A stretch of DNA of 64,000 nucleotides from NCBI RefSeq assembly GCF_000194135.1, contig NC_015318.1, positions 1 to 64,000 on the forward strand, read 5' to 3'. Positions 1 to 64,000 of the stretch are shown here, one piece after another. The notes below the pieces were generated by a model. It ran no database searches. It saw nothing but the letters and a program-made list of their open reading frames with translations, and was not told the DNA's origin. The position numbers and the translations under genes were made by a program. Numbering within the stretch: position 1 is the stretch's first letter; every line of letters begins with the position of its first letter. Source of the stretch: Hippea maritima DSM 10411. GTDB taxonomy: Bacteria > Campylobacterota_A > Desulfurellia > Desulfurellales > Hippeaceae.

Positions 1-11
1 AAAAAGGCCAA

Positions 12-34
12 TTAATATAATATAATGGGATGTT
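12..34 (+). promoter_or_regulatory. Candidate dnaA -10 region, very short leader
   Basis: Two overlapping TATAAT hexamers lie at 16-21 and 21-26, only 8 nt before the dnaA ATG at 35. A GGGA at 27-30 could act as a weak ribosome-binding site. Any -35 element lies at the window edge or beyond it. If the downstream box is used, the transcript would start within 1-3 nt of the ATG. Confidence 0.4.
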
Positions 35-1288
35 ATGTGGGAAAAGGTAATAGAGAATTTAAAAAACAAGGTTGAAACGCAGGATTTAGAAAAACTTTCA
101 TTAGTAGAACCGATCTTTGTCTCTGAAGACAAAATCACATTAGCCATACCGGGGGAGCAGATAAAAGAATTATTAAAATCAAAATACAAAAACCAATTAA
201 AAGAGAGCTTAAAATTAATATTTAACAAACTCCCAAAGATAGAACTTATAATAAAAACACAAGATAAAGACAATCTAAACTCAAAATACGGATTTGAGAA
301 TTTCGTTGTTGGGCCAAGTAATCAGCTGGCCTATGCTGCAAGTGTGGCAGTTAGCGAAAACCCAGCAAAAGCCTACAATCCGCTATTTATATATGGCGGT
401 GTGGGGTTGGGTAAAACCCACCTCTTGCATGCTATAGGAAACTCAATCAAGAAGAACAACCCCAACGCCAGGGTTTTATACATATCAAGTGAGGAGTTTA
501 CAAACGAACTTATAAACTCCATACAATATAAAAAAATGACACAATTTAGAAATAAATACAGAAACTTGGATTGTTTGCTCATCGATGATATACAGTTCAT
601 ATCAAAAAAGGAAAGAACGGAAGAAGAATTCTTTCATACATTTAATGCTTTATACGAGAGTCAGAAGCAGATAATTATAACGAGCGACAAACCACCAAAC
701 GAGATACCAGATATAGAAAACAGGCTAAAATCGCGGTTTAGCTGGGGCCTAATCGTCGATATACAGCCACCTGAACTTGAAACACGCATAGCTATCATCA
801 GGAAAAAAGCTGAGTTGTTTAATTTAGAGATAAGTCAAGAGATAATAGAATTCATTGCATCAAGTATAAGTTCAAATGTAAGAGAAATAGAGGGTGCTTT
901 AATAAAAATCTCAGCTTACAAGTCAATTATGAGAAAGCCAGTAACATTGAATTTAGTTAAAAGTATACTTCAAGATATTATCATAAGAAAAGAAAAAATG
1001 CTCACAGCTGAAAACATACAAAAAACAGTAGCTAAGCATTTCAATATCAGCGTAGATAGTCTAAAATCATCAACAAGAAAAAAAGAAATACTAATACCAA
1101 GAGAAATAGCAATGTATCTAACAAGAAAAATAACAAAAAACTCATTACCCGAAATCAAGGCAAAATTCGGCGTCAAAAGTCATGCAACAATAATAAACGC
1201 ATGTAAAAGGATAGAAAGCGAAATGGAAAAAGACATAAATCTGAAAAAAAAAGTCGAAGAGATAGAAAAAGAGATAACAGATGTCTAA
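35..1288 (+). CDS. dnaA: Chromosomal replication initiator protein DnaA
   Basis: Cytoplasmic AAA+ ATPase that binds DnaA boxes and opens the origin. The 417-residue protein is slightly shorter than the usual 440-470, mainly in the N-terminal domain I/linker. Domain III shows the P-loop GGVGLGKT (about 121-128) and Walker B LLIDDIQFI (about 183-191). The C-terminal helix-turn-helix ends in a DnaA-box recognition motif that reads SHATIINACKR instead of the common DHTTVLHACRK. The ATG at 35 is the first possible start and follows a GGGA. It stands first in dnaA-dnaN-recF-gyrB-gyrA, the classical order beside many bacterial origins. Its coding strand is strongly A-rich, unlike gyrB and later genes. 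Confidence 0.97.
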   Translation: MWEKVIENLKNKVETQDLEKLSLVEPIFVSEDKITLAIPGEQIKELLKSKYKNQLKESLKLIFNKLPKIELIIKTQDKDNLNSKYGFENFVVGPSNQLAYAASVAVSENPAKAYNPLFIYGGVGLGKTHLLHAIGNSIKKNNPNARVLYISSEEFTNELINSIQYKKMTQFRNKYRNLDCLLIDDIQFISKKERTEEEFFHTFNALYESQKQIIITSDKPPNEIPDIENRLKSRFSWGLIVDIQPPELETRIAIIRKKAELFNLEISQEIIEFIASSISSNVREIEGALIKISAYKSIMRKPVTLNLVKSILQDIIIRKEKMLTAENIQKTVAKHFNISVDSLKSSTRKKEILIPREIAMYLTRKITKNSLPEIKAKFGVKSHATIINACKRIESEMEKDINLKKKVEEIEKEITDV

Positions 1289-1495
1289 AAACCTTTCAAA
1301 AACTAATCAACACAAAATAAAAAATGTCAAAAACCCAAACTCAAAACAAAATAACAACAACAAAACAAAAGATAATGACAGGTTATTTGAAAACAAAAAT
1401 CCCTAAAAGAAAGAACAAAAAAAGACAAAATGACATTTAAAAAGGCCTTATTATTACTACTGAAAAAAGAAAATAAAAAATAGGAGGAAAAAGAA
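1289..1495 (+). other. A-rich, T-poor dnaA-dnaN intergenic region
   Basis: This 207-bp gap has no gene. The + strand is very rich in A, with C well above G, and has many runs of 4-7 A. No consensus DnaA box (TTATNCACA on either strand) could be seen by eye. It ends in a strong AGGAGG-type ribosome-binding site (about 1482-1487) for dnaN. Part of an origin (an AT-rich unwinding element) is possible from its position, but no boxes support this. Confidence 0.4.
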
Positions 1496-2593
1496 GTGTC
1501 AATAACAATCCAAACCAAAACTATAAAAGAGCTAATAAACGAACTAACGCTCTCAACATCAAAAGAAAAAGACAACATCCTATCCAATATCTTAATTGAA
1601 ATAAAAGAAGATAAAATAATAGGAATAGCCGCAAATAATATAACCTCAATAGAAAAAACAATAGAAACTAAGACAGATAATCAACTAAGTTTCATAATAG
1701 ACCCTGTAAAGTTCTTTAATATACTGAAAGAGATAAAGGAAGAAACGGTAGAGCTTGAATTAGAAAAAAACATTATAACCGTAAAATCATCAAGTTTTAA
1801 AACAAAAATAAAAACACAAGATCCAGGTTTGTTCCCACACATAAAACATTCGGAAAATATTGAAAAAATATGCCAAATACAGGCAAAAAAACTAAAAAAA
1901 CTTATCAGAGAAACTATCTACTGCCCAGATAAAAACGATATATCAAGGGAATACACAGGAATATTTATAGAAATAGAACAAAACTATATTAAAGCCACAG
2001 CTACAGACCATTACAGACTTATAAATATAAAAACAGAAAACACAAACGACATAGAAGCCAACTTTATAATAGAAAATGCCGGTGCAGCACTCATAAATAG
2101 GTTGTCCTTAGAAGGCGAGATTGAATTATACAAAAGCGAAAATGAAATTCTAATAAAACAAGAAAACCTTGTGGTATCATCAAAAATTATTAGCGGGAAT
2201 TTTCCAGACTATAATCAAATACTTTTAGATAGAAGTACATCAAACTCAGTAGAAATAGAAAAAGAAAAATTAAAGGATGCAGTAAAAAGAAGCTCAATTC
2301 TAAGTGAAAACAAAGATATAACAGCTAAAATAGATATAAAAGAAAAAACACTAACGCTCATAGGTCAAAACTCAGAAGGAGAGACAGCTGAGGATATCAT
2401 AAATATAACACCCATTGAAACAGAAAAAGACCTAAATATAAAATTAAACTCAAAGTTCATACTGGATTTCCTAAACCAGATAGAAGCAGATACAGTAATA
2501 TTACTTTACAAAAGTGCAGAGGAACCAATCATGTTTGAAAGCAACGAGGATGAATATTATTATAAGTATATCATGACGCCTATAATAGAGTGA
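1496..2593 (+). CDS. dnaN: DNA polymerase III beta subunit (sliding clamp)
   Basis: Ring-shaped clamp that tethers DNA polymerase III to DNA. The 365-residue length fits the family, as does the three-domain architecture; the C-terminus ends in the family-type YKYIMTPII, in place of the common YVIMPMR/L ending. The start is GTG, chosen because AGGAGG lies 8 nt upstream and the N-terminal strand (SITIQTKTIKELINEL) matches clamp proteins. It follows dnaA after 207 bp and its stop overlaps the recF start (TGATG). Codon choice is extremely A-biased (AAA, ATA, GAA), with C exceeding G on the coding strand, which separates dnaA-dnaN from the G/T-rich genes from gyrB on. Confidence 0.96.
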   Translation: MSITIQTKTIKELINELTLSTSKEKDNILSNILIEIKEDKIIGIAANNITSIEKTIETKTDNQLSFIIDPVKFFNILKEIKEETVELELEKNIITVKSSSFKTKIKTQDPGLFPHIKHSENIEKICQIQAKKLKKLIRETIYCPDKNDISREYTGIFIEIEQNYIKATATDHYRLINIKTENTNDIEANFIIENAGAALINRLSLEGEIELYKSENEILIKQENLVVSSKIISGNFPDYNQILLDRSTSNSVEIEKEKLKDAVKRSSILSENKDITAKIDIKEKTLTLIGQNSEGETAEDIINITPIETEKDLNIKLNSKFILDFLNQIEADTVILLYKSAEEPIMFESNEDEYYYKYIMTPIIE

Positions 2594-3573
2594 TGTTTAT
2601 AAAAAACATCATTATCACTAATTTCAGAAACTTTAACCTTTTAGAGGTAAAATTCGATAAAATTAACATAATTAAGGGTAAAAACGGCACGGGTAAAACC
2701 AATTTAATTGAAGCAGTATACCTAACCCTTAACGGCCATCCTTTTAAAAATAATTTAAAGGTTTTAAAAAAAGAATTAGAAAAACCCACTATCCTAAATG
2801 CAATAATAGATAAGCACACAATTTTCATAAAAATAGATGACGATAAGAAATATATAAAACTGGACTCAAAATTAGTTAGAGTTGTTGATTTAAAAAAAAC
2901 TTTCGCTTGCTTAAATTACTCTATAAACTCGTTTATATCATTTAGAAGTAAGGATTATCTTTTCTCTTTAGTAGATAGAGGGATAAGTTCTTACGACCAC
3001 TCTATAATAGATAAATTAATCGAATATAAAAAAACCAATAGACTAAAAAAGGAGTTGTTTTCATCACCAAAACCAGATTACAATATGTTAAACTTTCTAA
3101 ATGATAAAATAAAATCTATAGTGGATGAAATATCGTTAAAAAGAGATGGATTTATTTTAAAATTAAAAAATGATGTTGAGAACTGTTTCTGTAGCTTCTT
3201 TGGTAAAAAATTAGAACTGATTTATGAAATAGGAAAGTACAATGATAGTGTATTTGAAAAAGAAAAACAAAAAAACAGAGTACTATTTGGATTTAAAAAA
3301 GACAGTCTAAAGATAATTCTAAATAATAAAGATCTGTTTCTTTATTCCTCTGTTGGCGAGAAAAAAATATCCCTTCTATGTATTGTTTTAAGTATAGCAA
3401 AAATGTATAATAGCTCGGGCGTCGAGCCTATTTTACTTATAGATGATTTAGAGGGGGATTTAGATCCACAGGTTCAAAAGAGGGCATTTGATATAATTAA
3501 AACTTTACCTAATCAAAGCATTATAACAACCTTAGGAGCATACACAGATCATAATATAATTACTTTAGAATAA
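2593..3573 (+). CDS. recF: DNA replication and repair protein RecF
   Basis: SMC-like ATPase that helps load RecA at gaps. About 326 residues, a little short for the family (about 360). Walker A is GKNGTGKTNL (about 32-41) and Walker B is LLIDDLEGDLD near residue 290. The ABC-type signature reads SVGEKKISLL rather than the usual SxGQQR, a mild divergence. The ATG at 2593 shares one base with the dnaN stop (TGATG), suggesting translational coupling; a GTG at 2590 is the alternative. The next gene, gyrB, begins 12 nt after the recF stop. Assignment rests on the P-loop, the RecF-type N-terminus IIITNFRNFNLLEV and the gene order. Confidence 0.93.
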   Translation: MFIKNIIITNFRNFNLLEVKFDKINIIKGKNGTGKTNLIEAVYLTLNGHPFKNNLKVLKKELEKPTILNAIIDKHTIFIKIDDDKKYIKLDSKLVRVVDLKKTFACLNYSINSFISFRSKDYLFSLVDRGISSYDHSIIDKLIEYKKTNRLKKELFSSPKPDYNMLNFLNDKIKSIVDEISLKRDGFILKLKNDVENCFCSFFGKKLELIYEIGKYNDSVFEKEKQKNRVLFGFKKDSLKIILNNKDLFLYSSVGEKKISLLCIVLSIAKMYNSSGVEPILLIDDLEGDLDPQVQKRAFDIIKTLPNQSIITTLGAYTDHNIITLE

Positions 3574-5949
<2,376 letters not shown>

Positions 5950-5959
5950 GGTTGTATAG

Positions 5960-8398
5960 ATGAAAGACCTGTTTTCCGATAAGAATATCTTTCCTGTTGA
6001 TATAAAAGATACGATGCAGCAGTCCTATCTGGACTACTCGATGAGTGTTATAGTGGGTAGGGCTATACCCGATGCGAGGGATGGGTTAAAGCCGGTTCAT
6101 AGAAGGATCCTGTATGCTATGAAGGAGCTTAATTTAGAACACAATAAACCCTATAAAAAGAGTGCAAGGGTTGTCGGTGATGTTATAGGTAAATACCATC
6201 CCCACGGCGATATGGCTGTTTATGATGCCCTTGTTAGGATGAGTCAAGATTTCTCTATGCGATATCCTTTGATAGATGGGCAGGGAAACTTTGGATCTTT
6301 GGATGGTGATAGCCCTGCTGCTATGAGATATACAGAGGTCAGGCTGTCTAAAATCGCAGAGGAGATGCTTAAGGATTTAGATAAAAACAGCGTGGATTTT
6401 GTACCCAATTATGATGATTCACTTAAAGAGCCATCGGTTTTGCCGACATTTATACCCAATCTGCTTATGAACGGCACAGATGGTATAGCTGTTGGTTTTG
6501 CAACGAAGATTCCACCCAATAACTTGGCTGAGATTATAGATGCATGTTTGGCTTATCTTGATAAGGATGGTGAAATATCGACAGATGAGATTTTAAATTA
6601 TATAAAAGGTCCTGATTTCCCAACAGGCGGTATCTGTTTCGATATAAAATCCATAAAAGAGGCTTATAAAAAGGGTATAGGCAAAATCACCTTAAGGGCG
6701 AAGGTAAAAGAGGAGAAGATTAAAAACAGGCAGGCGCTTGTGGTTTATGAGATACCGTATCAGGTAAATAAAGCCCTGCTTTTGCAGAGTATTGCCCAGC
6801 TGGTTAAGGATAAAAAGGTTGAGGGTATAGCTGATCTGCGCGATGAGTCCAACAAAGAGGGTGTCAGGATTGTTATAGAGATAAAAAAGGATGAGCAGCC
6901 CAAGGTTATCTTGAATAAGCTATTTAAATACACCAATCTTCAGACAACATTTGGTGTAAACATGATGGCTTTGGTTGGTAATACGCCAAGGCTTTTAAAT
7001 ATCAAGGATGCTATAGGTGTTTTTGTTGAACATAGAATAGATGTTGTAAAGAGGCGCACATCGTTTTTACTCTCAAAAGCCAAAGACAGAGCCCACATAC
7101 TTGAAGGTCTTTTGATAACCCTGGATAACATAGATGAGGTTGTGGCTATTATAAAATCATCCCAATCCACTCAGGAGGCCAGGTCGAGGTTAAAAGAGAG
7201 GTTTAAATTAAGCGACAGGCAGACGCAGGCTATTTTGGATATGAAGCTTGCAAGATTGGTTGCTTTGGAAAAGCAGAAATTAATCGATGAATACAATCAG
7301 GTTTTGAAAGACATAGAATATTACGAGAGTATTTTAAAAGATAGATCGGTTTTGAAGGGTGTTATTAAGGATGAGCTTGTTTATGTTAAACAAACCTATG
7401 CCGATGAAAGGAAAACTCAGATATTGGATAGTATTGTTGATATAGGCATAGAGGATGTCATTAAGGATGAGCAGCTGATCATCACATTTTCAAAGAAGGG
7501 TTATGTAAAGGCTGTGCCTTTGGATGTATATTCAACTCAACATAGGGGAGGTAAAGGCAGGATGGCTGCAACATTCTCCGATAATGATTACATAACGGAT
7601 ATTTTCTTAACAAACAGCCTCAATACACTTTTGTGCTTTACCAATTTAGGTAGGGTTTATTCGGTTAAGGCTTACAATATACCTAAACAATCACCATCGG
7701 CCAAGGGCAGGCCTATTGTAAATATCCTAAACCTGCAGCCACAGGAGTTTGTTAAAACGATTGTTCCTATAAGCGAAGCAGATAGCCTTTTCTTTGCAAC
7801 AGCAGCTGGTACGGTTAAACGCTCTTCGTTTAGGCACTTTGAGAACATACCATCAAATGGCAAAATAGCTATTAGGTTAAATGAACAGGATTCGTTGGTG
7901 AGCGTGTTTAGTGTGGCAGAAGGGGACGAGGTGATTATAACAACCAGACGGGGTATGTGTGTCAGGTTTGATTCAGATAGCGTGAGGGATATGGGAAGGG
8001 CTGCAGCTGGTGTTAGGGGTATAAATTTATCAGAGGGTGATAGTGTTGTAAGTGCGTTTAACTTCAATCAAGACAAACACACCAAACTCATAGTTGTATC
8101 CCAAACCGGGCTTGGTAAACTATTAAGGGTTTCAGATATAAGAAAGGTCAACAGAGGTGCTAAGGGTGTTAGGTGTATAAAGTTAAAAGAGAATGATAGT
8201 GTTGCTGGAAGCCTGTCTTTAAAAGATACAGGCGATGTTATTGTTGTAACGAAGAACGGTAAAATGATAAAGATGGATGCAGACTCTATCAATGTTTTCA
8301 GTAGGGCGGCTAGAGGGGTTAAGCTTATAAACTTGGATGAAGCCGATAGTGTTGTAAGTATTGTTGTAGCGGGGAGTGAGGATGAATATAAAGCTTAA
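5960..8398 (+). CDS. gyrA: DNA gyrase subunit A
   Basis: DNA cleavage and rejoining subunit of gyrase. The 812 residues hold the N-terminal breakage-reunion domain, with the catalytic tyrosine in [10 protein letters not shown], and a C-terminal six-bladed beta-pinwheel. The GyrA box reads QHRGGKGRM (consensus QRRGGKG), supporting gyrase rather than ParC. It lies 10 nt after gyrB, forming a gyrB-gyrA operon. The 3' end overlaps the polyprenyl synthase start by 17 nt. Repeated blade motifs such as AAGVRGINL and [11 protein letters not shown] are visible in the C-terminal third. Confidence 0.97.
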
Positions 8399-9332
8399 AT
8401 TAGCCATTAAAAAGGATATAAAGGCTGTTAATGAAGCCTTGGCTGTTTTGATAAAACCGGAAAGCAACTTAACGCGCAAGGTTTATGAACAGGTTATAGG
8501 TGATGGCAAAAGGCTTAGGCCGCTGCTTGTTCTGTATTCTGCTTCGGCTTTGGGTATAGATGAGCCTAAGGATGCGCTTGTTGTAGGTAGCGCTGTTGAG
8601 TTGATACACACAGCAAGCCTGCTGCACGATGATATAATCGACGATGCCTTATACAGGCGCGGAAAACCAGCATCACATACCGTTTATGGCATAAAACCGG
8701 CCGTTATGGGGGGAGACTACCTATACTCATTGGCTTACAATATTGTTTTGGATTATGATGTAGATGTAGCAAAGGCCATCTCGAGGGCTGCCTATATCTT
8801 AAGTGAGGGTGAAATAGAGGAGATTGAACAGGCCTTTAAGGTGAATATCGGTTTTGATGATTATTACAGGGTTATCTATAAAAAGACCGCTGTTTTGATA
8901 GAGGCAAGCTGTGAGAGTGGTGCTATATTGGCCAATAAACAGTTTAGTCCTGTTTTTAAAGAATACGGCAAAAATTTGGGTTTAGCCTTTCAGATAAAGG
9001 ATGATTGTTTGGATTATCAGGCAGACCCTGAGGTTTTAGGAAAAGATGTTGGGATAGACCTAAAGGAGGGTAAGATCACACTGCCTGTTTTGTATGCTAT
9101 GGATGAGGATCCATTACTAAAGGAAAAAATAGCGGATTTTTTTGATAAAAAGGATGAGTCGGTTTTAGCAGATATTGTTTTGTCTGTTAAAGAGAAGGGT
9201 TTGAATAAGGCTTTGGATAAGGCCAAGGAGTTTTCAGTCAAAGCAAAAGAGACACTAAAAGGTTTAAAAGATAGCACTTATAAGGGGTATTTAGAGGCTA
9301 TAGCCGATTATGCCATAGAAAGGGAGAAATGA
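8382..9332 (+). CDS. ispB: Polyprenyl diphosphate synthase (octaprenyl-type)
   Basis: Trans-prenyltransferase that condenses isopentenyl diphosphate units, most likely to build the quinone side chain. The first aspartate-rich motif is LLHDDIIDD with RRGKP after it; the second is QIKDDCLDY. The length of 316 residues is typical. The ATG at 8382 is preferred because GGGGAG at 8371-8376 is 5 nt upstream; a GTG at 8376 is an in-frame alternative. The start lies inside the end of gyrA. Product chain length cannot be read from sequence alone, so another long-chain synthase is possible. Its position just before hem genes hints at a role in respiratory quinone. Confidence 0.9.
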
Positions 9333-10609
9333 ATAATATAGTTTTGATAGGAACAAACCACAACTCATCCCCGCAACATATTAGAGAAAGACTGGCGTTT
9401 GATAACAATAAGCTTGATAGGTATTTAAAAGAGTTGAGATCTATCGATGGGGTTAGTGAGGTGATGATTATCTCAACCTGCAATAGGGTTGAGGTGTTGT
9501 ATGTCTCTTCATTTAATGTTAAGGATAGAATAGTTGATTATCTGTCTGAGTATTCCGGTATAGATAAAGAGGAGTTAAAAGGCTATCTCTATGTAAAGGA
9601 AAATTTAGATGCTGTAAGGCATATATTTAGGGTTGCATCCTCTTTGGATTCCATGGTGGTTGGTGAGCCTCAGATATTGGGGCAGATTAAAGATGCCTAT
9701 AGATGGTCTGTTGAGTTTTTAACAAGCGGCGCCACAATAAACCGTATAATGCGTAGGGCTTTTCATGCTGCTAAAGTGGTAAAGGCCAATACGGATATAT
9801 CCAAAGGTGCCGTTAGTGTTGCTTATGCTGGCTTTTTGAGTGTTAATAAGCTTGTCAATTTAGAAGGTAAAAAGGTTTTAAGTATAGGCTCAGGGGAGAT
9901 GAATAGGTTGGCTTTGGAGTATTTTTCAAAGCATGGAGCGAAGATTTATGCACTTATCAACAGAACAAAAGAGAATGTAAAGGACCTTTGTGAAAAATAT
10001 AATGTTGCTGTGTATGACTTTTGCAAGATTAAAGAGCTCCTTAATGAGGTTGATATTGTAATAACGGCCACATCTGCAAAGAATCCCATAATCAAAAAGG
10101 ATGATATACCCAACAGGAACCTTATAATACTGGATTTGGCCCTGCCAAGGGACACCCAAAAGGGTGTGGAGAATTTGGAGAATGTTGTTGTAATATTTGT
10201 TGATGATTTAAAGGGTGTGGTTGATGAAACACTCAAGGAGCGCAAAAAACAGGCTCAAATAGCAGAAAAGATTATAGAGGATGAGCTTAGGGCTTATCAA
10301 GAGTATGTTGAATCACTGGATTATGATGAGGTTATAAAGCAGATCAGACTAACGGCAGAGAGGATAAGAAAACTTGAGATGTATAGGTTTCAAAAGATGT
10401 ATAAAAACAAGTTAAACGATGATATTATTGATGGTGTAGATAAACTAACAAAATCGCTTCTGTCTAAGGTGCTGCATGAGCCTACGATGAATATTAAGCA
10501 GTTTTTAAACCATCCAGAAGGTGATCTGTATATAGAGCTCTTAAGGAGGTTGTTTGGTTTAAGTAAATCAAAGAGGGATGTGAGATGCTTCTTCTCAGAA
10601 AACAACTAA
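9329..10609 (+). CDS. hemA: Glutamyl-tRNA reductase
   Basis: Reduces glutamyl-tRNA to glutamate-1-semialdehyde, the first step of C5 tetrapyrrole synthesis. The catalytic cysteine motif STCNRVEV (about 48-55) is present, as are the substrate site GEPQILGQIK and an NADP-binding domain with SIGSGEMNR. The C-terminal dimerisation helix is complete and the length of 426 fits. The start codon overlaps the preceding stop (ATGA). It begins a hemA-hemC-hemD operon with overlapping genes. hemL and hemB are not in this window. Confidence 0.96.
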   Translation: MNNIVLIGTNHNSSPQHIRERLAFDNNKLDRYLKELRSIDGVSEVMIISTCNRVEVLYVSSFNVKDRIVDYLSEYSGIDKEELKGYLYVKENLDAVRHIFRVASSLDSMVVGEPQILGQIKDAYRWSVEFLTSGATINRIMRRAFHAAKVVKANTDISKGAVSVAYAGFLSVNKLVNLEGKKVLSIGSGEMNRLALEYFSKHGAKIYALINRTKENVKDLCEKYNVAVYDFCKIKELLNEVDIVITATSAKNPIIKKDDIPNRNLIILDLALPRDTQKGVENLENVVVIFVDDLKGVVDETLKERKKQAQIAEKIIEDELRAYQEYVESLDYDEVIKQIRLTAERIRKLEMYRFQKMYKNKLNDDIIDGVDKLTKSLLSKVLHEPTMNIKQFLNHPEGDLYIELLRRLFGLSKSKRDVRCFFSENN

Positions 10610-11484
10610 AGATAGGCACAAGGGGCTCAAAGCTTGCCCTATGGCAGGCAGAATTCGCAAAAAAGCGATTAGAGGACAAGGGTTTTGAGTGTGAAATAGT
10701 GCCTATAAAGACAAGTGGTGATAAGACAGACAAACCCCTGTATCAGCTTGGGGGTAAGGGTTTGTTTATTAAAGAGATAGAAAAGGCATTGTTGGATAAA
10801 ACCATAGATATAGCTGTGCATAGCTTGAAGGATATGAGCGTATTTGAGGATGAACGCTTCGACTTCATTGTTTTTGAAAGGGATTATTGGGAGGATATTT
10901 TTGTTAGTTTTGAGGGGAACTTTTTGGAGATCAAAAAGAATGCAAGGGTTGGAACAAGCTCTTTAAGAAGAAGGGCGGAGCTTTTGCAATACAGGGATGA
11001 TTTTGAGTTTGTTGATTTGAGGGGTAATCTGGATACGAGACTAAAAAAATTAAGGGATGGTGAGGTTGATGCCATAGTTGTCTCAAAAAGCGGCCTAAAA
11101 AGGCTTGGCTTGTATGATGAGGCTTATATGTATGATTTGAGGTTTGCAACACCAGCTGCAGGCCAGGGCGTTATAGCCGTTGAGTTTTTGTCTGATTTTG
11201 AGTTTAGGGATGAATTAAAGCAGCTTGAGGATGAAAAAACAAGGATCTGTATAGACTCAGAAAGGGCGTTTGTCAGGCAGTTCAACGCATCCTGCAACTA
11301 TCCCATAGGGGCTTTGGCAAGGTTTGAGCAGGATGAGTTTTTTATGCAGATAACATACGGTTTTGTGGATAATCTAAGAAGGGTTATCAAATACAGCAGG
11401 CGGGATATAAGCCCACTGTTTGTGTTTAGCGATGTTGTTGAATATGTTAAAAAGAAGGTAAAGGATTATGAGAATAGGGGTTGA
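10585..11484 (+). CDS. hemC: Hydroxymethylbilane synthase (porphobilinogen deaminase)
   Basis: Joins four porphobilinogens into hydroxymethylbilane. The N-terminus has IGTRGSKLALWQA; the dipyrromethane cofactor cysteine lies in NASCNYPIGAL (usual GGCQVPIGA). Catalytic-loop residues are seen in HSLKDM and GTSSLRRRA, and in DLRGNLDTRLKKL. The 299-residue length is normal. The start at 10585 lies 25 nt inside hemA, preceded by a weak GAGGGATG; no later in-frame ATG precedes the conserved IGTRGS block. The gene overlaps hemD by 17 nt. Confidence 0.96.
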   Translation: MLLLRKQLKIGTRGSKLALWQAEFAKKRLEDKGFECEIVPIKTSGDKTDKPLYQLGGKGLFIKEIEKALLDKTIDIAVHSLKDMSVFEDERFDFIVFERDYWEDIFVSFEGNFLEIKKNARVGTSSLRRRAELLQYRDDFEFVDLRGNLDTRLKKLRDGEVDAIVVSKSGLKRLGLYDEAYMYDLRFATPAAGQGVIAVEFLSDFEFRDELKQLEDEKTRICIDSERAFVRQFNASCNYPIGALARFEQDEFFMQITYGFVDNLRRVIKYSRRDISPLFVFSDVVEYVKKKVKDYENRG

Positions 11485-12328
11485 TAGGCATTTATCGCTT
11501 AGGTTTTTCCCAAATATTGATGTTAAGGTCGGTTTTGAAAATAACCTGGATAAGCGATTTTTACTGAAGTGCAAAAATATAGACCAAGATCAATATGATT
11601 TATTTTTAACCCACGATGTTGAAGGTTGTGATATTTCCATAAACTCAAAAATTAGGCCGTTTTACAAAGGAAGGGTGTTGTTTAGCGCCAACAAAGAGGA
11701 CTTAATTGGATATACACAGCTTTACGATGAGGTGTTTGAGATACACCCCGTTGTCTCTATGGATTTTAGGGGTATAGACTTCATTATGGATAACTCCTCT
11801 AAATGGGTTGTTTTTACCAGCAAGAGGGCTGTTGAATTCTTTTTCAAAAGGATAAACCCTCGCTGTTTGTGTAATAAAAGCATTGCTGCCATTGGTGAAA
11901 AAACGGCTTTAGCCTTAAAGGATAAAGGGTTTCAATTAGATTATGTGCCGGAGGAGTATTACAGCTCCTCTTTGATTGAGTTTTTGAAAGATAAAGAGGA
12001 TGTGCTTGTTATAACGGCTCTTAAATACAACAAGGCCTATGATGAGCTTAAAAATGTTAAGGTTTTACCGGTTTATGAGAATTACATACCGGATGAGATC
12101 AAATACTTTAAGCCTGAAGGTGAATTTGACTTTGGCTTGTTTTCTTCTCCCTCAGCTTTTTGGCATATAAAGGAGGCCTTTGGCAGCTACGATTTTGCAA
12201 AGAGGATTAAAAGGATCATAGCAATAGGCAAAACCACAAAATCATACATAAACTCATGCGGCTTTGAGGCAGAGACACCAAATAAGGCCACTATTGGTGA
12301 GATGTTTAAATATATTTTTGGGGAGTGA
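11468..12328 (+). CDS. hemD: Uroporphyrinogen-III synthase
   Basis: Cyclises hydroxymethylbilane to uroporphyrinogen III. HemD sequences are poorly conserved, but the fold markers are here: FTSKRAVEFFFKR, the AAIGEKTALAL segment, and a late SSPSAFWHIKEAFG with IAIGKTTKSYINSCGF. The length of 286 is slightly long for the family because of the N-terminal segment. It overlaps hemC and is itself overlapped by the stop/GGGGAG signal of the transketolase gene. Operon position directly after hemC strongly supports the call. Confidence 0.88.
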   Translation: MRIGVDRHLSLRFFPNIDVKVGFENNLDKRFLLKCKNIDQDQYDLFLTHDVEGCDISINSKIRPFYKGRVLFSANKEDLIGYTQLYDEVFEIHPVVSMDFRGIDFIMDNSSKWVVFTSKRAVEFFFKRINPRCLCNKSIAAIGEKTALALKDKGFQLDYVPEEYYSSSLIEFLKDKEDVLVITALKYNKAYDELKNVKVLPVYENYIPDEIKYFKPEGEFDFGLFSSPSAFWHIKEAFGSYDFAKRIKRIIAIGKTTKSYINSCGFEAETPNKATIGEMFKYIFGE

Positions 12329-12330
12329 GT

Positions 12331-13155
12331 ATGGGAGAGTTTAGTAATCTTGAAAAGATTGCCAGGGATTTAAGGAAAGATATTCTAATTATGTTAAACA
12401 AGGCAGGAAGCGGCCATTCAGGTGGTTCTTTGAGTGTTTTAGATATACTCGTTGCCCTCTATTTTGGCGGCATCATGAATTATAAACCGGAAGACCCCGA
12501 ATGGGAGGATAGGGATAGGCTTGTTTTATCCAAAGGTCATGCATGTCCTGCTTTGTATGCTGTTTTGGCGAAGGCCGGTTTCTTTGATAGGGATCTGTTA
12601 TGGACTTTAAGAAAGCTTGGTTCACCACTTCAGGGACACCCTGATTCTAAAAAACTCAAAGGCATTGAAGCCTCAACCGGTTCTTTAGGAAACGGGATAA
12701 GTCAGGCTGTTGGAATGGCTTTGGCGGCCAAGGTTTTGAAGAAGAGATACAAGGTTTTCTGTGTTATGGGTGATGGTGAGCTGCAGGAGGGGATCGTCTG
12801 GGAGGCCTTTATGGCAGCTAATCACTATAAGCTTTCAAACCTTGTTGTCATAATCGATTACAACGGCTTACAGATCGATGGTGCCTGCAATCAGGTTATG
12901 AATATAAATCCCCTAAAGGACAAGCTTGAGGCTTTTGGGTTCAGAACTTACGAGATCGGTGGTCATGTCTATAAAAATTTAATAGACACATTGACGACGG
13001 CAAAAAGGAATGTGATAAGCCCAACGGCTATTATAGCAAGAACGGTCAAAGGATACGGCGTATCGTTTATGGCCAACAGGGTTGAATACCACGGTGTTGC
13101 ACCTGCAGATGAGGAGTTAGAAAAAGCGTTAAAGGAGCTGGATAATGGAGTTTAA
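12331..13155 (+). CDS. Transketolase, N-terminal (TPP-binding) subunit
   Basis: First half of a split transketolase in the non-oxidative pentose phosphate pathway. It carries the N-terminal pyrophosphate-binding region: KAGSGHSGGSLSVLDIL, SKGHACPALYA and the TPP motif GDGELQEGIVWEA ending in NG. It is 274 residues and ends before the pyrimidine-binding domain, which is encoded by the next gene (11-nt overlap). ATG at 12331 is preferred over GTG at 12325, since GGGGAG at 12320-12325 then has 5-nt spacing. Two-gene transketolases are common in archaea and many anaerobes. Confidence 0.93.
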   Translation: MGEFSNLEKIARDLRKDILIMLNKAGSGHSGGSLSVLDILVALYFGGIMNYKPEDPEWEDRDRLVLSKGHACPALYAVLAKAGFFDRDLLWTLRKLGSPLQGHPDSKKLKGIEASTGSLGNGISQAVGMALAAKVLKKRYKVFCVMGDGELQEGIVWEAFMAANHYKLSNLVVIIDYNGLQIDGACNQVMNINPLKDKLEAFGFRTYEIGGHVYKNLIDTLTTAKRNVISPTAIIARTVKGYGVSFMANRVEYHGVAPADEELEKALKELDNGV

Positions 13156-14074
13156 GGCAACAAGAGAGGCCTATGGTAAGGCCCTGGTTGAGATAGGAAA
13201 GATAGATGATAAGGTGGTTGCGTTGGATGCAGACTTGAGTGGCTCAACAAAATCTGCAGAGTTTAGAAAGCAGTTCCCCGATAGATTTTTTAATTTGGGT
13301 ATAGCAGAGGCCAATATGGCAGGTGTGGCTGCAGGCCTTGCGCTGTCTGGCCTAAAACCGTATGCTTCAAGCTTTGCCGTGTTTATCACAGGCAGGGCGT
13401 TTGAGATAATAAGGCAGTCTATATGTTATCAGAACTTGCATGTGGTTTTGTGTGGCTCTCATTCGGGGATTAGTGTAGGTGAGGATGGTGGATCTCATCA
13501 ATCGGTTGCAGATATTGCCTTGATGAGGTCGCTTCCCAATATGAAGGTTATCGTGCCTGCTGATTATAACGAAACCTATCAGGCTATTTTGTCAAGTCTG
13601 AATATGGATGGGCCTGTCTATATACGCACATCAAGGGCTAAATCACCCGTATTTATGCAGGATGAGCCGTTTGAGGTTGGCAGGTCTAAGGTTGTAAAAG
13701 AGGGTAAGTCAGCCACGCTGTTTGCCTGCGGCATGATGGTTTATTTAGCGCTTGAGGCTGCGGAATTGTTAAAAGGTGGTGGTGTTGAGCTTGAGGTTGT
13801 TAATGTATCATCGATAAAACCATTGGATAGAGAAACTATTTATAACTCTGCCAAAAAAACCGGCAGGGTGTTTAGCCTTGAGGAGCATTCAATAATAGGC
13901 GGGTTGGGTTCTGCTATTGCTGAGTTTTTGACCGAGGAGTTACCCATTTTTGTTCATAAAATAGGCCTTGAGGATGTATTTGGAGAATCCGGCTCAAAAG
14001 ATGATCTATTCTGTAAATACGGCTTTACAAAAGAAGCTATAGCTGAAAGGATAAAAGAAAAACTCAATGGTTGA
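13145..14074 (+). CDS. Transketolase, C-terminal subunit
   Basis: Second half of the split transketolase. It has the pyrimidine-binding domain with the glutamate-bearing motif LGIAEANMAGVAAGLA (about 57-72), then HSGISVGEDGGSHQS, and the C-terminal domain with SLEEHSIIGGLGSAIAE. The 309 residues match the usual partner size. It overlaps the upstream subunit by 11 nt and the ftsE-like gene by 8 nt. Similar folds occur in DXP synthase and pyruvate dehydrogenase E1 beta, but pairing with the preceding subunit favours transketolase. Confidence 0.93.
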   Translation: MEFKATREAYGKALVEIGKIDDKVVALDADLSGSTKSAEFRKQFPDRFFNLGIAEANMAGVAAGLALSGLKPYASSFAVFITGRAFEIIRQSICYQNLHVVLCGSHSGISVGEDGGSHQSVADIALMRSLPNMKVIVPADYNETYQAILSSLNMDGPVYIRTSRAKSPVFMQDEPFEVGRSKVVKEGKSATLFACGMMVYLALEAAELLKGGGVELEVVNVSSIKPLDRETIYNSAKKTGRVFSLEEHSIIGGLGSAIAEFLTEELPIFVHKIGLEDVFGESGSKDDLFCKYGFTKEAIAERIKEKLNG

Positions 14075-14687
14075 GTTTATAGATGTAGTTAAAAGTTTTA
14101 ATAAAAGAACTGTATTTTCCAATTTAAGCTTTAGAATAGCGGCTAACAGGATAAATCAGATCATACTGCCACAATCTGGTGGCAAAAGCACCATTATCAG
14201 GATGATTTATGGTGCAGAAAAACCCGACAGCGGTTTTGTAAGGGTGTTTGATTTTAATGTGTCTGATCTGAACTACTCCGGTATTCTGCTTCTTAGGAGG
14301 TATTTGGGTATCATATTTGAGGATATAAGGTTGATATCCAATATGACCGTTAAGGAAAACCTGTCGGCTATAACAAAACTTACAAGAAGGGATTTGTATT
14401 TATCGGAGGAGATATTTGATATGCTCTCCATAGGGCATCTTTTGGATAAGTACCCGCATGAGTTGTCCATAAGCGAGCAATCGCTTATCAATATAGCAAG
14501 GGGGGTTATATACAATTTCCCTCTTGTTATAGCCGATGAGCCACTGAGGTATCTATCTGAGGATTATAGGATTAAAGTCATACGCTTGTTTAAATATTTA
14601 AACCAGGATAAGGGTATTACATTTTTAATAGCGACACTTGCCTCAATAGATGATGATTTTTATACGGTGGAGCTTAAGGGACTATGA
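14067..14687 (+). CDS. ftsE: FtsE-like ABC ATPase with degenerate motifs
   Basis: Position and fold indicate the cytoplasmic ATPase partner of FtsX in cell division. The 206 residues follow the FtsE pattern, but key motifs have drifted. The P-loop is LPQSGGKST (34-42) with the first glycine lost; the Q-loop Gln is Glu (IIFEDIR, about 83-89); the signature is LSISEQS instead of LSGGEQQ; the H-loop reads IATLAS, with Leu where His is expected. The P-loop lysine and Walker B IADEP (155-159) remain. The downstream gene is ftsX, overlapping by 4 nt. The frame is intact, so this is a divergent protein, not an obvious pseudogene. ATPase activity is doubtful from sequence. Confidence 0.8.
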   Translation: MVEFIDVVKSFNKRTVFSNLSFRIAANRINQIILPQSGGKSTIIRMIYGAEKPDSGFVRVFDFNVSDLNYSGILLLRRYLGIIFEDIRLISNMTVKENLSAITKLTRRDLYLSEEIFDMLSIGHLLDKYPHELSISEQSLINIARGVIYNFPLVIADEPLRYLSEDYRIKVIRLFKYLNQDKGITFLIATLASIDDDFYTVELKGL

Positions 14688-15514
14688 AGAAAGACAACGT
14701 CAGAATAGCCCTATTTTTTGTTTTTATTTCCTTTGTTTTGAGTATGAGTATCTTGATGAGCATATTTTTCGTGATGAACAATTACATTCAGCAGAAAAAG
14801 AGCAGAACTCCACTTTATATATTTTGCTCAACTAATGCAACAATGAAGGATGTTGAGAAACTTGTTGATAAATTGAAGCAAAAAGAGGGGGTTTTAAGCG
14901 TTAAACTCATTACAAAACAGAGTGCCTTTAATGAGATGGTTAAGAAATTCTCTATAGATAGGGAACTTTTTAACACCAACCCTTTTCCTTATTCTATAGA
15001 GGTTTTCTTTCAACCATCATATACCACTAAGGATTACTTTAACAGATTTGCAAGCTCAATAAATAATCCTATTGTTGAGGATGTTAAATACCCTAAGACT
15101 CTGCTTGGAGATATAGAAAATCTTCACCAGAGGCTTCTATATTTCTCAGAGGTTGTCATAGGCCTTTTATACTCAGTTGAATTTATTGTTTTTGTCTCTT
15201 TGATGACAATATTTTACTCTCACAGGAAGTTTGATTACGACACGCTCAAATTTTTTGGCATAAAACGCCTAACCATACTGAAGCTATTTTTAAAGGAAAC
15301 GATTTTACCTGCTGTTTGGGGCTTTTTCTTTAGCATAATCCTCGTTTTGGCTTTGTATTTTCTTTACAATAAATACGCTCAAATTCCCTACATTAGCAAA
15401 GAACTTTTGGAAAACTCTCAAAAGAGCACCTTTGTTTTTAATGTTGCCATAGGTTTTTTGTTTACGTTCATCTCTTCGGTTTTGGTTTTTTTCGTGAACG
15501 ATGAGAAGGTTTAG
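14684..15514 (+). CDS. ftsX: Cell division permease FtsX
   Basis: Inner-membrane protein that, with FtsE, transmits a division signal to periplasmic murein hydrolase activators. The 276 residues have an N-terminal membrane helix (about 10-30), a periplasmic domain (about 35-150) with the FtsX-like stretch MKDVEKLVDKLKQKEGV, and three C-terminal membrane segments (about 155-185, 205-230 and 245-270). It overlaps ftsE by 4 nt and the next gene by 14 nt. The following EnvC-like gene encodes the expected periplasmic partner. Confidence 0.86.
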   Translation: MKKDNVRIALFFVFISFVLSMSILMSIFFVMNNYIQQKKSRTPLYIFCSTNATMKDVEKLVDKLKQKEGVLSVKLITKQSAFNEMVKKFSIDRELFNTNPFPYSIEVFFQPSYTTKDYFNRFASSINNPIVEDVKYPKTLLGDIENLHQRLLYFSEVVIGLLYSVEFIVFVSLMTIFYSHRKFDYDTLKFFGIKRLTILKLFLKETILPAVWGFFFSIILVLALYFLYNKYAQIPYISKELLENSQKSTFVFNVAIGFLFTFISSVLVFFVNDEKV

Positions 15515-16661
15515 TCTTTTAGTTTTTGTTCTTCTTTTAAGCCTATCTCTAAACGGGTTTTCTGCAAATAAGAAGACTATAGAACAAAAACTTCAAACAA
15601 TAGATAAAACTATAATGAAAAAAAAGAGCGATTACAATAAATTGAGGCAGCAATATGCCAAACTCTTAAATGATGTAAAATCTACTGATGCCTTGATTAC
15701 ATCCCTTAAGACAAAGATAAAAAAGGCCAAAAGGGACTTAAATTTGCTAAATAGGAAAATAGCCAATTTAAAAAAGGAGATTGGCAAGGTTTCAAAGAAC
15801 GTGGAAGAGCAAAAAGAGGAGCTCTCTTTGGAGCTTAAGGGTTATTACAAATACTCTCGCATAAGTCCGTATTATGAGCAAGGAGTTTGGTTTGACTATA
15901 TGAACCGCTTCATTACGAGCTATATGCAAAACAGAATCAGGGACTATTTAAATAAAAGTGCATATCTACGCAGTAGCCTGTTAAGGCTTAATGCCTATAT
16001 GAAGAAAAAAAATGCCCTTCTGGATAATATAAAAAAACAGCAAGAGGATTTGCAAACCCAGCGTGAAACATTGAAAAAGTTGATGGATGAGGCGGATAGT
16101 AAAAAGCAGCAATATTTAGCTCAGATACAAAAGCTCACTCAGGAGAAAGAAAACCTAAGGAATCTCCTAAAGAAAATCATAGAAGAGGAAAAGAGAAGGC
16201 AGGCTGAGCAAAGAAAAAGGAAAGCCCAAAAAGCTCAAAAAATAAACCCTAAACTGGTTGTAAAGGAGTTTAAGGCCCTAAGGGGCAGAGTTGCACTCCC
16301 TGTTTCTGGTAGGGTAGTGTCAACATTTGGCAAAAAGTACGATCCGCTTTTTAAAGTTTATACAAGAAACGACGGCATTGACATAAAATCAAAAAAGGAT
16401 TCCTGCGTTAGGTCTATAGCGTATGGTAAAGTGGGCTTTGCAGGCAATCTGCCAGGATACGGCGGTGTTGTCATAATAAATCACCTAAATGGCTATTACA
16501 CGGTTTATGGCGGTATAAAAAGTAAAGTAGGCGTTGGCAGCATAGTAAAATCCCGCCAATGTATTGGAAAATTAGAAAAGAATAAGCTACACTTTGAGAT
16601 AAGGAGGCATTCAACGCCGTTAAATCCTCTAAATTTTTTGGATAGGAGGTTCTTGAAATGA
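15501..16661 (+). CDS. envC: EnvC-like murein hydrolase activator (degenerate LytM/M23)
   Basis: Periplasmic activator of amidases during septum splitting, acting through FtsX. It has a signal peptide (about 1-22, ending in NGFSANK), a long coiled coil (about 25-245) and a C-terminal LytM/M23 domain. The zinc ligands look lost: the position expected to read HxGxDI reads NDGIDI, and the tyrosine-histidine segment reads TVYGGI; only LHFEIR is kept. Loss of the metal site is characteristic of EnvC-type activators, not active endopeptidases. The 386-residue length matches EnvC. Directly after ftsEX and before ctpA, as in many proteobacteria. Confidence 0.87.
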   Translation: MRRFSLLVFVLLLSLSLNGFSANKKTIEQKLQTIDKTIMKKKSDYNKLRQQYAKLLNDVKSTDALITSLKTKIKKAKRDLNLLNRKIANLKKEIGKVSKNVEEQKEELSLELKGYYKYSRISPYYEQGVWFDYMNRFITSYMQNRIRDYLNKSAYLRSSLLRLNAYMKKKNALLDNIKKQQEDLQTQRETLKKLMDEADSKKQQYLAQIQKLTQEKENLRNLLKKIIEEEKRRQAEQRKRKAQKAQKINPKLVVKEFKALRGRVALPVSGRVVSTFGKKYDPLFKVYTRNDGIDIKSKKDSCVRSIAYGKVGFAGNLPGYGGVVIINHLNGYYTVYGGIKSKVGVGSIVKSRQCIGKLEKNKLHFEIRRHSTPLNPLNFLDRRFLK

Positions 16662-17899
16662 GAAGGCTTTTGGCCGCTTTTTTGTTGATTTTTTTGCTTA
16701 GCAATGTGAGCTTTGCAAGCCCGAATGAGTATGAAAAACTCAAGATATTCGCAAAGGTTATGGCCATTATAGAGAACAACTATGTGGATAATGTAAGCCA
16801 GACAAAGCTTATAGATGATGCGATAAAGGGAATGGTTAACTCTTTGGATCCGCATTCGTCTTATATGACAAAAGAGGAGTATAAGGAGCTTAAAATAACA
16901 ACAACGGGTAAGTTTGGTGGATTGGGCATGGTTGTTACCATGAAAGACGGTATTTTAACTGTTGTATCACCTATTGAGGATACTCCAGCCTATAAGTCTG
17001 GTATAAAAGCCGGGGATGCCATCATAAAGATAAATGGTGAAAGTACGCTTGGTATGACACTTGAGCAGGCTGTAAAGCTTTTAAGGGGCAAGCCCGGGAC
17101 AAAGGTTACGATAACTGTTTTGAGAAAAACGGAGAAAAAGCCGTTTAATTTGACTATCACAAGGGCTATTATACATGTTAAGAGTGTAAAGTTTAAAAAA
17201 TACGGCAATATAGGCTATGTAAGAATTACACAGTTCCAGAGCGGCACCACAAAGGAACTTAAGAGTGCTCTATCCAAGCTGGGCAAAATTAAAGGACTTG
17301 TTATTGATTTAAGAAACGACCCTGGTGGTTTATTGAGAGAAGCTATAGGGGTAGGTGATGTTTTTATCAAAAAGGGTGTTATAGTCTCTGTAAGGGGTAG
17401 AAATAAGGGCGATGTGCAGTACTTTTATGCGCGCGATGACGGATCTGAGCCTACATATCCTATGGTTGTTTTAATAAACGCCGGAACAGCTTCGGCTGCA
17501 GAGATTGTATCTGGCTGTCTTAAAGACCATCACAGAGCCATAATTATGGGCATTAGAAGCTTCGGAAAGGGCTCGGTTCAGTCAATTATACCATTGGGCG
17601 ATGGGTCTGCTTTGAGATTAACAACAGCCCGCTACTATACACCATCTGGCAAAAGCATCCAAGCCGTTGGAATAGAGCCCGATATAGTTGTAAAGCAGGT
17701 AAAAATAGTCGAGGAAAACTCAAACGGTTATAGCTTAAGAGAGAGCGACCTTATTCATCATCTAAATAACCCGCAAGCCAAGAAACTCAAAAAAGATGGT
17801 GATTTTGAAAAAGAGCTTAAAAATGACTATCAACTATTGAGGGCTATTGAGCTTATAAAGGCAGAGGATTTGGTGTGCAAAACAAGGCAATCGCAATAG
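16658..17899 (+). CDS. ctpA: Carboxy-terminal processing protease (S41)
   Basis: Periplasmic serine protease that trims or degrades envelope proteins. It has a signal peptide (MRRLLAAFLLIFLLSNVSFA), a PDZ domain (about 80-160, with GGLGMVV and SGIKAGDAIIKING) and the S41 domain with DLRNDPGGLL, the nucleophile serine in GTASAAEIVSG and the lysine in SFGKGSVQ. The 413-residue length is typical. Overlaps of 4 nt upstream and 25 nt downstream place it in the division operon. In this setting it may turn over peptidoglycan hydrolases, which is an inference from other bacteria. Confidence 0.94.
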   Translation: MRRLLAAFLLIFLLSNVSFASPNEYEKLKIFAKVMAIIENNYVDNVSQTKLIDDAIKGMVNSLDPHSSYMTKEEYKELKITTTGKFGGLGMVVTMKDGILTVVSPIEDTPAYKSGIKAGDAIIKINGESTLGMTLEQAVKLLRGKPGTKVTITVLRKTEKKPFNLTITRAIIHVKSVKFKKYGNIGYVRITQFQSGTTKELKSALSKLGKIKGLVIDLRNDPGGLLREAIGVGDVFIKKGVIVSVRGRNKGDVQYFYARDDGSEPTYPMVVLINAGTASAAEIVSGCLKDHHRAIIMGIRSFGKGSVQSIIPLGDGSALRLTTARYYTPSGKSIQAVGIEPDIVVKQVKIVEENSNGYSLRESDLIHHLNNPQAKKLKKDGDFEKELKNDYQLLRAIELIKAEDLVCKTRQSQ

Positions 17900-18618
17900 T
17901 CGTTGCACTTATAGTTTTTATTGTTCAGGAAAGCTTTGCTGCAAGTTCTTTATTTCTTTTGAAGCAGAAGAGACTTGCCATTGTTATAGATGATATGGGT
18001 TACGATGTGGCATTGGCCAATAGGTTTGAATCATTAAAAATGCCTTTGGCCTTTGCCTTTTTACCTGATGCACCATTTAGTGGTGAGTTATCTAAAAAGC
18101 TTTCCAAAGATGGCTTTATTGTTATGATACATATGCCAAGTCAACCAATAGATTATCCTAAAGACAACCCAGGCAAGCATGCTATCTATCTGTGGACAAG
18201 CAAAGCCGAGACGTTTAGACTTCTAAATTGGGCATATAAAAAAATTCCCAACGCCATGGGTTTAAATAACCATATGGGCTCTGCGATTCTTAGGGATAAG
18301 ACTCATTTGGACTATATTATGGAGTTTTTAAAAAAACACGACCTATTTTTTATCGATAGTGCAACAGTTAAGGATAGCCTTGGCTGTATTGAGGCTGAGA
18401 AGTTTGGTGTTATGTGTGCAAAAAGAAGGGTGTTTTTGGATAACAAGAAGAATGTGGCTTATATTAAAGGTCAGATAAGGCAAGCCTTGAAAATGCTAAA
18501 AAAGAGAAACAATGTTGTTGCCATAGGACATTGTAATGAAAAGACCTATGAGGCATTAGCTCAGATGAAAAAACAACTAAAACCTTATTTGGTGAGCGTG
18601 GTGTTTGTATTAAGATGA
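17875..18618 (+). CDS. Divergent polysaccharide deacetylase family protein (YibQ-like)
   Basis: Secreted protein of the divergent polysaccharide deacetylase family (DUF610/YibQ), with unproven substrate. A signal peptide is visible at 1-22. Family motifs are LAIVIDDMGYD, MIHMPSQPIDYP, GLNNHMGSAI and FFIDSAT, which retain the aspartate and histidine positions of NodB-like deacetylases. The start is GTG at 17875, within the end of ctpA. This gene follows envC-ctpA in many gram-negative bacteria, so a role in septal or envelope carbohydrate processing is likely but unproven. 247 residues. Confidence 0.87.
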   Translation: MQNKAIAIVVALIVFIVQESFAASSLFLLKQKRLAIVIDDMGYDVALANRFESLKMPLAFAFLPDAPFSGELSKKLSKDGFIVMIHMPSQPIDYPKDNPGKHAIYLWTSKAETFRLLNWAYKKIPNAMGLNNHMGSAILRDKTHLDYIMEFLKKHDLFFIDSATVKDSLGCIEAEKFGVMCAKRRVFLDNKKNVAYIKGQIRQALKMLKKRNNVVAIGHCNEKTYEALAQMKKQLKPYLVSVVFVLR

Positions 18619-19622
18619 TTTTAGCATTTGATACATCCTGTGACGATACGGCTGTTGCCGTTTTAAAGGATAACGGTAATTATGTTAATCTCATAGCGTC
18701 CCAGATTGAGGTGCATAAAGCCTTAGGCGGTGTGGTGCCTGAGCTTGCAGCAAGGAAACATGCAGAGGTTATAGCCGCGCTGACAAAAGAGGCTCTACAT
18801 AAAGCTGAAGCAGAGTTGAGTCAGATAGATTTTTTGTCTGTCACAGTTGGACCCGGCCTTTTGCCAAGCCTGCTTGTGGGTGTTTCTTTTGCAAAGGCTT
18901 TGGCTTATTCTCATAGTGTTCCTTTGATTGCAGTTCACCATATAGAAGGGCATATATTTGCGCCGTTTTTTAAAAGGGAGCTTATTTTTCCATTTTTATC
19001 TTTGGTTGTTTCAGGTGGGCATACCCATTTATTCTTGGTTAAGGGTGTGGGTGAGTATGAAATTATAGGTAAAACACTGGATGATGCTGTAGGTGAAGCG
19101 TTTGATAAGGTGGCAAGATTGTTGGGCTTAGAATACCCTGGCGGACCTGTTATAGACAGATTGTCAAAAACTGGAGATCCTTATCGTTTCAAGATTCCTC
19201 AGGGGTTGAAGCATGATAAGAGCTATAATTTTAGCTTTAGCGGTGTAAAAACATATGTCAAAAACCTTGTCAATAGCATGGGTAATTTGTCAAAAAGTGA
19301 TATTTCAGATATTGCAGCTTCTTTTCAAAAAGCATCAATAGATATATTGGTTGAAAAGACCTTTAAGGCCGCTACAGAGTATGGTGTTAAAATCGTGTCA
19401 ATTTCTGGTGGGGTTTCTGCTAACTCCTATTTGAGAGAGGCTTTTGCTGAAGCTGGCAAACAAAAAGGCATAGAAGTTGTCCTTCCGCCAAGGGAAATGA
19501 CAACAGACAATGCATTAATGATAGCATACAGGGCCTCCTTTAGACCATTTGAGGAGGCCACAACTGAGTTTTCCTTGATTGAGGCTAAACCGTCCATTAA
19601 GGTCGGAAGCAAACTAATCTAA
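18615..19622 (+). CDS. tsaD: tRNA N6-adenosine threonylcarbamoyltransferase TsaD
   Basis: Transfers threonylcarbamoyl to A37 of ANN-decoding tRNAs. Features: [13 protein letters not shown] at the N-terminus, the metal-binding [10 protein letters not shown] (HxxxH), [10 protein letters not shown] and the late [12 protein letters not shown]. The length of 335 is normal. It starts with a 4-nt overlap with the upstream gene and its 3' end overlaps the convergent cysE by 9 nt, so the two mRNAs are complementary at their ends. It is the last gene of the long + strand run. Confidence 0.96.
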
Positions 19623-20429
19623 GCCCTCAAGCTCATAACTTTTTATATATTTTTCTATCTTTTTTAGTTCCTCTACTTCCTTTTTGCGCTCTTTTTCTAT
19701 CTCCTCAGGCTTTCCTTCTTTTAATGCTGAAATCTCCTTTTCAAGTTCTTCTATCCTGTGAAGCAGGTATCTTATGACTTTACCCTCTACATCTGGTAGT
19801 TTTGTGTGTTCTAAATCTACCTTCTTGTCAACCTTCTCCTTCTTGATAACCTTGGCTGGTATTCCTACAACTGTGGAGTTTTCTGGAACATCTCTGATTA
19901 CAACACTGCCTGAGCCTATTTTTGAGTTATCCCCTATTTTTAAAGCTCCCAACACCTTGGCTCCACTTCCTACAACCACATTTCTACCCACTGTAGGATG
20001 TCTTTTGACCTTCTTTAGGCTGGTTCCTCCCAGTGTAACCCCCTGATAAAGCGTTACATCATCACCAATCTCTGCTGTTTCTCCGATTACAACACCCATA
20101 CCGTGGTCTATAAAGAAGCGCTTGCCTATCTTGGCTCCTGGGTGTATCTCAATGCCGGTTAAAAACCTCGATATGTGTGATAGAAACCTGCCGGCAAATT
20201 TAAAATCATGGTTCCATAAAAAGTGAGCAACTCTGTGGAACCATAATGCATGGAGGCCTGGATAACAAAATACGATTTCTGGGATGCTTCTTGCCGCAGG
20301 GTCTCTTTCAAAAACAGTCTGTATATCCTCTTTTAACGTTTCAATTGCCTTGGTTTTTTTTAAAACTACAAAGCTACCTACAGCAAAAACACCGAATGTA
20401 AGCGTCAATGCCTTTGTTGCCTTAGCCAT
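19614..20429 (-). CDS. cysE: Serine O-acetyltransferase with terminal extensions
   Basis: Acetylates serine for cysteine synthesis. The core resembles short bacterial Cys[19 protein letters not shown] (31-48), then left-handed beta-helix hexapeptide repeats with [25 protein letters not shown] and VVGIPAKVI. Two extensions are unusual. Residues 1-25 form a hydrophobic segment ([16 protein letters not shown]) that could be a membrane anchor. Residues about 205-271 form a charged, Glu/Lys-rich probable coiled coil. The start is supported by GAGGGGG 6 nt upstream and overlaps the ybeY stop by 8 nt; no later in-frame Met precedes the core. Confidence 0.9.
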
Positions 20430-20856
20430 TTACAACCCCCTCTTTTAAAAACTCATCAACCAATTCTTTTTGTTTTTTCATCATCTCATCGAATTTATCC
20501 ATGGTTTCATGCGTGTAGCCCACAAGATGCAAAAATCCGTGCGCTATTATAAATAGCAGGTATTCTTTAGCGTTTTCTTTTTTCTCTAAAGCTTCCCTTT
20601 CTATTGTATCTGAAGAGATTGCTATATCCCCCAATATATCACCATCATAGCCGTAAAAGCTCAGCACATTGGTTGGGCCTTTTCTGTTTTTGAACTGCTC
20701 GTTTAGTTTGGTTATCTCATCATCATCAACAAGCACTATGTTGAGCTCTTTTTCGCTATTTTCCCCGCTTTTTTTGAATAGAAACTCAACAAAGCTTTCT
20801 ATTGTTGTCTGGTCTATAAATTCCTTAGGTTTTTTTACTATCACCGTTAAGTTCAT
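20422..20856 (-). CDS. ybeY: Endoribonuclease YbeY
   Basis: Zinc-dependent RNase involved in 16S rRNA 3' maturation and ribosome quality control. The family metal motif is complete: [12 protein letters not shown] (HxxxHxxxxxH). A second conserved block reads [12 protein letters not shown]. The start at 20856 ([10 protein letters not shown]) gives 144 residues and overlaps the end of pgpH by 32 nt; MRKNR 15 nt upstream is an alternative, and longer starts would add residues not seen in the family. The pgpH-ybeY pairing is widely conserved. Confidence 0.92.
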
Positions 20857-23056
20857 TCTGTTTTTCCTCATCAGGGTATTCAATTCTGTGGTGGAATATG
20901 CCCACCAGAACATTTACAAAACTCGTTGTTATCTTGTTTAAATCCTTTAACGTCAATTCACACTCGTCCAATTGACCATCCAAGAAAATCTTATTGGTTA
21001 TCTCCCTCACAAAATCGTTTAGATGGGCGACTGTTGGATTGGAGAGGGTTTTTGATGCGGCTTCTACCTCGTCTGCTATCATAACGATACCAGCTTCCTT
21101 GGTTTGTGGCTTGGGGCCTGGGTATCTAAAATTCTCCTCTTTGGGATTAAGACCATTCTCTTTTGCTTTATTGTAAAAGTACTTTATAAGGCTTGTGCCA
21201 TGGTGTTGCTGTATGATGTCTATAATGTAATTACCTAACCTATGTTTTTTGGCTATTTCGACCCCATATTTTACATGGTTTTTGATGATTAATGCACTTA
21301 TTGATGGTTTTAGGTTGTCATGAGGGTTTATCCCGTCTGTTTGATTCTCTACAAAATACATCGGTTTTTTAATCTTACCTATATCGTGATAGTATGAGCC
21401 AACCTTTGCTATTAGTGGATTTGCACCGATCTCACTTGCTGCTGCCTCAGCTAAACTTGAAACAACAATGCTGTGGTGATATGTACCCGGTGCTTTAATG
21501 GCAAGCTCTTTTAGTAGGGGGTTATTGAGATTTCCCAACTCCAGAAGTTTTATGTCTGTAGTCATGTTAAATGTATATTCAAATACCGGTAGTAATCCGC
21601 TTACTATGATAGATGAAAGGACTCCGCTTCCAAGGCCAAGAACAAGCTCTGTAGCCATAACCTTGTTAATCTGACCACCCTTTAATAGATGGAATATGAC
21701 TATAAGAATTATGCTGCTTAAGGAGACGTATATGCCCGCTTTTATTATGCCGGTTCTGGTTCTTTCGCGTCTTATACCCAAGGCTCCTGCTATACTGCCA
21801 AAAAATACGTAAAGCCCAAAATTAGACGCAGAATCAGCGGATGTTATGAGCCATGAGGAAACACTTAAAAGTATGGATGTCAAAAAGGCTAATTCAAAGT
21901 CTATCATTATTGCAAGCATCATAGCTGCAACGGCAAACGGAGTGCTGAACATAATAGCGCTTTGAGGAAAGTCTGCAGAAGAGAAACTAACTACATTTGC
22001 CAGGTAGTTAAATAACTTAAAGATCAAGAATTGAATTATAATGAGTGTTTCTGTTATGCTTAATATCCTTCTTTTTGTTAGCCATTTGTTTTTTTTGGCC
22101 TTGGTTATTTCGTATATTTTAAACAAGACTATGGACATAAGGAAGAATAGGAGTATATTGGCTATGAATTTTACATAGGCATTCTCTTTTTGTTTTATTG
22201 AGTTTAATGCATTTAGCTTTAAATAGTCTGCCTTTGTAATCACATCCCCGCTGCGGACGATGATTTCGCCTTTTGATATTTTAAAGAAAACCTTGTTTAC
22301 TTTCTTGGCGGCTTCCTCTTTCTTTTTCTGCGTAGCCAATGAGTTAAAGGTCAGGTTTGGCATGATGAGTTGTGATATTAGATCCCAAACTGTATTGCGC
22401 AAGCCCGCATCGTCTATCTCATCCCTTAATGTATTGTATGCTATAATTTTAGCCCTTAATACATCGGTTACATCGTCTTTTGGTATAAGTTTTTCCTCAT
22501 CAGGTTTTTTTATATCCCTTACTATTATTTTGTTTGGAGAGAATTTATATAGCTCTCTTACAGATGGAACAATATATAATCCTTGAAGCTCTTTTAGTGC
22601 TATTGAGGCGTATTTTATTATCTGTTTTGGCTCATACTTCAGAATCCTTAAGTATAGAGTGTGGCTAGGTTTTATCTTTAGGGTTTTGAAAAATTGATCT
22701 ATTGAGCTTTGGGGGTCTTGGGGATTTATCAAAGAGAAGGCCTTTTTTATGGAGTCTATAGTTGACGATATGGCTTGAGGGTTGTAGTCAAATACGGGAG
22801 GAACGTTGTTTAGGGCACTCTCAACCCTCTTTTTTGTAGCCTCTTTATCTTCAACAAGCATAGAAACGGTTGATCGTATGGTTTTTGGCGCTATATCGCC
22901 TACCTGGAGGTTGTAGTATGTAGATGACGAACGTGGTAGATTGATTAGGATGATGGCCAAGAAAAACAAACCCACTACCACATGTTCGTTAAACAGTCTG
23001 TCTAATTTGTGGTATATGTTTTCTTTTAGCTTTTCTTTTTTGCCTTTATTTTCCAT
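20825..23056 (-). CDS. PgpH-like 7TM-HD phosphodiesterase
   Basis: Membrane HD-domain protein; characterised relatives (PgpH) hydrolyse cyclic di-AMP, which is the inferred role here. Order: cytoplasmic N-terminus, one membrane helix (about 30-50), an extracytoplasmic 7TMR-HDED domain (to about 280), then about seven membrane segments (about 285-480), and a C-terminal HD domain with YHHSIVVSSLAEAA and SYYHDIGKIKKP. The ATG at 23056 shares one base with the guaA stop (TAATG); a GTG 9 nt upstream is also in frame. About 743 residues. Overlap with ybeY suggests co-translation. Confidence 0.9.
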   Translation of the reverse strand: MENKGKKEKLKENIYHKLDRLFNEHVVVGLFFLAIILINLPRSSSTYYNLQVGDIAPKTIRSTVSMLVEDKEATKKRVESALNNVPPVFDYNPQAISSTIDSIKKAFSLINPQDPQSSIDQFFKTLKIKPSHTLYLRILKYEPKQIIKYASIALKELQGLYIVPSVRELYKFSPNKIIVRDIKKPDEEKLIPKDDVTDVLRAKIIAYNTLRDEIDDAGLRNTVWDLISQLIMPNLTFNSLATQKKKEEAAKKVNKVFFKISKGEIIVRSGDVITKADYLKLNALNSIKQKENAYVKFIANILLFFLMSIVLFKIYEITKAKKNKWLTKRRILSITETLIIIQFLIFKLFNYLANVVSFSSADFPQSAIMFSTPFAVAAMMLAIMIDFELAFLTSILLSVSSWLITSADSASNFGLYVFFGSIAGALGIRRERTRTGIIKAGIYVSLSSIILIVIFHLLKGGQINKVMATELVLGLGSGVLSSIIVSGLLPVFEYTFNMTTDIKLLELGNLNNPLLKELAIKAPGTYHHSIVVSSLAEAAASEIGANPLIAKVGSYYHDIGKIKKPMYFVENQTDGINPHDNLKPSISALIIKNHVKYGVEIAKKHRLGNYIIDIIQQHHGTSLIKYFYNKAKENGLNPKEENFRYPGPKPQTKEAGIVMIADEVEAASKTLSNPTVAHLNDFVREITNKIFLDGQLDECELTLKDLNKITTSFVNVLVGIFHHRIEYPDEEKQNELNGDSKKT

Positions 23057-24576
23057 TACTCCCACTCAATTGTTGCTGGTGGTTTTGAGGATATATCGTA
23101 TACCACCCTATTTATACCCTCAACTTCGTTTATGATGCGGCTTGATATCTTGCCCAAAAGTTCATAATCTATTTTGCTAAAGTTTGCTGTCATACCGTCG
23201 ACACTGTCTACCGCTCTTATTGCCAAAACGTTTTCATAGGTTCTTTTATCGCCCATAACGCCGACGGAGCTTACAGGCAATAAAACGGCAAAAGCCTGCC
23301 ATATATCGTTATATATATTGGCCTTTTTTATCTCCTCTATTAGTATTGCATCAGCTTCCCTTAAAATCTTGAGCCTTTCCTTTGTTATCTTGCCTATAAT
23401 TCTTATGGCCAAGCCAGGTCCAGGGAAGGGGTGTCTGTTTATAAATTCTTCATCAATGCCGAGCTGTCTTCCGAGTTGTCTAACTTCATCTTTAAAAAGT
23501 TCACGCAACGGTTCTATGAGCTTGAAATTCAAATCCTTAGGCAGCCCCCCTACATTATGATGGCTTTTAATTGTGGCCGATGGTCCTTTAACTGAAACAC
23601 TCTCTATAATATCTGGGTAGAGTGTGCCCTGGGCTAAAAACTCTGCATTGTTGTATTCCTTAGCAATTTTGGCAAAAACATCGATGAATGTATGGCCAAT
23701 AATCTTCCTTTTTTTCTCCGGGTCTTCAATCCCTTTGAGCCTTTCCAAAAACAACTCAGATGCATCCTCGTATCTTATGTTTACATTGAGTTTTTTAAAT
23801 AGGTTTAAAACATATTCTGGTTCATTTTTCCTTAAAAGGCCTGTATTCACAAATACACCTACAAATCTATCACCTATAGCCTTATTCATCAAGACGGCCA
23901 CTACGCTTGAATCAACTCCTCCGGATACGGCGCCTATTACGCGCTTGTCTTTGACGGTTTGCTTAATTTTTTCTATCTGTTGGGTCAAGAAATTACCCAT
24001 ATTCCAGTTGGCTTTAGCGTTGCATATTTCAAATACGAAGTTGGATAAGAGTCTTTTGCCCTTCTGAGAGTGGTAAACCTCCGGATGGAACTGAACTGCC
24101 CATATCCTTTTGTTTAGATTTTGAATGGCAGCAAACGGTGAGTTGTCTGTTTTTGCTACAGCCTCAAAACCCTCAGGAAGACTCTCCAGCCTATCCCCAT
24201 GGCTCATCCAGACAATTGTATTATCTATTTCTCTGTCGATCAGGGGATTTTCTTTTAGAAGTTTTAGTTTGGCAAGGCCGTATTCTCTCTTTTGAGCTTT
24301 GGCTATAACGCCGCCGAACCTATTCGCTACAACCTGCATGCCGTAACATATGCCAAGAATTGGGAGATTGAGGTTGAATATTTCCTTTTTAGGCAGAGGC
24401 GCATCATTCTCATATATGCTTGAAGGTGAGCCCGAAAGGATAATGCCTTTGACATCAACTTTGTCAAAATCCTTGTTAAACGGTATGATTTCTGCATATA
24501 CGCCAAGCTCTCTAATTTTTCTTGCTATAAGTTGGGTATATTGGGATCCAAAATCCAAAATAACGATTTTATCCAT
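23056..24576 (-). CDS. guaA: GMP synthase (glutamine-hydrolysing)
   Basis: Converts XMP to GMP using glutamine and ATP. The N-terminal class I amidotransferase has [18 protein letters not shown], the nucleophile cysteine in LGICYGMQ and the histidine/glutamate pair in QFHPEVYHS. The ATP-pyrophosphatase domain has the P-loop SGGVDSSV, and the C-terminal dimerisation domain ends KPPATIEWE. The ATG at 24576 is chosen because GGTGG sits 5 nt upstream; the in-frame GTG at 24585 is less likely. About 506 residues, full length. Confidence 0.97.
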
Positions 24577-24577
24577 T

Positions 24578-25882
24578 TTAACCACCTATAACACAGTCTG
24601 CTATAGCAATATCGGGACTGCCTATGCTACCCAAGAAGTAGAGGTTGTCCGATACAGCTATAATGCGTTTTACCATATCGTAGAAATTATCGGCAAATGT
24701 TGCAGCCTTAAAGTAGCTTACCAATTCTCCGTTGTGGACTAAAAATCCGTTTATACCTAAGGAGAAATCACCGCTGATGGGATTTGCCATGTGTAGCCCC
24801 ATTACATCTATGATGTATATGCCGTCTATCATATTTAGAAGTTTATCCCTGTTTGTGGTTTTGTCGGGTTTTATGTACAGGTTGAACGGTCCGACTTTTG
24901 GCATAGAATCAAAACCGCCCCTTTTGGCATTGGCTGTGTTTGGCATGTTGAGTTTGTTTGAGGTGTATGTATTATGCAGGAATGTTTTGAGAATGCCATT
25001 CTCAACAATAGTGGTATCTGTTCTTTCAACTCCTTCATCATCTGAATGCATACTGTTTGGCCGTTTCTCTATTTTTTTGGCGTCGATTATTGTTATGTTA
25101 TCAGAAAACACCTTCTCGTTCAATTTATCCTCAAACGGTGTTGTGTGGTTTATAACATAATAGCCGTTAAAAGCACCGATAAAGTGGGCCAGTATGTCTC
25201 TGAAGGTATTGTTTGATATGATTAGGCTGTATTTTTTTGTATCAATAGATGTTGGGTATAGCTTATTTACCGCAAGACTTGAGGCCTTTTTGTATAGAAA
25301 CTCAAAATCTATTGTATCTATGCTATCGCTGTCTAAAGCATAATAACCCAAATCCGATATCTTATCCTCAGCAAGCACCTCTATAGCCGATGAGACGTGC
25401 GTTTTTCCGAATGATACATTAAGGCCGTAGCTGTTTGCTATCTCAGTTTGAGAGTAAAATATACCTATGGATGTGGATTTTACCTGTCTTATCCTTTCAT
25501 CAAAGTCTTTGGCTTTAAAAGAGATTTCTTTGAGTTTGTCCTTTATTAAATGCTCCTCTATTTTTGGTTTTTCAATGTCGGTTGTTTTAAATGCTTCAAT
25601 TTTTGGTATTGTTTGAGCATCTACGTCTTTTACTATTTTGCTTGCTTGTTTTAAGTCATTCACTATTTTATCTAAGTTAAATTCATCGGCAAGGCTTGTG
25701 TATCCAAAAACCAACTTGTTACCCTTAACAGCCCTTATGCCAACACCCTTATTTTCTGTTAGCTGTTTTGAGAAGTCTTTTAGGTTCTTTAGCTCAAAAC
25801 CTTCATCTTTTGAGTATTCCACAAAAACTTCTACAGCATCGAATTCGTCTGATATTTTGTTTAGAATGTCAGAAGCTAACAC
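24578..25882 (-). CDS. pmbA: TldE/PmbA-type metalloprotease subunit
   Basis: Member of the TldD/TldE (PmbA) family. It lacks the HExxxH zinc motif found in TldD, so it fits the non-catalytic TldE partner; no tldD lies in this window. The N-terminal domain contains the family helix [16 protein letters not shown], and the C-terminal half holds [18 protein letters not shown] and CVIGG at the end. The start is GTG at 25882 with GGAGG 6 nt before it, overlapping dgt by 14 nt. 434 residues. A role in processing modified peptides or toxins is known for relatives only. Confidence 0.87.
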
Positions 25883-26903
25883 TACTCCCCTCCCACGGTT
25901 TCGGCAAGAATATTTGTTGGTATAAGTTTAGCGCAAATCTGTCTGTCATGCCAGAAATATAATCAATAACAACCGTTTCTGTCTCCTCTGAGAAGTGTTT
26001 TTTTATCCTGTGTGGATTATCCATAAAGTAGTCAAACAGGTCACTAATTATCTTTGATGCTTTGTTTACCTCACTCATAACCTTTTGGCTTAAATAGACA
26101 TTTTCAAATAAAAAATCCCTCAAGGCATTTAAAGCTTGCAGCTTTTCTTTTTCCATGGCTATAAAGTTATAATTATTATCTTGCGTTGAGCTTATCACAC
26201 TTTTAACCATAGTGGCTATTCTTTCTGCATGTGTATGGCCTAACTCATCTAGTATGTCTTTGGGTATACTGTTGCTTTTTATTATACCAGCTCTTATTGC
26301 ATCGTCTATATCGTGATTTACGTAGGCTATTATGTCTGCTATGCGGACAATTTGGCCCTCAAGTGTTTTGGCAAGATGCGCTTTATCTTTAGGTATTATA
26401 TCTCCCCTACCTTTGGAGTGTTTTAAGATGCCATCGCGCACCTGGTTGGTTAAATTTAATCCCACACCGTCCTTTTCTATAACATCAACCACACGTAAGC
26501 TTTGAATCCAGTGTTTAAAGCCCTTCCTGGATTTTTCGTTTAATATTTTTTCTCCGGCATGTCCAAAAGGTGTATGGCCTAAATCATGCCCTAAAGCTAT
26601 AGCTTCCGTTAAGCTTTCATTTAAAAGTAGGGCTTTAGCTATTGTGCGTGCAATCTGGGATACCTCAAGTGTATGGGTCATTCTTGTTCTGTAGTGGTCA
26701 CCATTTGGTGAAAAAAAGACCTGTGTTTTGTGCTTAAGCCTTCTAAAGGCCTTGGAGTGGATAATTCTGTCTCTATCCCTCATGAAGTCCGTTCTTACGC
26801 TATCCTTTTCATCGCCTTTAGGCCTTGTTGCATTTTTTGATAAAAAAGCAGCCCTATGGAGGGTATCTTCTTCTATTTTTTCCAATATTTCTCTGATTAG
26901 CAT
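25869..26903 (-). CDS. dgt: dGTP triphosphohydrolase-like HD protein
   Basis: Deoxyguanosinetriphosphate triphosphohydrolase-like protein, expected to release tripolyphosphate from dNTPs. The HD motifs are clear: RTRMTHTLEVSQIARTIA and ALGHDLGHTPFGHAGE; a later VRIADIIAYVNHDIDDAIRAG supplies the last aspartate. The 344-residue length fits the short subfamily. It overlaps the downstream pmbA homologue by 14 nt and the upstream gene by 7 nt. Substrate preference cannot be told from sequence. Confidence 0.92.
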   Translation of the reverse strand: MLIREILEKIEEDTLHRAAFLSKNATRPKGDEKDSVRTDFMRDRDRIIHSKAFRRLKHKTQVFFSPNGDHYRTRMTHTLEVSQIARTIAKALLLNESLTEAIALGHDLGHTPFGHAGEKILNEKSRKGFKHWIQSLRVVDVIEKDGVGLNLTNQVRDGILKHSKGRGDIIPKDKAHLAKTLEGQIVRIADIIAYVNHDIDDAIRAGIIKSNSIPKDILDELGHTHAERIATMVKSVISSTQDNNYNFIAMEKEKLQALNALRDFLFENVYLSQKVMSEVNKASKIISDLFDYFMDNPHRIKKHFSEETETVVIDYISGMTDRFALNLYQQIFLPKPWEGSSVSF

Positions 26904-27328
26904 AAATCTAATTCTTTTAAGAGCCGGTACCAGAGGGAGTCCTCAATAGTCTCAACCTCTAAAAAAGCAGCCTCTCTTTTTATGTAAAATGGGGCATCTG
27001 CCAGAACACCCAACACTAGTCCATCCTCTATGTTTATGGGAAGAAACTTTGGTTCTGAGTTTGAGTTTATCACCCTTATTGCTGCTTTGTTTTCATATCC
27101 ATCCAGGACAATTATTGCATCAACAGAAAGTCCTATAGAATTAAGTAGCTTTAGCATGAGTTCATAAATACCGTTGGAGGGAACATAAACTCCGTGCATC
27201 AGAAGGGATATGAATTTGGCTTTTGAGTATTCTACAGGGAATTTGTAGTAAAAACCGTCCATATCTTGGCAATATACATCGCCGTGGCCATTGCCCATCT
27301 CAACATCAACTATTTGGAGTTCAACCAT
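26897..27328 (-). CDS. Bifunctional nuclease family protein (DUF151)
   Basis: Small protein of the DUF151/bifunctional nuclease family, 143 residues. Recognisable blocks are the central VYVPSNGIYELMLKLLNSIG, followed by AAIRV and the PINIEDGLVLGVLADAPFYIKREA segment typical of the family. Some plant members have DNase/RNase activity; the bacterial function is not settled. It overlaps dgt by 7 nt and lies 11 nt after miaB, suggesting one transcript. Confidence 0.82.
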   Translation of the reverse strand: MVELQIVDVEMGNGHGDVYCQDMDGFYYKFPVEYSKAKFISLLMHGVYVPSNGIYELMLKLLNSIGLSVDAIIVLDGYENKAAIRVINSNSEPKFLPINIEDGLVLGVLADAPFYIKREAAFLEVETIEDSLWYRLLKELDLC

Positions 27329-27339
27329 TGCTTTTTCCT

Positions 27340-28605
27340 TTAAATGAGTTCTCCTACTAATGAGTGTTTTAGGGCTTTTATTATCTTAACCCTCAAGCAA
27401 TCACCTGCTTTAATATTATCCCTAAAGTTAAAATTGACAACTATGTTTTGCCTATTTCTGCCAGAAAGCATTCCCTCTTTTTTGGCTTTACCTTCAACTA
27501 ATACCTCGACAATTTTGCCTTCGTAGTTTTTCAGTTTCTTTTGTGTGATTTGAGCCTGCAACTCTTGAAGGTAATTGAGTCTTTTTAGTTTGGTTTTCTC
27601 ATCTATCTGCCCTTTCATTTGGCTGGCTTTGGTTAGAGGTCTTTTTGAGTATTTAAATGAAAACGATGTATCGTATTCTACCGTTTTTAGCACATCTATA
27701 GTTTCTAAAAAATCCTCTTCGGTTTCTTGTGGGAACCCTACAATTATATCTGTGGTTATTGAGCCTTGCGGTATGGTCTCTTTGAATAGCATGACCTTTT
27801 CTAGGTAATCTTCTTTTGTATAGCCTCGTCTCATCAGCTTAAGTATCTTATTTGAACCGGACTGAAGCGGCAGGTGAATATGCTCACACACCTTATCCAA
27901 ATCACGCATAGCATCAATTAATTCTTTGGAGAAGTCCTTTGGGTGTGATGTTGTAAATCTAATGCGCTTCAATCCATCTATTTTGTTTACCTCATATAGT
28001 AGATCTACAAAGTTATATTCTAAACCTTTACCGTATGAATTTACATTCTGTCCAAGTAGCATTACCTCTTTTGTACCTTTATCTGTTAATCTTTTTATTT
28101 CCTCAATTATTGCCTCTTTTTTTCTTGATATCTCCCTTCCCCTGGTGTAAGGAACTATGCAATAGGTGCAAAAGTTGTTGCAGCCGTACATTATATCAAC
28201 AAATGCACTTACACCTTCAACATGAGGGAAGATATAATCTGGGTTATCCATTCTTTCTTTTATAAATGCGCCTTTTTGGGGGGTTTTTGCAATCTTATAG
28301 AACTCATCTATCGTGTTTGTTCCTACTACTATGTCGGCTACTCTACTTAGTTTTTCGTAGTTTATCTGGGCAACACAACCCATAGCCACAACGGTTGCAT
28401 TTTTGTTTTTAAACCTCAATCTTCCTATCTCACTATATATTTTGTTTTCGGCCTTTTCTCTAACGGCGCAGGAATTTACAATTACAAGGTTTGCCGATTT
28501 TATATCATCTGTCATTTTCCAGCCGTTTTGTGTAAGGATGCCTATAACCTTTTCTGAGTCCCTTTCGTTCATCTGACAGCCAAATGTTTTTATATAGAAA
28601 TTCAT
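27340..28605 (-). CDS. miaB: tRNA-2-methylthio-N6-dimethylallyladenosine synthase
   Basis: Radical SAM methylthiotransferase that adds a methylthio group at A37 of tRNAs. The N-terminal UPF0004 domain has FGCQMNERDSE with further cysteines (NSCAVREKA, MGCVAQ); the radical SAM cluster is YGCNNFCTYCIVPYTRGRE (CxxxCxxC); the C-terminal TRAM domain is at about 360-421. The GCQMNE start and TRAM arrangement favour MiaB over MtaB or RimO. 421 residues. It overlaps mltG by 4 nt. Confidence 0.95.
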   Translation of the reverse strand: MNFYIKTFGCQMNERDSEKVIGILTQNGWKMTDDIKSANLVIVNSCAVREKAENKIYSEIGRLRFKNKNATVVAMGCVAQINYEKLSRVADIVVGTNTIDEFYKIAKTPQKGAFIKERMDNPDYIFPHVEGVSAFVDIMYGCNNFCTYCIVPYTRGREISRKKEAIIEEIKRLTDKGTKEVMLLGQNVNSYGKGLEYNFVDLLYEVNKIDGLKRIRFTTSHPKDFSKELIDAMRDLDKVCEHIHLPLQSGSNKILKLMRRGYTKEDYLEKVMLFKETIPQGSITTDIIVGFPQETEEDFLETIDVLKTVEYDTSFSFKYSKRPLTKASQMKGQIDEKTKLKRLNYLQELQAQITQKKLKNYEGKIVEVLVEGKAKKEGMLSGRNRQNIVVNFNFRDNIKAGDCLRVKIIKALKHSLVGELI

Positions 28606-29555
28606 CTTAGATACTTCCTTATGTTTTTGTTATGTTCTTTTAATGTTTTGCTAAACACCATCTCGCCGTTTTTCTTGGAGATAAAGTATAAATAGTTTGT
28701 TGGTTTAGGGTTGTATGCTGCAAAGAGGGCATCCCTGCCAGGGTTGCAAATAGGGGCAACGGGTAGGCCCACATGCTTATATGTATTGAATGGATTGCTC
28801 AGATTGGTTGTTGAGTCCATCTGAAGAGGCATATGTTTTTTTAGCCTGTTGTAAATTACGCCTGCCACAAGCTGCATATCCTTTGTTGTGGTTGCTTCTT
28901 TCTGAATTATAGAGGCTATTATAAGCTTGTCATAATCGCTCTTTTCAACTTTGTTTTTGTGAGAAATATCCTTGAGTACGTCCCTGAAACGTCGGCATGC
29001 AAGGAGTGCAATTGTTTCAGTTTTCTCCTTTATTGCTATATAGTAGGTGTCTGGATAAAAAAAGCCTTCCAATGTTTTAGCTGGAAAATCTATACATTTT
29101 TTAATGAAACTCTCGTTGTCGGAAAGCTCAAGTAGTTTTGAGCCATCGAAGTCGTTTTTATTTAGGATTGAGGCTATCTTTCTAAGGGTTAGCCCCTCGG
29201 GTATAGTTATCTTTTTTGTGTATAGCTCTGGATTTGTAAGCTCTTTAAGGATTTGTTTTGGCGTGTAGTCGGTATAAAACAGGTGCACGCCCGCTTTTAT
29301 GTTTCTTGCTCTGCCGGTTAATCTTAGGTAGTAGTAAAACCAGTCGCTTCTTATTAGAAGCCCATTGGATTTTAACTCTTTTATTATGCTTTTTACAGGC
29401 TGATTTTTATGTATCTCTAAATAGATGGGCTTATGAGTTTGGGATGGCTTTGTTTTTAGGAAGTTGTTAAATTTGAAAATTGTAAAAATTATAAATGCTA
29501 TGACTATTAGCGATATGGATATGTTGGCTATGAGTAATTTCTTTAAAAAACTCAT
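28602..29555 (-). CDS. mltG: Endolytic murein transglycosylase MltG
   Basis: Membrane-anchored enzyme that cuts nascent glycan strands. One N-terminal transmembrane helix (about 8-28), a LysM-like region, then the YceG domain with the catalytic glutamate in TLEGFFYPDTYYIA, then ASIIQKEA, MPLQMDSTTNLS and VAPICNPGRDAL. The 317-residue length is normal. It overlaps ruvX by 4 nt and miaB by 4 nt. The mltG-yqgF pairing is common in bacteria. Confidence 0.94.
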   Translation of the reverse strand: MSFLKKLLIANISISLIVIAFIIFTIFKFNNFLKTKPSQTHKPIYLEIHKNQPVKSIIKELKSNGLLIRSDWFYYYLRLTGRARNIKAGVHLFYTDYTPKQILKELTNPELYTKKITIPEGLTLRKIASILNKNDFDGSKLLELSDNESFIKKCIDFPAKTLEGFFYPDTYYIAIKEKTETIALLACRRFRDVLKDISHKNKVEKSDYDKLIIASIIQKEATTTKDMQLVAGVIYNRLKKHMPLQMDSTTNLSNPFNTYKHVGLPVAPICNPGRDALFAAYNPKPTNYLYFISKKNGEMVFSKTLKEHNKNIRKYLR

Positions 29556-29962
29556 ATTAGGGAATCTAAATAACCTTGAAGAATAAAGGTTGCTGCTATT
29601 TTATCTATAACTTTCTTTTTGTTTTTTCTCCCCTTTACATTTGCCTTGTTTAGAATTCTTTCTGAAAACCTTGTTGATAATCTTTCATCCCATTCAACAA
29701 TCTCTATATTTTCTATCTTACAAGCCAACTCATTTATGAAATCTTCTGTTTCTAAGGCCCTTTTGCCTTTTTCTCCTTTTAGGGTTATAGGCATACCAAC
29801 AACGATCCTTGTTATTTTGTTTTTTTTAACAATCTCTTTTATTTTATCTAAGTATTCGCCGTCTGTGTCTATAACGCCGTGAGGTAGGGCTATTGTGTTT
29901 GTTTCGTCGCTTATGGCTATACCTATCTTTTTCGTTCCGTAGTCTATGCCCAAAATCCTCAT
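29552..29962 (-). CDS. ruvX: Holliday junction resolvase-like protein YqgF/RuvX
   Basis: RNase H-like fold protein involved in pre-16S rRNA processing; some relatives resolve Holliday junctions. The N-terminus reads ILGIDYGTKKIGIAISDE with the first acidic residue, followed by VVGMPITLKGEKG, EWDERLSTR and a C-terminal IDKIAATFILQGYLD. The length of 136 is typical. It is the first gene of a minus-strand operon (ruvX-mltG-miaB and onward), with GAGGGG 2 nt before the ATG region and a promoter candidate just upstream. Confidence 0.93.
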   Translation of the reverse strand: MRILGIDYGTKKIGIAISDETNTIALPHGVIDTDGEYLDKIKEIVKKNKITRIVVGMPITLKGEKGKRALETEDFINELACKIENIEIVEWDERLSTRFSERILNKANVKGRKNKKKVIDKIAATFILQGYLDSLI

Positions 29963-29975
29963 AACCCCTCGCCTA

Positions 29976-30004
29976 ACTATAATAATTTAGGCTTTCAAAA
30001 GCAA
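29976..30004 (-). promoter_or_regulatory. Candidate ruvX promoter
   Basis: On the minus strand, TTGCTT (30004-29999), a 17-nt spacer and TATAGT (29981-29976) resemble a sigma70 promoter. The start codon is 13 nt after the -10 box. A 6-bp inverted repeat, GCCTAA/TTAGGC (29971-29992), overlaps the -10 box and could be an operator or chance. Divergent from the amidase gene. Confidence 0.4.
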
Positions 30005-30009
30005 GAAAT

Positions 30010-30039
30010 TTGGCATTTTTATTAAAAATAAGCTATAAA
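30010..30039 (+). promoter_or_regulatory. Candidate amidase promoter, possibly leaderless
   Basis: TTGGCA (30010-30015), an 18-nt spacer and TATAAA (30034-30039). The gene's ATG is at 30047, only 7 nt after the -10 box, so the transcript may begin at or next to the start codon. A weak AGGTG lies at 30041-30045. Confidence 0.45.
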
Positions 30040-30046
30040 TAGGTGT

Positions 30047-31147
30047 ATGAAAAAGATTCTTATCATTCTATTTTTGCTATGGGGTTTTACGGCAAAAGCA
30101 AGCGGTTTAGTGTCCTTAGAGGAGTTTAGTTGCTTAAAACTTTCACCTAATGTTCAGAACATCATTCTGACCTTTGATAGAATAGAAAATTATAGGTTTA
30201 TAAAGCTCTCCCAAGATTACTGGTATATAGCTATACCAGGTAAGATAATATCCATAAAAACAAAGTTCAAACCGTGCGGTTTTATAGATAAGGTGCTTGT
30301 CAGGATTATTAAGGGTGAAACGCGCATATTTTTTAAGATGAAAGGTAATGCTTCTTATAGATTTCGAATAGTTTTATCAGGCAGCGGCAGGTTTTTGGTG
30401 ATACGCATTCAATCCAGCAAAACCTTTATACAACCAGGTTTAAAGACAAAAGAGTCTAAACTTAAAGCTGCAAAAAGAAGACCCATTATTGTCATAGACC
30501 CGGGTCATGGCGGTAAAGACCCAGGAGCCATAGGTATTCTGGATAAAGAAAAGAATGTAGTTTTATCTATTGGAAGGTATGTAGCCCGTATGCTTAAAGC
30601 AGACGGGTATAAGGTCTATATGACGAGAAATAAAGATGTTTACCCTACGCTTGCAGATAGGGTAGAGCTTGCCAATAAGGTCAAAGCCGATGTTTTTGTT
30701 TCTATTCATGCTAACTACTCACCCAAAAAACGGAGGGATGCCAAAGGCCTTGAGGTCTATTTTTTGAATACTACATCAGATAAAAGGGCGCTTTCTCTGG
30801 CTGCAAGGGAAAACGGCATGAGCCTCTCCCAGCTTGGGGATTTAAATCGCATAATACTCTCGCTTATTCAGACCAAAAAGATTCAATACTCCAAGGTTCT
30901 TGCATCTAAGGTTTATAGAGAAATGCTGCTTCATGGCATAAGGATTTACAAGGGTTATAAGGGTAGAGGTGTAAAGCAAGCACCGTTTTATGTATTAGTG
31001 GGGACGAGGTGTCCTTCAATATTAATAGAAACAGCTTTTATTAATAATCCTACAGATGCCGTTTACCTGCATAAAAATTCGTTTAAAAAGGCTTTAGCTA
31101 TGGGTATAGCATTGGGTATTGAGCAGTTTCTAAGATTGAATCGCTAA
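30047..31147 (+). CDS. amiC: N-acetylmuramoyl-L-alanine amidase (AmiC/LytC type)
   Basis: Zinc amidase that cleaves the stem peptide from N-acetylmuramic acid during daughter-cell separation. It has a signal peptide (about 1-19), an AMIN-like N-terminal beta domain (about 25-125) and an Amidase_3 domain with IVIDPGHGGKDPGAIG (zinc His), a downstream Glu in KEKNVVL, SIHANYS (second His) and SILIETAFINNP (catalytic Glu). 366 residues. It is a single gene on the + strand between two minus-strand groups; its 3' end overlaps pheA by 18 nt. It is the natural candidate partner for the EnvC-like activator at 15501-16661. Confidence 0.94.
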   Translation: MKKILIILFLLWGFTAKASGLVSLEEFSCLKLSPNVQNIILTFDRIENYRFIKLSQDYWYIAIPGKIISIKTKFKPCGFIDKVLVRIIKGETRIFFKMKGNASYRFRIVLSGSGRFLVIRIQSSKTFIQPGLKTKESKLKAAKRRPIIVIDPGHGGKDPGAIGILDKEKNVVLSIGRYVARMLKADGYKVYMTRNKDVYPTLADRVELANKVKADVFVSIHANYSPKKRRDAKGLEVYFLNTTSDKRALSLAARENGMSLSQLGDLNRIILSLIQTKKIQYSKVLASKVYREMLLHGIRIYKGYKGRGVKQAPFYVLVGTRCPSILIETAFINNPTDAVYLHKNSFKKALAMGIALGIEQFLRLNR

Positions 31148-32248
31148 GCGCTCATCTTTGGGGTATGAGCCCAATATTTTTAAAAATACCGTAAAATCTT
31201 CTATTTTGGATAAGGCATCCTGCAACTTAGCGTCTTCTATATGACCTTCTGTATCAACGTAAAATATGTAGGAGAAGTTTTTCTGCCTTGATGGCCTGGA
31301 TTCGATTCTTGTTAGGTTTATCTTGTTGTTGTAGAAGGGTTGAAGTATTTCATAGAGTGCCCCGACTTTATCTTTGATGGAGAACATGAACGATGTTTTA
31401 TCGTTTCCTGTTTTTGATGGAATTTTTTTACCTATTACCAAAAACCTCGTTATGTTGTTACTTCTATCCTCTATGCCGCTTGCCAGTACATTTAAACCGT
31501 AGATTTCGCTTGCAGCCTTGGATGCAATAGCTGCAGCTGTTTCGTCTTTTTCTGCTATTTTTGCAGCCTTAGCTGTAGATACGGTTTCAAATAGAGGGAC
31601 GTTTGGTAGGTGTTTTTTTATCCAGTTTTTACATTGACCCAATGCATTTGGGTGTGAGTATATGGCTTTTACCTGTTGAAGATTGTTGGCTTTTGATAGA
31701 AGGTTGTGTCTTATGTCTATGTAAATTTCAGAGACTATCTTTACAGACGATTCAATGAACATATCCAGTGTGTAGTGCACTACGCCCTCTATTGAATTTT
31801 CTATAGGCACAACGCCAAAGTCGGCCCTTTCATGCTCCACATCCATAAAGACATCCTCGATTGACTCCTCTGGCACGTAATGCAGAGAGAGCCCAAACCT
31901 CTCTATGGCTGCTTGATGCGTAAATGTAGCCTCAGGCCCCAAGTAGCTTATTGTTAATGGTTCTTCGAGTCTGATCGATGCACTCATTATTTCTCTGAAA
32001 ATCGTTTTTAGGCTCTTTATGGGAAACTCTCCCTTGGCATTTGCCTCTATCATTTTGTAGATTTTTGTTTCCCTGTCGGGCGAGTAGAAGGGTAGGCTAT
32101 GCTGGCGCTTGATTTTTCCCACTTCTTTTACAAGTTCTGCCCTTTCCTCAAGTAACTGTATTATTCTTTTGTCTATATCGCTTATTTTTTCTCTAATGCG
32201 TGAAAGTTCTACAGAAACTGCGTTGTCATTTTTCTCCATTTTTCCCAT
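31130..32248 (-). CDS. pheA: Chorismate mutase / prephenate dehydratase (P-protein)
   Basis: Bifunctional enzyme leading to phenylpyruvate. Order: chorismate mutase helices (about 10-90; RIREKISDIDKRIIQLLEER), prephenate dehydratase (about 95-280; YLGPEATFTHQAA and NNITRFLVIG with the TRF motif) and a C-terminal ACT domain (about 290-365) with the ESRPSR phenylalanine-binding motif. 372 residues, full length. The start overlaps accA by 40 nt; an ATG 9 nt later is an alternative. The ACT domain indicates feedback inhibition by phenylalanine. Confidence 0.95.
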   Translation of the reverse strand: MGKMEKNDNAVSVELSRIREKISDIDKRIIQLLEERAELVKEVGKIKRQHSLPFYSPDRETKIYKMIEANAKGEFPIKSLKTIFREIMSASIRLEEPLTISYLGPEATFTHQAAIERFGLSLHYVPEESIEDVFMDVEHERADFGVVPIENSIEGVVHYTLDMFIESSVKIVSEIYIDIRHNLLSKANNLQQVKAIYSHPNALGQCKNWIKKHLPNVPLFETVSTAKAAKIAEKDETAAAIASKAASEIYGLNVLASGIEDRSNNITRFLVIGKKIPSKTGNDKTSFMFSIKDKVGALYEILQPFYNNKINLTRIESRPSRQKNFSYIFYVDTEGHIEDAKLQDALSKIEDFTVFLKILGSYPKDERLAIQS

Positions 32249-33159
32249 CTTTTAGATAACAGTTTTTTCTTTGGAAGCTTCTGGAGTTCATCCAAGCTTT
32301 TTACTATAAAATTTTTAACATTCTTTGATATTTCATCATAATCCCTATGAGCCCCACCTATGGGTTCTTTGATTATTTCATCAATTACACCCAGTTCGTA
32401 TAAGTCTTTAGCTGTAACTTTCATTGCCTTGGCTGCTTCTATTGAGTGGCTGGCATCACGCCACAGGATTGATGAACAACCCTCAGGTGATATGACGCCG
32501 TATATAGAAAACTCAAGCATGCCTACTTTATCTCCTACTGCTATAGCTAAAGCACCGCCTGAGCCACCTTCTCCAGTTATTATGCAAACAATAGGTGTGG
32601 CAGCTTTAAACATTTTGAATAGGTTTACGGCGATAGCTTCGGATTGCCCTCTCTCTTCTGCTCCTATCCCAGGATACGCACCTGGGGTATCTACAAATGT
32701 TACTATAGGTATGTTAAACTTCTCGGCAAGCTGCATAATCCTTTGTGATTTTCTATACCCTTCTGGATTTGCCATACCAAAATTTCTATAAAGGTTGTCT
32801 TTGGTGTTTTTGCCTTTCTGATGACCTATAATGGCTACTTTTTTGTTGTCTATATATCCAAAGCCAGTTACTATTGCTTTATCATCTGCAAAATGTCTAT
32901 CTCCATGCACCTCGGTAAAATCATCGACTATGCGCTCTATGTAGTCCAAGGTGTATGGTCTATTTGGATGTCTTGCTATTTTTATAATCTTGTCTATAGA
33001 TAGATTCTCAAATTCCTTTTTTAGTATTTCATTTTTTTTCTTTTCAAGTTGTTCTATCTCGCTCTTTACATCAAGCCCACGCTCCAAAGCCATTTTTTTT
33101 AAATTTTCTATTTGCTCCTCTATCTCGTATATGGGCTTTTCAAAATCCAACAGCAACAT
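32209..33159 (-). CDS. accA: Acetyl-CoA carboxylase carboxyltransferase subunit alpha
   Basis: Alpha subunit of the carboxyltransferase that makes malonyl-CoA. Motifs: FTEVHGDRHFADDKAIVTGF, the KPEAYRK-like NPEGYRKSQRIMQLAEKF, FVDTPGAYPGIGAEERGQ and GEGGSGGALAI. The N-terminal helical region (EIEEQIENLKKM) is present. The 316-residue length is normal. The subunit partner accD is not in this window. The gene lies 9 nt after lysC and overlaps pheA. Confidence 0.96.
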   Translation of the reverse strand: MLLLDFEKPIYEIEEQIENLKKMALERGLDVKSEIEQLEKKKNEILKKEFENLSIDKIIKIARHPNRPYTLDYIERIVDDFTEVHGDRHFADDKAIVTGFGYIDNKKVAIIGHQKGKNTKDNLYRNFGMANPEGYRKSQRIMQLAEKFNIPIVTFVDTPGAYPGIGAEERGQSEAIAVNLFKMFKAATPIVCIITGEGGSGGALAIAVGDKVGMLEFSIYGVISPEGCSSILWRDASHSIEAAKAMKVTAKDLYELGVIDEIIKEPIGGAHRDYDEISKNVKNFIVKSLDELQKLPKKKLLSKRWEKWRKMTTQFL

Positions 33160-33168
33160 TATCGCCTC

Positions 33169-34392
33169 CTATTCTTTATCAAGACCGAATGCCTCATGCA
33201 AAGACCTTACCGCAAGCTCGGTGTATTTTTCATCTATTAAGCATGATATCTTAATCTCTGATGTGGAAATAGCCCTTATGTTTATGTTTTCCCTTGCCAG
33301 GGTTTCAAACATTTTAGCGGCAACACCTGGGTGTGATCTCATACCTACACCAACAACAGAGACCTTTGCTACATCTTTATTTATGCTGACTTCACCCGCC
33401 TTCAGTTCATCAGCCAGCCTCTTCAATACATCAAAGGCCTTATCTGCTTCGTCTCTCTGGACAGTGAAGGATATGTCTGTGGTTTTTCCGTCATCACTGA
33501 CATTCTGGACAATCATATCTACATTTATGTTGTTTGCAGCTATCTTGTCAAATATTTTGGCAGCAACGCCCGGTTTGTCTTCAACCTTGTTTATCTTAAG
33601 CCTTGCCTGATTTTTATCCTGAGCTATACCGGAGACAACAATCTTCTCCATGTCTTTATCCTCCTTTGTTACTAAGGTTCCTGGATTGAATGTAAAGCTT
33701 GATAACACCATTATTGGCACCTCATACTTCATACCAAACTCAACAGAGCGTATCTGTAAAACCTTAGCTCCTAAACTTGCAAGCTCCATCATCTCTGAAT
33801 AACTGATTTTATCCAGTTTCCTTGCATTTTTGACTATCCTTGGGTCTGCCGTGAAAATGCCATCGACATCCGTATATATTTCACAGACATCTGCCTTAAG
33901 TGCCGCAGCTATTGCAACGGCTGTTGTGTCTGAACCGCCCCTACCCAATGTTGTAACATCGCCGGTTGTTTGGCTTATACCCTGAAATCCAGCTACAATT
34001 ACTATTTCGCCGTTATTTAAGTGTTTCATTATGTTTTCTGCATCTATAGCTTTGATTCTTGCTTTGGTGTGAACCTCATCTGTTACTATGCCGCACTGCC
34101 TACCGGTCATAGCAACTGCTTTTGCTCCTATAGCATTGAGCCTTATAGCTACGAGCGCGCTTGATATACGTTCGCCGCTTGATAAAAGAAGATCCATCTC
34201 TCTTTCAGATGGGCGCTCAGAGAGTTCTTTGGCCATTTTAATTAATTTATCTGTTTCGCCGGCCATAGCCGATACTATGGCGACTACTTTATTGCCTTTT
34301 TCAGATGTTTCTTTGATGTGTTGAGCTACTATTCTAATTCTTTCCAAAGACCCAACGCTTGTACCGCCGTACTTCTGAACAACAAGAGCCAT
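33169..34392 (-). CDS. lysC: Aspartate kinase
   Basis: Phosphorylates aspartate at the entry to lysine, threonine and methionine synthesis. The kinase domain (about 1-240) begins with [15 protein letters not shown] and includes [17 protein letters not shown] and [15 protein letters not shown]. Two ACT domains follow (about 265-407; [11 protein letters not shown] and [13 protein letters not shown]), which usually confer feedback inhibition. 407 residues, monofunctional. It is separated from ftsK by 18 nt and from accA by 9 nt. Confidence 0.95.
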
Positions 34393-34410
34393 TTTGAAAG
34401 CCCTCCTAAA

Positions 34411-36564
34411 TCAAATCAGGATTTCCCGTTTTCCCCTGTGATCGGGTTTTGATAGTATACCTTTTTTTTCCATCTGTTCAACAATTCTTGCCGCTTTATT
34501 GTAGCCTATTTTCAATCTCCTCTGCAAGTAGGATATGCTTGGGTTGCCTCCATCTTTTATGATTTGTACAGCCTCATCGAACATAGGGTCAAGTTCTTCA
34601 TCATCTTCAATTTGGCTAACCTCTTTTGTTGCCTCCATCAGCTCCTCATTGTATTCAGGCTCACCCTGGGTTTTGACAAAGTCTGTTATCTGTTTTATCT
34701 CATTATCACTTATGAATGCCCCGTGTATCCTTTCCAGTGAGGACGCCCCTGGTTGCATAAATAACATATCCCCTCTACCAAGGAGTGCTTCAGCGCCCTG
34801 GGTGTCAAGGATTGTTCTTGAATCCACCTTGGATGTGACCTTGAATGATATTCTTGCAGGGAAATTTGCCTTTATCAGACCTGTTACAACATCAACGCTG
34901 GGTCTTTGTGTTGCAACTATCATATGTATACCGCTTGCCCTAGCCTTTTGTGCTAGCCTTTCTATATACATTTCAACCTTTTTGCCTGAAGTCATCATAA
35001 GGTCGGCTAACTCATCGACCACAACTACTATATAAGGCATAGGTGGGTAGTCAATTTGTCTTGCCTTTGCCTTTTTGTTAAAACCTTCAATATTTCTAAC
35101 ACCGGCCTCATACATAATTTTATAACGTGTCTCCATTTCATTTATCAGTGCGCTTAAGGCCGCCGCTGCCTCTTTTGGGTCTGTAACCACGGGCATCATC
35201 ATATGCGGTATGCCGTCGTATATGGAAAGCTCTAATATTTTTGGGTCTATCATGACAAATTTGACCTCATCGGGTTTAGCCTTGTAAAGTATGCTTACTA
35301 TCATCGTATTTAGCGAGACACTTTTACCAGAGCCTGTAGCACCAGCTATTAAAAGATGTGGCATCTTTGTTAGGTCGGCCACAAAAGGGCTACCTACGGT
35401 ATCCTTGCCAAGCCCTAAAGTTAGTCTAGATTGAGAATTTATAAACGTTTTAGATGATATGATTTCTTTCATGTAAACGGTCTGTCTGTGTCTATTTGAT
35501 ATCTCTATACCTACAACGGCCTTGCCAGGCACTGGTGCAATGATTCTTACTGACATAGCCTCCATGGCCAAGGCCAAATCGTTGTATAAGTTGGCTATTT
35601 TGCTTATTTTGATGCCAGAGCGCGGTCTAAATTCATACATAGTGACCACAGGGCCCGGTTTTACGCTTACTATCTTACCCTCAACGCCAAAGTGCTTGAG
35701 CTTCTCCTCAAGTTTTCTTGCATTTTCCTCTATTTCTTCTCGATTTAGCTCATCATTTCCTACCTTGATTGGCTCATCCAGCAAATCAATGGGTGGAAAG
35801 GTGTAGCCATCCTCCGTTTTTGTTTGAATTTTATCGATTAAAGTCTCTTTTTGATTTTTTAGGTATTGAGTGTCTATTTCAAATGGGGTTTGGCTGTTTT
35901 CGTTGTTTGTTTGTGGTGGGTGTTCTTCTTTTGGTTCTTCTTCGTTTTCGTTTCTAACTTGGCTTATTGATTGGTTTTCTTCTGATTTGTCTGTTGCTTT
36001 AACTTTTTTTTTTGATGTTTTTTCTTCGGCTGCTTGCTTTTGTTCTTTTTTTTCTTTGGGCTTAGAGTGTAGTTTTGTAGTAAAGAGTGAGAAGAATTCC
36101 TTCTGGCTTAAATATAAGCTGATGGCTGCTATAGGTAGAATTATTAGAAATGTTCCGATTTTGCCCAAAAGAAATTCTACAGATGAGCCTATCATATAGC
36201 CTATAGCACCGCAGAAGAAATATCCTCTACTGATTAGGTTTGCCCTATTGATGCCGGCAATCGCATAAAGTATTACATCAAGGAGAATTAAAAAAACTGC
36301 CCAAAAGATAATGCTTCTGCCAAACTTTAATGGACTTTTTAGGTATGAGAATGAGCTTAGGGCAAGTAGAAACGGTGTTAGGTATCCTGCTATCCCAAAT
36401 CTGTTTAGGATGAAATAGGCCATATTTGAACCAAATAGCCCTACGAAGTTTTTGATTTGAGTATGCGGATAAAATGTGTCGTTAAAATTATACGATATAA
36501 GTGAAAGCAACAGTATTAATGATATGAATAAATTAAACAGAACAAATCCGTTTAGCCTTTTCAT
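34411..36564 (-). CDS. ftsK: DNA translocase FtsK
   Basis: Septum-located hexameric DNA pump that clears and resolves chromosomes. Four N-terminal transmembrane segments (about 5-160) are followed by a charged linker (about 165-245, rich in K/E/Q). The motor domain has the P-loop GATGSGKSVSLN and Walker B VVVVDELADLMM. The C-terminal gamma winged helix (about 650-717) contains SISYLQRRLKIGYNKAARI, which reads orienting sequences. At 717 residues it is a short-linker FtsK/SpoIIIE. Its start overlaps the rnj stop by 1 nt. Confidence 0.95.
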   Translation of the reverse strand: MKRLNGFVLFNLFISLILLLSLISYNFNDTFYPHTQIKNFVGLFGSNMAYFILNRFGIAGYLTPFLLALSSFSYLKSPLKFGRSIIFWAVFLILLDVILYAIAGINRANLISRGYFFCGAIGYMIGSSVEFLLGKIGTFLIILPIAAISLYLSQKEFFSLFTTKLHSKPKEKKEQKQAAEEKTSKKKVKATDKSEENQSISQVRNENEEEPKEEHPPQTNNENSQTPFEIDTQYLKNQKETLIDKIQTKTEDGYTFPPIDLLDEPIKVGNDELNREEIEENARKLEEKLKHFGVEGKIVSVKPGPVVTMYEFRPRSGIKISKIANLYNDLALAMEAMSVRIIAPVPGKAVVGIEISNRHRQTVYMKEIISSKTFINSQSRLTLGLGKDTVGSPFVADLTKMPHLLIAGATGSGKSVSLNTMIVSILYKAKPDEVKFVMIDPKILELSIYDGIPHMMMPVVTDPKEAAAALSALINEMETRYKIMYEAGVRNIEGFNKKAKARQIDYPPMPYIVVVVDELADLMMTSGKKVEMYIERLAQKARASGIHMIVATQRPSVDVVTGLIKANFPARISFKVTSKVDSRTILDTQGAEALLGRGDMLFMQPGASSLERIHGAFISDNEIKQITDFVKTQGEPEYNEELMEATKEVSQIEDDEELDPMFDEAVQIIKDGGNPSISYLQRRLKIGYNKAARIVEQMEKKGILSKPDHRGKREILI

Positions 36565-38231
36565 TATATCTCCATTATTATCGGCAGAACCATTGGGTTT
36601 CTCATGAGTTTTTTATGTAAAAACTTATTCATTGCCTTTCTTATCTTTTTCTTTATTTCATAAGCATCGGTTTTTAAATCTACACCGCTTTGGTTTATAA
36701 GGTTTTTAACCATCATTGTGGCTTCGTGCAATAGTTTTTGGGATTTTTCCTCATATAGAAGTCCTTTTGTGATTATTTCAGGGTCACTTAAAAGTTCTCC
36801 TGTTGTATTACTTACTGTAACAATTACCACCACAAATCCATCCGTTGAGAGTTTTATTCTATCCCTTATCACAACATCTTCAACATCCCCTACGCCCTTA
36901 CCGTCGACGAATACCCTTCCTGTTCTGATTTTTTGTTCCATCTTCGCATTATCTTTGGTTAATGTAAGCACATCTCCGTTGTCTATGGTGAAGATGTTGC
37001 GTGAGGGTATACCTAACTCCTCTGCTATGCTTGCATGCTGTCTTCTCATCATATATTCGCCGTGTATGGGCATAAAGTACTGTGGTCTTACCATATTTAT
37101 CATGAGTTTTAATTCTTCCTGCGATGCATGGCCAGAGACGTGGACATTTGAGTTACCCTCATAGAATACTTTTGCACCTTTTCTTGATAGGGTGTTTATC
37201 ACCTTGAGTATTGCCCTTTCATTGCCGGGGATTGCTTTGGCTGAAATAACAACCGTATCTGTGGGTTTTATTTTGATGTTTTTGTGCTCTCCCAATGCTA
37301 TTCTTGAAAGGCCACTCATAGGTTCTCCCTGGGAGCCTGTTGTTACTATGATGAGTTCCTTGTCTGAGAATTTGGCTATCTCATCCTCGCAAACCAAGAC
37401 ATTGTCCGGTATGGACAGATAGCCAAGCTGCCTTGCTATTGTGGCATTTTGCACCATGCTTTTGCCTGTGATACAGACCTTTCTGTTTGTTTCTATGGCT
37501 GTATTTACGACTTGTTGAATTCTATGTATGTTTGATGCGAATGTTACCACAAGAATTCTTCCCTTGGCTGATGAGAATATATCAAGAAAGCCCCTCTTTA
37601 TCTCCTTTTCTGAGCCTGTAAAACCTTTGACGGTTGCATTTGTGCTGTCGCTTAATAGGAGTTTTACGCCTTTTGAGCCGTACTCGGAAAATTTCAGCAT
37701 GTCAAAAGGTTTACCATCAACCGGTGTTTGGTCTATCTTAAAATCTCCTGTATGGATGATGACGCCCACGTCTGTGGTTATGGCAAATCCTACTCCATCT
37801 ACAATGGAATGTGTGGTTCTTATGGGTTCCAACTCAAAATCGCCAATTTGGAATTTCCTTGAGGGTTCTATTTCTACAAATTGAACGTTGGTTATTTTAA
37901 ATTCCTTTAGCTTGGCCTTTACAAGACCCAACGTTAACTTTGTGCCATATATGGGCACATTGATGTTTTGCAAAAGATAAGGTATAGCTCCTACGTGGTC
38001 CTCATGAGCATGGGTTAAAATTAGAGCCCTTAATTTGTCTTTATTTTCATAGATATAGCTGAAATCTGGTATTACTATATCCACGCCCAACATGTCTTCT
38101 TCAGGAAACATTAACCCAGCATCTACAAGAATCATATCGTTTTGAGTTTCAAATACCGTTGAGTTTAATCCTATCTCGTCCAAGCCTCCTAAGGCTACTA
38201 CATTTACGAATTCTGCCATTTCTCTCTCCAA
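36564..38231 (-). CDS. rnj: Ribonuclease J
   Basis: Metallo-beta-lactamase/beta-CASP RNase with endo- and 5'-exonuclease activity in mRNA turnover. The signature LTHAHEDHVGAIPYLL carries HxHxDH; further motifs are GDFKID, LSDSTNA and SGHASQEELKLMI in the beta-CASP part, and a C-terminal domain completes 555 residues. The start overlaps rsmA by 28 nt. RNase J indicates a Gram-positive/epsilonproteobacterial style of RNA decay in this organism. Confidence 0.95.
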   Translation of the reverse strand: MEREMAEFVNVVALGGLDEIGLNSTVFETQNDMILVDAGLMFPEEDMLGVDIVIPDFSYIYENKDKLRALILTHAHEDHVGAIPYLLQNINVPIYGTKLTLGLVKAKLKEFKITNVQFVEIEPSRKFQIGDFELEPIRTTHSIVDGVGFAITTDVGVIIHTGDFKIDQTPVDGKPFDMLKFSEYGSKGVKLLLSDSTNATVKGFTGSEKEIKRGFLDIFSSAKGRILVVTFASNIHRIQQVVNTAIETNRKVCITGKSMVQNATIARQLGYLSIPDNVLVCEDEIAKFSDKELIIVTTGSQGEPMSGLSRIALGEHKNIKIKPTDTVVISAKAIPGNERAILKVINTLSRKGAKVFYEGNSNVHVSGHASQEELKLMINMVRPQYFMPIHGEYMMRRQHASIAEELGIPSRNIFTIDNGDVLTLTKDNAKMEQKIRTGRVFVDGKGVGDVEDVVIRDRIKLSTDGFVVVIVTVSNTTGELLSDPEIITKGLLYEEKSQKLLHEATMMVKNLINQSGVDLKTDAYEIKKKIRKAMNKFLHKKLMRNPMVLPIIMEI

Positions 38232-38929
38232 ATCATAATCATTTCTTCAATTGTTAAGTCAGAGGGTCTTTTTCTTGCCACCTCTTCATCGAGTGGTATT
38301 CTTAAATTATTTTTCACCGTTTTTCTGGGGAAGAAAAAGAGTTGATTCAAGAAAGAGAAGAATCCCTTGTCTATATTCGGGAGATTTTTTTTTCTTCTAA
38401 ATTCAACTACTGCTGAGTCTACCTTGGGTTGCGGTAAAAATGATCCAGGTTTTACTAAAAACAGTTTTTCTACATCATAAAATAACTGGCACAGTACAGA
38501 GAATTTAGAAAACCTCTTTTGGGCTGTTTTTGCGCAAATCGTTTCGGCAACCTCCTTTTGGACCATAAAAACCATTTTTTCAACAAACTCGTTTTGGAAT
38601 ACAAAGTTTTTTATTATAGCTTTTGAGACATTGTACGGCAAATTGCCACACACCCAAGCCGATTTCTTTAATTTAAAAAACCTACCATCTCCACGAACAA
38701 GAAATATATTATCTTCCCCGCTGATTTTATCCTTTAATGTCGTTAGTAGATCCTTGTCTAACTCTACAACGACCGTTTTTTTGCCTAATTCTTTTAGTTT
38801 TTCTGTTAAAGCCCCTTTTCCTCCTCCTATCTCTACAATTAAATCTGCAAGCTTAAGCCTTTCTGTTATTTTAAGGGCAACCCCTTCATTAATCAGGAAG
38901 TGTTGCCCTAACTGTTTTTTTGCTTCCAT
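38204..38929 (-). CDS. rsmA: 16S rRNA dimethyladenosine transferase RsmA (KsgA)
   Basis: Dimethylates two adjacent adenosines near the 3' end of 16S rRNA. N-terminal KKQLGQHFLINEGVA, the SAM-binding VEIGGGKGALTEKL and the catalytic GNLPYNVSKAI (NLPY) are all present. At 241 residues it is shorter than the usual 260-275, mainly in the C-terminal domain. It overlaps pdxA by 22 nt and rnj by 28 nt. The pdxA-rsmA pairing is common in proteobacteria. Confidence 0.94.
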   Translation of the reverse strand: MEAKKQLGQHFLINEGVALKITERLKLADLIVEIGGGKGALTEKLKELGKKTVVVELDKDLLTTLKDKISGEDNIFLVRGDGRFFKLKKSAWVCGNLPYNVSKAIIKNFVFQNEFVEKMVFMVQKEVAETICAKTAQKRFSKFSVLCQLFYDVEKLFLVKPGSFLPQPKVDSAVVEFRRKKNLPNIDKGFFSFLNQLFFFPRKTVKNNLRIPLDEEVARKRPSDLTIEEMIMIWREKWQNS

Positions 38930-39924
38930 CGAGACATTCTGTATGCTTGCCTTGTAGCTTCTGAAAAACTCTTATGGTTGGCTATAAACCTGCCCGCTAT
39001 ATCAAAAGCTGTTCCATGATCCGGCGATGTTCTTATTATTGGTATGCCTAAGGTTATATTTACGCTGTTATCAAAGTAAAGCGCCTTGAGGACAGCCAAT
39101 CCCTGGTCGTGGTACATGCTTATAAAGCAATCGTATTTGCTACGCCTATCTTTTACAAACATAGTATCGGCAGAGAAAGTTCCCTCTACTACTATACCTT
39201 CTTTTTGGGCATCTTTTATGGCAGGGACTATGTGCTTTTCTTCCTCATCGCCCATGATTCCGCCCTCTGAGTTGTGCGGATTTAGGCTTGCAACAGCTAT
39301 ACGCGGTGCTTTAATGCCAAACCACTTTTTCAGGTCGTTGTTTACTATTCTTATCGTTTTTAAAACCCTTTCTTTTGTTATGAGCTTAGCTACATCCCTT
39401 AATGCAACATGTGTTGTAACCAGTGCAATCCTAAATCTTTTAGCGGCAAGCATCATAACATAATCTTTTGTGTTTGTTCTTTCTGCTAATATCTCCGTAT
39501 GGCCAGGATACTTAAATCCAGCCAGGTTCATTGCTTCTTTATTTAGTGGAGCTGTGACTATAGCATCTATTCGGTTCTTTAAAGCTGCATCTATGGCAGA
39601 TGTAAAGCTTTCAAAAGCTGCCCTGCCACATTCCGAGCTCAACTGACCTATTTTTAGTTTGGAAGTGTCTAATTTTGTTGCCTGTATGATATTTAATTCA
39701 CCATCCTTATATAAAGAGGGTATTTCATCCGGAGACTCTATTAAGTTTATATTTAACGCTAAGTTGAATTTATCCATGTAGAATTCAAATACATCTGGAC
39801 TTCCAAAAATAACAAACCTATATTTTGGGGATAACTCGTATATTATATGCTTCAATATAACTTCAACGCCTATACCCGCAGGATCTCCCATGCTAACGCC
39901 AAGAATGGGTCTTGTATCACTCAT
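38908..39924 (-). CDS. pdxA: 4-hydroxythreonine-4-phosphate dehydrogenase
   Basis: NAD-dependent enzyme of the DXP-dependent pyridoxal phosphate pathway. Begins ILGVSMGDPAGIGVE; contains metal-binding histidines in YPGHTEILAERT, YHDQGLAVLK and SPDHGTAFDIAG. The start at 39924 (MSDTRPIL) is supported by GAGGAG 5 nt upstream; extending further would add residues foreign to the family. About 338 residues. It overlaps the S4-domain gene by 8 nt. Confidence 0.95.
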   Translation of the reverse strand: MSDTRPILGVSMGDPAGIGVEVILKHIIYELSPKYRFVIFGSPDVFEFYMDKFNLALNINLIESPDEIPSLYKDGELNIIQATKLDTSKLKIGQLSSECGRAAFESFTSAIDAALKNRIDAIVTAPLNKEAMNLAGFKYPGHTEILAERTNTKDYVMMLAAKRFRIALVTTHVALRDVAKLITKERVLKTIRIVNNDLKKWFGIKAPRIAVASLNPHNSEGGIMGDEEEKHIVPAIKDAQKEGIVVEGTFSADTMFVKDRRSKYDCFISMYHDQGLAVLKALYFDNSVNITLGIPIIRTSPDHGTAFDIAGRFIANHKSFSEATRQAYRMSRWKQKNS

Positions 39925-40177
39925 AATACTCCTCACCCAATAATGTGTAATATTCTGAAGCCTCATTTTTCCTTGTGCCTTTTTGAGGTATAGATTCAAT
40001 GCGATACTTAATCTTTTTCTGTTTAAAGTATATATCTATTATGTCACCTATTTTAACCTCATAAGATGCTTTGGCTTTTTTTGAATTTATCAAAACAAAA
40101 CCTTCATCACACATTTGCTTTGCCAGTGTGCGTCTTTTTATTATGCGTGTTTCTTTTAAGAACTGGTCAAGCCTCAT
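39917..40177 (-). CDS. S4-domain RNA-binding protein (RqcP/Hsp15-like)
   Basis: Small 86-residue protein with an S4 domain: MRLDQFLKETRIIKRRTLAK followed by FVLINSKKAKASYEVKIGD. Members of this group (YabO/RqcP, Hsp15) bind stalled large ribosomal subunits; that role is inferred. The C-terminal tail is lysine- and tyrosine-rich. It overlaps the upstream SurA-like gene by 4 nt and pdxA by 8 nt. Confidence 0.85.
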   Translation of the reverse strand: MRLDQFLKETRIIKRRTLAKQMCDEGFVLINSKKAKASYEVKIGDIIDIYFKQKKIKYRIESIPQKGTRKNEASEYYTLLGEEYYE

Positions 40178-41037
40178 TTTTGAAATACTTCTATATCCGA
40201 TCTGGCTCGAATCATTTTAAGCCAACTCTTTAATTTGGCCGTTATCTGCTGGTCTATTAGGGTGTTTCTTATTGTGTCTTTTATGCTTTCTCCCTCTTCT
40301 GTTCCCAATAGCTTGACTATATAGAACTTGCCAGCTGATTGTATGATATCTGTGTATTGATTTGGTTTTAAGCTTAGAAGTTTTTTTTGAAGGTATGGAT
40401 TTAAAGTCTCTATCGGCACTTTTCGTGTTGATTCTTTAGTAGTTGAGTACTTATTTAACAAATCTTCAAAGCTTTTCCCCTTTTTCAATAAGCTGTATAC
40501 CTTTTTTGCTGTTTCTAAATCGCCTAAAGTTATTATACTCAAAACCAAAACCTTGCTTTTGCCTTTAAACTTGTCCTTGTGGAGATTGTAGTAGTTTTCT
40601 ATATCCTTATCTGTTATCTTTATCGAGGATAAAAAGACCCGCCTTGCAAATTTTATCCTGTATAGCCTGAGCTTTATGCCCTCTTTGTAGTAGTTTAAAT
40701 CTATATTGCTTTCTTTAAGCTTGGCCAAAAACTCATCTTCGCTTAAGTTGTTTGCTTCAGCCATTTGCTGTATATATTTTTCTACGTCCTCATCACTTAC
40801 AATAATTCCCATATTGTTTGCATATTGTCTTATCAGGTAGTCGTCTATAACCTCGTTTAGCAGGGTGTTTAGATTGTTAACCCTATAGAAACCTGCCAAA
40901 TTCTGTAGCTCATATGTGGTTATCGGTTTCCCATTAACCGTGGCTATTATTTTATCCACTGTTTTTGCCTCGGATGAAAATCCAACGAGCACAAAAACAG
41001 CCACTAACACTACCAACTTAATTAACTTATTTGCCAT
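40174..41037 (-). CDS. SurA-like periplasmic chaperone / PpiC-type peptidyl-prolyl isomerase
   Basis: Exported chaperone for outer membrane proteins. The start MANKLIKLVVLVAVFV has AAGGAGAG about 8 nt upstream and gives a clear signal peptide (1-24). The SurA N-terminal domain reads KIIATVNGKPITTYELQNL, and a parvulin-like region lies at about 150-260. 287 residues, with one parvulin-like domain rather than the two in E. coli SurA. It heads the run surA-S4-pdxA-rsmA, like the surA-pdxA-ksgA operon of gamma-proteobacteria. Confidence 0.85.
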   Translation of the reverse strand: MANKLIKLVVLVAVFVLVGFSSEAKTVDKIIATVNGKPITTYELQNLAGFYRVNNLNTLLNEVIDDYLIRQYANNMGIIVSDEDVEKYIQQMAEANNLSEDEFLAKLKESNIDLNYYKEGIKLRLYRIKFARRVFLSSIKITDKDIENYYNLHKDKFKGKSKVLVLSIITLGDLETAKKVYSLLKKGKSFEDLLNKYSTTKESTRKVPIETLNPYLQKKLLSLKPNQYTDIIQSAGKFYIVKLLGTEEGESIKDTIRNTLIDQQITAKLKSWLKMIRARSDIEVFQK

Positions 41038-41091
41038 TTTATTGCTCTCCTTATTGCTTAATAGGTCAAAACTGCAACACATACCTCATTA

Positions 41092-41119
41092 ACTATACAA
41101 AAAAAACGATTTTTAGCAA
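41092..41119 (-). promoter_or_regulatory. Candidate promoter for the surA-like operon
   Basis: Minus-strand TTGCTA (41119-41114), 16-nt spacer and TATAGT (41097-41092). It would start transcription near 41085, leaving a leader of about 48 nt that ends in AAGGAGAG before the ATG at 41037. Confidence 0.45.
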
Positions 41120-41127
41120 GAAGTTTC

Positions 41128-41156
41128 TTGAAAATACACCCTTATTCATATATCTT
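41128..41156 (+). promoter_or_regulatory. Candidate promoter for the yhaM-like gene
   Basis: TTGAAA (41128-41133), a 17-nt spacer and TATCTT (41151-41156). Predicted start near 41163 gives a leader of about 20 nt containing GGAGGGGT (41173-41180) before the ATG at 41184. Divergent from the surA-like operon promoter. Confidence 0.5.
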
Positions 41157-41183
41157 TTATGGGCAAGAATATGGAGGGGTGCT

Positions 41184-42143
41184 ATGTACGACTGCATTGA
41201 AGCAATTAAACAGAGAAAACTCAAAAAAATAGAAGGTGAGGCGTTTTTAGTTTCAGAAAAACATATCTTGAAGGCAAGAAATGGTGATGAGTATGTTGGT
41301 CTCAAGCTCAAGGATAGAACGGGCATAATTGATGCGAAGATATGGAATAACCTATTGCACTTAAAGGATAGGTTTGAGGCGGGAGATTTTGTTAAAATAA
41401 GGGGAGAAAGCAACTATTACAATGATAACTGGCAGGTAATTATAAAGGATTTGGAAAGGTTGGATGAAAAAGAGGTGGATAAGTCTGCATTCTTACCTTC
41501 AACAAAGAAGGATATATCTAAATTGCAAGAGGAGCTTTTGGCTCTTATAGATAGCCTGAAGCATGTAGGGTTGAAAAAACTCCTGGAGGAAATATTCCTG
41601 AAGGAGGATTTTTTAGAAAAATTTAGTAAGGCTCCTGCAGCCAAAACCATGCATCATGCGTATGTTGGCGGCCTTATTGAGCATACAGTCTCTGTGGGCA
41701 AGATAGCCTCGGAGCTTTCGGAGGAATACCCTGGCATTGATAGAGATTTGCTCGTTAGTTGCGCTCTTTTGCATGACATAGGCAAGGTGTATGAGCTTGA
41801 TCCAACAACGTTCAATTACACTACGGAGGGTAAACTTATAGGACATATAGTTATAGGCTATACGCTTGTTCAAAATGCTATAGATAAGCTTAATGTGCTG
41901 AGCGAGGAAAAAAAACTCAACCTATTGCACTGCATATTAGCCCATCATGGCGAATATGAGTATGGCTCGCCCAAAAAGCCCAAGACCAAAGAAGCTGTTT
42001 TAATCAACATGATAGATGTTTTAGATTCAAGAATGCAGCCAGTTTTAGATGTAAAGGTTGATGAAAATACTGGCTGGAGCGATATGGTGAGAATAATAGG
42101 GAAAAGTATATATGCGCCAAAAAGCTCAAAAGAACTCTTGTAG
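41184..42143 (+). CDS. 3'-5' exoribonuclease YhaM-like (OB fold + HD domain)
   Basis: The 319-residue protein has an N-terminal OB-fold nucleic-acid-binding domain (about 10-95; YVGLKLKDRTGIIDAKIW) and a C-terminal HD domain (about 130-300; HHAYVGGLIEHTVSV and CALLHDIGKVYELD). This is the YhaM layout, a 3'-5' exonuclease acting on RNA or DNA ends in Firmicutes. The ATG at 41184 is chosen because GGAGGGGT is 3 nt upstream; starts further upstream would add residues overlapping the promoter. The 3' end overlaps tmk by 32 nt. Confidence 0.85.
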   Translation: MYDCIEAIKQRKLKKIEGEAFLVSEKHILKARNGDEYVGLKLKDRTGIIDAKIWNNLLHLKDRFEAGDFVKIRGESNYYNDNWQVIIKDLERLDEKEVDKSAFLPSTKKDISKLQEELLALIDSLKHVGLKKLLEEIFLKEDFLEKFSKAPAAKTMHHAYVGGLIEHTVSVGKIASELSEEYPGIDRDLLVSCALLHDIGKVYELDPTTFNYTTEGKLIGHIVIGYTLVQNAIDKLNVLSEEKKLNLLHCILAHHGEYEYGSPKKPKTKEAVLINMIDVLDSRMQPVLDVKVDENTGWSDMVRIIGKSIYAPKSSKELL

Positions 42144-42717
42144 ATACATAGCTTTTGAAGGTATAGATGCAAGCGGCAAGACAACACAGGCAAAACTCTT
42201 TGTGGATTTTTTAAAAAAAGAGGGTTTTAATGTATTTTTTACAAAAGAGCCAGGAGGAACTATACCTTTTTTTAGAGAAGTTTTATTGAATAAGCAGCTT
42301 GTTAAGCAGGCTCAACTTTTTCTATTTTTGGCAGATAGGGCACAAACGATTTTGACTATTAAAAAGAAGCTCGATGCCGGTTTTGTTGTTGTGAGTGATA
42401 GAAGTTTCTATTCAACTTTGGCTTATCAAGGTTTTGGCGATGATATGGATATCGGTTTTTTGAAACAAGCAAACGAAATTGCTACAGGTGGTCTAAAGCC
42501 GGATTTGGTGTTTTGCATTGATATAACTACGAATGAGATGATGAACAGGTTAAATAAAAAAGATGCAATAGAGTCAAAGCCTGTAGGGTTTTTTGAAAGG
42601 GTTAGGCAGGGATATATAAAACTGTCTAAGGATTATGATAATTTTTATCTGGTGAATGGACTTAGAAGTATAGATGATGTATTTAGCGAAGTTGTGGAGA
42701 TATGGAAAAGTATTTAA
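42112..42717 (+). CDS. tmk: Thymidylate kinase
   Basis: Phosphorylates dTMP to dTDP. P-loop FEGIDASGKTTQAKL (about 15-29), FTKEPGGT, and the DRSFYSTLAYQGFG motif are present. The 201-residue length fits. It overlaps the yhaM-like gene by 32 nt and the next gene by 16 nt. The order tmk-holB-PSP1 recalls the tmk-holB-yaaT cluster of Firmicutes. Confidence 0.95.
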   Translation: MRQKAQKNSCRYIAFEGIDASGKTTQAKLFVDFLKKEGFNVFFTKEPGGTIPFFREVLLNKQLVKQAQLFLFLADRAQTILTIKKKLDAGFVVVSDRSFYSTLAYQGFGDDMDIGFLKQANEIATGGLKPDLVFCIDITTNEMMNRLNKKDAIESKPVGFFERVRQGYIKLSKDYDNFYLVNGLRSIDDVFSEVVEIWKSI

Positions 42718-43277
42718 ACTATTTTTCTGCTTTTATATTGGAGAACGCTCAAAGGGAAGATGCACTAAAGTTTATTGAAGGATTTGGATTTGACCGGATA
42801 GTTGAGTTTGACGTTTTAAAGATAGATGATGTAAGGAAAATGAAGGAGTCAAGTCAAACCAATCTAGATAAAAAAATGTGTTTTTTAATAGGCCGTATTG
42901 GCTTTGATGCTCAAAATGCTATACTTAAACTTATAGAAGAGCCGCCGCCATTAAACTGGTTTATCTTTTATGAGCCAACCAATTTACTGGATACTATATA
43001 TTCACGATGCCAGGTAATTAGGTTAAATAGGGAGACTTCTTATTTGGATGGTTTAGAGATGGTCTTAGAAAACAAGGAGGCTCTTCTTGAATATCTATTT
43101 GGTTTAAATCAAAAGGAAGATATAATTAAAGGTATTGAGGTCTTGTGTAGGATTCTCATAAAAAAAGGAAGAGTAGAGCAAGCAGAGAAGCTGTTTGAAT
43201 ATATAAAAACTTTAAGAGAATTTAATTTAAACAGAAACGTTTTGCTTATGAATATTTTTGTTAGTCTAATGGAGTGA
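42702..43277 (+). CDS. holB: Short DNA polymerase III delta-prime-like protein
   Basis: Resembles the central part of the clamp-loader delta-prime subunit: FLIGRIGFDAQNAILKLIEEPPP followed by WFIFYEPTNLLDTIYSRCQV (sensor and SRC-like motif). At 191 residues it lacks most of the N-terminal AAA+ lobe, including any P-loop or zinc site, found in the usual 300-330 residue form. The frame is open and position after tmk supports the call. Short delta-prime proteins occur in some Campylobacterota. It ends 4 nt before the PSP1 gene. Confidence 0.78.
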   Translation: MEKYLNYFSAFILENAQREDALKFIEGFGFDRIVEFDVLKIDDVRKMKESSQTNLDKKMCFLIGRIGFDAQNAILKLIEEPPPLNWFIFYEPTNLLDTIYSRCQVIRLNRETSYLDGLEMVLENKEALLEYLFGLNQKEDIIKGIEVLCRILIKKGRVEQAEKLFEYIKTLREFNLNRNVLLMNIFVSLME

Positions 43278-43281
43278 TTTT

Positions 43282-44112
43282 ATGAAGATAGCGATAGTTG
43301 AATTTATGAGAGTGGGTCAGCTGTATCCATATACATTTGATGGTGAATTAAATATTGGAGATATGGTTGTTGCAGAGTATGAGCGTGGACTTGGTATGGG
43401 TAAGGTTGTCAAGGTTTACGAAACCGATAGCTTAGATGAGGATATAAGATCAATAGTTAGGAAAGCCACAGAAGAAGATTTTAAAATTTATCAGGAGAAT
43501 AAAGAGATTGAAAAAGAGGCCTTCAGGGTATGTAGAAAGGAGATTGAAGATCTTCAATTGCATATGAAGCTTGTCAAGGTAGATTGTATGATGGATAGAA
43601 AAAAGATAGTGTTTTACTTTACATCTCCAACCCGAGTTGACTTTAGAACACTTGTTAAAAGATTGGCCTCTGTATTTAAAACCCGAATAGAGATGAGGCA
43701 GATTGGCGTTAGGGATGAAGCGCGCATTATAGGCGGATTGGGTCTATGCGGTGATGAGTTGTGTTGTTCCCGCTTTTTGCGTACATTTAACCCAGTGTCT
43801 ATGAAGATGACAAAGGAGCAAAATCTAAATATAAACGTTAAGAAAATCTCTGGCGCATGCGGTAGGCTTATGTGCTGTTTGTGGTATGAACATGAAACGT
43901 ATGAAGAATTTTTGAAAACAGCACCCCCTATGGATTCTATAGGTAGAGCTGGAGATGTTGAGGGTAGGGTAGTCTACATAAACCCCATTAAAAAGACGGT
44001 GATATTGAGAACACAAGATGGCTTAATGGTAGAGGTTTCAGTAAGTGATGTTGAAATGCTTGCTCCTCCAAGGGAGGATAGCCTTAAAGAACATAAAGAA
44101 GGAGTAGAGTGA
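43282..44112 (+). CDS. PSP1-domain protein (RicT/YaaT-like)
   Basis: 276-residue PSP1 C-terminal domain protein. The conserved core includes LVKVDCMMDRKKIVFYF, DEARIIGGLGLCGDELCCS and SGACGRLMCCLWYEHE, giving the cysteine set that in RicT helps coordinate iron-sulfur clusters. In Bacillus, YaaT/RicT works with RNase Y in mRNA maturation; here the organism encodes RNase J and the role is inferred. ATG at 43282 is 4 nt after holB. It overlaps metG by 1 nt. Confidence 0.9.
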   Translation: MKIAIVEFMRVGQLYPYTFDGELNIGDMVVAEYERGLGMGKVVKVYETDSLDEDIRSIVRKATEEDFKIYQENKEIEKEAFRVCRKEIEDLQLHMKLVKVDCMMDRKKIVFYFTSPTRVDFRTLVKRLASVFKTRIEMRQIGVRDEARIIGGLGLCGDELCCSRFLRTFNPVSMKMTKEQNLNINVKKISGACGRLMCCLWYEHETYEEFLKTAPPMDSIGRAGDVEGRVVYINPIKKTVILRTQDGLMVEVSVSDVEMLAPPREDSLKEHKEGVE

Positions 44113-45977
44113 TGAAAAAGTACTACATAACAACGCCGATTTATTACGTTAACGACGTACCCCATATTGGGCATTCTTACACAACATTAGCTGCGGATAC
44201 ACTGGCAAGGTACAAGAGGCTTTTGGGTGAGGATGTGTTTTTCTTGACAGGTACAGATGAGCATGGACAGAAGATTCAAAAAGCGGCTAAATCTGCCAAC
44301 ACAACGCCAAAGCAGCTTGCCGATAGGGTTGTTGAGAATTTTAAAAAGCTATGGAAAAAGCTTGATATAACAAACAATTTTTTTGTTAGAACTACAGATG
44401 ATTACCATCAGAAGTGCGTTCAAGAAGCCTTTGAATATATCTACAAAAAGGGTGATATATACAAGGGTGAATATGAGGGCTGGTATTGTATACCGTGCGA
44501 GAGCTATTATTCAGAGATTGAAATAGGCGAGAATAAAACATGCCCCGTCTGCGGCAGGAAGCTTGACCTTGTAAAGGAAGAGAGTTATTTTTTCAAGCTA
44601 TCTGCTTATCAGGATAGGTTGCTTGAGTTTTACGAGAACAACCCTGATTTTGTCCTGCCTCAAACACGTTATAATGAGATAAAGAGCTTTGTCAAGATGG
44701 GGTTGAAAGATCTGAGTATTACAAGAACGTCGTTTGATTGGGGTATTCCTGTTCCGTTTGATGATAAACATGTTATATATGTTTGGTTTGATGCGCTTTT
44801 GAATTATGTAAGTGCTATAGGTTGCAGGAAAGGTGATTTCGATGATATATGGCCGGCGGATGTCCATTTTGTCGGTAAGGATATATTGAGATTTCATGCA
44901 GTTTATTGGCCTGCATTTTTGATGGCACTCGATTTACCCTTACCCAAACATGTTGTAGCCCACGGCTGGTGGACGGTTGATGGCAAAAAGATGAGTAAAT
45001 CATTGGGCAATGTTGTAGATCCTAACGAGATGATAGAAAAATACCCCCGAGATGCATATAGGTATTTCTTGCTGAGGAATGTGCCATTTGGTCTTGATGG
45101 TGATTTTTCTGAGAAAGAGCTAATAGAGAGAATAAACTCAGACCTTGTTAACGATTTCGGCAACCTGCTAAACAGAAGCCTGACGATGATGGAGAAGTAT
45201 TCAAAAGGCAATATAAGGAGACCTTCTGCTATAAACGACGATAGTTTAAGTATACTTGCAAAAGAGACCTTCAAAAAGGTTGAGGATAGTCTAAAGGTAT
45301 TTAGATTTGATGAGGCTTTAATAGCGATTTTTGATTTTATCAAGAGTGCCAATAAGTACATTGCACAAAAAGAGCCGTGGAGTTTGAAAAAGCAGGGCAA
45401 GCAGGATGAACTTGATGAGGTTCTGTACAATCTTTATGCCTCTCTTAAATTTATAAGTGGCATTATTTCTCCGTTTTTACCCGATGCAGCAAATAAAATG
45501 CAGGATATGCTCAATTTAGAAAAAGATAAGACAGTTGAGTTTTATTTGGATTTCTACAATGTTGAAGAAGCTAAGATAAAAAAAGCCGGAATGTTGTTCG
45601 AGAGGATAGAAGAGAAAAAAGAAGAAAAGGAAGAAGAATTAAGGGATAAGCGTATAAGCATAGAAGAGTTTTTTAATGTTGACTTGAGGGTAGCTAGGGT
45701 TCTTGAGGCTGAGAACGTTGAAAAATCAAAGAAATTGCTTAAACTTAAAATTGATATAGGTGAGGATAAACCAAGAACACTGGTTGCCGGGCTAAAGGAG
45801 TTTTATAAACCCGAGGATTTGGTTGGCAAATTGATTATTGTTGTGGCAAATTTAAAACCGGCAAAGTTAATGGGCATTGAGTCTAACGGCATGTTACTTG
45901 CTGCCAAGGACGACAGTGGCAAGCCGGTTATACTTACGCCAAGTGAGACTGTGAAGCCTGGTGCAAAGATAAGCTGA
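44112..45977 (+). CDS. metG: Methionyl-tRNA synthetase
   Basis: Charges tRNA-Met. Class I signature IYYVNDVPHIGHSYTT, a four-cysteine zinc knuckle (YCIPCESYY and TCPVCGRKLD), and the KMSKSLGN loop. The C-terminal tRNA-binding OB domain (about 515-621; DLRVARVLEAENVEKSKKL and SNGMLLAAKDD) is attached, giving 621 residues and a dimeric form. ATG at 44112 is preceded by AAGGAGT 7-13 nt upstream; a GTG at 44109 is an alternative. Confidence 0.97.
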   Translation: MKKYYITTPIYYVNDVPHIGHSYTTLAADTLARYKRLLGEDVFFLTGTDEHGQKIQKAAKSANTTPKQLADRVVENFKKLWKKLDITNNFFVRTTDDYHQKCVQEAFEYIYKKGDIYKGEYEGWYCIPCESYYSEIEIGENKTCPVCGRKLDLVKEESYFFKLSAYQDRLLEFYENNPDFVLPQTRYNEIKSFVKMGLKDLSITRTSFDWGIPVPFDDKHVIYVWFDALLNYVSAIGCRKGDFDDIWPADVHFVGKDILRFHAVYWPAFLMALDLPLPKHVVAHGWWTVDGKKMSKSLGNVVDPNEMIEKYPRDAYRYFLLRNVPFGLDGDFSEKELIERINSDLVNDFGNLLNRSLTMMEKYSKGNIRRPSAINDDSLSILAKETFKKVEDSLKVFRFDEALIAIFDFIKSANKYIAQKEPWSLKKQGKQDELDEVLYNLYASLKFISGIISPFLPDAANKMQDMLNLEKDKTVEFYLDFYNVEEAKIKKAGMLFERIEEKKEEKEEELRDKRISIEEFFNVDLRVARVLEAENVEKSKKLLKLKIDIGEDKPRTLVAGLKEFYKPEDLVGKLIIVVANLKPAKLMGIESNGMLLAAKDDSGKPVILTPSETVKPGAKIS

Positions 45978-45994
45978 TAGCCTAAGGAGGCGGC

Positions 45995-46537
45995 ATGGAT
46001 GTGAGTTCTGCTGCCTTAAATCCTATACTTCACTATAAGCTGGATCCAGGTGAATGGGGGTCTTCTGCTCCTGCAACAGCTGGTACATCTGTTGCAAGGG
46101 TTGCGTCGCATGAGTCTGCCAACCTGCAGCGCTTTGAATCAAAAGCAACAAAAGAGGGCTGTTATGTTGTTGGTAAGGATCTGTATTTAAATCTACAAAA
46201 GAACGGTATTTACCTTGCAGCCACAAGTGGACATTCTTCTGCTATAACCTACTGCCCTAAAAGAGCCAAACAACAAGAAGTCAATAAGCAACTGGGCAGC
46301 CTTATAGATGGAAAGATAAGAAACTACGAAAATAAGCAGGTTGAATTAGACACTATGCTTAAGACGGCCAAAAACAAGGCCGATGAGACTATTTATGAGA
46401 GTAAGTTAAGACAAATCAAAGAGAGAAAGTTGCTTCTTCAGCAAAAAAAGATGCGGTTATATACCCAGGTGACGCTTCTTTTTGCTCAAAACCTACCTAT
46501 CGACCCTTCGACTATAAATGTAGATTTACTTGTCTGA
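45995..46537 (+). CDS. Hypothetical protein, C-terminal coiled coil
   Basis: I do not recognise a family. The 180-residue protein begins MDVSSAALNPILHYK with a strong AAGGAGG 4 nt before the ATG, so it is very likely translated. No signal peptide or membrane segment is visible. Residues about 20-80 are Ser/Ala/Gly-rich with a possible beta region (GCYVVGKDLYLNLQKNGIY); residues about 90-160 are Lys/Glu/Gln-rich and probably a coiled coil. It follows metG by 17 nt and ends just before a terminator, so it is probably the last gene of the yhaM-tmk-metG transcript. Confidence 0.6.
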   Translation: MDVSSAALNPILHYKLDPGEWGSSAPATAGTSVARVASHESANLQRFESKATKEGCYVVGKDLYLNLQKNGIYLAATSGHSSAITYCPKRAKQQEVNKQLGSLIDGKIRNYENKQVELDTMLKTAKNKADETIYESKLRQIKERKLLLQQKKMRLYTQVTLLFAQNLPIDPSTINVDLLV

Positions 46538-46542
46538 AAGAT

Positions 46543-46567
46543 AAGGAGGAGCATTCTACTCCTCCTT
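46543..46567 (+). terminator. Rho-independent terminator between convergent operons
   Basis: Perfect 9-bp stem AAGGAGGAG / CTCCTCCTT with a 7-nt loop (46552-46558), followed by CTGTGTTTTTTATTTC. It sits between the metG operon end and the convergent livF end. The T-rich tail is good on the + strand and weak on the minus strand. Confidence 0.85.
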
Positions 46568-46576
46568 CTGTGTTTT

Positions 46577-47293
46577 TTATTTCTTCTTTCCAAGATAGGC
46601 TTCTTGTATTTTCGGTGAGTTCATAAGCTCCTCTGATGTTCCCTCCATGACGATTTTGCCCACCTCAAGCACATATCCCCTGTCGGCTAACTTTAAAGCT
46701 GCCTTAGCATTTTGCTCAACAAGCAAGATGGTTGTGCCTTCTTCTTTAATCTGCTTTATTGTCTCAAATATAGCTTTTACCAATACAGGCGCAAGGCCTA
46801 AACTTGGCTCATCAAGCAATAATACCTCTGGCTCGCTCATCAATGCCCTTCCAATAGCGAGCATCTGTTGCTCACCGCCGGATAGGGTTCCTGCAAGTTG
46901 GTTTTTTCTTTCTTTTAGGCGGGGAAAGAGCTCGTAAATCCATTCCAATGTTGAGGTGTTTATTTTAGCTTTTGTGTAGGCTCCTAATTTTATGTTTTCC
47001 TCAACCGTCAATGTGCCAAAAACCCTTCTGCCTTCAGGGGATTGACTAATTCCAAGCCCTACTATTTTATGTGCAGGCATAGAGGTTAATTCAAGGCCTT
47101 TGTATCTAATGCTACCAGATTTTGCCTTCAAAAGCCCGCTTATAGTTCTTAAAGTGGTCGTTTTGCCTGCGCCGTTTGCTCCTAATATTGTTACAAGTTC
47201 TCCCTTATCCACCTCAAAAGATATGCCCTTTACCGCCTCTATGCTTCCATAGGATACAACAAGGTTCTCGACGACAAGTATTTTTTCACTCAT
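46577..47293 (-). CDS. livF: Branched-chain amino acid ABC transporter ATPase LivF
   Basis: ATP-binding subunit of a LivKHMGF-type importer. P-loop GANGAGKTT, signature LSGGEQQML and Walker B LLLDEPSLGLAP; the EALGIS-like LGISQSPEGRRVF is the usual LivF block. The ATG at 47293 is preferred because GAGG lies 6 nt upstream; an ATG at 47299 is in frame. About 238 residues. It overlaps livG and is last in the operon. Confidence 0.94.
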   Translation of the reverse strand: MSEKILVVENLVVSYGSIEAVKGISFEVDKGELVTILGANGAGKTTTLRTISGLLKAKSGSIRYKGLELTSMPAHKIVGLGISQSPEGRRVFGTLTVEENIKLGAYTKAKINTSTLEWIYELFPRLKERKNQLAGTLSGGEQQMLAIGRALMSEPEVLLLDEPSLGLAPVLVKAIFETIKQIKEEGTTILLVEQNAKAALKLADRGYVLEVGKIVMEGTSEELMNSPKIQEAYLGKKK

Positions 47294-48056
47294 CTTCATC
47301 CTCTTTTCCTAAGTAGGCTTCGATGACTATCGGATTGTTTTGTATCTCTTCTGGTTTGCCTTCGGCTATCTTTTTACCGAAGCTCAAAACACTTATGTAT
47401 TCTGTTATGCTCATAACAAGGTCCATGTTGTGTTCTATTAAAAGCACTGTTATGCCCATCTCTTTGATTTTTCTTATGGTGTCAACCAATTCTAAGCGTT
47501 CTTTGTCATTCAAGCCAGCGGCAGGCTCATCCAATATTAACAACTCAGGCTCTGTTGCTAAAGCCCTTGCCATTTCAATTTTTCTCTGAATACCGTATGG
47601 CTGACTTGCAGCAGGCATCTTTGCAAGGTGTGTTAAGCCAAACAGATCCATGAATTCCTTAACCTTTAACCAGTTTTCCTTTTCGTCTTTGTAGTAAAAA
47701 GGTGTATGGATTATTCCATGCCACCATTTTTGCCTGCTCCTAAAGTGCCTGCCCGACATGATGTTCTCTGCTACACTCATGTCTCCAAAGAGCCTAATGG
47801 TTTGAAATGTCCTGACTATGCCCATATTTGCTATTCTGTGTGGAGATAGACCTGTTATGTTTTTGCCTTTAAATATGATTTTGCCTTTTTCTGGCTTGTA
47901 AACACCGGTTATGCAGTTAAAAACGGTTGTTTTTCCAGCACCATTTGGACCTATTATGCCATAGACCATACCCTCGTCTATGGATATATCCAAAGAATCA
48001 ACAGCAACAAGTCCGCCAAATATCTTTGTTACACCCTCTAACTGTAGTAGCACCAT
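47286..48056 (-). CDS. livG: Branched-chain amino acid ABC transporter ATPase LivG
   Basis: Second ATPase of the importer. P-loop GPNGAGKTT, LivG-type RTFQTIRLFGDMSVAENI, Walker B LLILDEPAAGLN and H-loop LLIEHNMDLVM. The signature region (QPYGIQRKIEMARAL) is the LivG-specific degenerate form. 256 residues. It lies 4 nt after livM and overlaps livF. Confidence 0.94.
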   Translation of the reverse strand: MVLLQLEGVTKIFGGLVAVDSLDISIDEGMVYGIIGPNGAGKTTVFNCITGVYKPEKGKIIFKGKNITGLSPHRIANMGIVRTFQTIRLFGDMSVAENIMSGRHFRSRQKWWHGIIHTPFYYKDEKENWLKVKEFMDLFGLTHLAKMPAASQPYGIQRKIEMARALATEPELLILDEPAAGLNDKERLELVDTIRKIKEMGITVLLIEHNMDLVMSITEYISVLSFGKKIAEGKPEEIQNNPIVIEAYLGKEDEDE

Positions 48057-48060
48057 TTTC

Positions 48061-49008
48061 TCATTCCTTGGTTATGTAATTTGGAATTTTGCCGAACTTT
48101 ACAGGCCATATGCCTTTTGGCCTAAATATCATGATTAGAATCATTGCTATACCAAAGACCAGATACCTTGCCTCGGCAAACTGTCTAAACATTTCAGGCA
48201 CAACAAACATGAAGAACGTTCCAAGAAGAACTCCCGGTATAGATGATGGTCCACCTACTAAAACAATTGTGAAGAATAGAACAGATTGTATGAAATCAAA
48301 TGCATCCGGAGAGACAGCAGAGAATTGAAGTGTGAATACAACACCTGCAAGCCCTGCAACTGCTGCAGACAATCCAAAGGCATAAAGCCTGTAAAATCTT
48401 GTGTTTATGCCTATACACTCACTTGCAAGAGAGTCTTCGTTTAGGTAGTGAAGAGCTCTGCCTGGTTTGCTTGTCTCTAAGTTGTGTATTATGATGAGTG
48501 TTAAGATAAGCACAAAGAATGCCAAAAAATAGATAGATGTTTGTGATGAGAAAGAAAAACCGAACAGTTTTAATGGCTCAACACCGAAAATACCGTTTGG
48601 TCCTCCTGTTATACCGAATACGTTGTTTTTTAAAGCTTGAATGAAAACAATGTTAAAACCTATAGTTGTAACAAGTAAATAATCCCCACGCAGGTGAATA
48701 ATTGGAGCTGCGAGTAAGATACTTGCAATAACAGGTAAAATTATAGCCACCGGTATTGTTGCCAATATAGGCCAGCCGTAAACCATGTTTAAAATGGCGG
48801 TTGAGTAGGCTCCAAGTCCAAAAAATATGGCATGACCCATATCGAACATGCCGGCTCTACCTAAAACTATATCCTGACTCAGTGCAACGGCTGAATAGAT
48901 AAGAAATGTTGTAAAGACTGATGTCCAATTTGAGTTGAAGATAAAAGGCACGATAATCAATGCAGCAAAGAAAACACCGTAAGAGACAATCTTTTTTGTA
49001 TCCATCAT
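48061..49008 (-). CDS. livM: Branched-chain amino acid ABC transporter permease LivM
   Basis: Inner-membrane permease with about eight to ten hydrophobic segments over 315 residues. The family block GRAGMFDMGHAIFFGLGAY and the cytoplasmic loop ending GPSSIPGVLLG are visible. Start ATG-ATG overlaps the livH stop (ATGA), implying translational coupling. Substrate class cannot be set beyond LIV-type amino acids or amides. Confidence 0.92.
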   Translation of the reverse strand: MMDTKKIVSYGVFFAALIIVPFIFNSNWTSVFTTFLIYSAVALSQDIVLGRAGMFDMGHAIFFGLGAYSTAILNMVYGWPILATIPVAIILPVIASILLAAPIIHLRGDYLLVTTIGFNIVFIQALKNNVFGITGGPNGIFGVEPLKLFGFSFSSQTSIYFLAFFVLILTLIIIHNLETSKPGRALHYLNEDSLASECIGINTRFYRLYAFGLSAAVAGLAGVVFTLQFSAVSPDAFDFIQSVLFFTIVLVGGPSSIPGVLLGTFFMFVVPEMFRQFAEARYLVFGIAMILIMIFRPKGIWPVKFGKIPNYITKE

Positions 49009-49904
49009 ACTTTCTCCGCAACCCTTTCTCCAAGGATTCCTGTAGGTCTTATTATCATGATAACAATTAGAAGCACATAGGTTAAAGCCAAAGCCCAGCT
49101 ACTGGATAGGTATCCTGATATGAATGCATTAAAGATGCCAAGCAGAATACCACCCAGCATTGCGCCTGGTATGTTTCCAATTCCACCTATAATGGCTGCA
49201 ACAAAGGCATTAAGTCCGTAAATCCACCCCATATTAAAGTGGATGCCCCTGTAGTACATACCGATAAATAATCCGCCTACTGCACCCAGTGCAGAACCTA
49301 TAACAAATGTTGTAACAATAACCCTATTTACATCTATGCCCATCAATCTTGCCGCATCCTGGTCTATAGCGCATGCTCTCATGGCTGTACCTAACTTTGT
49401 TCTATTTACAAAGAAATATAAAGCCACCATTAATACAAACGATATAATCAAGACCAACACCTGCATTAAGCTTATATAAACATTTCCAATGTTGTAGTTT
49501 GCATTAGGTACTGCGCTTGCCGGGAATATCCTGGGCATTGGTCCCCAAATTAGCATTATGCCGTTTTCTATAACCAATGAAGCACCCAAAGCCGAAACAA
49601 CAGCGCTGAGCCTTGGGGCTTTGCGTAGAGGCCTATAGGCTGTTCTTTCGAGTATTACACCTGCTGTAGCTATAATTATCATGGTGGCTATGAATGTTGT
49701 GATAATTAAGAGAACGGGGGAGAGTGCCCCCGCAAGTTGCATCATTATCACAAGTCCAATGTAGGCACTTAATGCAACTAAATCGCCATGAGCGAAGTTT
49801 ATTAACTTCAACACGCCGTAAACCATGGTATATCCGAGTGCAACAAGGGCATAGATACTGCCGATTGTTAAGCCATTAACCAACTGTTGAAGGAATATGT
49901 CCAT
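49005..49904 (-). CDS. livH: Branched-chain amino acid ABC transporter permease LivH
   Basis: Second permease, 299 residues with about eight membrane segments. It begins LVNGLTIGSIYALVALGYTM, as is standard for LivH, and ends with TYVLLIVIMIIRPTGILGE. The conserved loop YKPLRKAP-like RPLRKAPRLSAVVSALG is present. It is preceded by AAGGGG near 49911 and lies 13 nt after livK. Confidence 0.94.
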   Translation of the reverse strand: MDIFLQQLVNGLTIGSIYALVALGYTMVYGVLKLINFAHGDLVALSAYIGLVIMMQLAGALSPVLLIITTFIATMIIIATAGVILERTAYRPLRKAPRLSAVVSALGASLVIENGIMLIWGPMPRIFPASAVPNANYNIGNVYISLMQVLVLIISFVLMVALYFFVNRTKLGTAMRACAIDQDAARLMGIDVNRVIVTTFVIGSALGAVGGLFIGMYYRGIHFNMGWIYGLNAFVAAIIGGIGNIPGAMLGGILLGIFNAFISGYLSSSWALALTYVLLIVIMIIRPTGILGERVAEKV

Positions 49905-49917
49905 GGTTTACCCCTTT

Positions 49918-51058
49918 TTACTTCTCCTTGTAAACGATATGATATTTGAGGTCTGAACCTATTCTATAAGCCATATAAGCACTTCCGATTCTTTCGCCGT
50001 TTGGTGCAAAGCTTATAGGACCTGTAATGCCTGGGAAGTCTTTAAGCTTGTTGTGTAGGTAGTCTGCTATTTTCTTTGTATCTGTAGTTTTTGTCTGCTC
50101 TGCGGCATAAAGAATTGCTCTCAAACCATCAACATTGAAGAGAGTCCAAATGCTTGCTGGATTCTCATGATAAGTCTCTTTGTAAGCCTTTAAGAATTTC
50201 TTGGCAGCATCATATGGGAGCATCTCTGGTAGAGGAACGTTTACAAGATAAGCACCTACTGCAGCTTTGCCTGCAAGTTTAATGAATTCAGGGTTGTCGT
50301 TGGAGTCACCACCAACAAAGTCTGCTTTCATTCCGAGTTGAACCATCTGAGCCCTAATTAAACCACCATCTGTGTAATAACCGCCGAAATATATTACATC
50401 AGGATGGAAGGATTTGATTTTTGTTAGAATTGGTGTGAAATTCTGAGCACCAGATGTGATTTTGCCTGTGTAAACGATGTTTCCGCCCATCTTTTTGATG
50501 TTTTCAACTACTGCATTTGTTAGATTTGTAGAGAATGTTGAGTAGTCAGAAATAGCAGCTATTCTTTTGTAGTGCTGTTTCTTTAGGAAGAATTTAGCTG
50601 TAAATGCAGCCTCTGCTGAGTTGGGGGATGAGTTTCTGAAGAACGTCCAATAACCATGCTTTACCAGTGTATCGCTTGTACCGTCAGATGTCTGGAGAAC
50701 GCCAGCTCTGTAGTAGATTGGTTCTGCAGCTTCTGCACATGTAGATGTGTAGGAACCGATAACTGCAATAACACCCTCATCTACGAGTTTTCTTGCGCAG
50801 ATTGCAGCTTTAACGGCTTTACCCTCATCATCGCATGTTACAACTTCAAGTTTTTTACCCAAGATACCACCCTTTTCGTTGTACTGCTTAACGATGAGTC
50901 TAACGGCTTTGTCAATCGACTGACCCTCGCTTGCAAATTTGCCTGTTATAGGAGCTTGAACACCAATTTTGATAACGCCTGCTGCAAACGAGGACACGCT
51001 AAACAACACCGCTGTAAGCAAGCAGTGCAACCAACACGCCAGCCAACCTGTGCTTCAT
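49918..51058 (-). CDS. livK: Branched-chain amino acid ABC transporter binding protein, frame break in signal peptide
   Basis: Periplasmic LIV-type substrate-binding protein; mature part begins about GVIKIGVQAPITGKFA and continues through IGSYTSTCAEAAEPIYY to the C-terminus in one frame (TTG 51030 to 49918, 370 residues). The start is a problem. A strong GGAGGT, 5-nt spaced, precedes ATG 51058 (MKHRLAGVLVALL...), which looks like a signal-peptide start but reaches TAG at 51001-50999. The mature frame is offset by one base. Joining both gives an ideal signal peptide ending SVSSFAAG. Either one base is extra in this strain/assembly, or the TTG start is used. First gene of the liv operon. Confidence 0.85.
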
Positions 51059-51112
51059 ACAGCACCTCCTTAAAAAATTAATTTTAAGTAAAGTTTAAAC
51101 CCTCTATTACTC

Positions 51113-51140
51113 ATTATAATCATTTTTTCTATTAAATCAA
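51113..51140 (-). promoter_or_regulatory. Candidate liv operon promoter
   Basis: Minus-strand TTGATT (51140-51135), 16-nt spacer, TATAAT (51118-51113). Predicted start near 51106 gives a leader of about 48 nt that contains the palindrome AAAATTAATTTT (51074-51085) and ends in AAGGAGGT before ATG 51058. Confidence 0.6.
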
Positions 51141-51278
51141 ATAAAATTTTTATATATAGAAACAATGTTTAGAAAAAAGCTAAAATAATGGTAAAATTTT
51201 TATAAAAATGGCCAAAATATTTAATTTATTTTATGTTTTATAGGTGCAAAACTCAAAGATTTTTATATAATGAACAAC
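51141..51278. other. AT-rich intergenic region upstream of liv and trmO fragment
   Basis: About 140 bp of strongly AT-rich sequence between the liv promoter and the + strand fragment. No open gene is seen. A TATAAT at 51266-51271 sits 7 nt before an ATG at 51279; no convincing -35 accompanies it. Confidence 0.4.
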
Positions 51279-51458
51279 ATGAGAATTATCGTTTATCCAA
51301 TTGGAAGAGTAAAATCTATACTTACAGATATAGAGCAAAAAGATTTAATTGATGATAATGCAGTTATAGAGATTGACAAAGATCTAAAAGAGGGGCTTTC
51401 TGGTCTTGAAGGCTTTTCGCATATCATCGTGATTTTCTACATGCAAGCGATAAAATAA
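51270..51458 (+). pseudogene. trmO: Truncated TrmO/TsaA-like tRNA methyltransferase fragment
   Basis: The 62-codon frame reads YPIGRVKSI near the start, then VIEIDKDLKEGLSGLEGFSH and IIVIFYM, closely matching the N-terminal third of TrmO (m6t6A37 methylation), which is normally about 130-160 residues. It stops right after the FYM segment. In the -1 frame the next codons read HASDKII before another stop, so a frameshift plus a 3' deletion is likely. The start may be ATG 51279. addA begins 12-36 nt later. Probably non-functional. Confidence 0.7.
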
Positions 51459-51459
51459 T

Positions 51460-51487
51460 TTGACTTATCAATGAGTTTGGCTATCTT
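51460..51487 (+). promoter_or_regulatory. Candidate addA promoter, possibly leaderless
   Basis: TTGACT (51460-51465), 16-nt spacer and TATCTT (51482-51487). An in-frame ATG at 51495 lies 7 nt after the -10 box, so transcription could start at that codon. No Shine-Dalgarno is seen before either candidate addA start. Confidence 0.45.
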
Positions 51488-54400
51488 AAATTCTATGGAA
51501 CCCAAAGATGCAATAGCGTTCAACAATCTCTCAATTGAAGCCTCTGCAGGTAGTGGAAAAACATACAGATTGGCAGAAAGATTCTTGTTGATGCTTACCG
51601 AGTATTTAAAATCCAAAGCCACGCTTAAAAGCCTCAAATTTTGCGGGGGTAATCAGGAGACTTGCCAAACTCCGACCTCTATAGACTCCATCATAGCCAT
51701 AACCTTCACAAACAAAGCCGCTGCCGAGATGAAAGAGAGGGTTATATCCTTCCTAAAATGCCTTGCTGGCATAAAATCAGACAATGTGCCCGATGTAGGG
51801 CTTGATAAAGACTCATCATTTAAGTTGCTTGTTGAGATTGTCGAGAAATTCTCAGACTTCCACATAACAACCATTGACTCGTTTATGAACAGAATACTCA
51901 AAGCCTTTGCTGCCGACTTAAACATACACCCGGATTACGAGATAACATTCGACAGGGATACGATTTTTGATGAGGCGTTCGAAACGCTTGTAGCGGATAA
52001 AGCAAACGCAGAGGAGTTGTTAAGCTTTTTAAACAAGCTATTACTGCTTAGCCAATATGAAGGCATGAATCCAAAGGCTATTGTTAAAAAAGGGCTCAAA
52101 AAATTTGAAGAGGTTGAGCTTGAAGAGGGTGTTGTTGGGTTTTCTGATTTGCTTAATTGCTTGGATATTAAGGCTAAAACTCTTGAAGAGATTTATAATA
52201 GCCTAAAACGAAAGGTAAGGACAGAAATCGGTATTATTAGGCAAATCTTAGAAGAAAGTAAAAAGCTTTTTGATGGGCGCCAAATAAGAACACTTAAAAC
52301 AATAGATGAAGAAAACATCATAGAAAAATATGAAAAACTAAAAGAAAGACAGTCTGATAATCCTTCTTGTAATTTTTTAAAAAGCAACAATCTCCCACCC
52401 GAAACAGAAAAGGCCTTCAATGAAAGCTTTAACAGTCTTATAGAAATATCAGAGCAGTTTTTACTCCTAAAGGGTGTCTATGAGGCAGAGGCCATAAAAG
52501 AACAGCTAAGCAAACTGAAAGAGATTGAAAAAAGGATAAAGAGCTCTTTGAATATAGTCGAAATCAGCACCATATCCAAAGATATTAGCGGTATCCTAAG
52601 AAAGGATTTAGGTGTAAGTTATGCCTTCTGCAGGCTTGGTGAGCGCATTTCACACTATTTGATTGATGAGTTCCAGGATACATCACACAGCCAGTTTGAG
52701 GCTATGGAGCCTTTGATTGACAATGCCCTTGCAGGGGAGGGTAGTGTCTTTGTAGTGGGGGATAAGAAGCAAGCGATATACGCCTGGCGTGGCGGTGATT
52801 ACACTATCTTTGATAAGATTACCAATAAAGATGGGATTGAAACAGATAGACTTAAGCTAAATTACAGGTCAGCTAAAAACATAGTGAAGTTTAACAACAA
52901 GGTATTCAAGGTGGCAAAGCTGCTTAATAATGAGTTTTCCTCTGCCCTTTCAAAAAATAGTGCAGGAAAAAAAATAAGGGATGCAATCATCGATATATAT
53001 AAATACTCCTATCAAAGGATAGATAAAAATAAACAAGATAACAATCCAGGATATATCGAAGTAAAACTCGCCGATAAGGATGTAATAGATGAAAATAGAG
53101 ATGAGTTTTACAGAAAAAGCATGATAAGGCTAATAGATAGGCTCATAAACAAATTCAAACTAAAGCCATCGCAAATTATGATTCTCATAAGGCAGAAGGA
53201 AAATATAAAAAAGGTCTTTAGCTGGTTAAAGGAAGAATTCCCAAATATTGAGTTCATTACGGAAGATTCACTAACACTTATAAGCAATGCAGAGATAAAA
53301 AAGCTTCTTCTTGTTGCCTCTGCTATTGCATTTGAAGAAGAGCCTGCTTACAAAAAGGCATTGGAGCTTATAAATTGCAATATAGACATAAAAGGTTTAA
53401 CCGAGCAGATAAAGGGATTAACACCCTATGAGGTCTTCGTAAAGCTGCTCAGTTTTGATGAATTCGATAATAAAAACAATAAAGCTTATTTTGATAGGCT
53501 CTTAGAAGAGGTCTTAAAACTAACAGAGCAGCAGAAGAGCCTTCAGGAGATAATTCAATACTTCTATGACAACCCAGATATCACCATAACCCTAAATGAA
53601 GAGATTGAGGCAGTAAGAATCATGACCATACACAAGGCAAAGGGTCTTGAAAGCCACACCGTCATAGTGCCATTTTACGATTGGAGTTTATTTAATCCTC
53701 CAAAGAACCTATACAGAACTGTTGATTTATCACCCTTTGTAAAAGGAAAAAAAGCATTCCTAAAGATAGACAAAGATATAAAACTCTTCTTAGATGATGC
53801 AAAAGAACAGTACGCAGACTTTGTAAAAACCCAGTTTATAGAGTCCTTAAACATCATGTATGTTGCAAGCACAAGAGCCAAGGAAAACCTATTCATAATA
53901 GGGACATTTAAAGAGAAAAAGAATAACAAAATGACTTCTGGTGATATGCTTGATTCTATTCTTAAAGGGGTATATCCAGATCAGTTTAAGCAGAAGTTTT
54001 TTCTTAAGGTTTTGAAGTTTGGAGAGCTTGAGAAACAGGAAGAAAATAAGAGTGGCAGTGTTGATGATGGTGAGATTGAGCAGCAGCCGCCTAAGAGGGT
54101 TTCAATATCAAGGGAGTTTTTAAAGGTCTACCCAAAAGAGAGCTTCAATGCCAATATAGAAGAGAAAAGGTTGGGTAGCCTTTACCACCTTGCCATGTCA
54201 TTTATCGGCTTTATGGGGAATAAAAACATAGACAATATAGCAGAAAAAGCCTATCAAAAGGCATCAAGCTTAATGGGATATAAAAACCCAAAAGCAGTTG
54301 GTTTGATAAGAAATACACTTGAAGACTTAAAGGATTACTTTGAGAATATAGACGGCTTCCACAATGAGAAGGAGTTTGTGGACAGATACGGCAATATCCT

Positions 54401-54572
54401 AAGACCGGATAGAATTGTAGTAAAAAATAGTCAGATTTACATAATAGACTTCAAAAGTGGCAAAAAAGAAAATGAGCATTTGCAGCAAGTGGGAAACTAC
54501 ATGAGGCTATTCAAAAAAGCAAAGGGTATCATATACTATGCAGATAAGAGGGAAATAGTCCGTGTCGGCTGA
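51471..54572 (+). CDS. addA: AddA-like helicase-nuclease (UvrD/RecB family)
   Basis: Helicase/nuclease subunit of an AddAB-type recombination complex that processes double-strand ends. P-loop IEASAGSGKTYRLAER near the N-terminus, then IAITFTNKAAAEMKERV, LIDEFQDTSHSQFEAM (Walker B), VVGDKKQAIYAWRGGDY, MTIHKAKGLESHTV and YVASTRAKENLF. The C-terminal PD-(D/E)XK nuclease shows RPDRIV and IIDFKSGK. 1033 residues from ATG 51471; ATG 51495 (MEPKDAIAF) may be the true start because it fits the promoter and aligns better with relatives. Overlaps addB by 11 nt. Coding strand A-rich compared with neighbours. Confidence 0.88.
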   Translation: MSLAILNSMEPKDAIAFNNLSIEASAGSGKTYRLAERFLLMLTEYLKSKATLKSLKFCGGNQETCQTPTSIDSIIAITFTNKAAAEMKERVISFLKCLAGIKSDNVPDVGLDKDSSFKLLVEIVEKFSDFHITTIDSFMNRILKAFAADLNIHPDYEITFDRDTIFDEAFETLVADKANAEELLSFLNKLLLLSQYEGMNPKAIVKKGLKKFEEVELEEGVVGFSDLLNCLDIKAKTLEEIYNSLKRKVRTEIGIIRQILEESKKLFDGRQIRTLKTIDEENIIEKYEKLKERQSDNPSCNFLKSNNLPPETEKAFNESFNSLIEISEQFLLLKGVYEAEAIKEQLSKLKEIEKRIKSSLNIVEISTISKDISGILRKDLGVSYAFCRLGERISHYLIDEFQDTSHSQFEAMEPLIDNALAGEGSVFVVGDKKQAIYAWRGGDYTIFDKITNKDGIETDRLKLNYRSAKNIVKFNNKVFKVAKLLNNEFSSALSKNSAGKKIRDAIIDIYKYSYQRIDKNKQDNNPGYIEVKLADKDVIDENRDEFYRKSMIRLIDRLINKFKLKPSQIMILIRQKENIKKVFSWLKEEFPNIEFITEDSLTLISNAEIKKLLLVASAIAFEEEPAYKKALELINCNIDIKGLTEQIKGLTPYEVFVKLLSFDEFDNKNNKAYFDRLLEEVLKLTEQQKSLQEIIQYFYDNPDITITLNEEIEAVRIMTIHKAKGLESHTVIVPFYDWSLFNPPKNLYRTVDLSPFVKGKKAFLKIDKDIKLFLDDAKEQYADFVKTQFIESLNIMYVASTRAKENLFIIGTFKEKKNNKMTSGDMLDSILKGVYPDQFKQKFFLKVLKFGELEKQEENKSGSVDDGEIEQQPPKRVSISREFLKVYPKESFNANIEEKRLGSLYHLAMSFIGFMGNKNIDNIAEKAYQKASSLMGYKNPKAVGLIRNTLEDLKDYFENIDGFHNEKEFVDRYGNILRPDRIVVKNSQIYIIDFKSGKKENEHLQQVGNYMRLFKKAKGIIYYADKREIVRVG

Positions 54573-57363
54573 GTTTTATAAAATCGACTTAGCCATAAAC
54601 TATCCAGAATATATTGCAAATCTTTTGAATTCTCTAAAAGATGATTATAAAAAAATAGTGTTTATATCGGCAAACAAACGCCCTATAAGGTTTATAGAAA
54701 AGCAGATAAGTCCAGAGGCTGCCTTAGGTGTGGACTTTTTTACAATCGATGAGTTTGTGCAGTGGATAGTGGCAAAATACTCTCATCCAGCACCAACCAT
54801 ACAGAGCAAACTTTCCAGAGAACTTTACTTCCTTGATTTGATAAAATCCACTATTGGTGAAGAAAAGCCTCTGTTTGGTGGAGATGATGCCCAACTCCTT
54901 GGATGGGCAAAAAGGCTATCATCACTATTTGATGAGATAGACAGACAACTTCTTGATAAAAAACTTGCCAATTTTCAATATATAGAAGCCATCGATGAGG
55001 CACAACTTATACTTGAAAGGCTAAAAAGCCTATATGCAAAATACAGGGAGGATTTAAAAAGCTTCACATACTCAGGCGACAGCTTCAGACGAGCAGTCAA
55101 GATAACTGAAAAAGATGAGTTTAAGGAGGACTTTAAGGATTCGCTTTTTGTCTATAGCGGCATTGTCTATCTATCCAATTCCGATTTAGAGATCATAAAG
55201 AACATATCAACTGTTGCTGATATAGTCTACCTATCCCAAACAGACCTCTCAAAAAGGGAAAAAACAAAAGGCAAGATAGGTTTTTCAACATTTAAGGTAA
55301 TAGATGAGCTTGAAGCAAAACTCAAAAAAGCAATAAACATAAAGACAAAGCAGATAAAAAGCAATACAAACAAGGAAACAGAGCTATTTTTCTATCAGTT
55401 TGCAGATACGCATACCCAAGCAGAGGCTATCTTTAATATCCTAAAAAAGCACAAACAGATAAAAGAACCAAGCAAGCTTGCTGTAATACTGCCCAACCAG
55501 GCAACACTATTCCCTCTTCTTTCCTTTATCGATAAGGATTACAACATAAACATAACAATGGGCTTTCCCTTTTTAAGCACAAGTGTTGGTATGTTTGTTG
55601 ACTCAGTCTTTGAGATTGCACTTGATGTGAAAAACAGGGAGCAGGAAGCCCAAACCGTAAACTCAAAACTGCTCGTTAAGTTTCTAAGCTCAAGTATTAT
55701 AGGCCTTTTTAAGGATGAGATAACTAAAAAGGCTGAGCTTATAAAAAAGGAAATATTTGAAAACGGTTCAGGCAGCTATACATTCAAGAACGGTTCAACC
55801 ATTCAATCCCTCATAAGCAGCTTTATCAACATAAACAGCTTAAAATCACTAAAAGACGCGTTTATAGAGTTAATAAACGGTATTGATGAAGAAAAGTTAC
55901 AAGAATTTGAGCTTGAATCGCAACTCTTTCAACTGCTTCAAACCCATATTATAGATGCTATAGACAATCTGCCAGACAGAAGCATAGACCTAAAATTCGC
56001 CTATCAGCTAACCAAAGAGATACTAAAAGACATACAGGTTCCTTTTGAAGGATACCCTTTAAAAGGTATTCAAATTATGGGAATGCTTGAGGCTCGATCT
56101 CTTTCCTTTGATGAGGTTATTGTGGCGGATGTCAACGAGGGTGTTTTACCGTCTATCGATAAGATTGACCCGCTTCTGCCTGAGGAGATAAAGGTTGCAT
56201 TAGGTTTAACGTCGTTTAAGCAGAAAGAGGCGCTTGTTAAGTATAACTTCTTTAGGCTCATCTACTCATCAAGTAAAGCCCATATTATGTATAAAGTCGG
56301 TTCAACAGGTATGGAGAAGTTCATAAAAAGCAGGTTTGCAGAACAGTTGATTCTGCTTGAAGAATTAAAAGGCAAAAAGCTAAACTTTTACACGCCAAAG
56401 ATAAACCTTACGGTTGCAGGGGATAGCAAAAACTATATAGAAAAAGACGAAGAGGCTATAAATTATTTCAACAGCAAAATCAGTTTTGCGCCAACAGAGA
56501 TAGACGCATATCTTAACTGCCCGTATGCCCACTATTTGGGATACATAAAAGAAATAAAGCCGAGGATTAGTTTGGAGGATAAGTTTGAGGCAAATGTGCT
56601 GGGAAATATTATACACAAACTACTTGAGGAAGGGTTTGCGGAGTTTAAGGGGAAAGAATTAGGCAAAGACGATTTAGAAAAGATAAGAAAGAACACCTTG
56701 AGAAGATTGGACAACATCTTTAAAAACCACGATAAAGAAACCAAAGACTTCTTAGACAAACTATCCGAATTTGAAAAACTTGGCCTGCCTATAATTTTAA
56801 AGTTCAGGCTATCCAATTACTTTGCGGTGATAACCAACTCTAAAGATTTCAAGCCGTTTGAGGTCGTTGAAACAGAATACGACAGGGGCACTTTCGATAT
56901 AGAGCTCAGCCCAACGGTCAATGTAACACTTTGGGGGAAAATAGACAGAATAGATAAAGTTGGAGATGTTTTGAGGATAGTTGATTATAAAACAGGTATG
57001 CACAGCCTAAAGCCAAAAGTAAAAAAAATTATCCAGGTCAGTAATCATCTCAAATATGACCTGTTCAACGACGAGGAGCTAAAAAAGGTAAGGGACACTG
57101 TTGTCTCATTTCAGCTTGCCATCTATATGCTAATTATCACAAACGAATGGAAGGATAAAGAGATAACAACAGAGTTTCATTATATTGGAAAATCTAATAT
57201 TATAGAAAAAGGGCCAACTAGTAGAGATATTGAAATATACAAAAAACTTTTGCAATATACGCTGAACCACATGAGGAATTCGGGGCATATCTATGCTATA
57301 CCATCGGACAGGTGCAGTTTCTGTCCGTATAACTATTTCTGTCACTTTGCCAAATATTTCTAA
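54562..57363 (+). CDS. addB: AddB-like nuclease subunit with iron-sulfur motif
   Basis: Partner of AddA. It resembles the epsilonproteobacterial AddB/RecB-like nuclease: an inactivated helicase-like N-terminal part and a C-terminal PD-(D/E)XK nuclease with WGKIDRID and LRIVDYKTG. Cysteines flank the nuclease as in the AddB iron-sulfur staple: LNCPYAHYLGYI (about 652) and CSFCPYNYFCHF at the C-terminus. GTG start at 54562 within the end of addA. 933 residues. It is the last core-type gene before the accessory region. Confidence 0.85.
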   Translation: MSAEFYKIDLAINYPEYIANLLNSLKDDYKKIVFISANKRPIRFIEKQISPEAALGVDFFTIDEFVQWIVAKYSHPAPTIQSKLSRELYFLDLIKSTIGEEKPLFGGDDAQLLGWAKRLSSLFDEIDRQLLDKKLANFQYIEAIDEAQLILERLKSLYAKYREDLKSFTYSGDSFRRAVKITEKDEFKEDFKDSLFVYSGIVYLSNSDLEIIKNISTVADIVYLSQTDLSKREKTKGKIGFSTFKVIDELEAKLKKAINIKTKQIKSNTNKETELFFYQFADTHTQAEAIFNILKKHKQIKEPSKLAVILPNQATLFPLLSFIDKDYNINITMGFPFLSTSVGMFVDSVFEIALDVKNREQEAQTVNSKLLVKFLSSSIIGLFKDEITKKAELIKKEIFENGSGSYTFKNGSTIQSLISSFININSLKSLKDAFIELINGIDEEKLQEFELESQLFQLLQTHIIDAIDNLPDRSIDLKFAYQLTKEILKDIQVPFEGYPLKGIQIMGMLEARSLSFDEVIVADVNEGVLPSIDKIDPLLPEEIKVALGLTSFKQKEALVKYNFFRLIYSSSKAHIMYKVGSTGMEKFIKSRFAEQLILLEELKGKKLNFYTPKINLTVAGDSKNYIEKDEEAINYFNSKISFAPTEIDAYLNCPYAHYLGYIKEIKPRISLEDKFEANVLGNIIHKLLEEGFAEFKGKELGKDDLEKIRKNTLRRLDNIFKNHDKETKDFLDKLSEFEKLGLPIILKFRLSNYFAVITNSKDFKPFEVVETEYDRGTFDIELSPTVNVTLWGKIDRIDKVGDVLRIVDYKTGMHSLKPKVKKIIQVSNHLKYDLFNDEELKKVRDTVVSFQLAIYMLIITNEWKDKEITTEFHYIGKSNIIEKGPTSRDIEIYKKLLQYTLNHMRNSGHIYAIPSDRCSFCPYNYFCHFAKYF

Positions 57364-57595
57364 GGCACACCTTTATTTTTCTGTGTATCTTTCAGGATTT
57401 CTTAAGTATATTTGCAAGATAAATGCTGATTTCTGATAGTTGTTCTGATTCAAAAGATTCTATCCCCCTTTCCGCACCCAAACCTCTATTTTATTTGACC
57501 AAACCCAAATGCACAGAGTAAAAGAATGAAAAGGGTCTTAGAATAAACGGAACAGAAAATGCTTACATCTCCCTCTAAAAAGAGGGGGTATTTAA
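57364..57595. other. Intergenic region, addB to IS fragment
   Basis: No gene seen in 232 bp. A 6-bp hairpin CCCTCT-AAAA-AGAGGG (57571-57586) lies at its end and encloses most of the ribosome-binding site AGAGGGGG (57581-57588) of the transposase fragment. Confidence 0.45.
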
Positions 57596-57877
57596 ATGTT
57601 ACAACAAAAAGCAGTTATCAAGAACATGGATCACTTAGGACTAATAGCTGGTATGATAGACGAACTAAAGATAGCAGAAACCATAGATGATGAAATACCA
57701 TCATCAAGCAAATCAAAGAACCTAAGCTATGGCGAAGCAACAAAGGCAATGATCCTTAACGGTCTTGGTTATGTCAACAAGCAACTCTACCTAACTCCTC
57801 TCTTCTTCAAAGACAAACCACTAAAGAGATTATTCGGAAGGGATGTCTCCTTTCTTAAAAAAATCGTTTTCTGTTAA
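57596..57877 (+). pseudogene. IS1634-type transposase, N-terminal fragment
   Basis: 93 codons match the N-terminal DUF4277 region of IS1634-family transposases: NMDHLGLIAGMIDELKIAET, YGEATKAMILNGLGYVN and PLFFKDKPLKRLFGRDV. Complete transposases are about 450-550 residues. The match ends near 57850 and the remaining codons (FLKKIVFC) look like foreign sequence before the stop, so the rest was deleted. No second end or terminal repeat could be identified. Confidence 0.8.
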
Positions 57878-57972
57878 TTTATATATTTTTACTGTCAAAT
57901 CTTTAGCTTTTTGCCAAACATTCAACTCTCTAAAATTACCCATCTAACTCTCTTTAAATCAATTTCTCAAAA

Positions 57973-58035
57973 CCTAACACCTAATACCAAATACCTAACA
58001 CTTAGCACTTAACACTTAATTCTTAGCACTTAGCA
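57973..58035. repeat. Heptamer array 1 (nine CYTARYA-like units)
   Basis: Nine back-to-back 7-bp units on the + strand: CCTAACA, CCTAATA, CCAAATA, CCTAACA, CTTAGCA, CTTAACA, CTTAATT, CTTAGCA, CTTAGCA. The array ends at the base next to the stop codon of the DUF2061-kinase gene. Spacing is exact although units vary. There is no gene between 57878 and 58035. Confidence 0.9.
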
Positions 58036-58764
58036 CTATTTAATCAACCTCTTTATTACATACTCATAGACTTTATCAGCTAACTCTTCTGCTGAATATC
58101 TTTCTGTATCCAAAATAAGCTCTGGATTTTTAGGCTCCTCGTAAGGTTCGTGAACTCCGGTCAAATTCGCTATTTCTCCTTTTTTTGCTTTTTCATAAAC
58201 TCCTTTATAATCTCTTTGCATGCATGTTGATAAGTTTGCTTTTACATAAATCTCAACAAAATTTTTAGTATTATTTCTGATAAAGTTTCTTATCTCTTCA
58301 TAAGGAGTAACAAATGAAGCTATTACTGAGATTGAATTGGATTGTAATGTTTTTATCAAAAACGCTACTCTTTTAAGATGTAAGATTCTTTCATCCTTTG
58401 TATATCCTATTTCAGGGATCATCTCCCTGATATCTTTACTATCAAGTCTCTGAAGTAAAAGATGATCATACTTTTTAAGTTTTTTATAAACCAAATCCGC
58501 AATAGTAGTTTTACCAGACAACGGCAGTCCTGTAAACCACAAAACGAATGGTTCTATTTTCTTTTTCCCATATTTTATATTGCTCCAAATGCGCTCATGT
58601 ACAAAGTATATAGCTATCTTTGTGATACTCTCAACTACTCCTGCAGCTATTGCCAAATCAAGCCTACCAAAAAAGGCAAAAACAATTACGGTCGTTGTGG
58701 CAGTAGCAAAAATTCTCCAAGAAATTGCTTTTAATAATGAGCGTCGCTTGGTTTCTATAAACAT
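58036..58764 (-). CDS. DUF2061 membrane domain fused to APS-kinase-like domain
   Basis: Two-domain protein, 242 residues. Residues about 5-62 form a DUF2061 domain with two membrane helices (ISWRIFATATTTVIVFAF; AGVVESITKIAIYFVHERIW). Residues about 70-242 resemble adenylylsulfate kinase CysC: P-loop FTGLPLSGKTT, then GVYEKAKKGEIANLTGVHEPYE and a PELILDT ending. The substrate-binding DGDNIR block reads DSKDIRE, so kinase specificity may differ. A likely role is membrane-tethered sulfate activation near a transporter or sulfotransferase, but this is inference. Both flanks are heptamer arrays. Confidence 0.82.
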   Translation of the reverse strand: MFIETKRRSLLKAISWRIFATATTTVIVFAFFGRLDLAIAAGVVESITKIAIYFVHERIWSNIKYGKKKIEPFVLWFTGLPLSGKTTIADLVYKKLKKYDHLLLQRLDSKDIREMIPEIGYTKDERILHLKRVAFLIKTLQSNSISVIASFVTPYEEIRNFIRNNTKNFVEIYVKANLSTCMQRDYKGVYEKAKKGEIANLTGVHEPYEEPKNPELILDTERYSAEELADKVYEYVIKRLIK

Positions 58765-58770
58765 AATTAG

Positions 58771-58861
58771 TTTTAAGTATTAAGCGTTAAGTGCTAAGTG
58801 TCAAGCATGAAGTAATAAGCATTAAGCGTTAAGTTCTTAATACTTAGTACTTAGTGCTTAA
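58771..58861. repeat. Heptamer array 2 (thirteen units, motif reverses polarity)
   Basis: Thirteen uninterrupted 7-bp units fill the gap between two genes. The first nine follow NNTTAAG (TTTTAAG, TATTAAG, CGTTAAG, TGCTAAG, TGTCAAG, CATGAAG, TAATAAG, CATTAAG, CGTTAAG); the last four follow NNCTTAR (TTCTTAA, TACTTAG, TACTTAG, TGCTTAA). The two halves are partly complementary and could pair as a hairpin. It serves as the upstream region of the DUF2061-kinase gene. Confidence 0.92.
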
Positions 58862-58863
58862 TT

Positions 58864-59202
58864 TTATTTATAATTATTTTTTAGTCCTGTTAACATTTTC
58901 AATAATTCATCAAGTTCCTCAATCCATTTTAAACCTATTTGCTTTTCTATATAAGTTATCTCTATGCCTATATATATCTGCGTCATCAATTCTGCAGCTG
59001 ATCCTTTTGCAATCTCAATAAATCTAATTTTTTCTTTGTCAGACTCTTTCTCCATTCCTTCTGCAATATTAGAAGCTATTGACAAGCTACTTCTTGTTAT
59101 CTGATCTTTAAAGCCAAAATCCTTTAACTCTTTAAAATAATTGTATATATTAACTGAAAGTCTACAACTCCTTTTCCATACATCCAAATTCTCACACTTC
59201 AT
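58864..59202 (-). CDS. Four-helix-bundle protein (23S rRNA IVS type)
   Basis: About 112 residues from ATG 59202 (MKCENLDVWKRS), with AAGTAGG just upstream. The sequence LDVWKRSCRLSVNIYNYF, RSSLSIASNIAEGMEKES and IAKGSAAELMTQIYIG is diagnostic of the four-helix-bundle proteins often encoded in intervening sequences of 23S rRNA genes and related to the Avd protein of diversity-generating retroelements. Function is unknown. A GTG 21 nt upstream lies in the repeat array and would give a longer start. It is flanked on both sides by CTTAA-type heptamer arrays, with no rRNA nearby. Confidence 0.88.
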   Translation of the reverse strand: MKCENLDVWKRSCRLSVNIYNYFKELKDFGFKDQITRSSLSIASNIAEGMEKESDKEKIRFIEIAKGSAAELMTQIYIGIEITYIEKQIGLKWIEELDELLKMLTGLKNNYK

Positions 59203-59204
59203 CC

Positions 59205-59248
59205 TACTTACCCTACTTAACACTTAATACTTAATACTTAGCACTTAA
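59205..59248. repeat. Heptamer array 3 (CACTTAA/TACTTAA)
   Basis: Five exact 7-bp units at 59214-59248 (TACTTAA, CACTTAA, TACTTAA, TACTTAG, CACTTAA) with related bases at 59205-59213. It lies directly upstream of the four-helix-bundle gene and shares its motif with the last four units of array 2 on the other side of that gene. Confidence 0.85.
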
Positions 59249-59289
59249 AACTATGAAGTATGGATTAAGCAGATTTTCTTTATTGTATT

Positions 59290-60198
59290 TTAAAGGTATT
59301 GGGTATTGGGTGTTGGGTGTTGGGCATCCAATTGAAAATTTTGGATTTTGGATTCTGGATTTTGGATTAAGTTTGAACTTTGAACATTGAACATTGAACT
59401 ATCGTATATATATATTTCCCCTCCGGCTTCTTTAACAATGGCATGTGCTGCTGCAGTGTCCCACTCCATCGTAGGTCCAAGGCGTGGATAAATGTCAGCT
59501 TTACCCTCAGCTACTAAACAAATTTTCAGACTACTTCCAATAGAAGTAGTGATTAGTGAAGAGTGATTAGTGAAGAGTGAAGATTCTTTTAAAGCCTCTA
59601 TAAAATTTTGAGTTTCTTGATTCATATGCGACCTACTTGCAACTACAATTAAATCTTTATCATCTCTTTCAACAGGTAACTTAACCGAATTTTTCAAAAT
59701 TTCATTCATTCTCCTTTCACTGTTCACTGTTTCACTATTCACTGATTTATATGCTCCCAATCCTTTTGCTGCATAATATAATGTATTAATCGCTGGTGCA
59801 TATACAACACCAAGAACAGGTGAATCTTTATGAATTAAAGCAATATTAACCGTAAATTCTCCATTCTTTTTAATAAATTCCTTTGTACCATCCAAAGGAT
59901 CAACAAGCCAGAATATGTCCCAGTTTTTTCTATCATCATAGGGAATTTCTTTATTTTCTTCACTGAGGATGGGGATTCGTGTAAGTGTAGGTGTGGGTGT
60001 GTGTCTAGGTGCTGGTGTGAGTTGTTTAAGACCATCGCAAATTATCTCATTGGATAATTTGTCAGCCTCCGTAAGTGGACTTTTGTCATCTTTGTATTTA
60101 ACTGAAAAATCTTTATGATATATTTCCATTATCTTTCCACCTGCTTTCACTGCTGTGAATATTACTTGAGCCAATAAATCTGATAAAAATTCTTTCAT
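59290..60198 (-). CDS. cysQ: CysQ-type 3'(2'),5'-bisphosphate nucleotidase with repeat-coded inserts
   Basis: Inositol-monophosphatase-fold enzyme that removes PAP. Metal and catalytic motifs are intact: KDDKSPLTEAD (36-46), ILSEEN (77-82), WLVDPLDGTKEF (97-108), TSIGSSLKICLVAEG (218-232) and WDTAAAH (246-252). Compared with usual CysQ it carries extra residues at about 63-74 (Thr/Pro-rich), 152-164 (SVNSETVNSERRM) and 206-218 (SSLFTNHSSLITT), and a C-terminal tail at 267-302. Each extra segment coincides with a tandem array in the DNA. 302 residues. It is 9 nt after cysC, so likely co-transcribed. Activity is plausible because inserts fall between motifs. Confidence 0.88.
   Translation of the reverse strand: MKEFLSDLLAQVIFTAVKAGGKIMEIYHKDFSVKYKDDKSPLTEADKLSNEIICDGLKQLTPAPRHTPTPTLTRIPILSEENKEIPYDDRKNWDIFWLVDPLDGTKEFIKKNGEFTVNIALIHKDSPVLGVVYAPAINTLYYAAKGLGAYKSVNSETVNSERRMNEILKNSVKLPVERDDKDLIVVASRSHMNQETQNFIEALKESSLFTNHSSLITTSIGSSLKICLVAEGKADIYPRLGPTMEWDTAAAHAIVKEAGGEIYIYDSSMFNVQSSNLIQNPESKIQNFQLDAQHPTPNTQYL
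59295..59322. repeat. Heptamer array 4 (GGTRTTG) at the 3' end of cysQ
   Basis: Four 7-bp units: GGTATTG, GGTATTG, GGTGTTG, GGTGTTG, followed by GGCATCC. On the minus strand it encodes the last residues of CysQ (HPTPNTQYL). Confidence 0.88.
59339..59399. repeat. Heptamer array 5 (TTTTGGA then WTTGAAC)
   Basis: Four units TTTTGGA, TTTTGGA, TTCTGGA, TTTTGGA (59339-59366), a 5-nt joint TTAAG, then four units TTTGAAC, TTTGAAC, ATTGAAC, ATTGAAC (59372-59399). It encodes CysQ residues of about 268-286 on the minus strand (MFNVQSSNLIQNPESKIQN). Confidence 0.9.
59546..59580. repeat. Heptamer array 6 (NNAGTGA) inside cysQ
   Basis: Five exact units GTAGTGA, TTAGTGA, AGAGTGA, TTAGTGA, AGAGTGA. They encode the SSLFTNHSSLITT insert of CysQ just before the conserved SIGSSLK motif. 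Confidence 0.9.
59715..59743. repeat. Heptamer array 7 (NTTCACT) inside cysQ
   Basis: Units TTTCACT, GTTCACT, GTTTCACT (8 bp) and ATTCACT. On the minus strand this is the AGTGAAN family and encodes the SVNSETVNSE insert of CysQ. It resembles array 6 in reverse orientation. Confidence 0.85.
59979..60020. repeat. Hexamer array (GTGTRG) inside cysQ
   Basis: Seven 6-bp units: GTGTAA, GTGTAG, GTGTGG, GTGTGT, GTCTAG, GTGCTG, GTGTGA. The period is 6 rather than 7, so it keeps frame and encodes a Thr/Pro-rich insert (about residues 61-74) between LKQL and IPILSEE of CysQ. Confidence 0.88.
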
Positions 60199-60207
60199 AA
60201 AATTTCC

Positions 60208-60876
60208 TCAAATAATTTTTTTCGCTTTTAAAAATATAACTATTTTTTCAACACATTCATTTACAGACAATTTATCCGTTTTTAAATGTATTTCAGGACT
60301 TAGCGGTGGCTCATATGGTGAATCTATACCGGTGAACTCTTTAATCTCACCTTTTCTTGCTTTTTTATACAGCCCCTTTGGATCTCGCTGCTCACAAACC
60401 TCTATCGGAGTATCTACAAAGACCTCTATGAATTCATCACTTCTTACAAGGCTTCTTGCATAATTTCTTTCTTCTCTAAAGGGTGAAATAAACGCTGTAA
60501 TCACTATAAGTCCTGCATCCACAAAAAGTTTTGCAACTTCAGAAATTCTGCGTATATTTTCTTTCCTATCTTCGATAGAAAAACCAAGATCTTTGTTTAA
60601 ACCATGCCTTATATTGTCACCATCCAGAAGATATGTATGTACATGCATTCTATTTAATTTTTCTTCAAGAGCATTTGCAATTGTGGATTTACCAGAGCCG
60701 CTAAGACCTGTAAGCCAGATGATGCAAGGTTTGTGGCCTTTGATTTTGCTGCGATCAGATTTGGTAATTTTGTGAGGATGGTACACTATATTAAAATTTT
60801 GGATTTTGGATTTATTTAATAATTTTGAATTTTGGATGTTGTATTTTGGATTTTTGTTATTATTTTGATTTTTCAT
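60208..60876 (-). CDS. cysC: Adenylyl-sulfate kinase with repeat-coded N-terminus
   Basis: Phosphorylates APS to PAPS. P-loop [18 protein letters not shown] (about 54-71), [29 protein letters not shown] and [20 protein letters not shown] are canonical. The family start normally lies near [14 protein letters not shown] (29-42); here 28 Asn/Lys-rich residues precede it, encoded by a TTTTGGA-type array, and the ATG is within or before that array. 222 residues. Unlike the DUF2061 fusion this copy retains DGDNIR and should be active. It overlaps the broken four-helix-bundle gene by 17 nt and precedes cysQ by 9 nt. Confidence 0.93.
60797..60857. repeat. Heptamer array 8 (TTTTGGA) at the 5' end of cysC
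   Basis: TTTTGGA, TTTTGGA, a 12-nt interruption (60811-60822), TTTTGAA, TTTTGGA, TGTTGTA, TTTTGGA, TTTTTGT. The unit is the same as in array 5, 1.4 kb away. It encodes about residues 7-27 of CysC. Confidence 0.87.
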
Positions 60877-61102
60877 TTTTTAGCCTTTCTCGAAGTGTTA
60901 TTATAATCTTTCTTAGTATATTTATAATTGAATTAATTTCTTCAAAAAGATATTTTTTATTTTCATAATTATCGAGAAATTTGCTATCATTCAATAGTCT
61001 AAGCCAGTATAGTGTTTCTCTTGCTTCTTTACTAGCAATACTCAGCTTTGAAATAAAGTCTTTACTTGATTGTGGAGCAAGACAGGGGTCGCATCTCAAC
61101 AT
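60860..61102 (-). pseudogene. Four-helix-bundle protein, 5'-truncated
   Basis: The frame codes the C-terminal two thirds of a four-helix-bundle (IVS-type) protein: SSKDFISKLSIASKEARETL and YWLRLLNDSKFL are typical. Its first 10 or so codons (LRCDPC...) come from the end of the neighbouring transposon, and the genuine N-terminal helix (xDVWKRS type) is missing. The junction is near 61083. The 3' end overlaps the cysC start, next to heptamer array 8. Confidence 0.8.
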
Positions 61103-61112
61103 TTGACATTCA
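61084..61112. repeat. Left inverted end of the Y1 element
   Basis: AGGGGTCGC followed by ATCTCAACATTTGACATTCA; contains an imperfect 7-bp hairpin (61088-61107). It includes the transposase stop codon. Confidence 0.85.
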
Positions 61113-62108
61113 TTTCCTCTCCATCTCTTTTGTCGTTTTTTCTACCATTCCTTGGGTTATTTTATCTTTTCTCATTTCTTTTTCAAATCTTTTTACAGTT
61201 TGAGATACAGCAGAATAATCGATATTAAACAGTTCACCAATTTCTTTCAATGATAAAGGTGTGTATTTTTTTAGAAGATATAGGGTTAATTTTCGGTAAA
61301 TATTGCCTTTGATTTTTTTAAAGATTATGTTTTGTTTTATATTAAACTGAGTTGATACAGCATTAATCACACGTTCTTTTGGTAGTAAGTTTTCACCTTT
61401 TATATGACTTATTTCCCTGTTTGAACTCAATTTGGATATCTTCTCTTTTATCTTTTCTATAAATTTTTCACTACCTAAAGCTAAATTCTTATAACTTTTT
61501 TCAAGGGGATTTTTAAGATCTGCATTCTCTATAACATACTTCATATATTGTTTTTGAGCCTGTTCTTCATTATCTGAAAAATTGCTTAATATAAATGACA
61601 CATCAAGTCTTTTTACGAGAGGGCTTTTTTTGCCGATATAATCTAAGAAACTTGAAAAATGATAGTTATCCGGATCATCAACCATACCAGCTCTTGCAGG
61701 ATTTAGATGAATGTAGGCTGATAAAACTAATGCATAGCTATCCGCATCAACAACAATGGATTTATATCTACCCTGAAATATAGAGCCTACAAGTTTATAT
61801 TTTGCCCTAAACCAGTTGGCATAAGATGTATTGAGATAATGCATGCCCTCTGAGATGTTTGCAGATGGCGTTTTTATAAACAGATGATAGTGGTTATCCA
61901 TAAGGCAGTAGGCGTAACATACAAAAGAGTATTTTTCAAAGGTTTCATTCATTTTGTCTATAAAGACATATTTATCCTTATCAGAATAAAAGATATTTTC
62001 TCTTCTAATGCCTCTTGCGGTTATATGGTAGAATGCATTCTCAAAAGAAATTCTCAAAGGTCGTGCTATAACAGAGGGCAAAGTATCATAAGATTGAGTG
62101 AATGTCAA
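61110..62108 (-). CDS. REP-associated tyrosine (Y1, HUH) transposase with DnaA-like C-terminus
   Basis: 332 residues. The HUH domain shows ARPLRISFENAFYHITARG, the metal-binding NHYHLFIKTP (HxH) and the nucleophile tyrosine in NTSYANWFRAKY, then GSIFQGRYKS. The C-terminal 100 residues resemble the DnaA DNA-binding helix-turn-helix (INAVSTQFNI, PLSLKEIGELFNIDYSAVSQ), a known fusion in this group. The start is unclear: TTG 62108 lies in the right hairpin, and the usual family start Met before ARPLRI is an ATA (Ile) here. The gene may use a weak TTG, or be inactive. Confidence 0.87.
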   Translation of the reverse strand: MTFTQSYDTLPSVIARPLRISFENAFYHITARGIRRENIFYSDKDKYVFIDKMNETFEKYSFVCYAYCLMDNHYHLFIKTPSANISEGMHYLNTSYANWFRAKYKLVGSIFQGRYKSIVVDADSYALVLSAYIHLNPARAGMVDDPDNYHFSSFLDYIGKKSPLVKRLDVSFILSNFSDNEEQAQKQYMKYVIENADLKNPLEKSYKNLALGSEKFIEKIKEKISKLSSNREISHIKGENLLPKERVINAVSTQFNIKQNIIFKKIKGNIYRKLTLYLLKKYTPLSLKEIGELFNIDYSAVSQTVKRFEKEMRKDKITQGMVEKTTKEMERK

Positions 62109-62128
62109 ATGTTGAGATTTGACCCCCT
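62099..62128. repeat. Right inverted end of the Y1 element
   Basis: TGAATGTCAAATGTTGAGAT then TTGACCCCCT; a perfect 7-bp palindrome GTCAAAT/ATTTGAC with loop GTTGAG lies at 62104-62123. Inverse of the left end. Confidence 0.85.
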
Positions 62129-62138
62129 ATATTCTTTA

Positions 62139-62990
62139 TCATTCCTCATTCCCTCTACTCAAAAAATCATCCATTGAATTCTTAATTTTATCAATTGCTT
62201 TTTTCGATACATGCGTATAAATCTCTGTTGTTTTTGAACTTTCATGCCCTAATAGTTCTTGAATATATCTTAAATCAGTGCCTTGTTCAAGGAGATGTGT
62301 AGCAAAGCTATGTCTAAGCATATGTGGTGTTACTGTTTTCTTAATACCTGCTTTAATTGCTGCCTTTTTTAAGATATTTGCTATACTCGTAGGAGAATAC
62401 ATTCCTCCTTTTTGTCCTTCAAAAAGATACTTCTGTGGACGATATTCTTTGTAATACTTCAGCAATAAATTCAAAAGATTATCTGAAAGCAAAGAAATTC
62501 TATCTTTTTTACCTTTGGCACCATTGATGTGAATAATCATCCTTTCTGAGTCAATATCGGTAGGGGCAAGGTTTAAAGGCTCACTTCTCCTTAGCCCTGC
62601 TGAATATATCAACATCAAAATACATTTATGTTTTAGATTGCTTGTTACATCAAAAATTATTTTAACCTCTTTTTTACTTAAAACCTTTGGTAATTTATGT
62701 TCTTTTTTAGGGCGATGAAGTTCATAGTACTGTTTTTCTCCACCCATCACCTTTTCGTAATAAAATTTAATTGCATTAATTCTCTGATTCTGTTGACTGA
62801 TAGAAATATTCTTTGATTTTATAAGATCTAAAATATACGAATTAATTTGAGCAGTGGTAATGTTCATTAATTTCTCATTTTGAAAATAGACACAAAAATC
62901 TTTGAAATAACTGTAATAGATATCTTGAGTGTTCTGACTGTATCTTTTCTGAATTAGTAAATCTTTATATTGTCTCAAGACTTTTTCCAT
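62139..62990 (-). CDS. Tyrosine recombinase / integrase
   Basis: Site-specific recombinase of 283 residues: N-terminal SAM-like core-binding domain (about 1-90; YSQNTQDIYYSYFKDF) and catalytic domain with the Arg in SAGLRRSEPL, Lys in AKGKKDRISL, HMLRHSFATHLLE (His-Arg) and LGHESSKTTEIYTHVS (His and nucleophile Tyr). All catalytic residues are present. It lacks the extra patch between the Lys and HxxR boxes that marks integron integrases, so it is Xer/phage-like. It starts 20 nt from the attC-like site and reads away from it in the same direction as the cassette gene. Confidence 0.92.
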   Translation of the reverse strand: MEKVLRQYKDLLIQKRYSQNTQDIYYSYFKDFCVYFQNEKLMNITTAQINSYILDLIKSKNISISQQNQRINAIKFYYEKVMGGEKQYYELHRPKKEHKLPKVLSKKEVKIIFDVTSNLKHKCILMLIYSAGLRRSEPLNLAPTDIDSERMIIHINGAKGKKDRISLLSDNLLNLLLKYYKEYRPQKYLFEGQKGGMYSPTSIANILKKAAIKAGIKKTVTPHMLRHSFATHLLEQGTDLRYIQELLGHESSKTTEIYTHVSKKAIDKIKNSMDDFLSRGNEE

Positions 62991-63009
62991 ATCGTTTATT
63001 CTCTTCTAT

Positions 63010-63136
63010 GTATAACGTGAGCATCACCCGCCCGCCGACTCTGGCAATCCGAGAAACTTTGACCAGAACCACAGCAGGCAATTTTCGCGCCGCTTACCTA
63101 CCGCCGAAGGCGGGTCGGGTGAATGCATGGTTAGGC
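63010..63136 (-). other. attC-like integron recombination site
   Basis: 127-bp imperfect palindrome with GC-rich arms in an AT-rich genome. On the minus strand it opens with GCCTAAC (63136-63130, RYYYAAC), which contains the stop codon TAA of the adjacent gene, and closes with GTTATAC (63016-63010, one mismatch to GTTRRRY). The arms pair through GCAT, CACCCG and CCCGCC (63021-63036) against GGCGGG, CGGGTG and ATGC (63109-63127) with single extrahelical bases, as in attC sites. Gene, overlapping stop and site together look like one integron cassette. Confidence 0.78.
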
Positions 63137-63994
63137 TTCACTTTCTGAATGAGCAAGTTCGAATAGTTTTTGCAACAGTTCAGTATTAGATTCTAAATCA
63201 CCTGGCCTTAGTCTTAGTCGATACTTGCCCCATTTATTAAGATACTCAACATCGAGACCAGATTCTTCTAATTCGGTTGTCAACTCGGCATCTTCTGCTA
63301 AACGGACTTCAACATTTATCCATTTTTTCTTTGGCTTACAAGCCACAAAATTATTTGCAATGCCATCTTTTGCCATCCCGATATAAAACTTGTTGTACTT
63401 CAATTGGTAATCAGGAGCAAATGAATGAACGAGTTTTAAAATTGTATCCGCAAGTTCTAACGTCGCCTGTGAGCCACGTTTCAGCCAGTAATCCCGATCT
63501 GTAACCAAACTGCTTTCTTCGTCTTCATCAACCAATCCGAGAGCGAGTTCATCAATCACTTTAGTGAACGACAACCCAATCCCATCACCAACTTTTAGAG
63601 CTGTCATCTGGATGGCAATCAGAGGAATAAACCCATTAAAAAGTGATATAACATTAAGGAATCTACTGGTGATATTCTCAGCTACCAATACCGCACAATG
63701 ATCATATTGAGGATAGCGTTTCCTTTCCAAATCCAAATACTCAATTGTGCGAATAATATGGCTTTCGTCTGTTGCGCCTAACTGTATTTCTACTTCATAT
63801 CGTTTATTTGTGTCGGGGTCTTGCAAAAGCAAGTCTAATCTACCGGCTTTTGGCTGTTTTCTCTCTTTGTCTCGCAGAACAACGTCCCCTAAACCTAGCA
63901 TCGATGGATCATCAGCAATCACCCGTTGAACCCAAGCTTCATTTAGTTCTGGATGTTCCTTGATCGAGATGCTTTCTAGTTTTACATGTTTCAT
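63131..63994 (-). CDS. Cassette-encoded PD-(D/E)XK nuclease-like protein
   Basis: 287 residues. The N-terminal half has AGRLDLLLQDPDTNKRYEVE and IQLG, a D...ExQ pattern of restriction-like nuclease folds, then ESHIIRTIEYLDLERKRYPQ. The C-terminal half resembles the DUF5655-type domain (NKFYIGMAKDGIANNFVACK, KYRLRLRPGD). No function is known; a DNA-modifying or defence role is possible. Base composition is closer to 42-45% GC than to its AT-rich neighbours. The ATG at 63994 is 6 nt from the window edge, so upstream signals are not visible. Its stop lies within the attC-like site. Confidence 0.72.
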   Translation of the reverse strand: MKHVKLESISIKEHPELNEAWVQRVIADDPSMLGLGDVVLRDKERKQPKAGRLDLLLQDPDTNKRYEVEIQLGATDESHIIRTIEYLDLERKRYPQYDHCAVLVAENITSRFLNVISLFNGFIPLIAIQMTALKVGDGIGLSFTKVIDELALGLVDEDEESSLVTDRDYWLKRGSQATLELADTILKLVHSFAPDYQLKYNKFYIGMAKDGIANNFVACKPKKKWINVEVRLAEDAELTTELEESGLDVEYLNKWGKYRLRLRPGDLESNTELLQKLFELAHSESEA

Positions 63995-64000
63995 TGTTTC

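Follow-up and report, generated by a model that had tools for sequence, protein, structure and literature searches.

Period-7 repeat arrays in cysQ and around S23 genes of Hippea maritima: candidate IVS-like elements outside rRNA

Results

The cysQ gene and its repeat arrays

The genes and arrays found at the cysQ locus in the window, the 64,000-nucleotide stretch of Hippea maritima DNA that was analyzed, are collected in Table 1. The cysQ ORF matched Pfam Inositol_P at 2e-53 and the TIGR01331 equivalog at 281.1 bits, above its cut-off of 228.8, and its nearest PDB entry was 3b8b. The metal and phosphate motifs SEE, DPLDGT and MEWD were all present in the homolog alignment, with S79 E80 E81, D100 P101 D103 G104 T105 and E245 W246 D247 invariant.

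Table 1 Genes and repeat arrays around cysQ, in window positions
Feature	Position	Strand	Basis or remark
Heptamer array beside the DUF2061-APS kinase gene	57969..58037	.	array scan
DUF2061-APS kinase fusion gene	58036..58764	-	profile match
Left arm of S23 element, heptamer arrays TTAAGTA/TTAAGCG	58769..58862	.	array scan, flank pairing
23S_rRNA_IVP / S23 four-helix-bundle gene (PF05635)	58864..59223	-	profile match
Right arm of S23 element, inverted array ACTTAAC/ACTTAAT	59215..59252	.	array scan, flank pairing
Displaced native CysQ C-terminus PLKYNKENLLNPYFIV	59251..59300 (approximate ends)	-	out of frame with the ORF
cysQ ORF, 302 aa, PAP phosphatase	59290..60198	-	several repeat arrays; native C-terminus displaced
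Three abutting heptamer arrays GGTATTG, ATTTTGG, TTTGAAC	59295..59400	.	replace and frameshift the CysQ C-terminus
Heptamer array GTGATTA/GTGAAGA	59543..59583	.	residues 206-218
Array TTCACTA/TTCACTG	59715..59744	.	residues ~152-161; inverted partner of 59543-59583
Weak period-6 array	59979..60004	.	insertion, residues ~61-72
cysC (APS kinase)	60208..60876	-	N-terminal extension encoded by arrays 60796-60880
Truncated second PF05635 gene	60860..61102	-	profile 53-104

At a period-7 score cut of 14, four arrays were found in the cysQ ORF, compared with one in 1000 codon-shuffled ORFs. The individual period-7 arrays of the tail lie at 59295-59324, 59338-59368 and 59369-59400, while the array at 59715-59744 falls below the cut and was detected by TRF. 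The score of the period-6 array was equalled in 3 of 1000 codon shuffles. A chance origin of the cysQ arrays is excluded. The arrays that the original prediction had placed inside cysQ are therefore real, with period 7 and a weak period 6, but not every one of them marks an insertion.

Insertions were called by alignment to 80 homologs. Residues ~61-72 were found solely in the H. maritima protein, where the site spans 18 residues compared to 5-11 in the homologs, and a 5-residue insertion at 206-210 brings the second site to 17 residues where 12 are usual. An ancestral origin of these two loops was ruled out by their absence from the 80 aligned homologs, and relatives sharing the loops without repeats, which the original prediction had named as its refutation, failed to appear. 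Residues 152-164 lie within a loop of naturally variable length (4 to 26 residues in the family, 22 in H. maritima), and because of this normal variation an insertion is not established there.

CysQ homologs terminate in YNKENLLNPxFxV, a motif that is absent in frame from the H. maritima protein. The DNA just after the cysQ stop encodes this native C-terminal motif, as PLKYNKENLLNPYFIV, in another reading frame, which indicates that the tail arrays shift the frame and displace or replace the native C-terminus. As read from the DNA, the tail array is predicted to truncate the protein, and an in-frame extension was ruled out on the basis of the motif lying in another frame after the stop. What had been taken for four independent, tolerated, in-frame insertions thus comprises one case of ordinary loop variation, one frameshifting truncation and, as described below, two arrays that form an inverted pair. 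Mapping of the inserts onto a predicted structure (mean pLDDT 82.6) placed residues 61-75 in a low-confidence loop with a helix on one side and a strand on the other, whereas the tail, residues 269-302, was left unmodelled with pLDDT below 50. The model would fit inserts at loops and ends.

The arrays at 59715-59744 and 59543-59583 are complementary in inverted orientation and enclose 130 nt of native cysQ, and since native sequence separates them, the pair is not accounted for by an element that simply inserted. In a Sulfurovum homolog (L034), roughly these two CysQ loops also hold arrays, built from a different unit and likewise opposite in orientation. Overall, period-7 arrays built from other units are present in six CysQ homologs from other phyla (Campylobacterota, Bacteroidetes, Nitrospirae and Pontiellaceae), for the most part in the same loops; other periods yielded at most one. 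The suggestion that the cysQ locus has been targeted repeatedly is supported by these homologs.

An S23 gene between complementary arrays

The S23 ORF of the window matched PF05635 at 113 bits (cut-off 33.8) and also matched the solved proteins 2gsc and 2rld. Together with its two arms it folds with a terminal stem, and RNA folding of single cases, namely this element and the cysQ array pair, was only moderately unusual (z about -2.7). Over its whole length, arms included, the window element could be aligned at 79% to an element at a different locus of genome G001.

Period-7 arrays were carried by 48 of 89 PF05635 loci in other genomes, about half of the loci having none at the threshold used, compared with 2 of 33 ParE toxin loci, most of which come from those genomes, and 0 of 29 phosphatase-family loci. 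Array density fell from 2.9-3.8/kb within 100 bp of the PF05635 gene to 0.1-0.4/kb at distances above 150 bp. Irrespective of gene orientation, left arrays are G-rich (29 of 30) and right arrays C-rich (30 of 35). When each left flank was compared with the reverse-complemented right flank of the same locus, 51 of 82 loci exceeded the 99th percentile of mismatched flanks (p=3.6e-42), compared to 10 of 82 in the direct orientation.

The array units at these loci are mostly 7 bp, with 6, 8, 9 or 12 at some loci, and their sequence differs from locus to locus. A fixed unit sequence was rejected, as only the loose consensus NRRTNNT emerged, which beats all 60 within-unit shuffles but is weak. In a set of five homologous elements, the best partner of a left arm was found at its own locus or, for the close relatives G000 and G001, at the other's locus, with no pairing across the remaining ones; at L216, arm pairing was not detectable. 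Pairing within a locus while units differ between species indicates that the arms change sequence together.

A search of the PF05635 loci for 23S rRNA gave no match, and an Rfam search of L151, L146, L139 and L145 gave no hit. The G001 copies, which lie near contig ends, were considered as true 23S IVSs and rejected, as rRNA was looked for and none was found. Membership of S23 in a defense system was also rejected, with no PADLOC match.

Array islands in H. maritima and its congeners

The array scan covered stretches amounting to about half of the H. maritima genome (1,694,430 bp), plus the window. Within this half, period-7 arrays scoring at least 14 were confined to two islands, at window 57969-60854 and at about 1,677,784-1,689,209 of the genome, apart from a single weak, AT-rich array some 10 kb away from the second island. 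All 4 PF05635 genes of the genome fall in these two islands. Sulfate-activation genes are present in both (cysC and cysQ; cysN and cysD), the second island also holds dTDP-rhamnose genes, and the islands contain transposases and an integrase. Since arrays are also borne by cysN, by cysC, by intergenic spacers and, most of all, by the PF05635 genes of the islands, cysQ is not the special target it had appeared to be. The array island of the window is bordered by a truncated transposase-like ORF (57596-57877), and the gene that joins a DUF2061 membrane domain to an APS kinase domain has counterparts in the corresponding operon of congeners (L288, L289).

In H. maritima, arrays split cysN into two ORFs. 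The congeners G003 and G005 have the same sulfate-activation operon without cysQ. All three CysN sites that bear arrays in H. maritima also bear them there, but array length differs greatly and the units differ in part, and the ORF stays open; in CysN of Arcobacter, Sulfurimonas and others these sites are short loops. Their CysC, too, has its arrays where H. maritima has them, again with differing units, periods and lengths, and the operon spacer that holds an S23 gene is not the same in G003 as in G005. These same-site differences and the shifted S23 genes indicate that turnover continues inside the genus. They also bear on the possibility that the arrays reached Hippea ready-made, within foreign DNA of a donor rich in arrays, and have been inert there since. 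Such an import would agree with our failure to find cysQ in any of the 8 congeners searched and with the transposases and integrase of the islands; however, the differences seen in G003 and G005 argue against inert fossils, and we consider this origin unlikely. An inverted array pair without S23 was seen by eye at L289:9264-9498, as would be expected of gene-less derivatives.

Each island carries a 332-residue RAYT-like gene (Y1 transposase with a DnaA-like C-terminal domain), at window 61110-62108 and L132:6632-7630, and the two copies are apparently identical. The two copies could be the trace of a rearrangement in which a single ancestral sulfate-activation island became divided. These genes, together with the S23 matches to 2gsc and 2rld, could point to a retroelement or a RAYT-type process as the maker of the arrays, the S23 fold being related to that of the Avd partner of diversity-generating retroelements. 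Nevertheless, a RAYT gene stood beside 0 of 89 PF05635 loci, and no PF00078 match was found in many genomes with both S23 and arrays (G001, G003, G005, G011, G040 and G065). The search for a reverse transcriptase, made with diversity-generating retroelements in mind, returned only a sub-cut-off fragment in G000 and none in several array-bearing congeners. Neither RAYT nor reverse transcriptase is therefore supported as the agent, and a process of this type is highly improbable.

Association of arrays with PF05635 across genomes

Among 80 genomes with a cysQ homolog, period-7 arrays at the cysQ locus occurred in 16 of 43 genomes with PF05635 anywhere and in 0 of 37 without it (p=9.8e-6), a correlational result from a set that includes draft genomes and in which the PF05635-less lineages come mostly from few clades. 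After dropping three cysQ loci that contain an S23 gene, the count was 13 of 40 (p=6.5e-5), and permutation within phylum-level groups gave p=0.002. Searches of the phyla around G040 and G042 yielded few genomes. The association of PF05635 with arrays at cysQ loci suggests a trans role for S23, or for a linked factor, in array formation.

Ordinary replication slippage offers another account, in which 7-bp microsatellites grow wherever selection is relaxed, as in a decaying foreign island, and S23 is unconnected. The breakage of cysN and cysQ by arrays in H. maritima indicates relaxed selection, and in many bacteria no class of long repeats is commoner than heptamers, for which a polymerase-footprint idea exists (quoted in PMC4679880). 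However, slippage alone would not place the strong period-7 arrays of the scanned half of the genome in two S23 islands, cluster arrays within 100 bp of S23 genes, make the flanks inverted complements or leave all 37 S23-less genomes without arrays at cysQ loci. We regard it as an improbable origin, although slippage may extend existing arrays.

Discussion

To our knowledge, the heptamer repeats that are common in bacteria have no accepted origin, and we know of no function of S23 or 'four helix bundle' genes outside rRNA, these genes having been studied mainly inside rRNA genes. The two appear to be linked, and each can thereby be put to a direct test. In 23S rRNA, an intervening sequence (IVS) likewise consists of an S23 ORF flanked by complementary ends, and the islands are therefore read as hosting IVS-like elements outside rRNA. 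On balance we favor the explanation that the cysQ arrays are probably dispersed products of such elements and belong to an S23-tied class of arrays driven by S23 or a co-inherited factor.

The core unit of this proposed process would be an S23 gene between two inverted-complementary arrays, which could fold into one long hairpin as RNA or single-stranded DNA. The S23 protein, or something inherited with it, would promote the making and dispersal of arrays, with the repeat period set by the array-making process. That complementary arms change together suggests that one arm templates the other; foldback copying of this kind could keep the arms complementary while their units change. H. maritima may have received a cysQ-bearing sulfate-activation island on which the process then acted. 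Within genes, arrays would persist where they encode surface loops or stop-free gene ends, as at CysQ 61-72 and 206-218, and also under relaxed selection; the CysQ tail and the third CysN site, both broken by arrays, would be examples of the latter.

The closest known system is the IVS of 23S rRNA, such as that of Coxiella burnetii, which shares the S23/PF05635 ORF, complementary termini forming a long stem, and tandem heptamers on the 5' side (PMC4990558). In Coxiella, GACAGAT heptamers of strain-variable copy number lie upstream of the S23 ORF, and the 28-bp terminal stem is cut by RNase III (PMC4990558). Unlike 23S IVSs, the elements described here lie between protein genes, outside rRNA and not in a 23S helix; their units vary by locus, and gene-less arrays occur in spacers and inside ORFs. 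The S23 gene of Coxiella is presumed to be unexpressed (PMC4990558), and this would count against the S23 protein having a role.

The TAACTGA repeats of Beggiatoaceae, cyanobacteria and Bacteroidetes are likewise mostly intergenic 7-bp tandem arrays scattered over phyla, but they were described with one dominant unit and with no linked gene or inverted pairing (PMC4679880), whereas the units found here are numerous, form inverted pairs and accompany a gene family. According to PMC9879509, Borg tandem repeats also evolve fast and create new disordered protein stretches, but they reside on archaeal extrachromosomal elements. In the open-access full texts searched, heptamer repeats and IVSs were treated separately and joined only in the Coxiella paper (PMC4990558). 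The class of 6-9-base arrays flanking S23 genes, which is widespread across bacterial phyla, is apparently undescribed.

Small repeats are also tolerated in frame within protein genes in the case of the Rickettsia palindromic elements, which resemble the cysQ arrays in this respect. Those elements, however, are conserved palindromes of about 100-150 bp with shared sequence, in contrast to the locus-specific heptamer arrays of cysQ. For the Borg repeats, we know of no link to S23.

A broader reading is possible, though we hold it only tentatively. PF05635/S23 could be an unrecognized, phylum-crossing element that makes its own terminal inverted arrays of short, mostly 7-nt repeats by locus-templated synthesis and spreads gene-less arrays through the genome, by which peptide segments of host proteins are added or broken, rRNA IVSs being only its best-known landing site. 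The arrays account for one source of odd peptide runs (such as NPKSKIQNSK or HPTPNTQ) and broken genes in annotated genomes, and they suggest a route by which enzymes acquire new loops.

Two further loci were observed. In a Sulfurovum genome, heptamer arrays lie in open genes for GDP-fucose synthase and mannose-1-phosphate guanylyltransferase (L294:1292-1323 and 6883-6916). At L291 (G053:C4:214000-222000), near-identical 34-bp GAAGACA arrays occur at least 6 times in 8 kb, in both orientations, resembling a dispersed repeat family.
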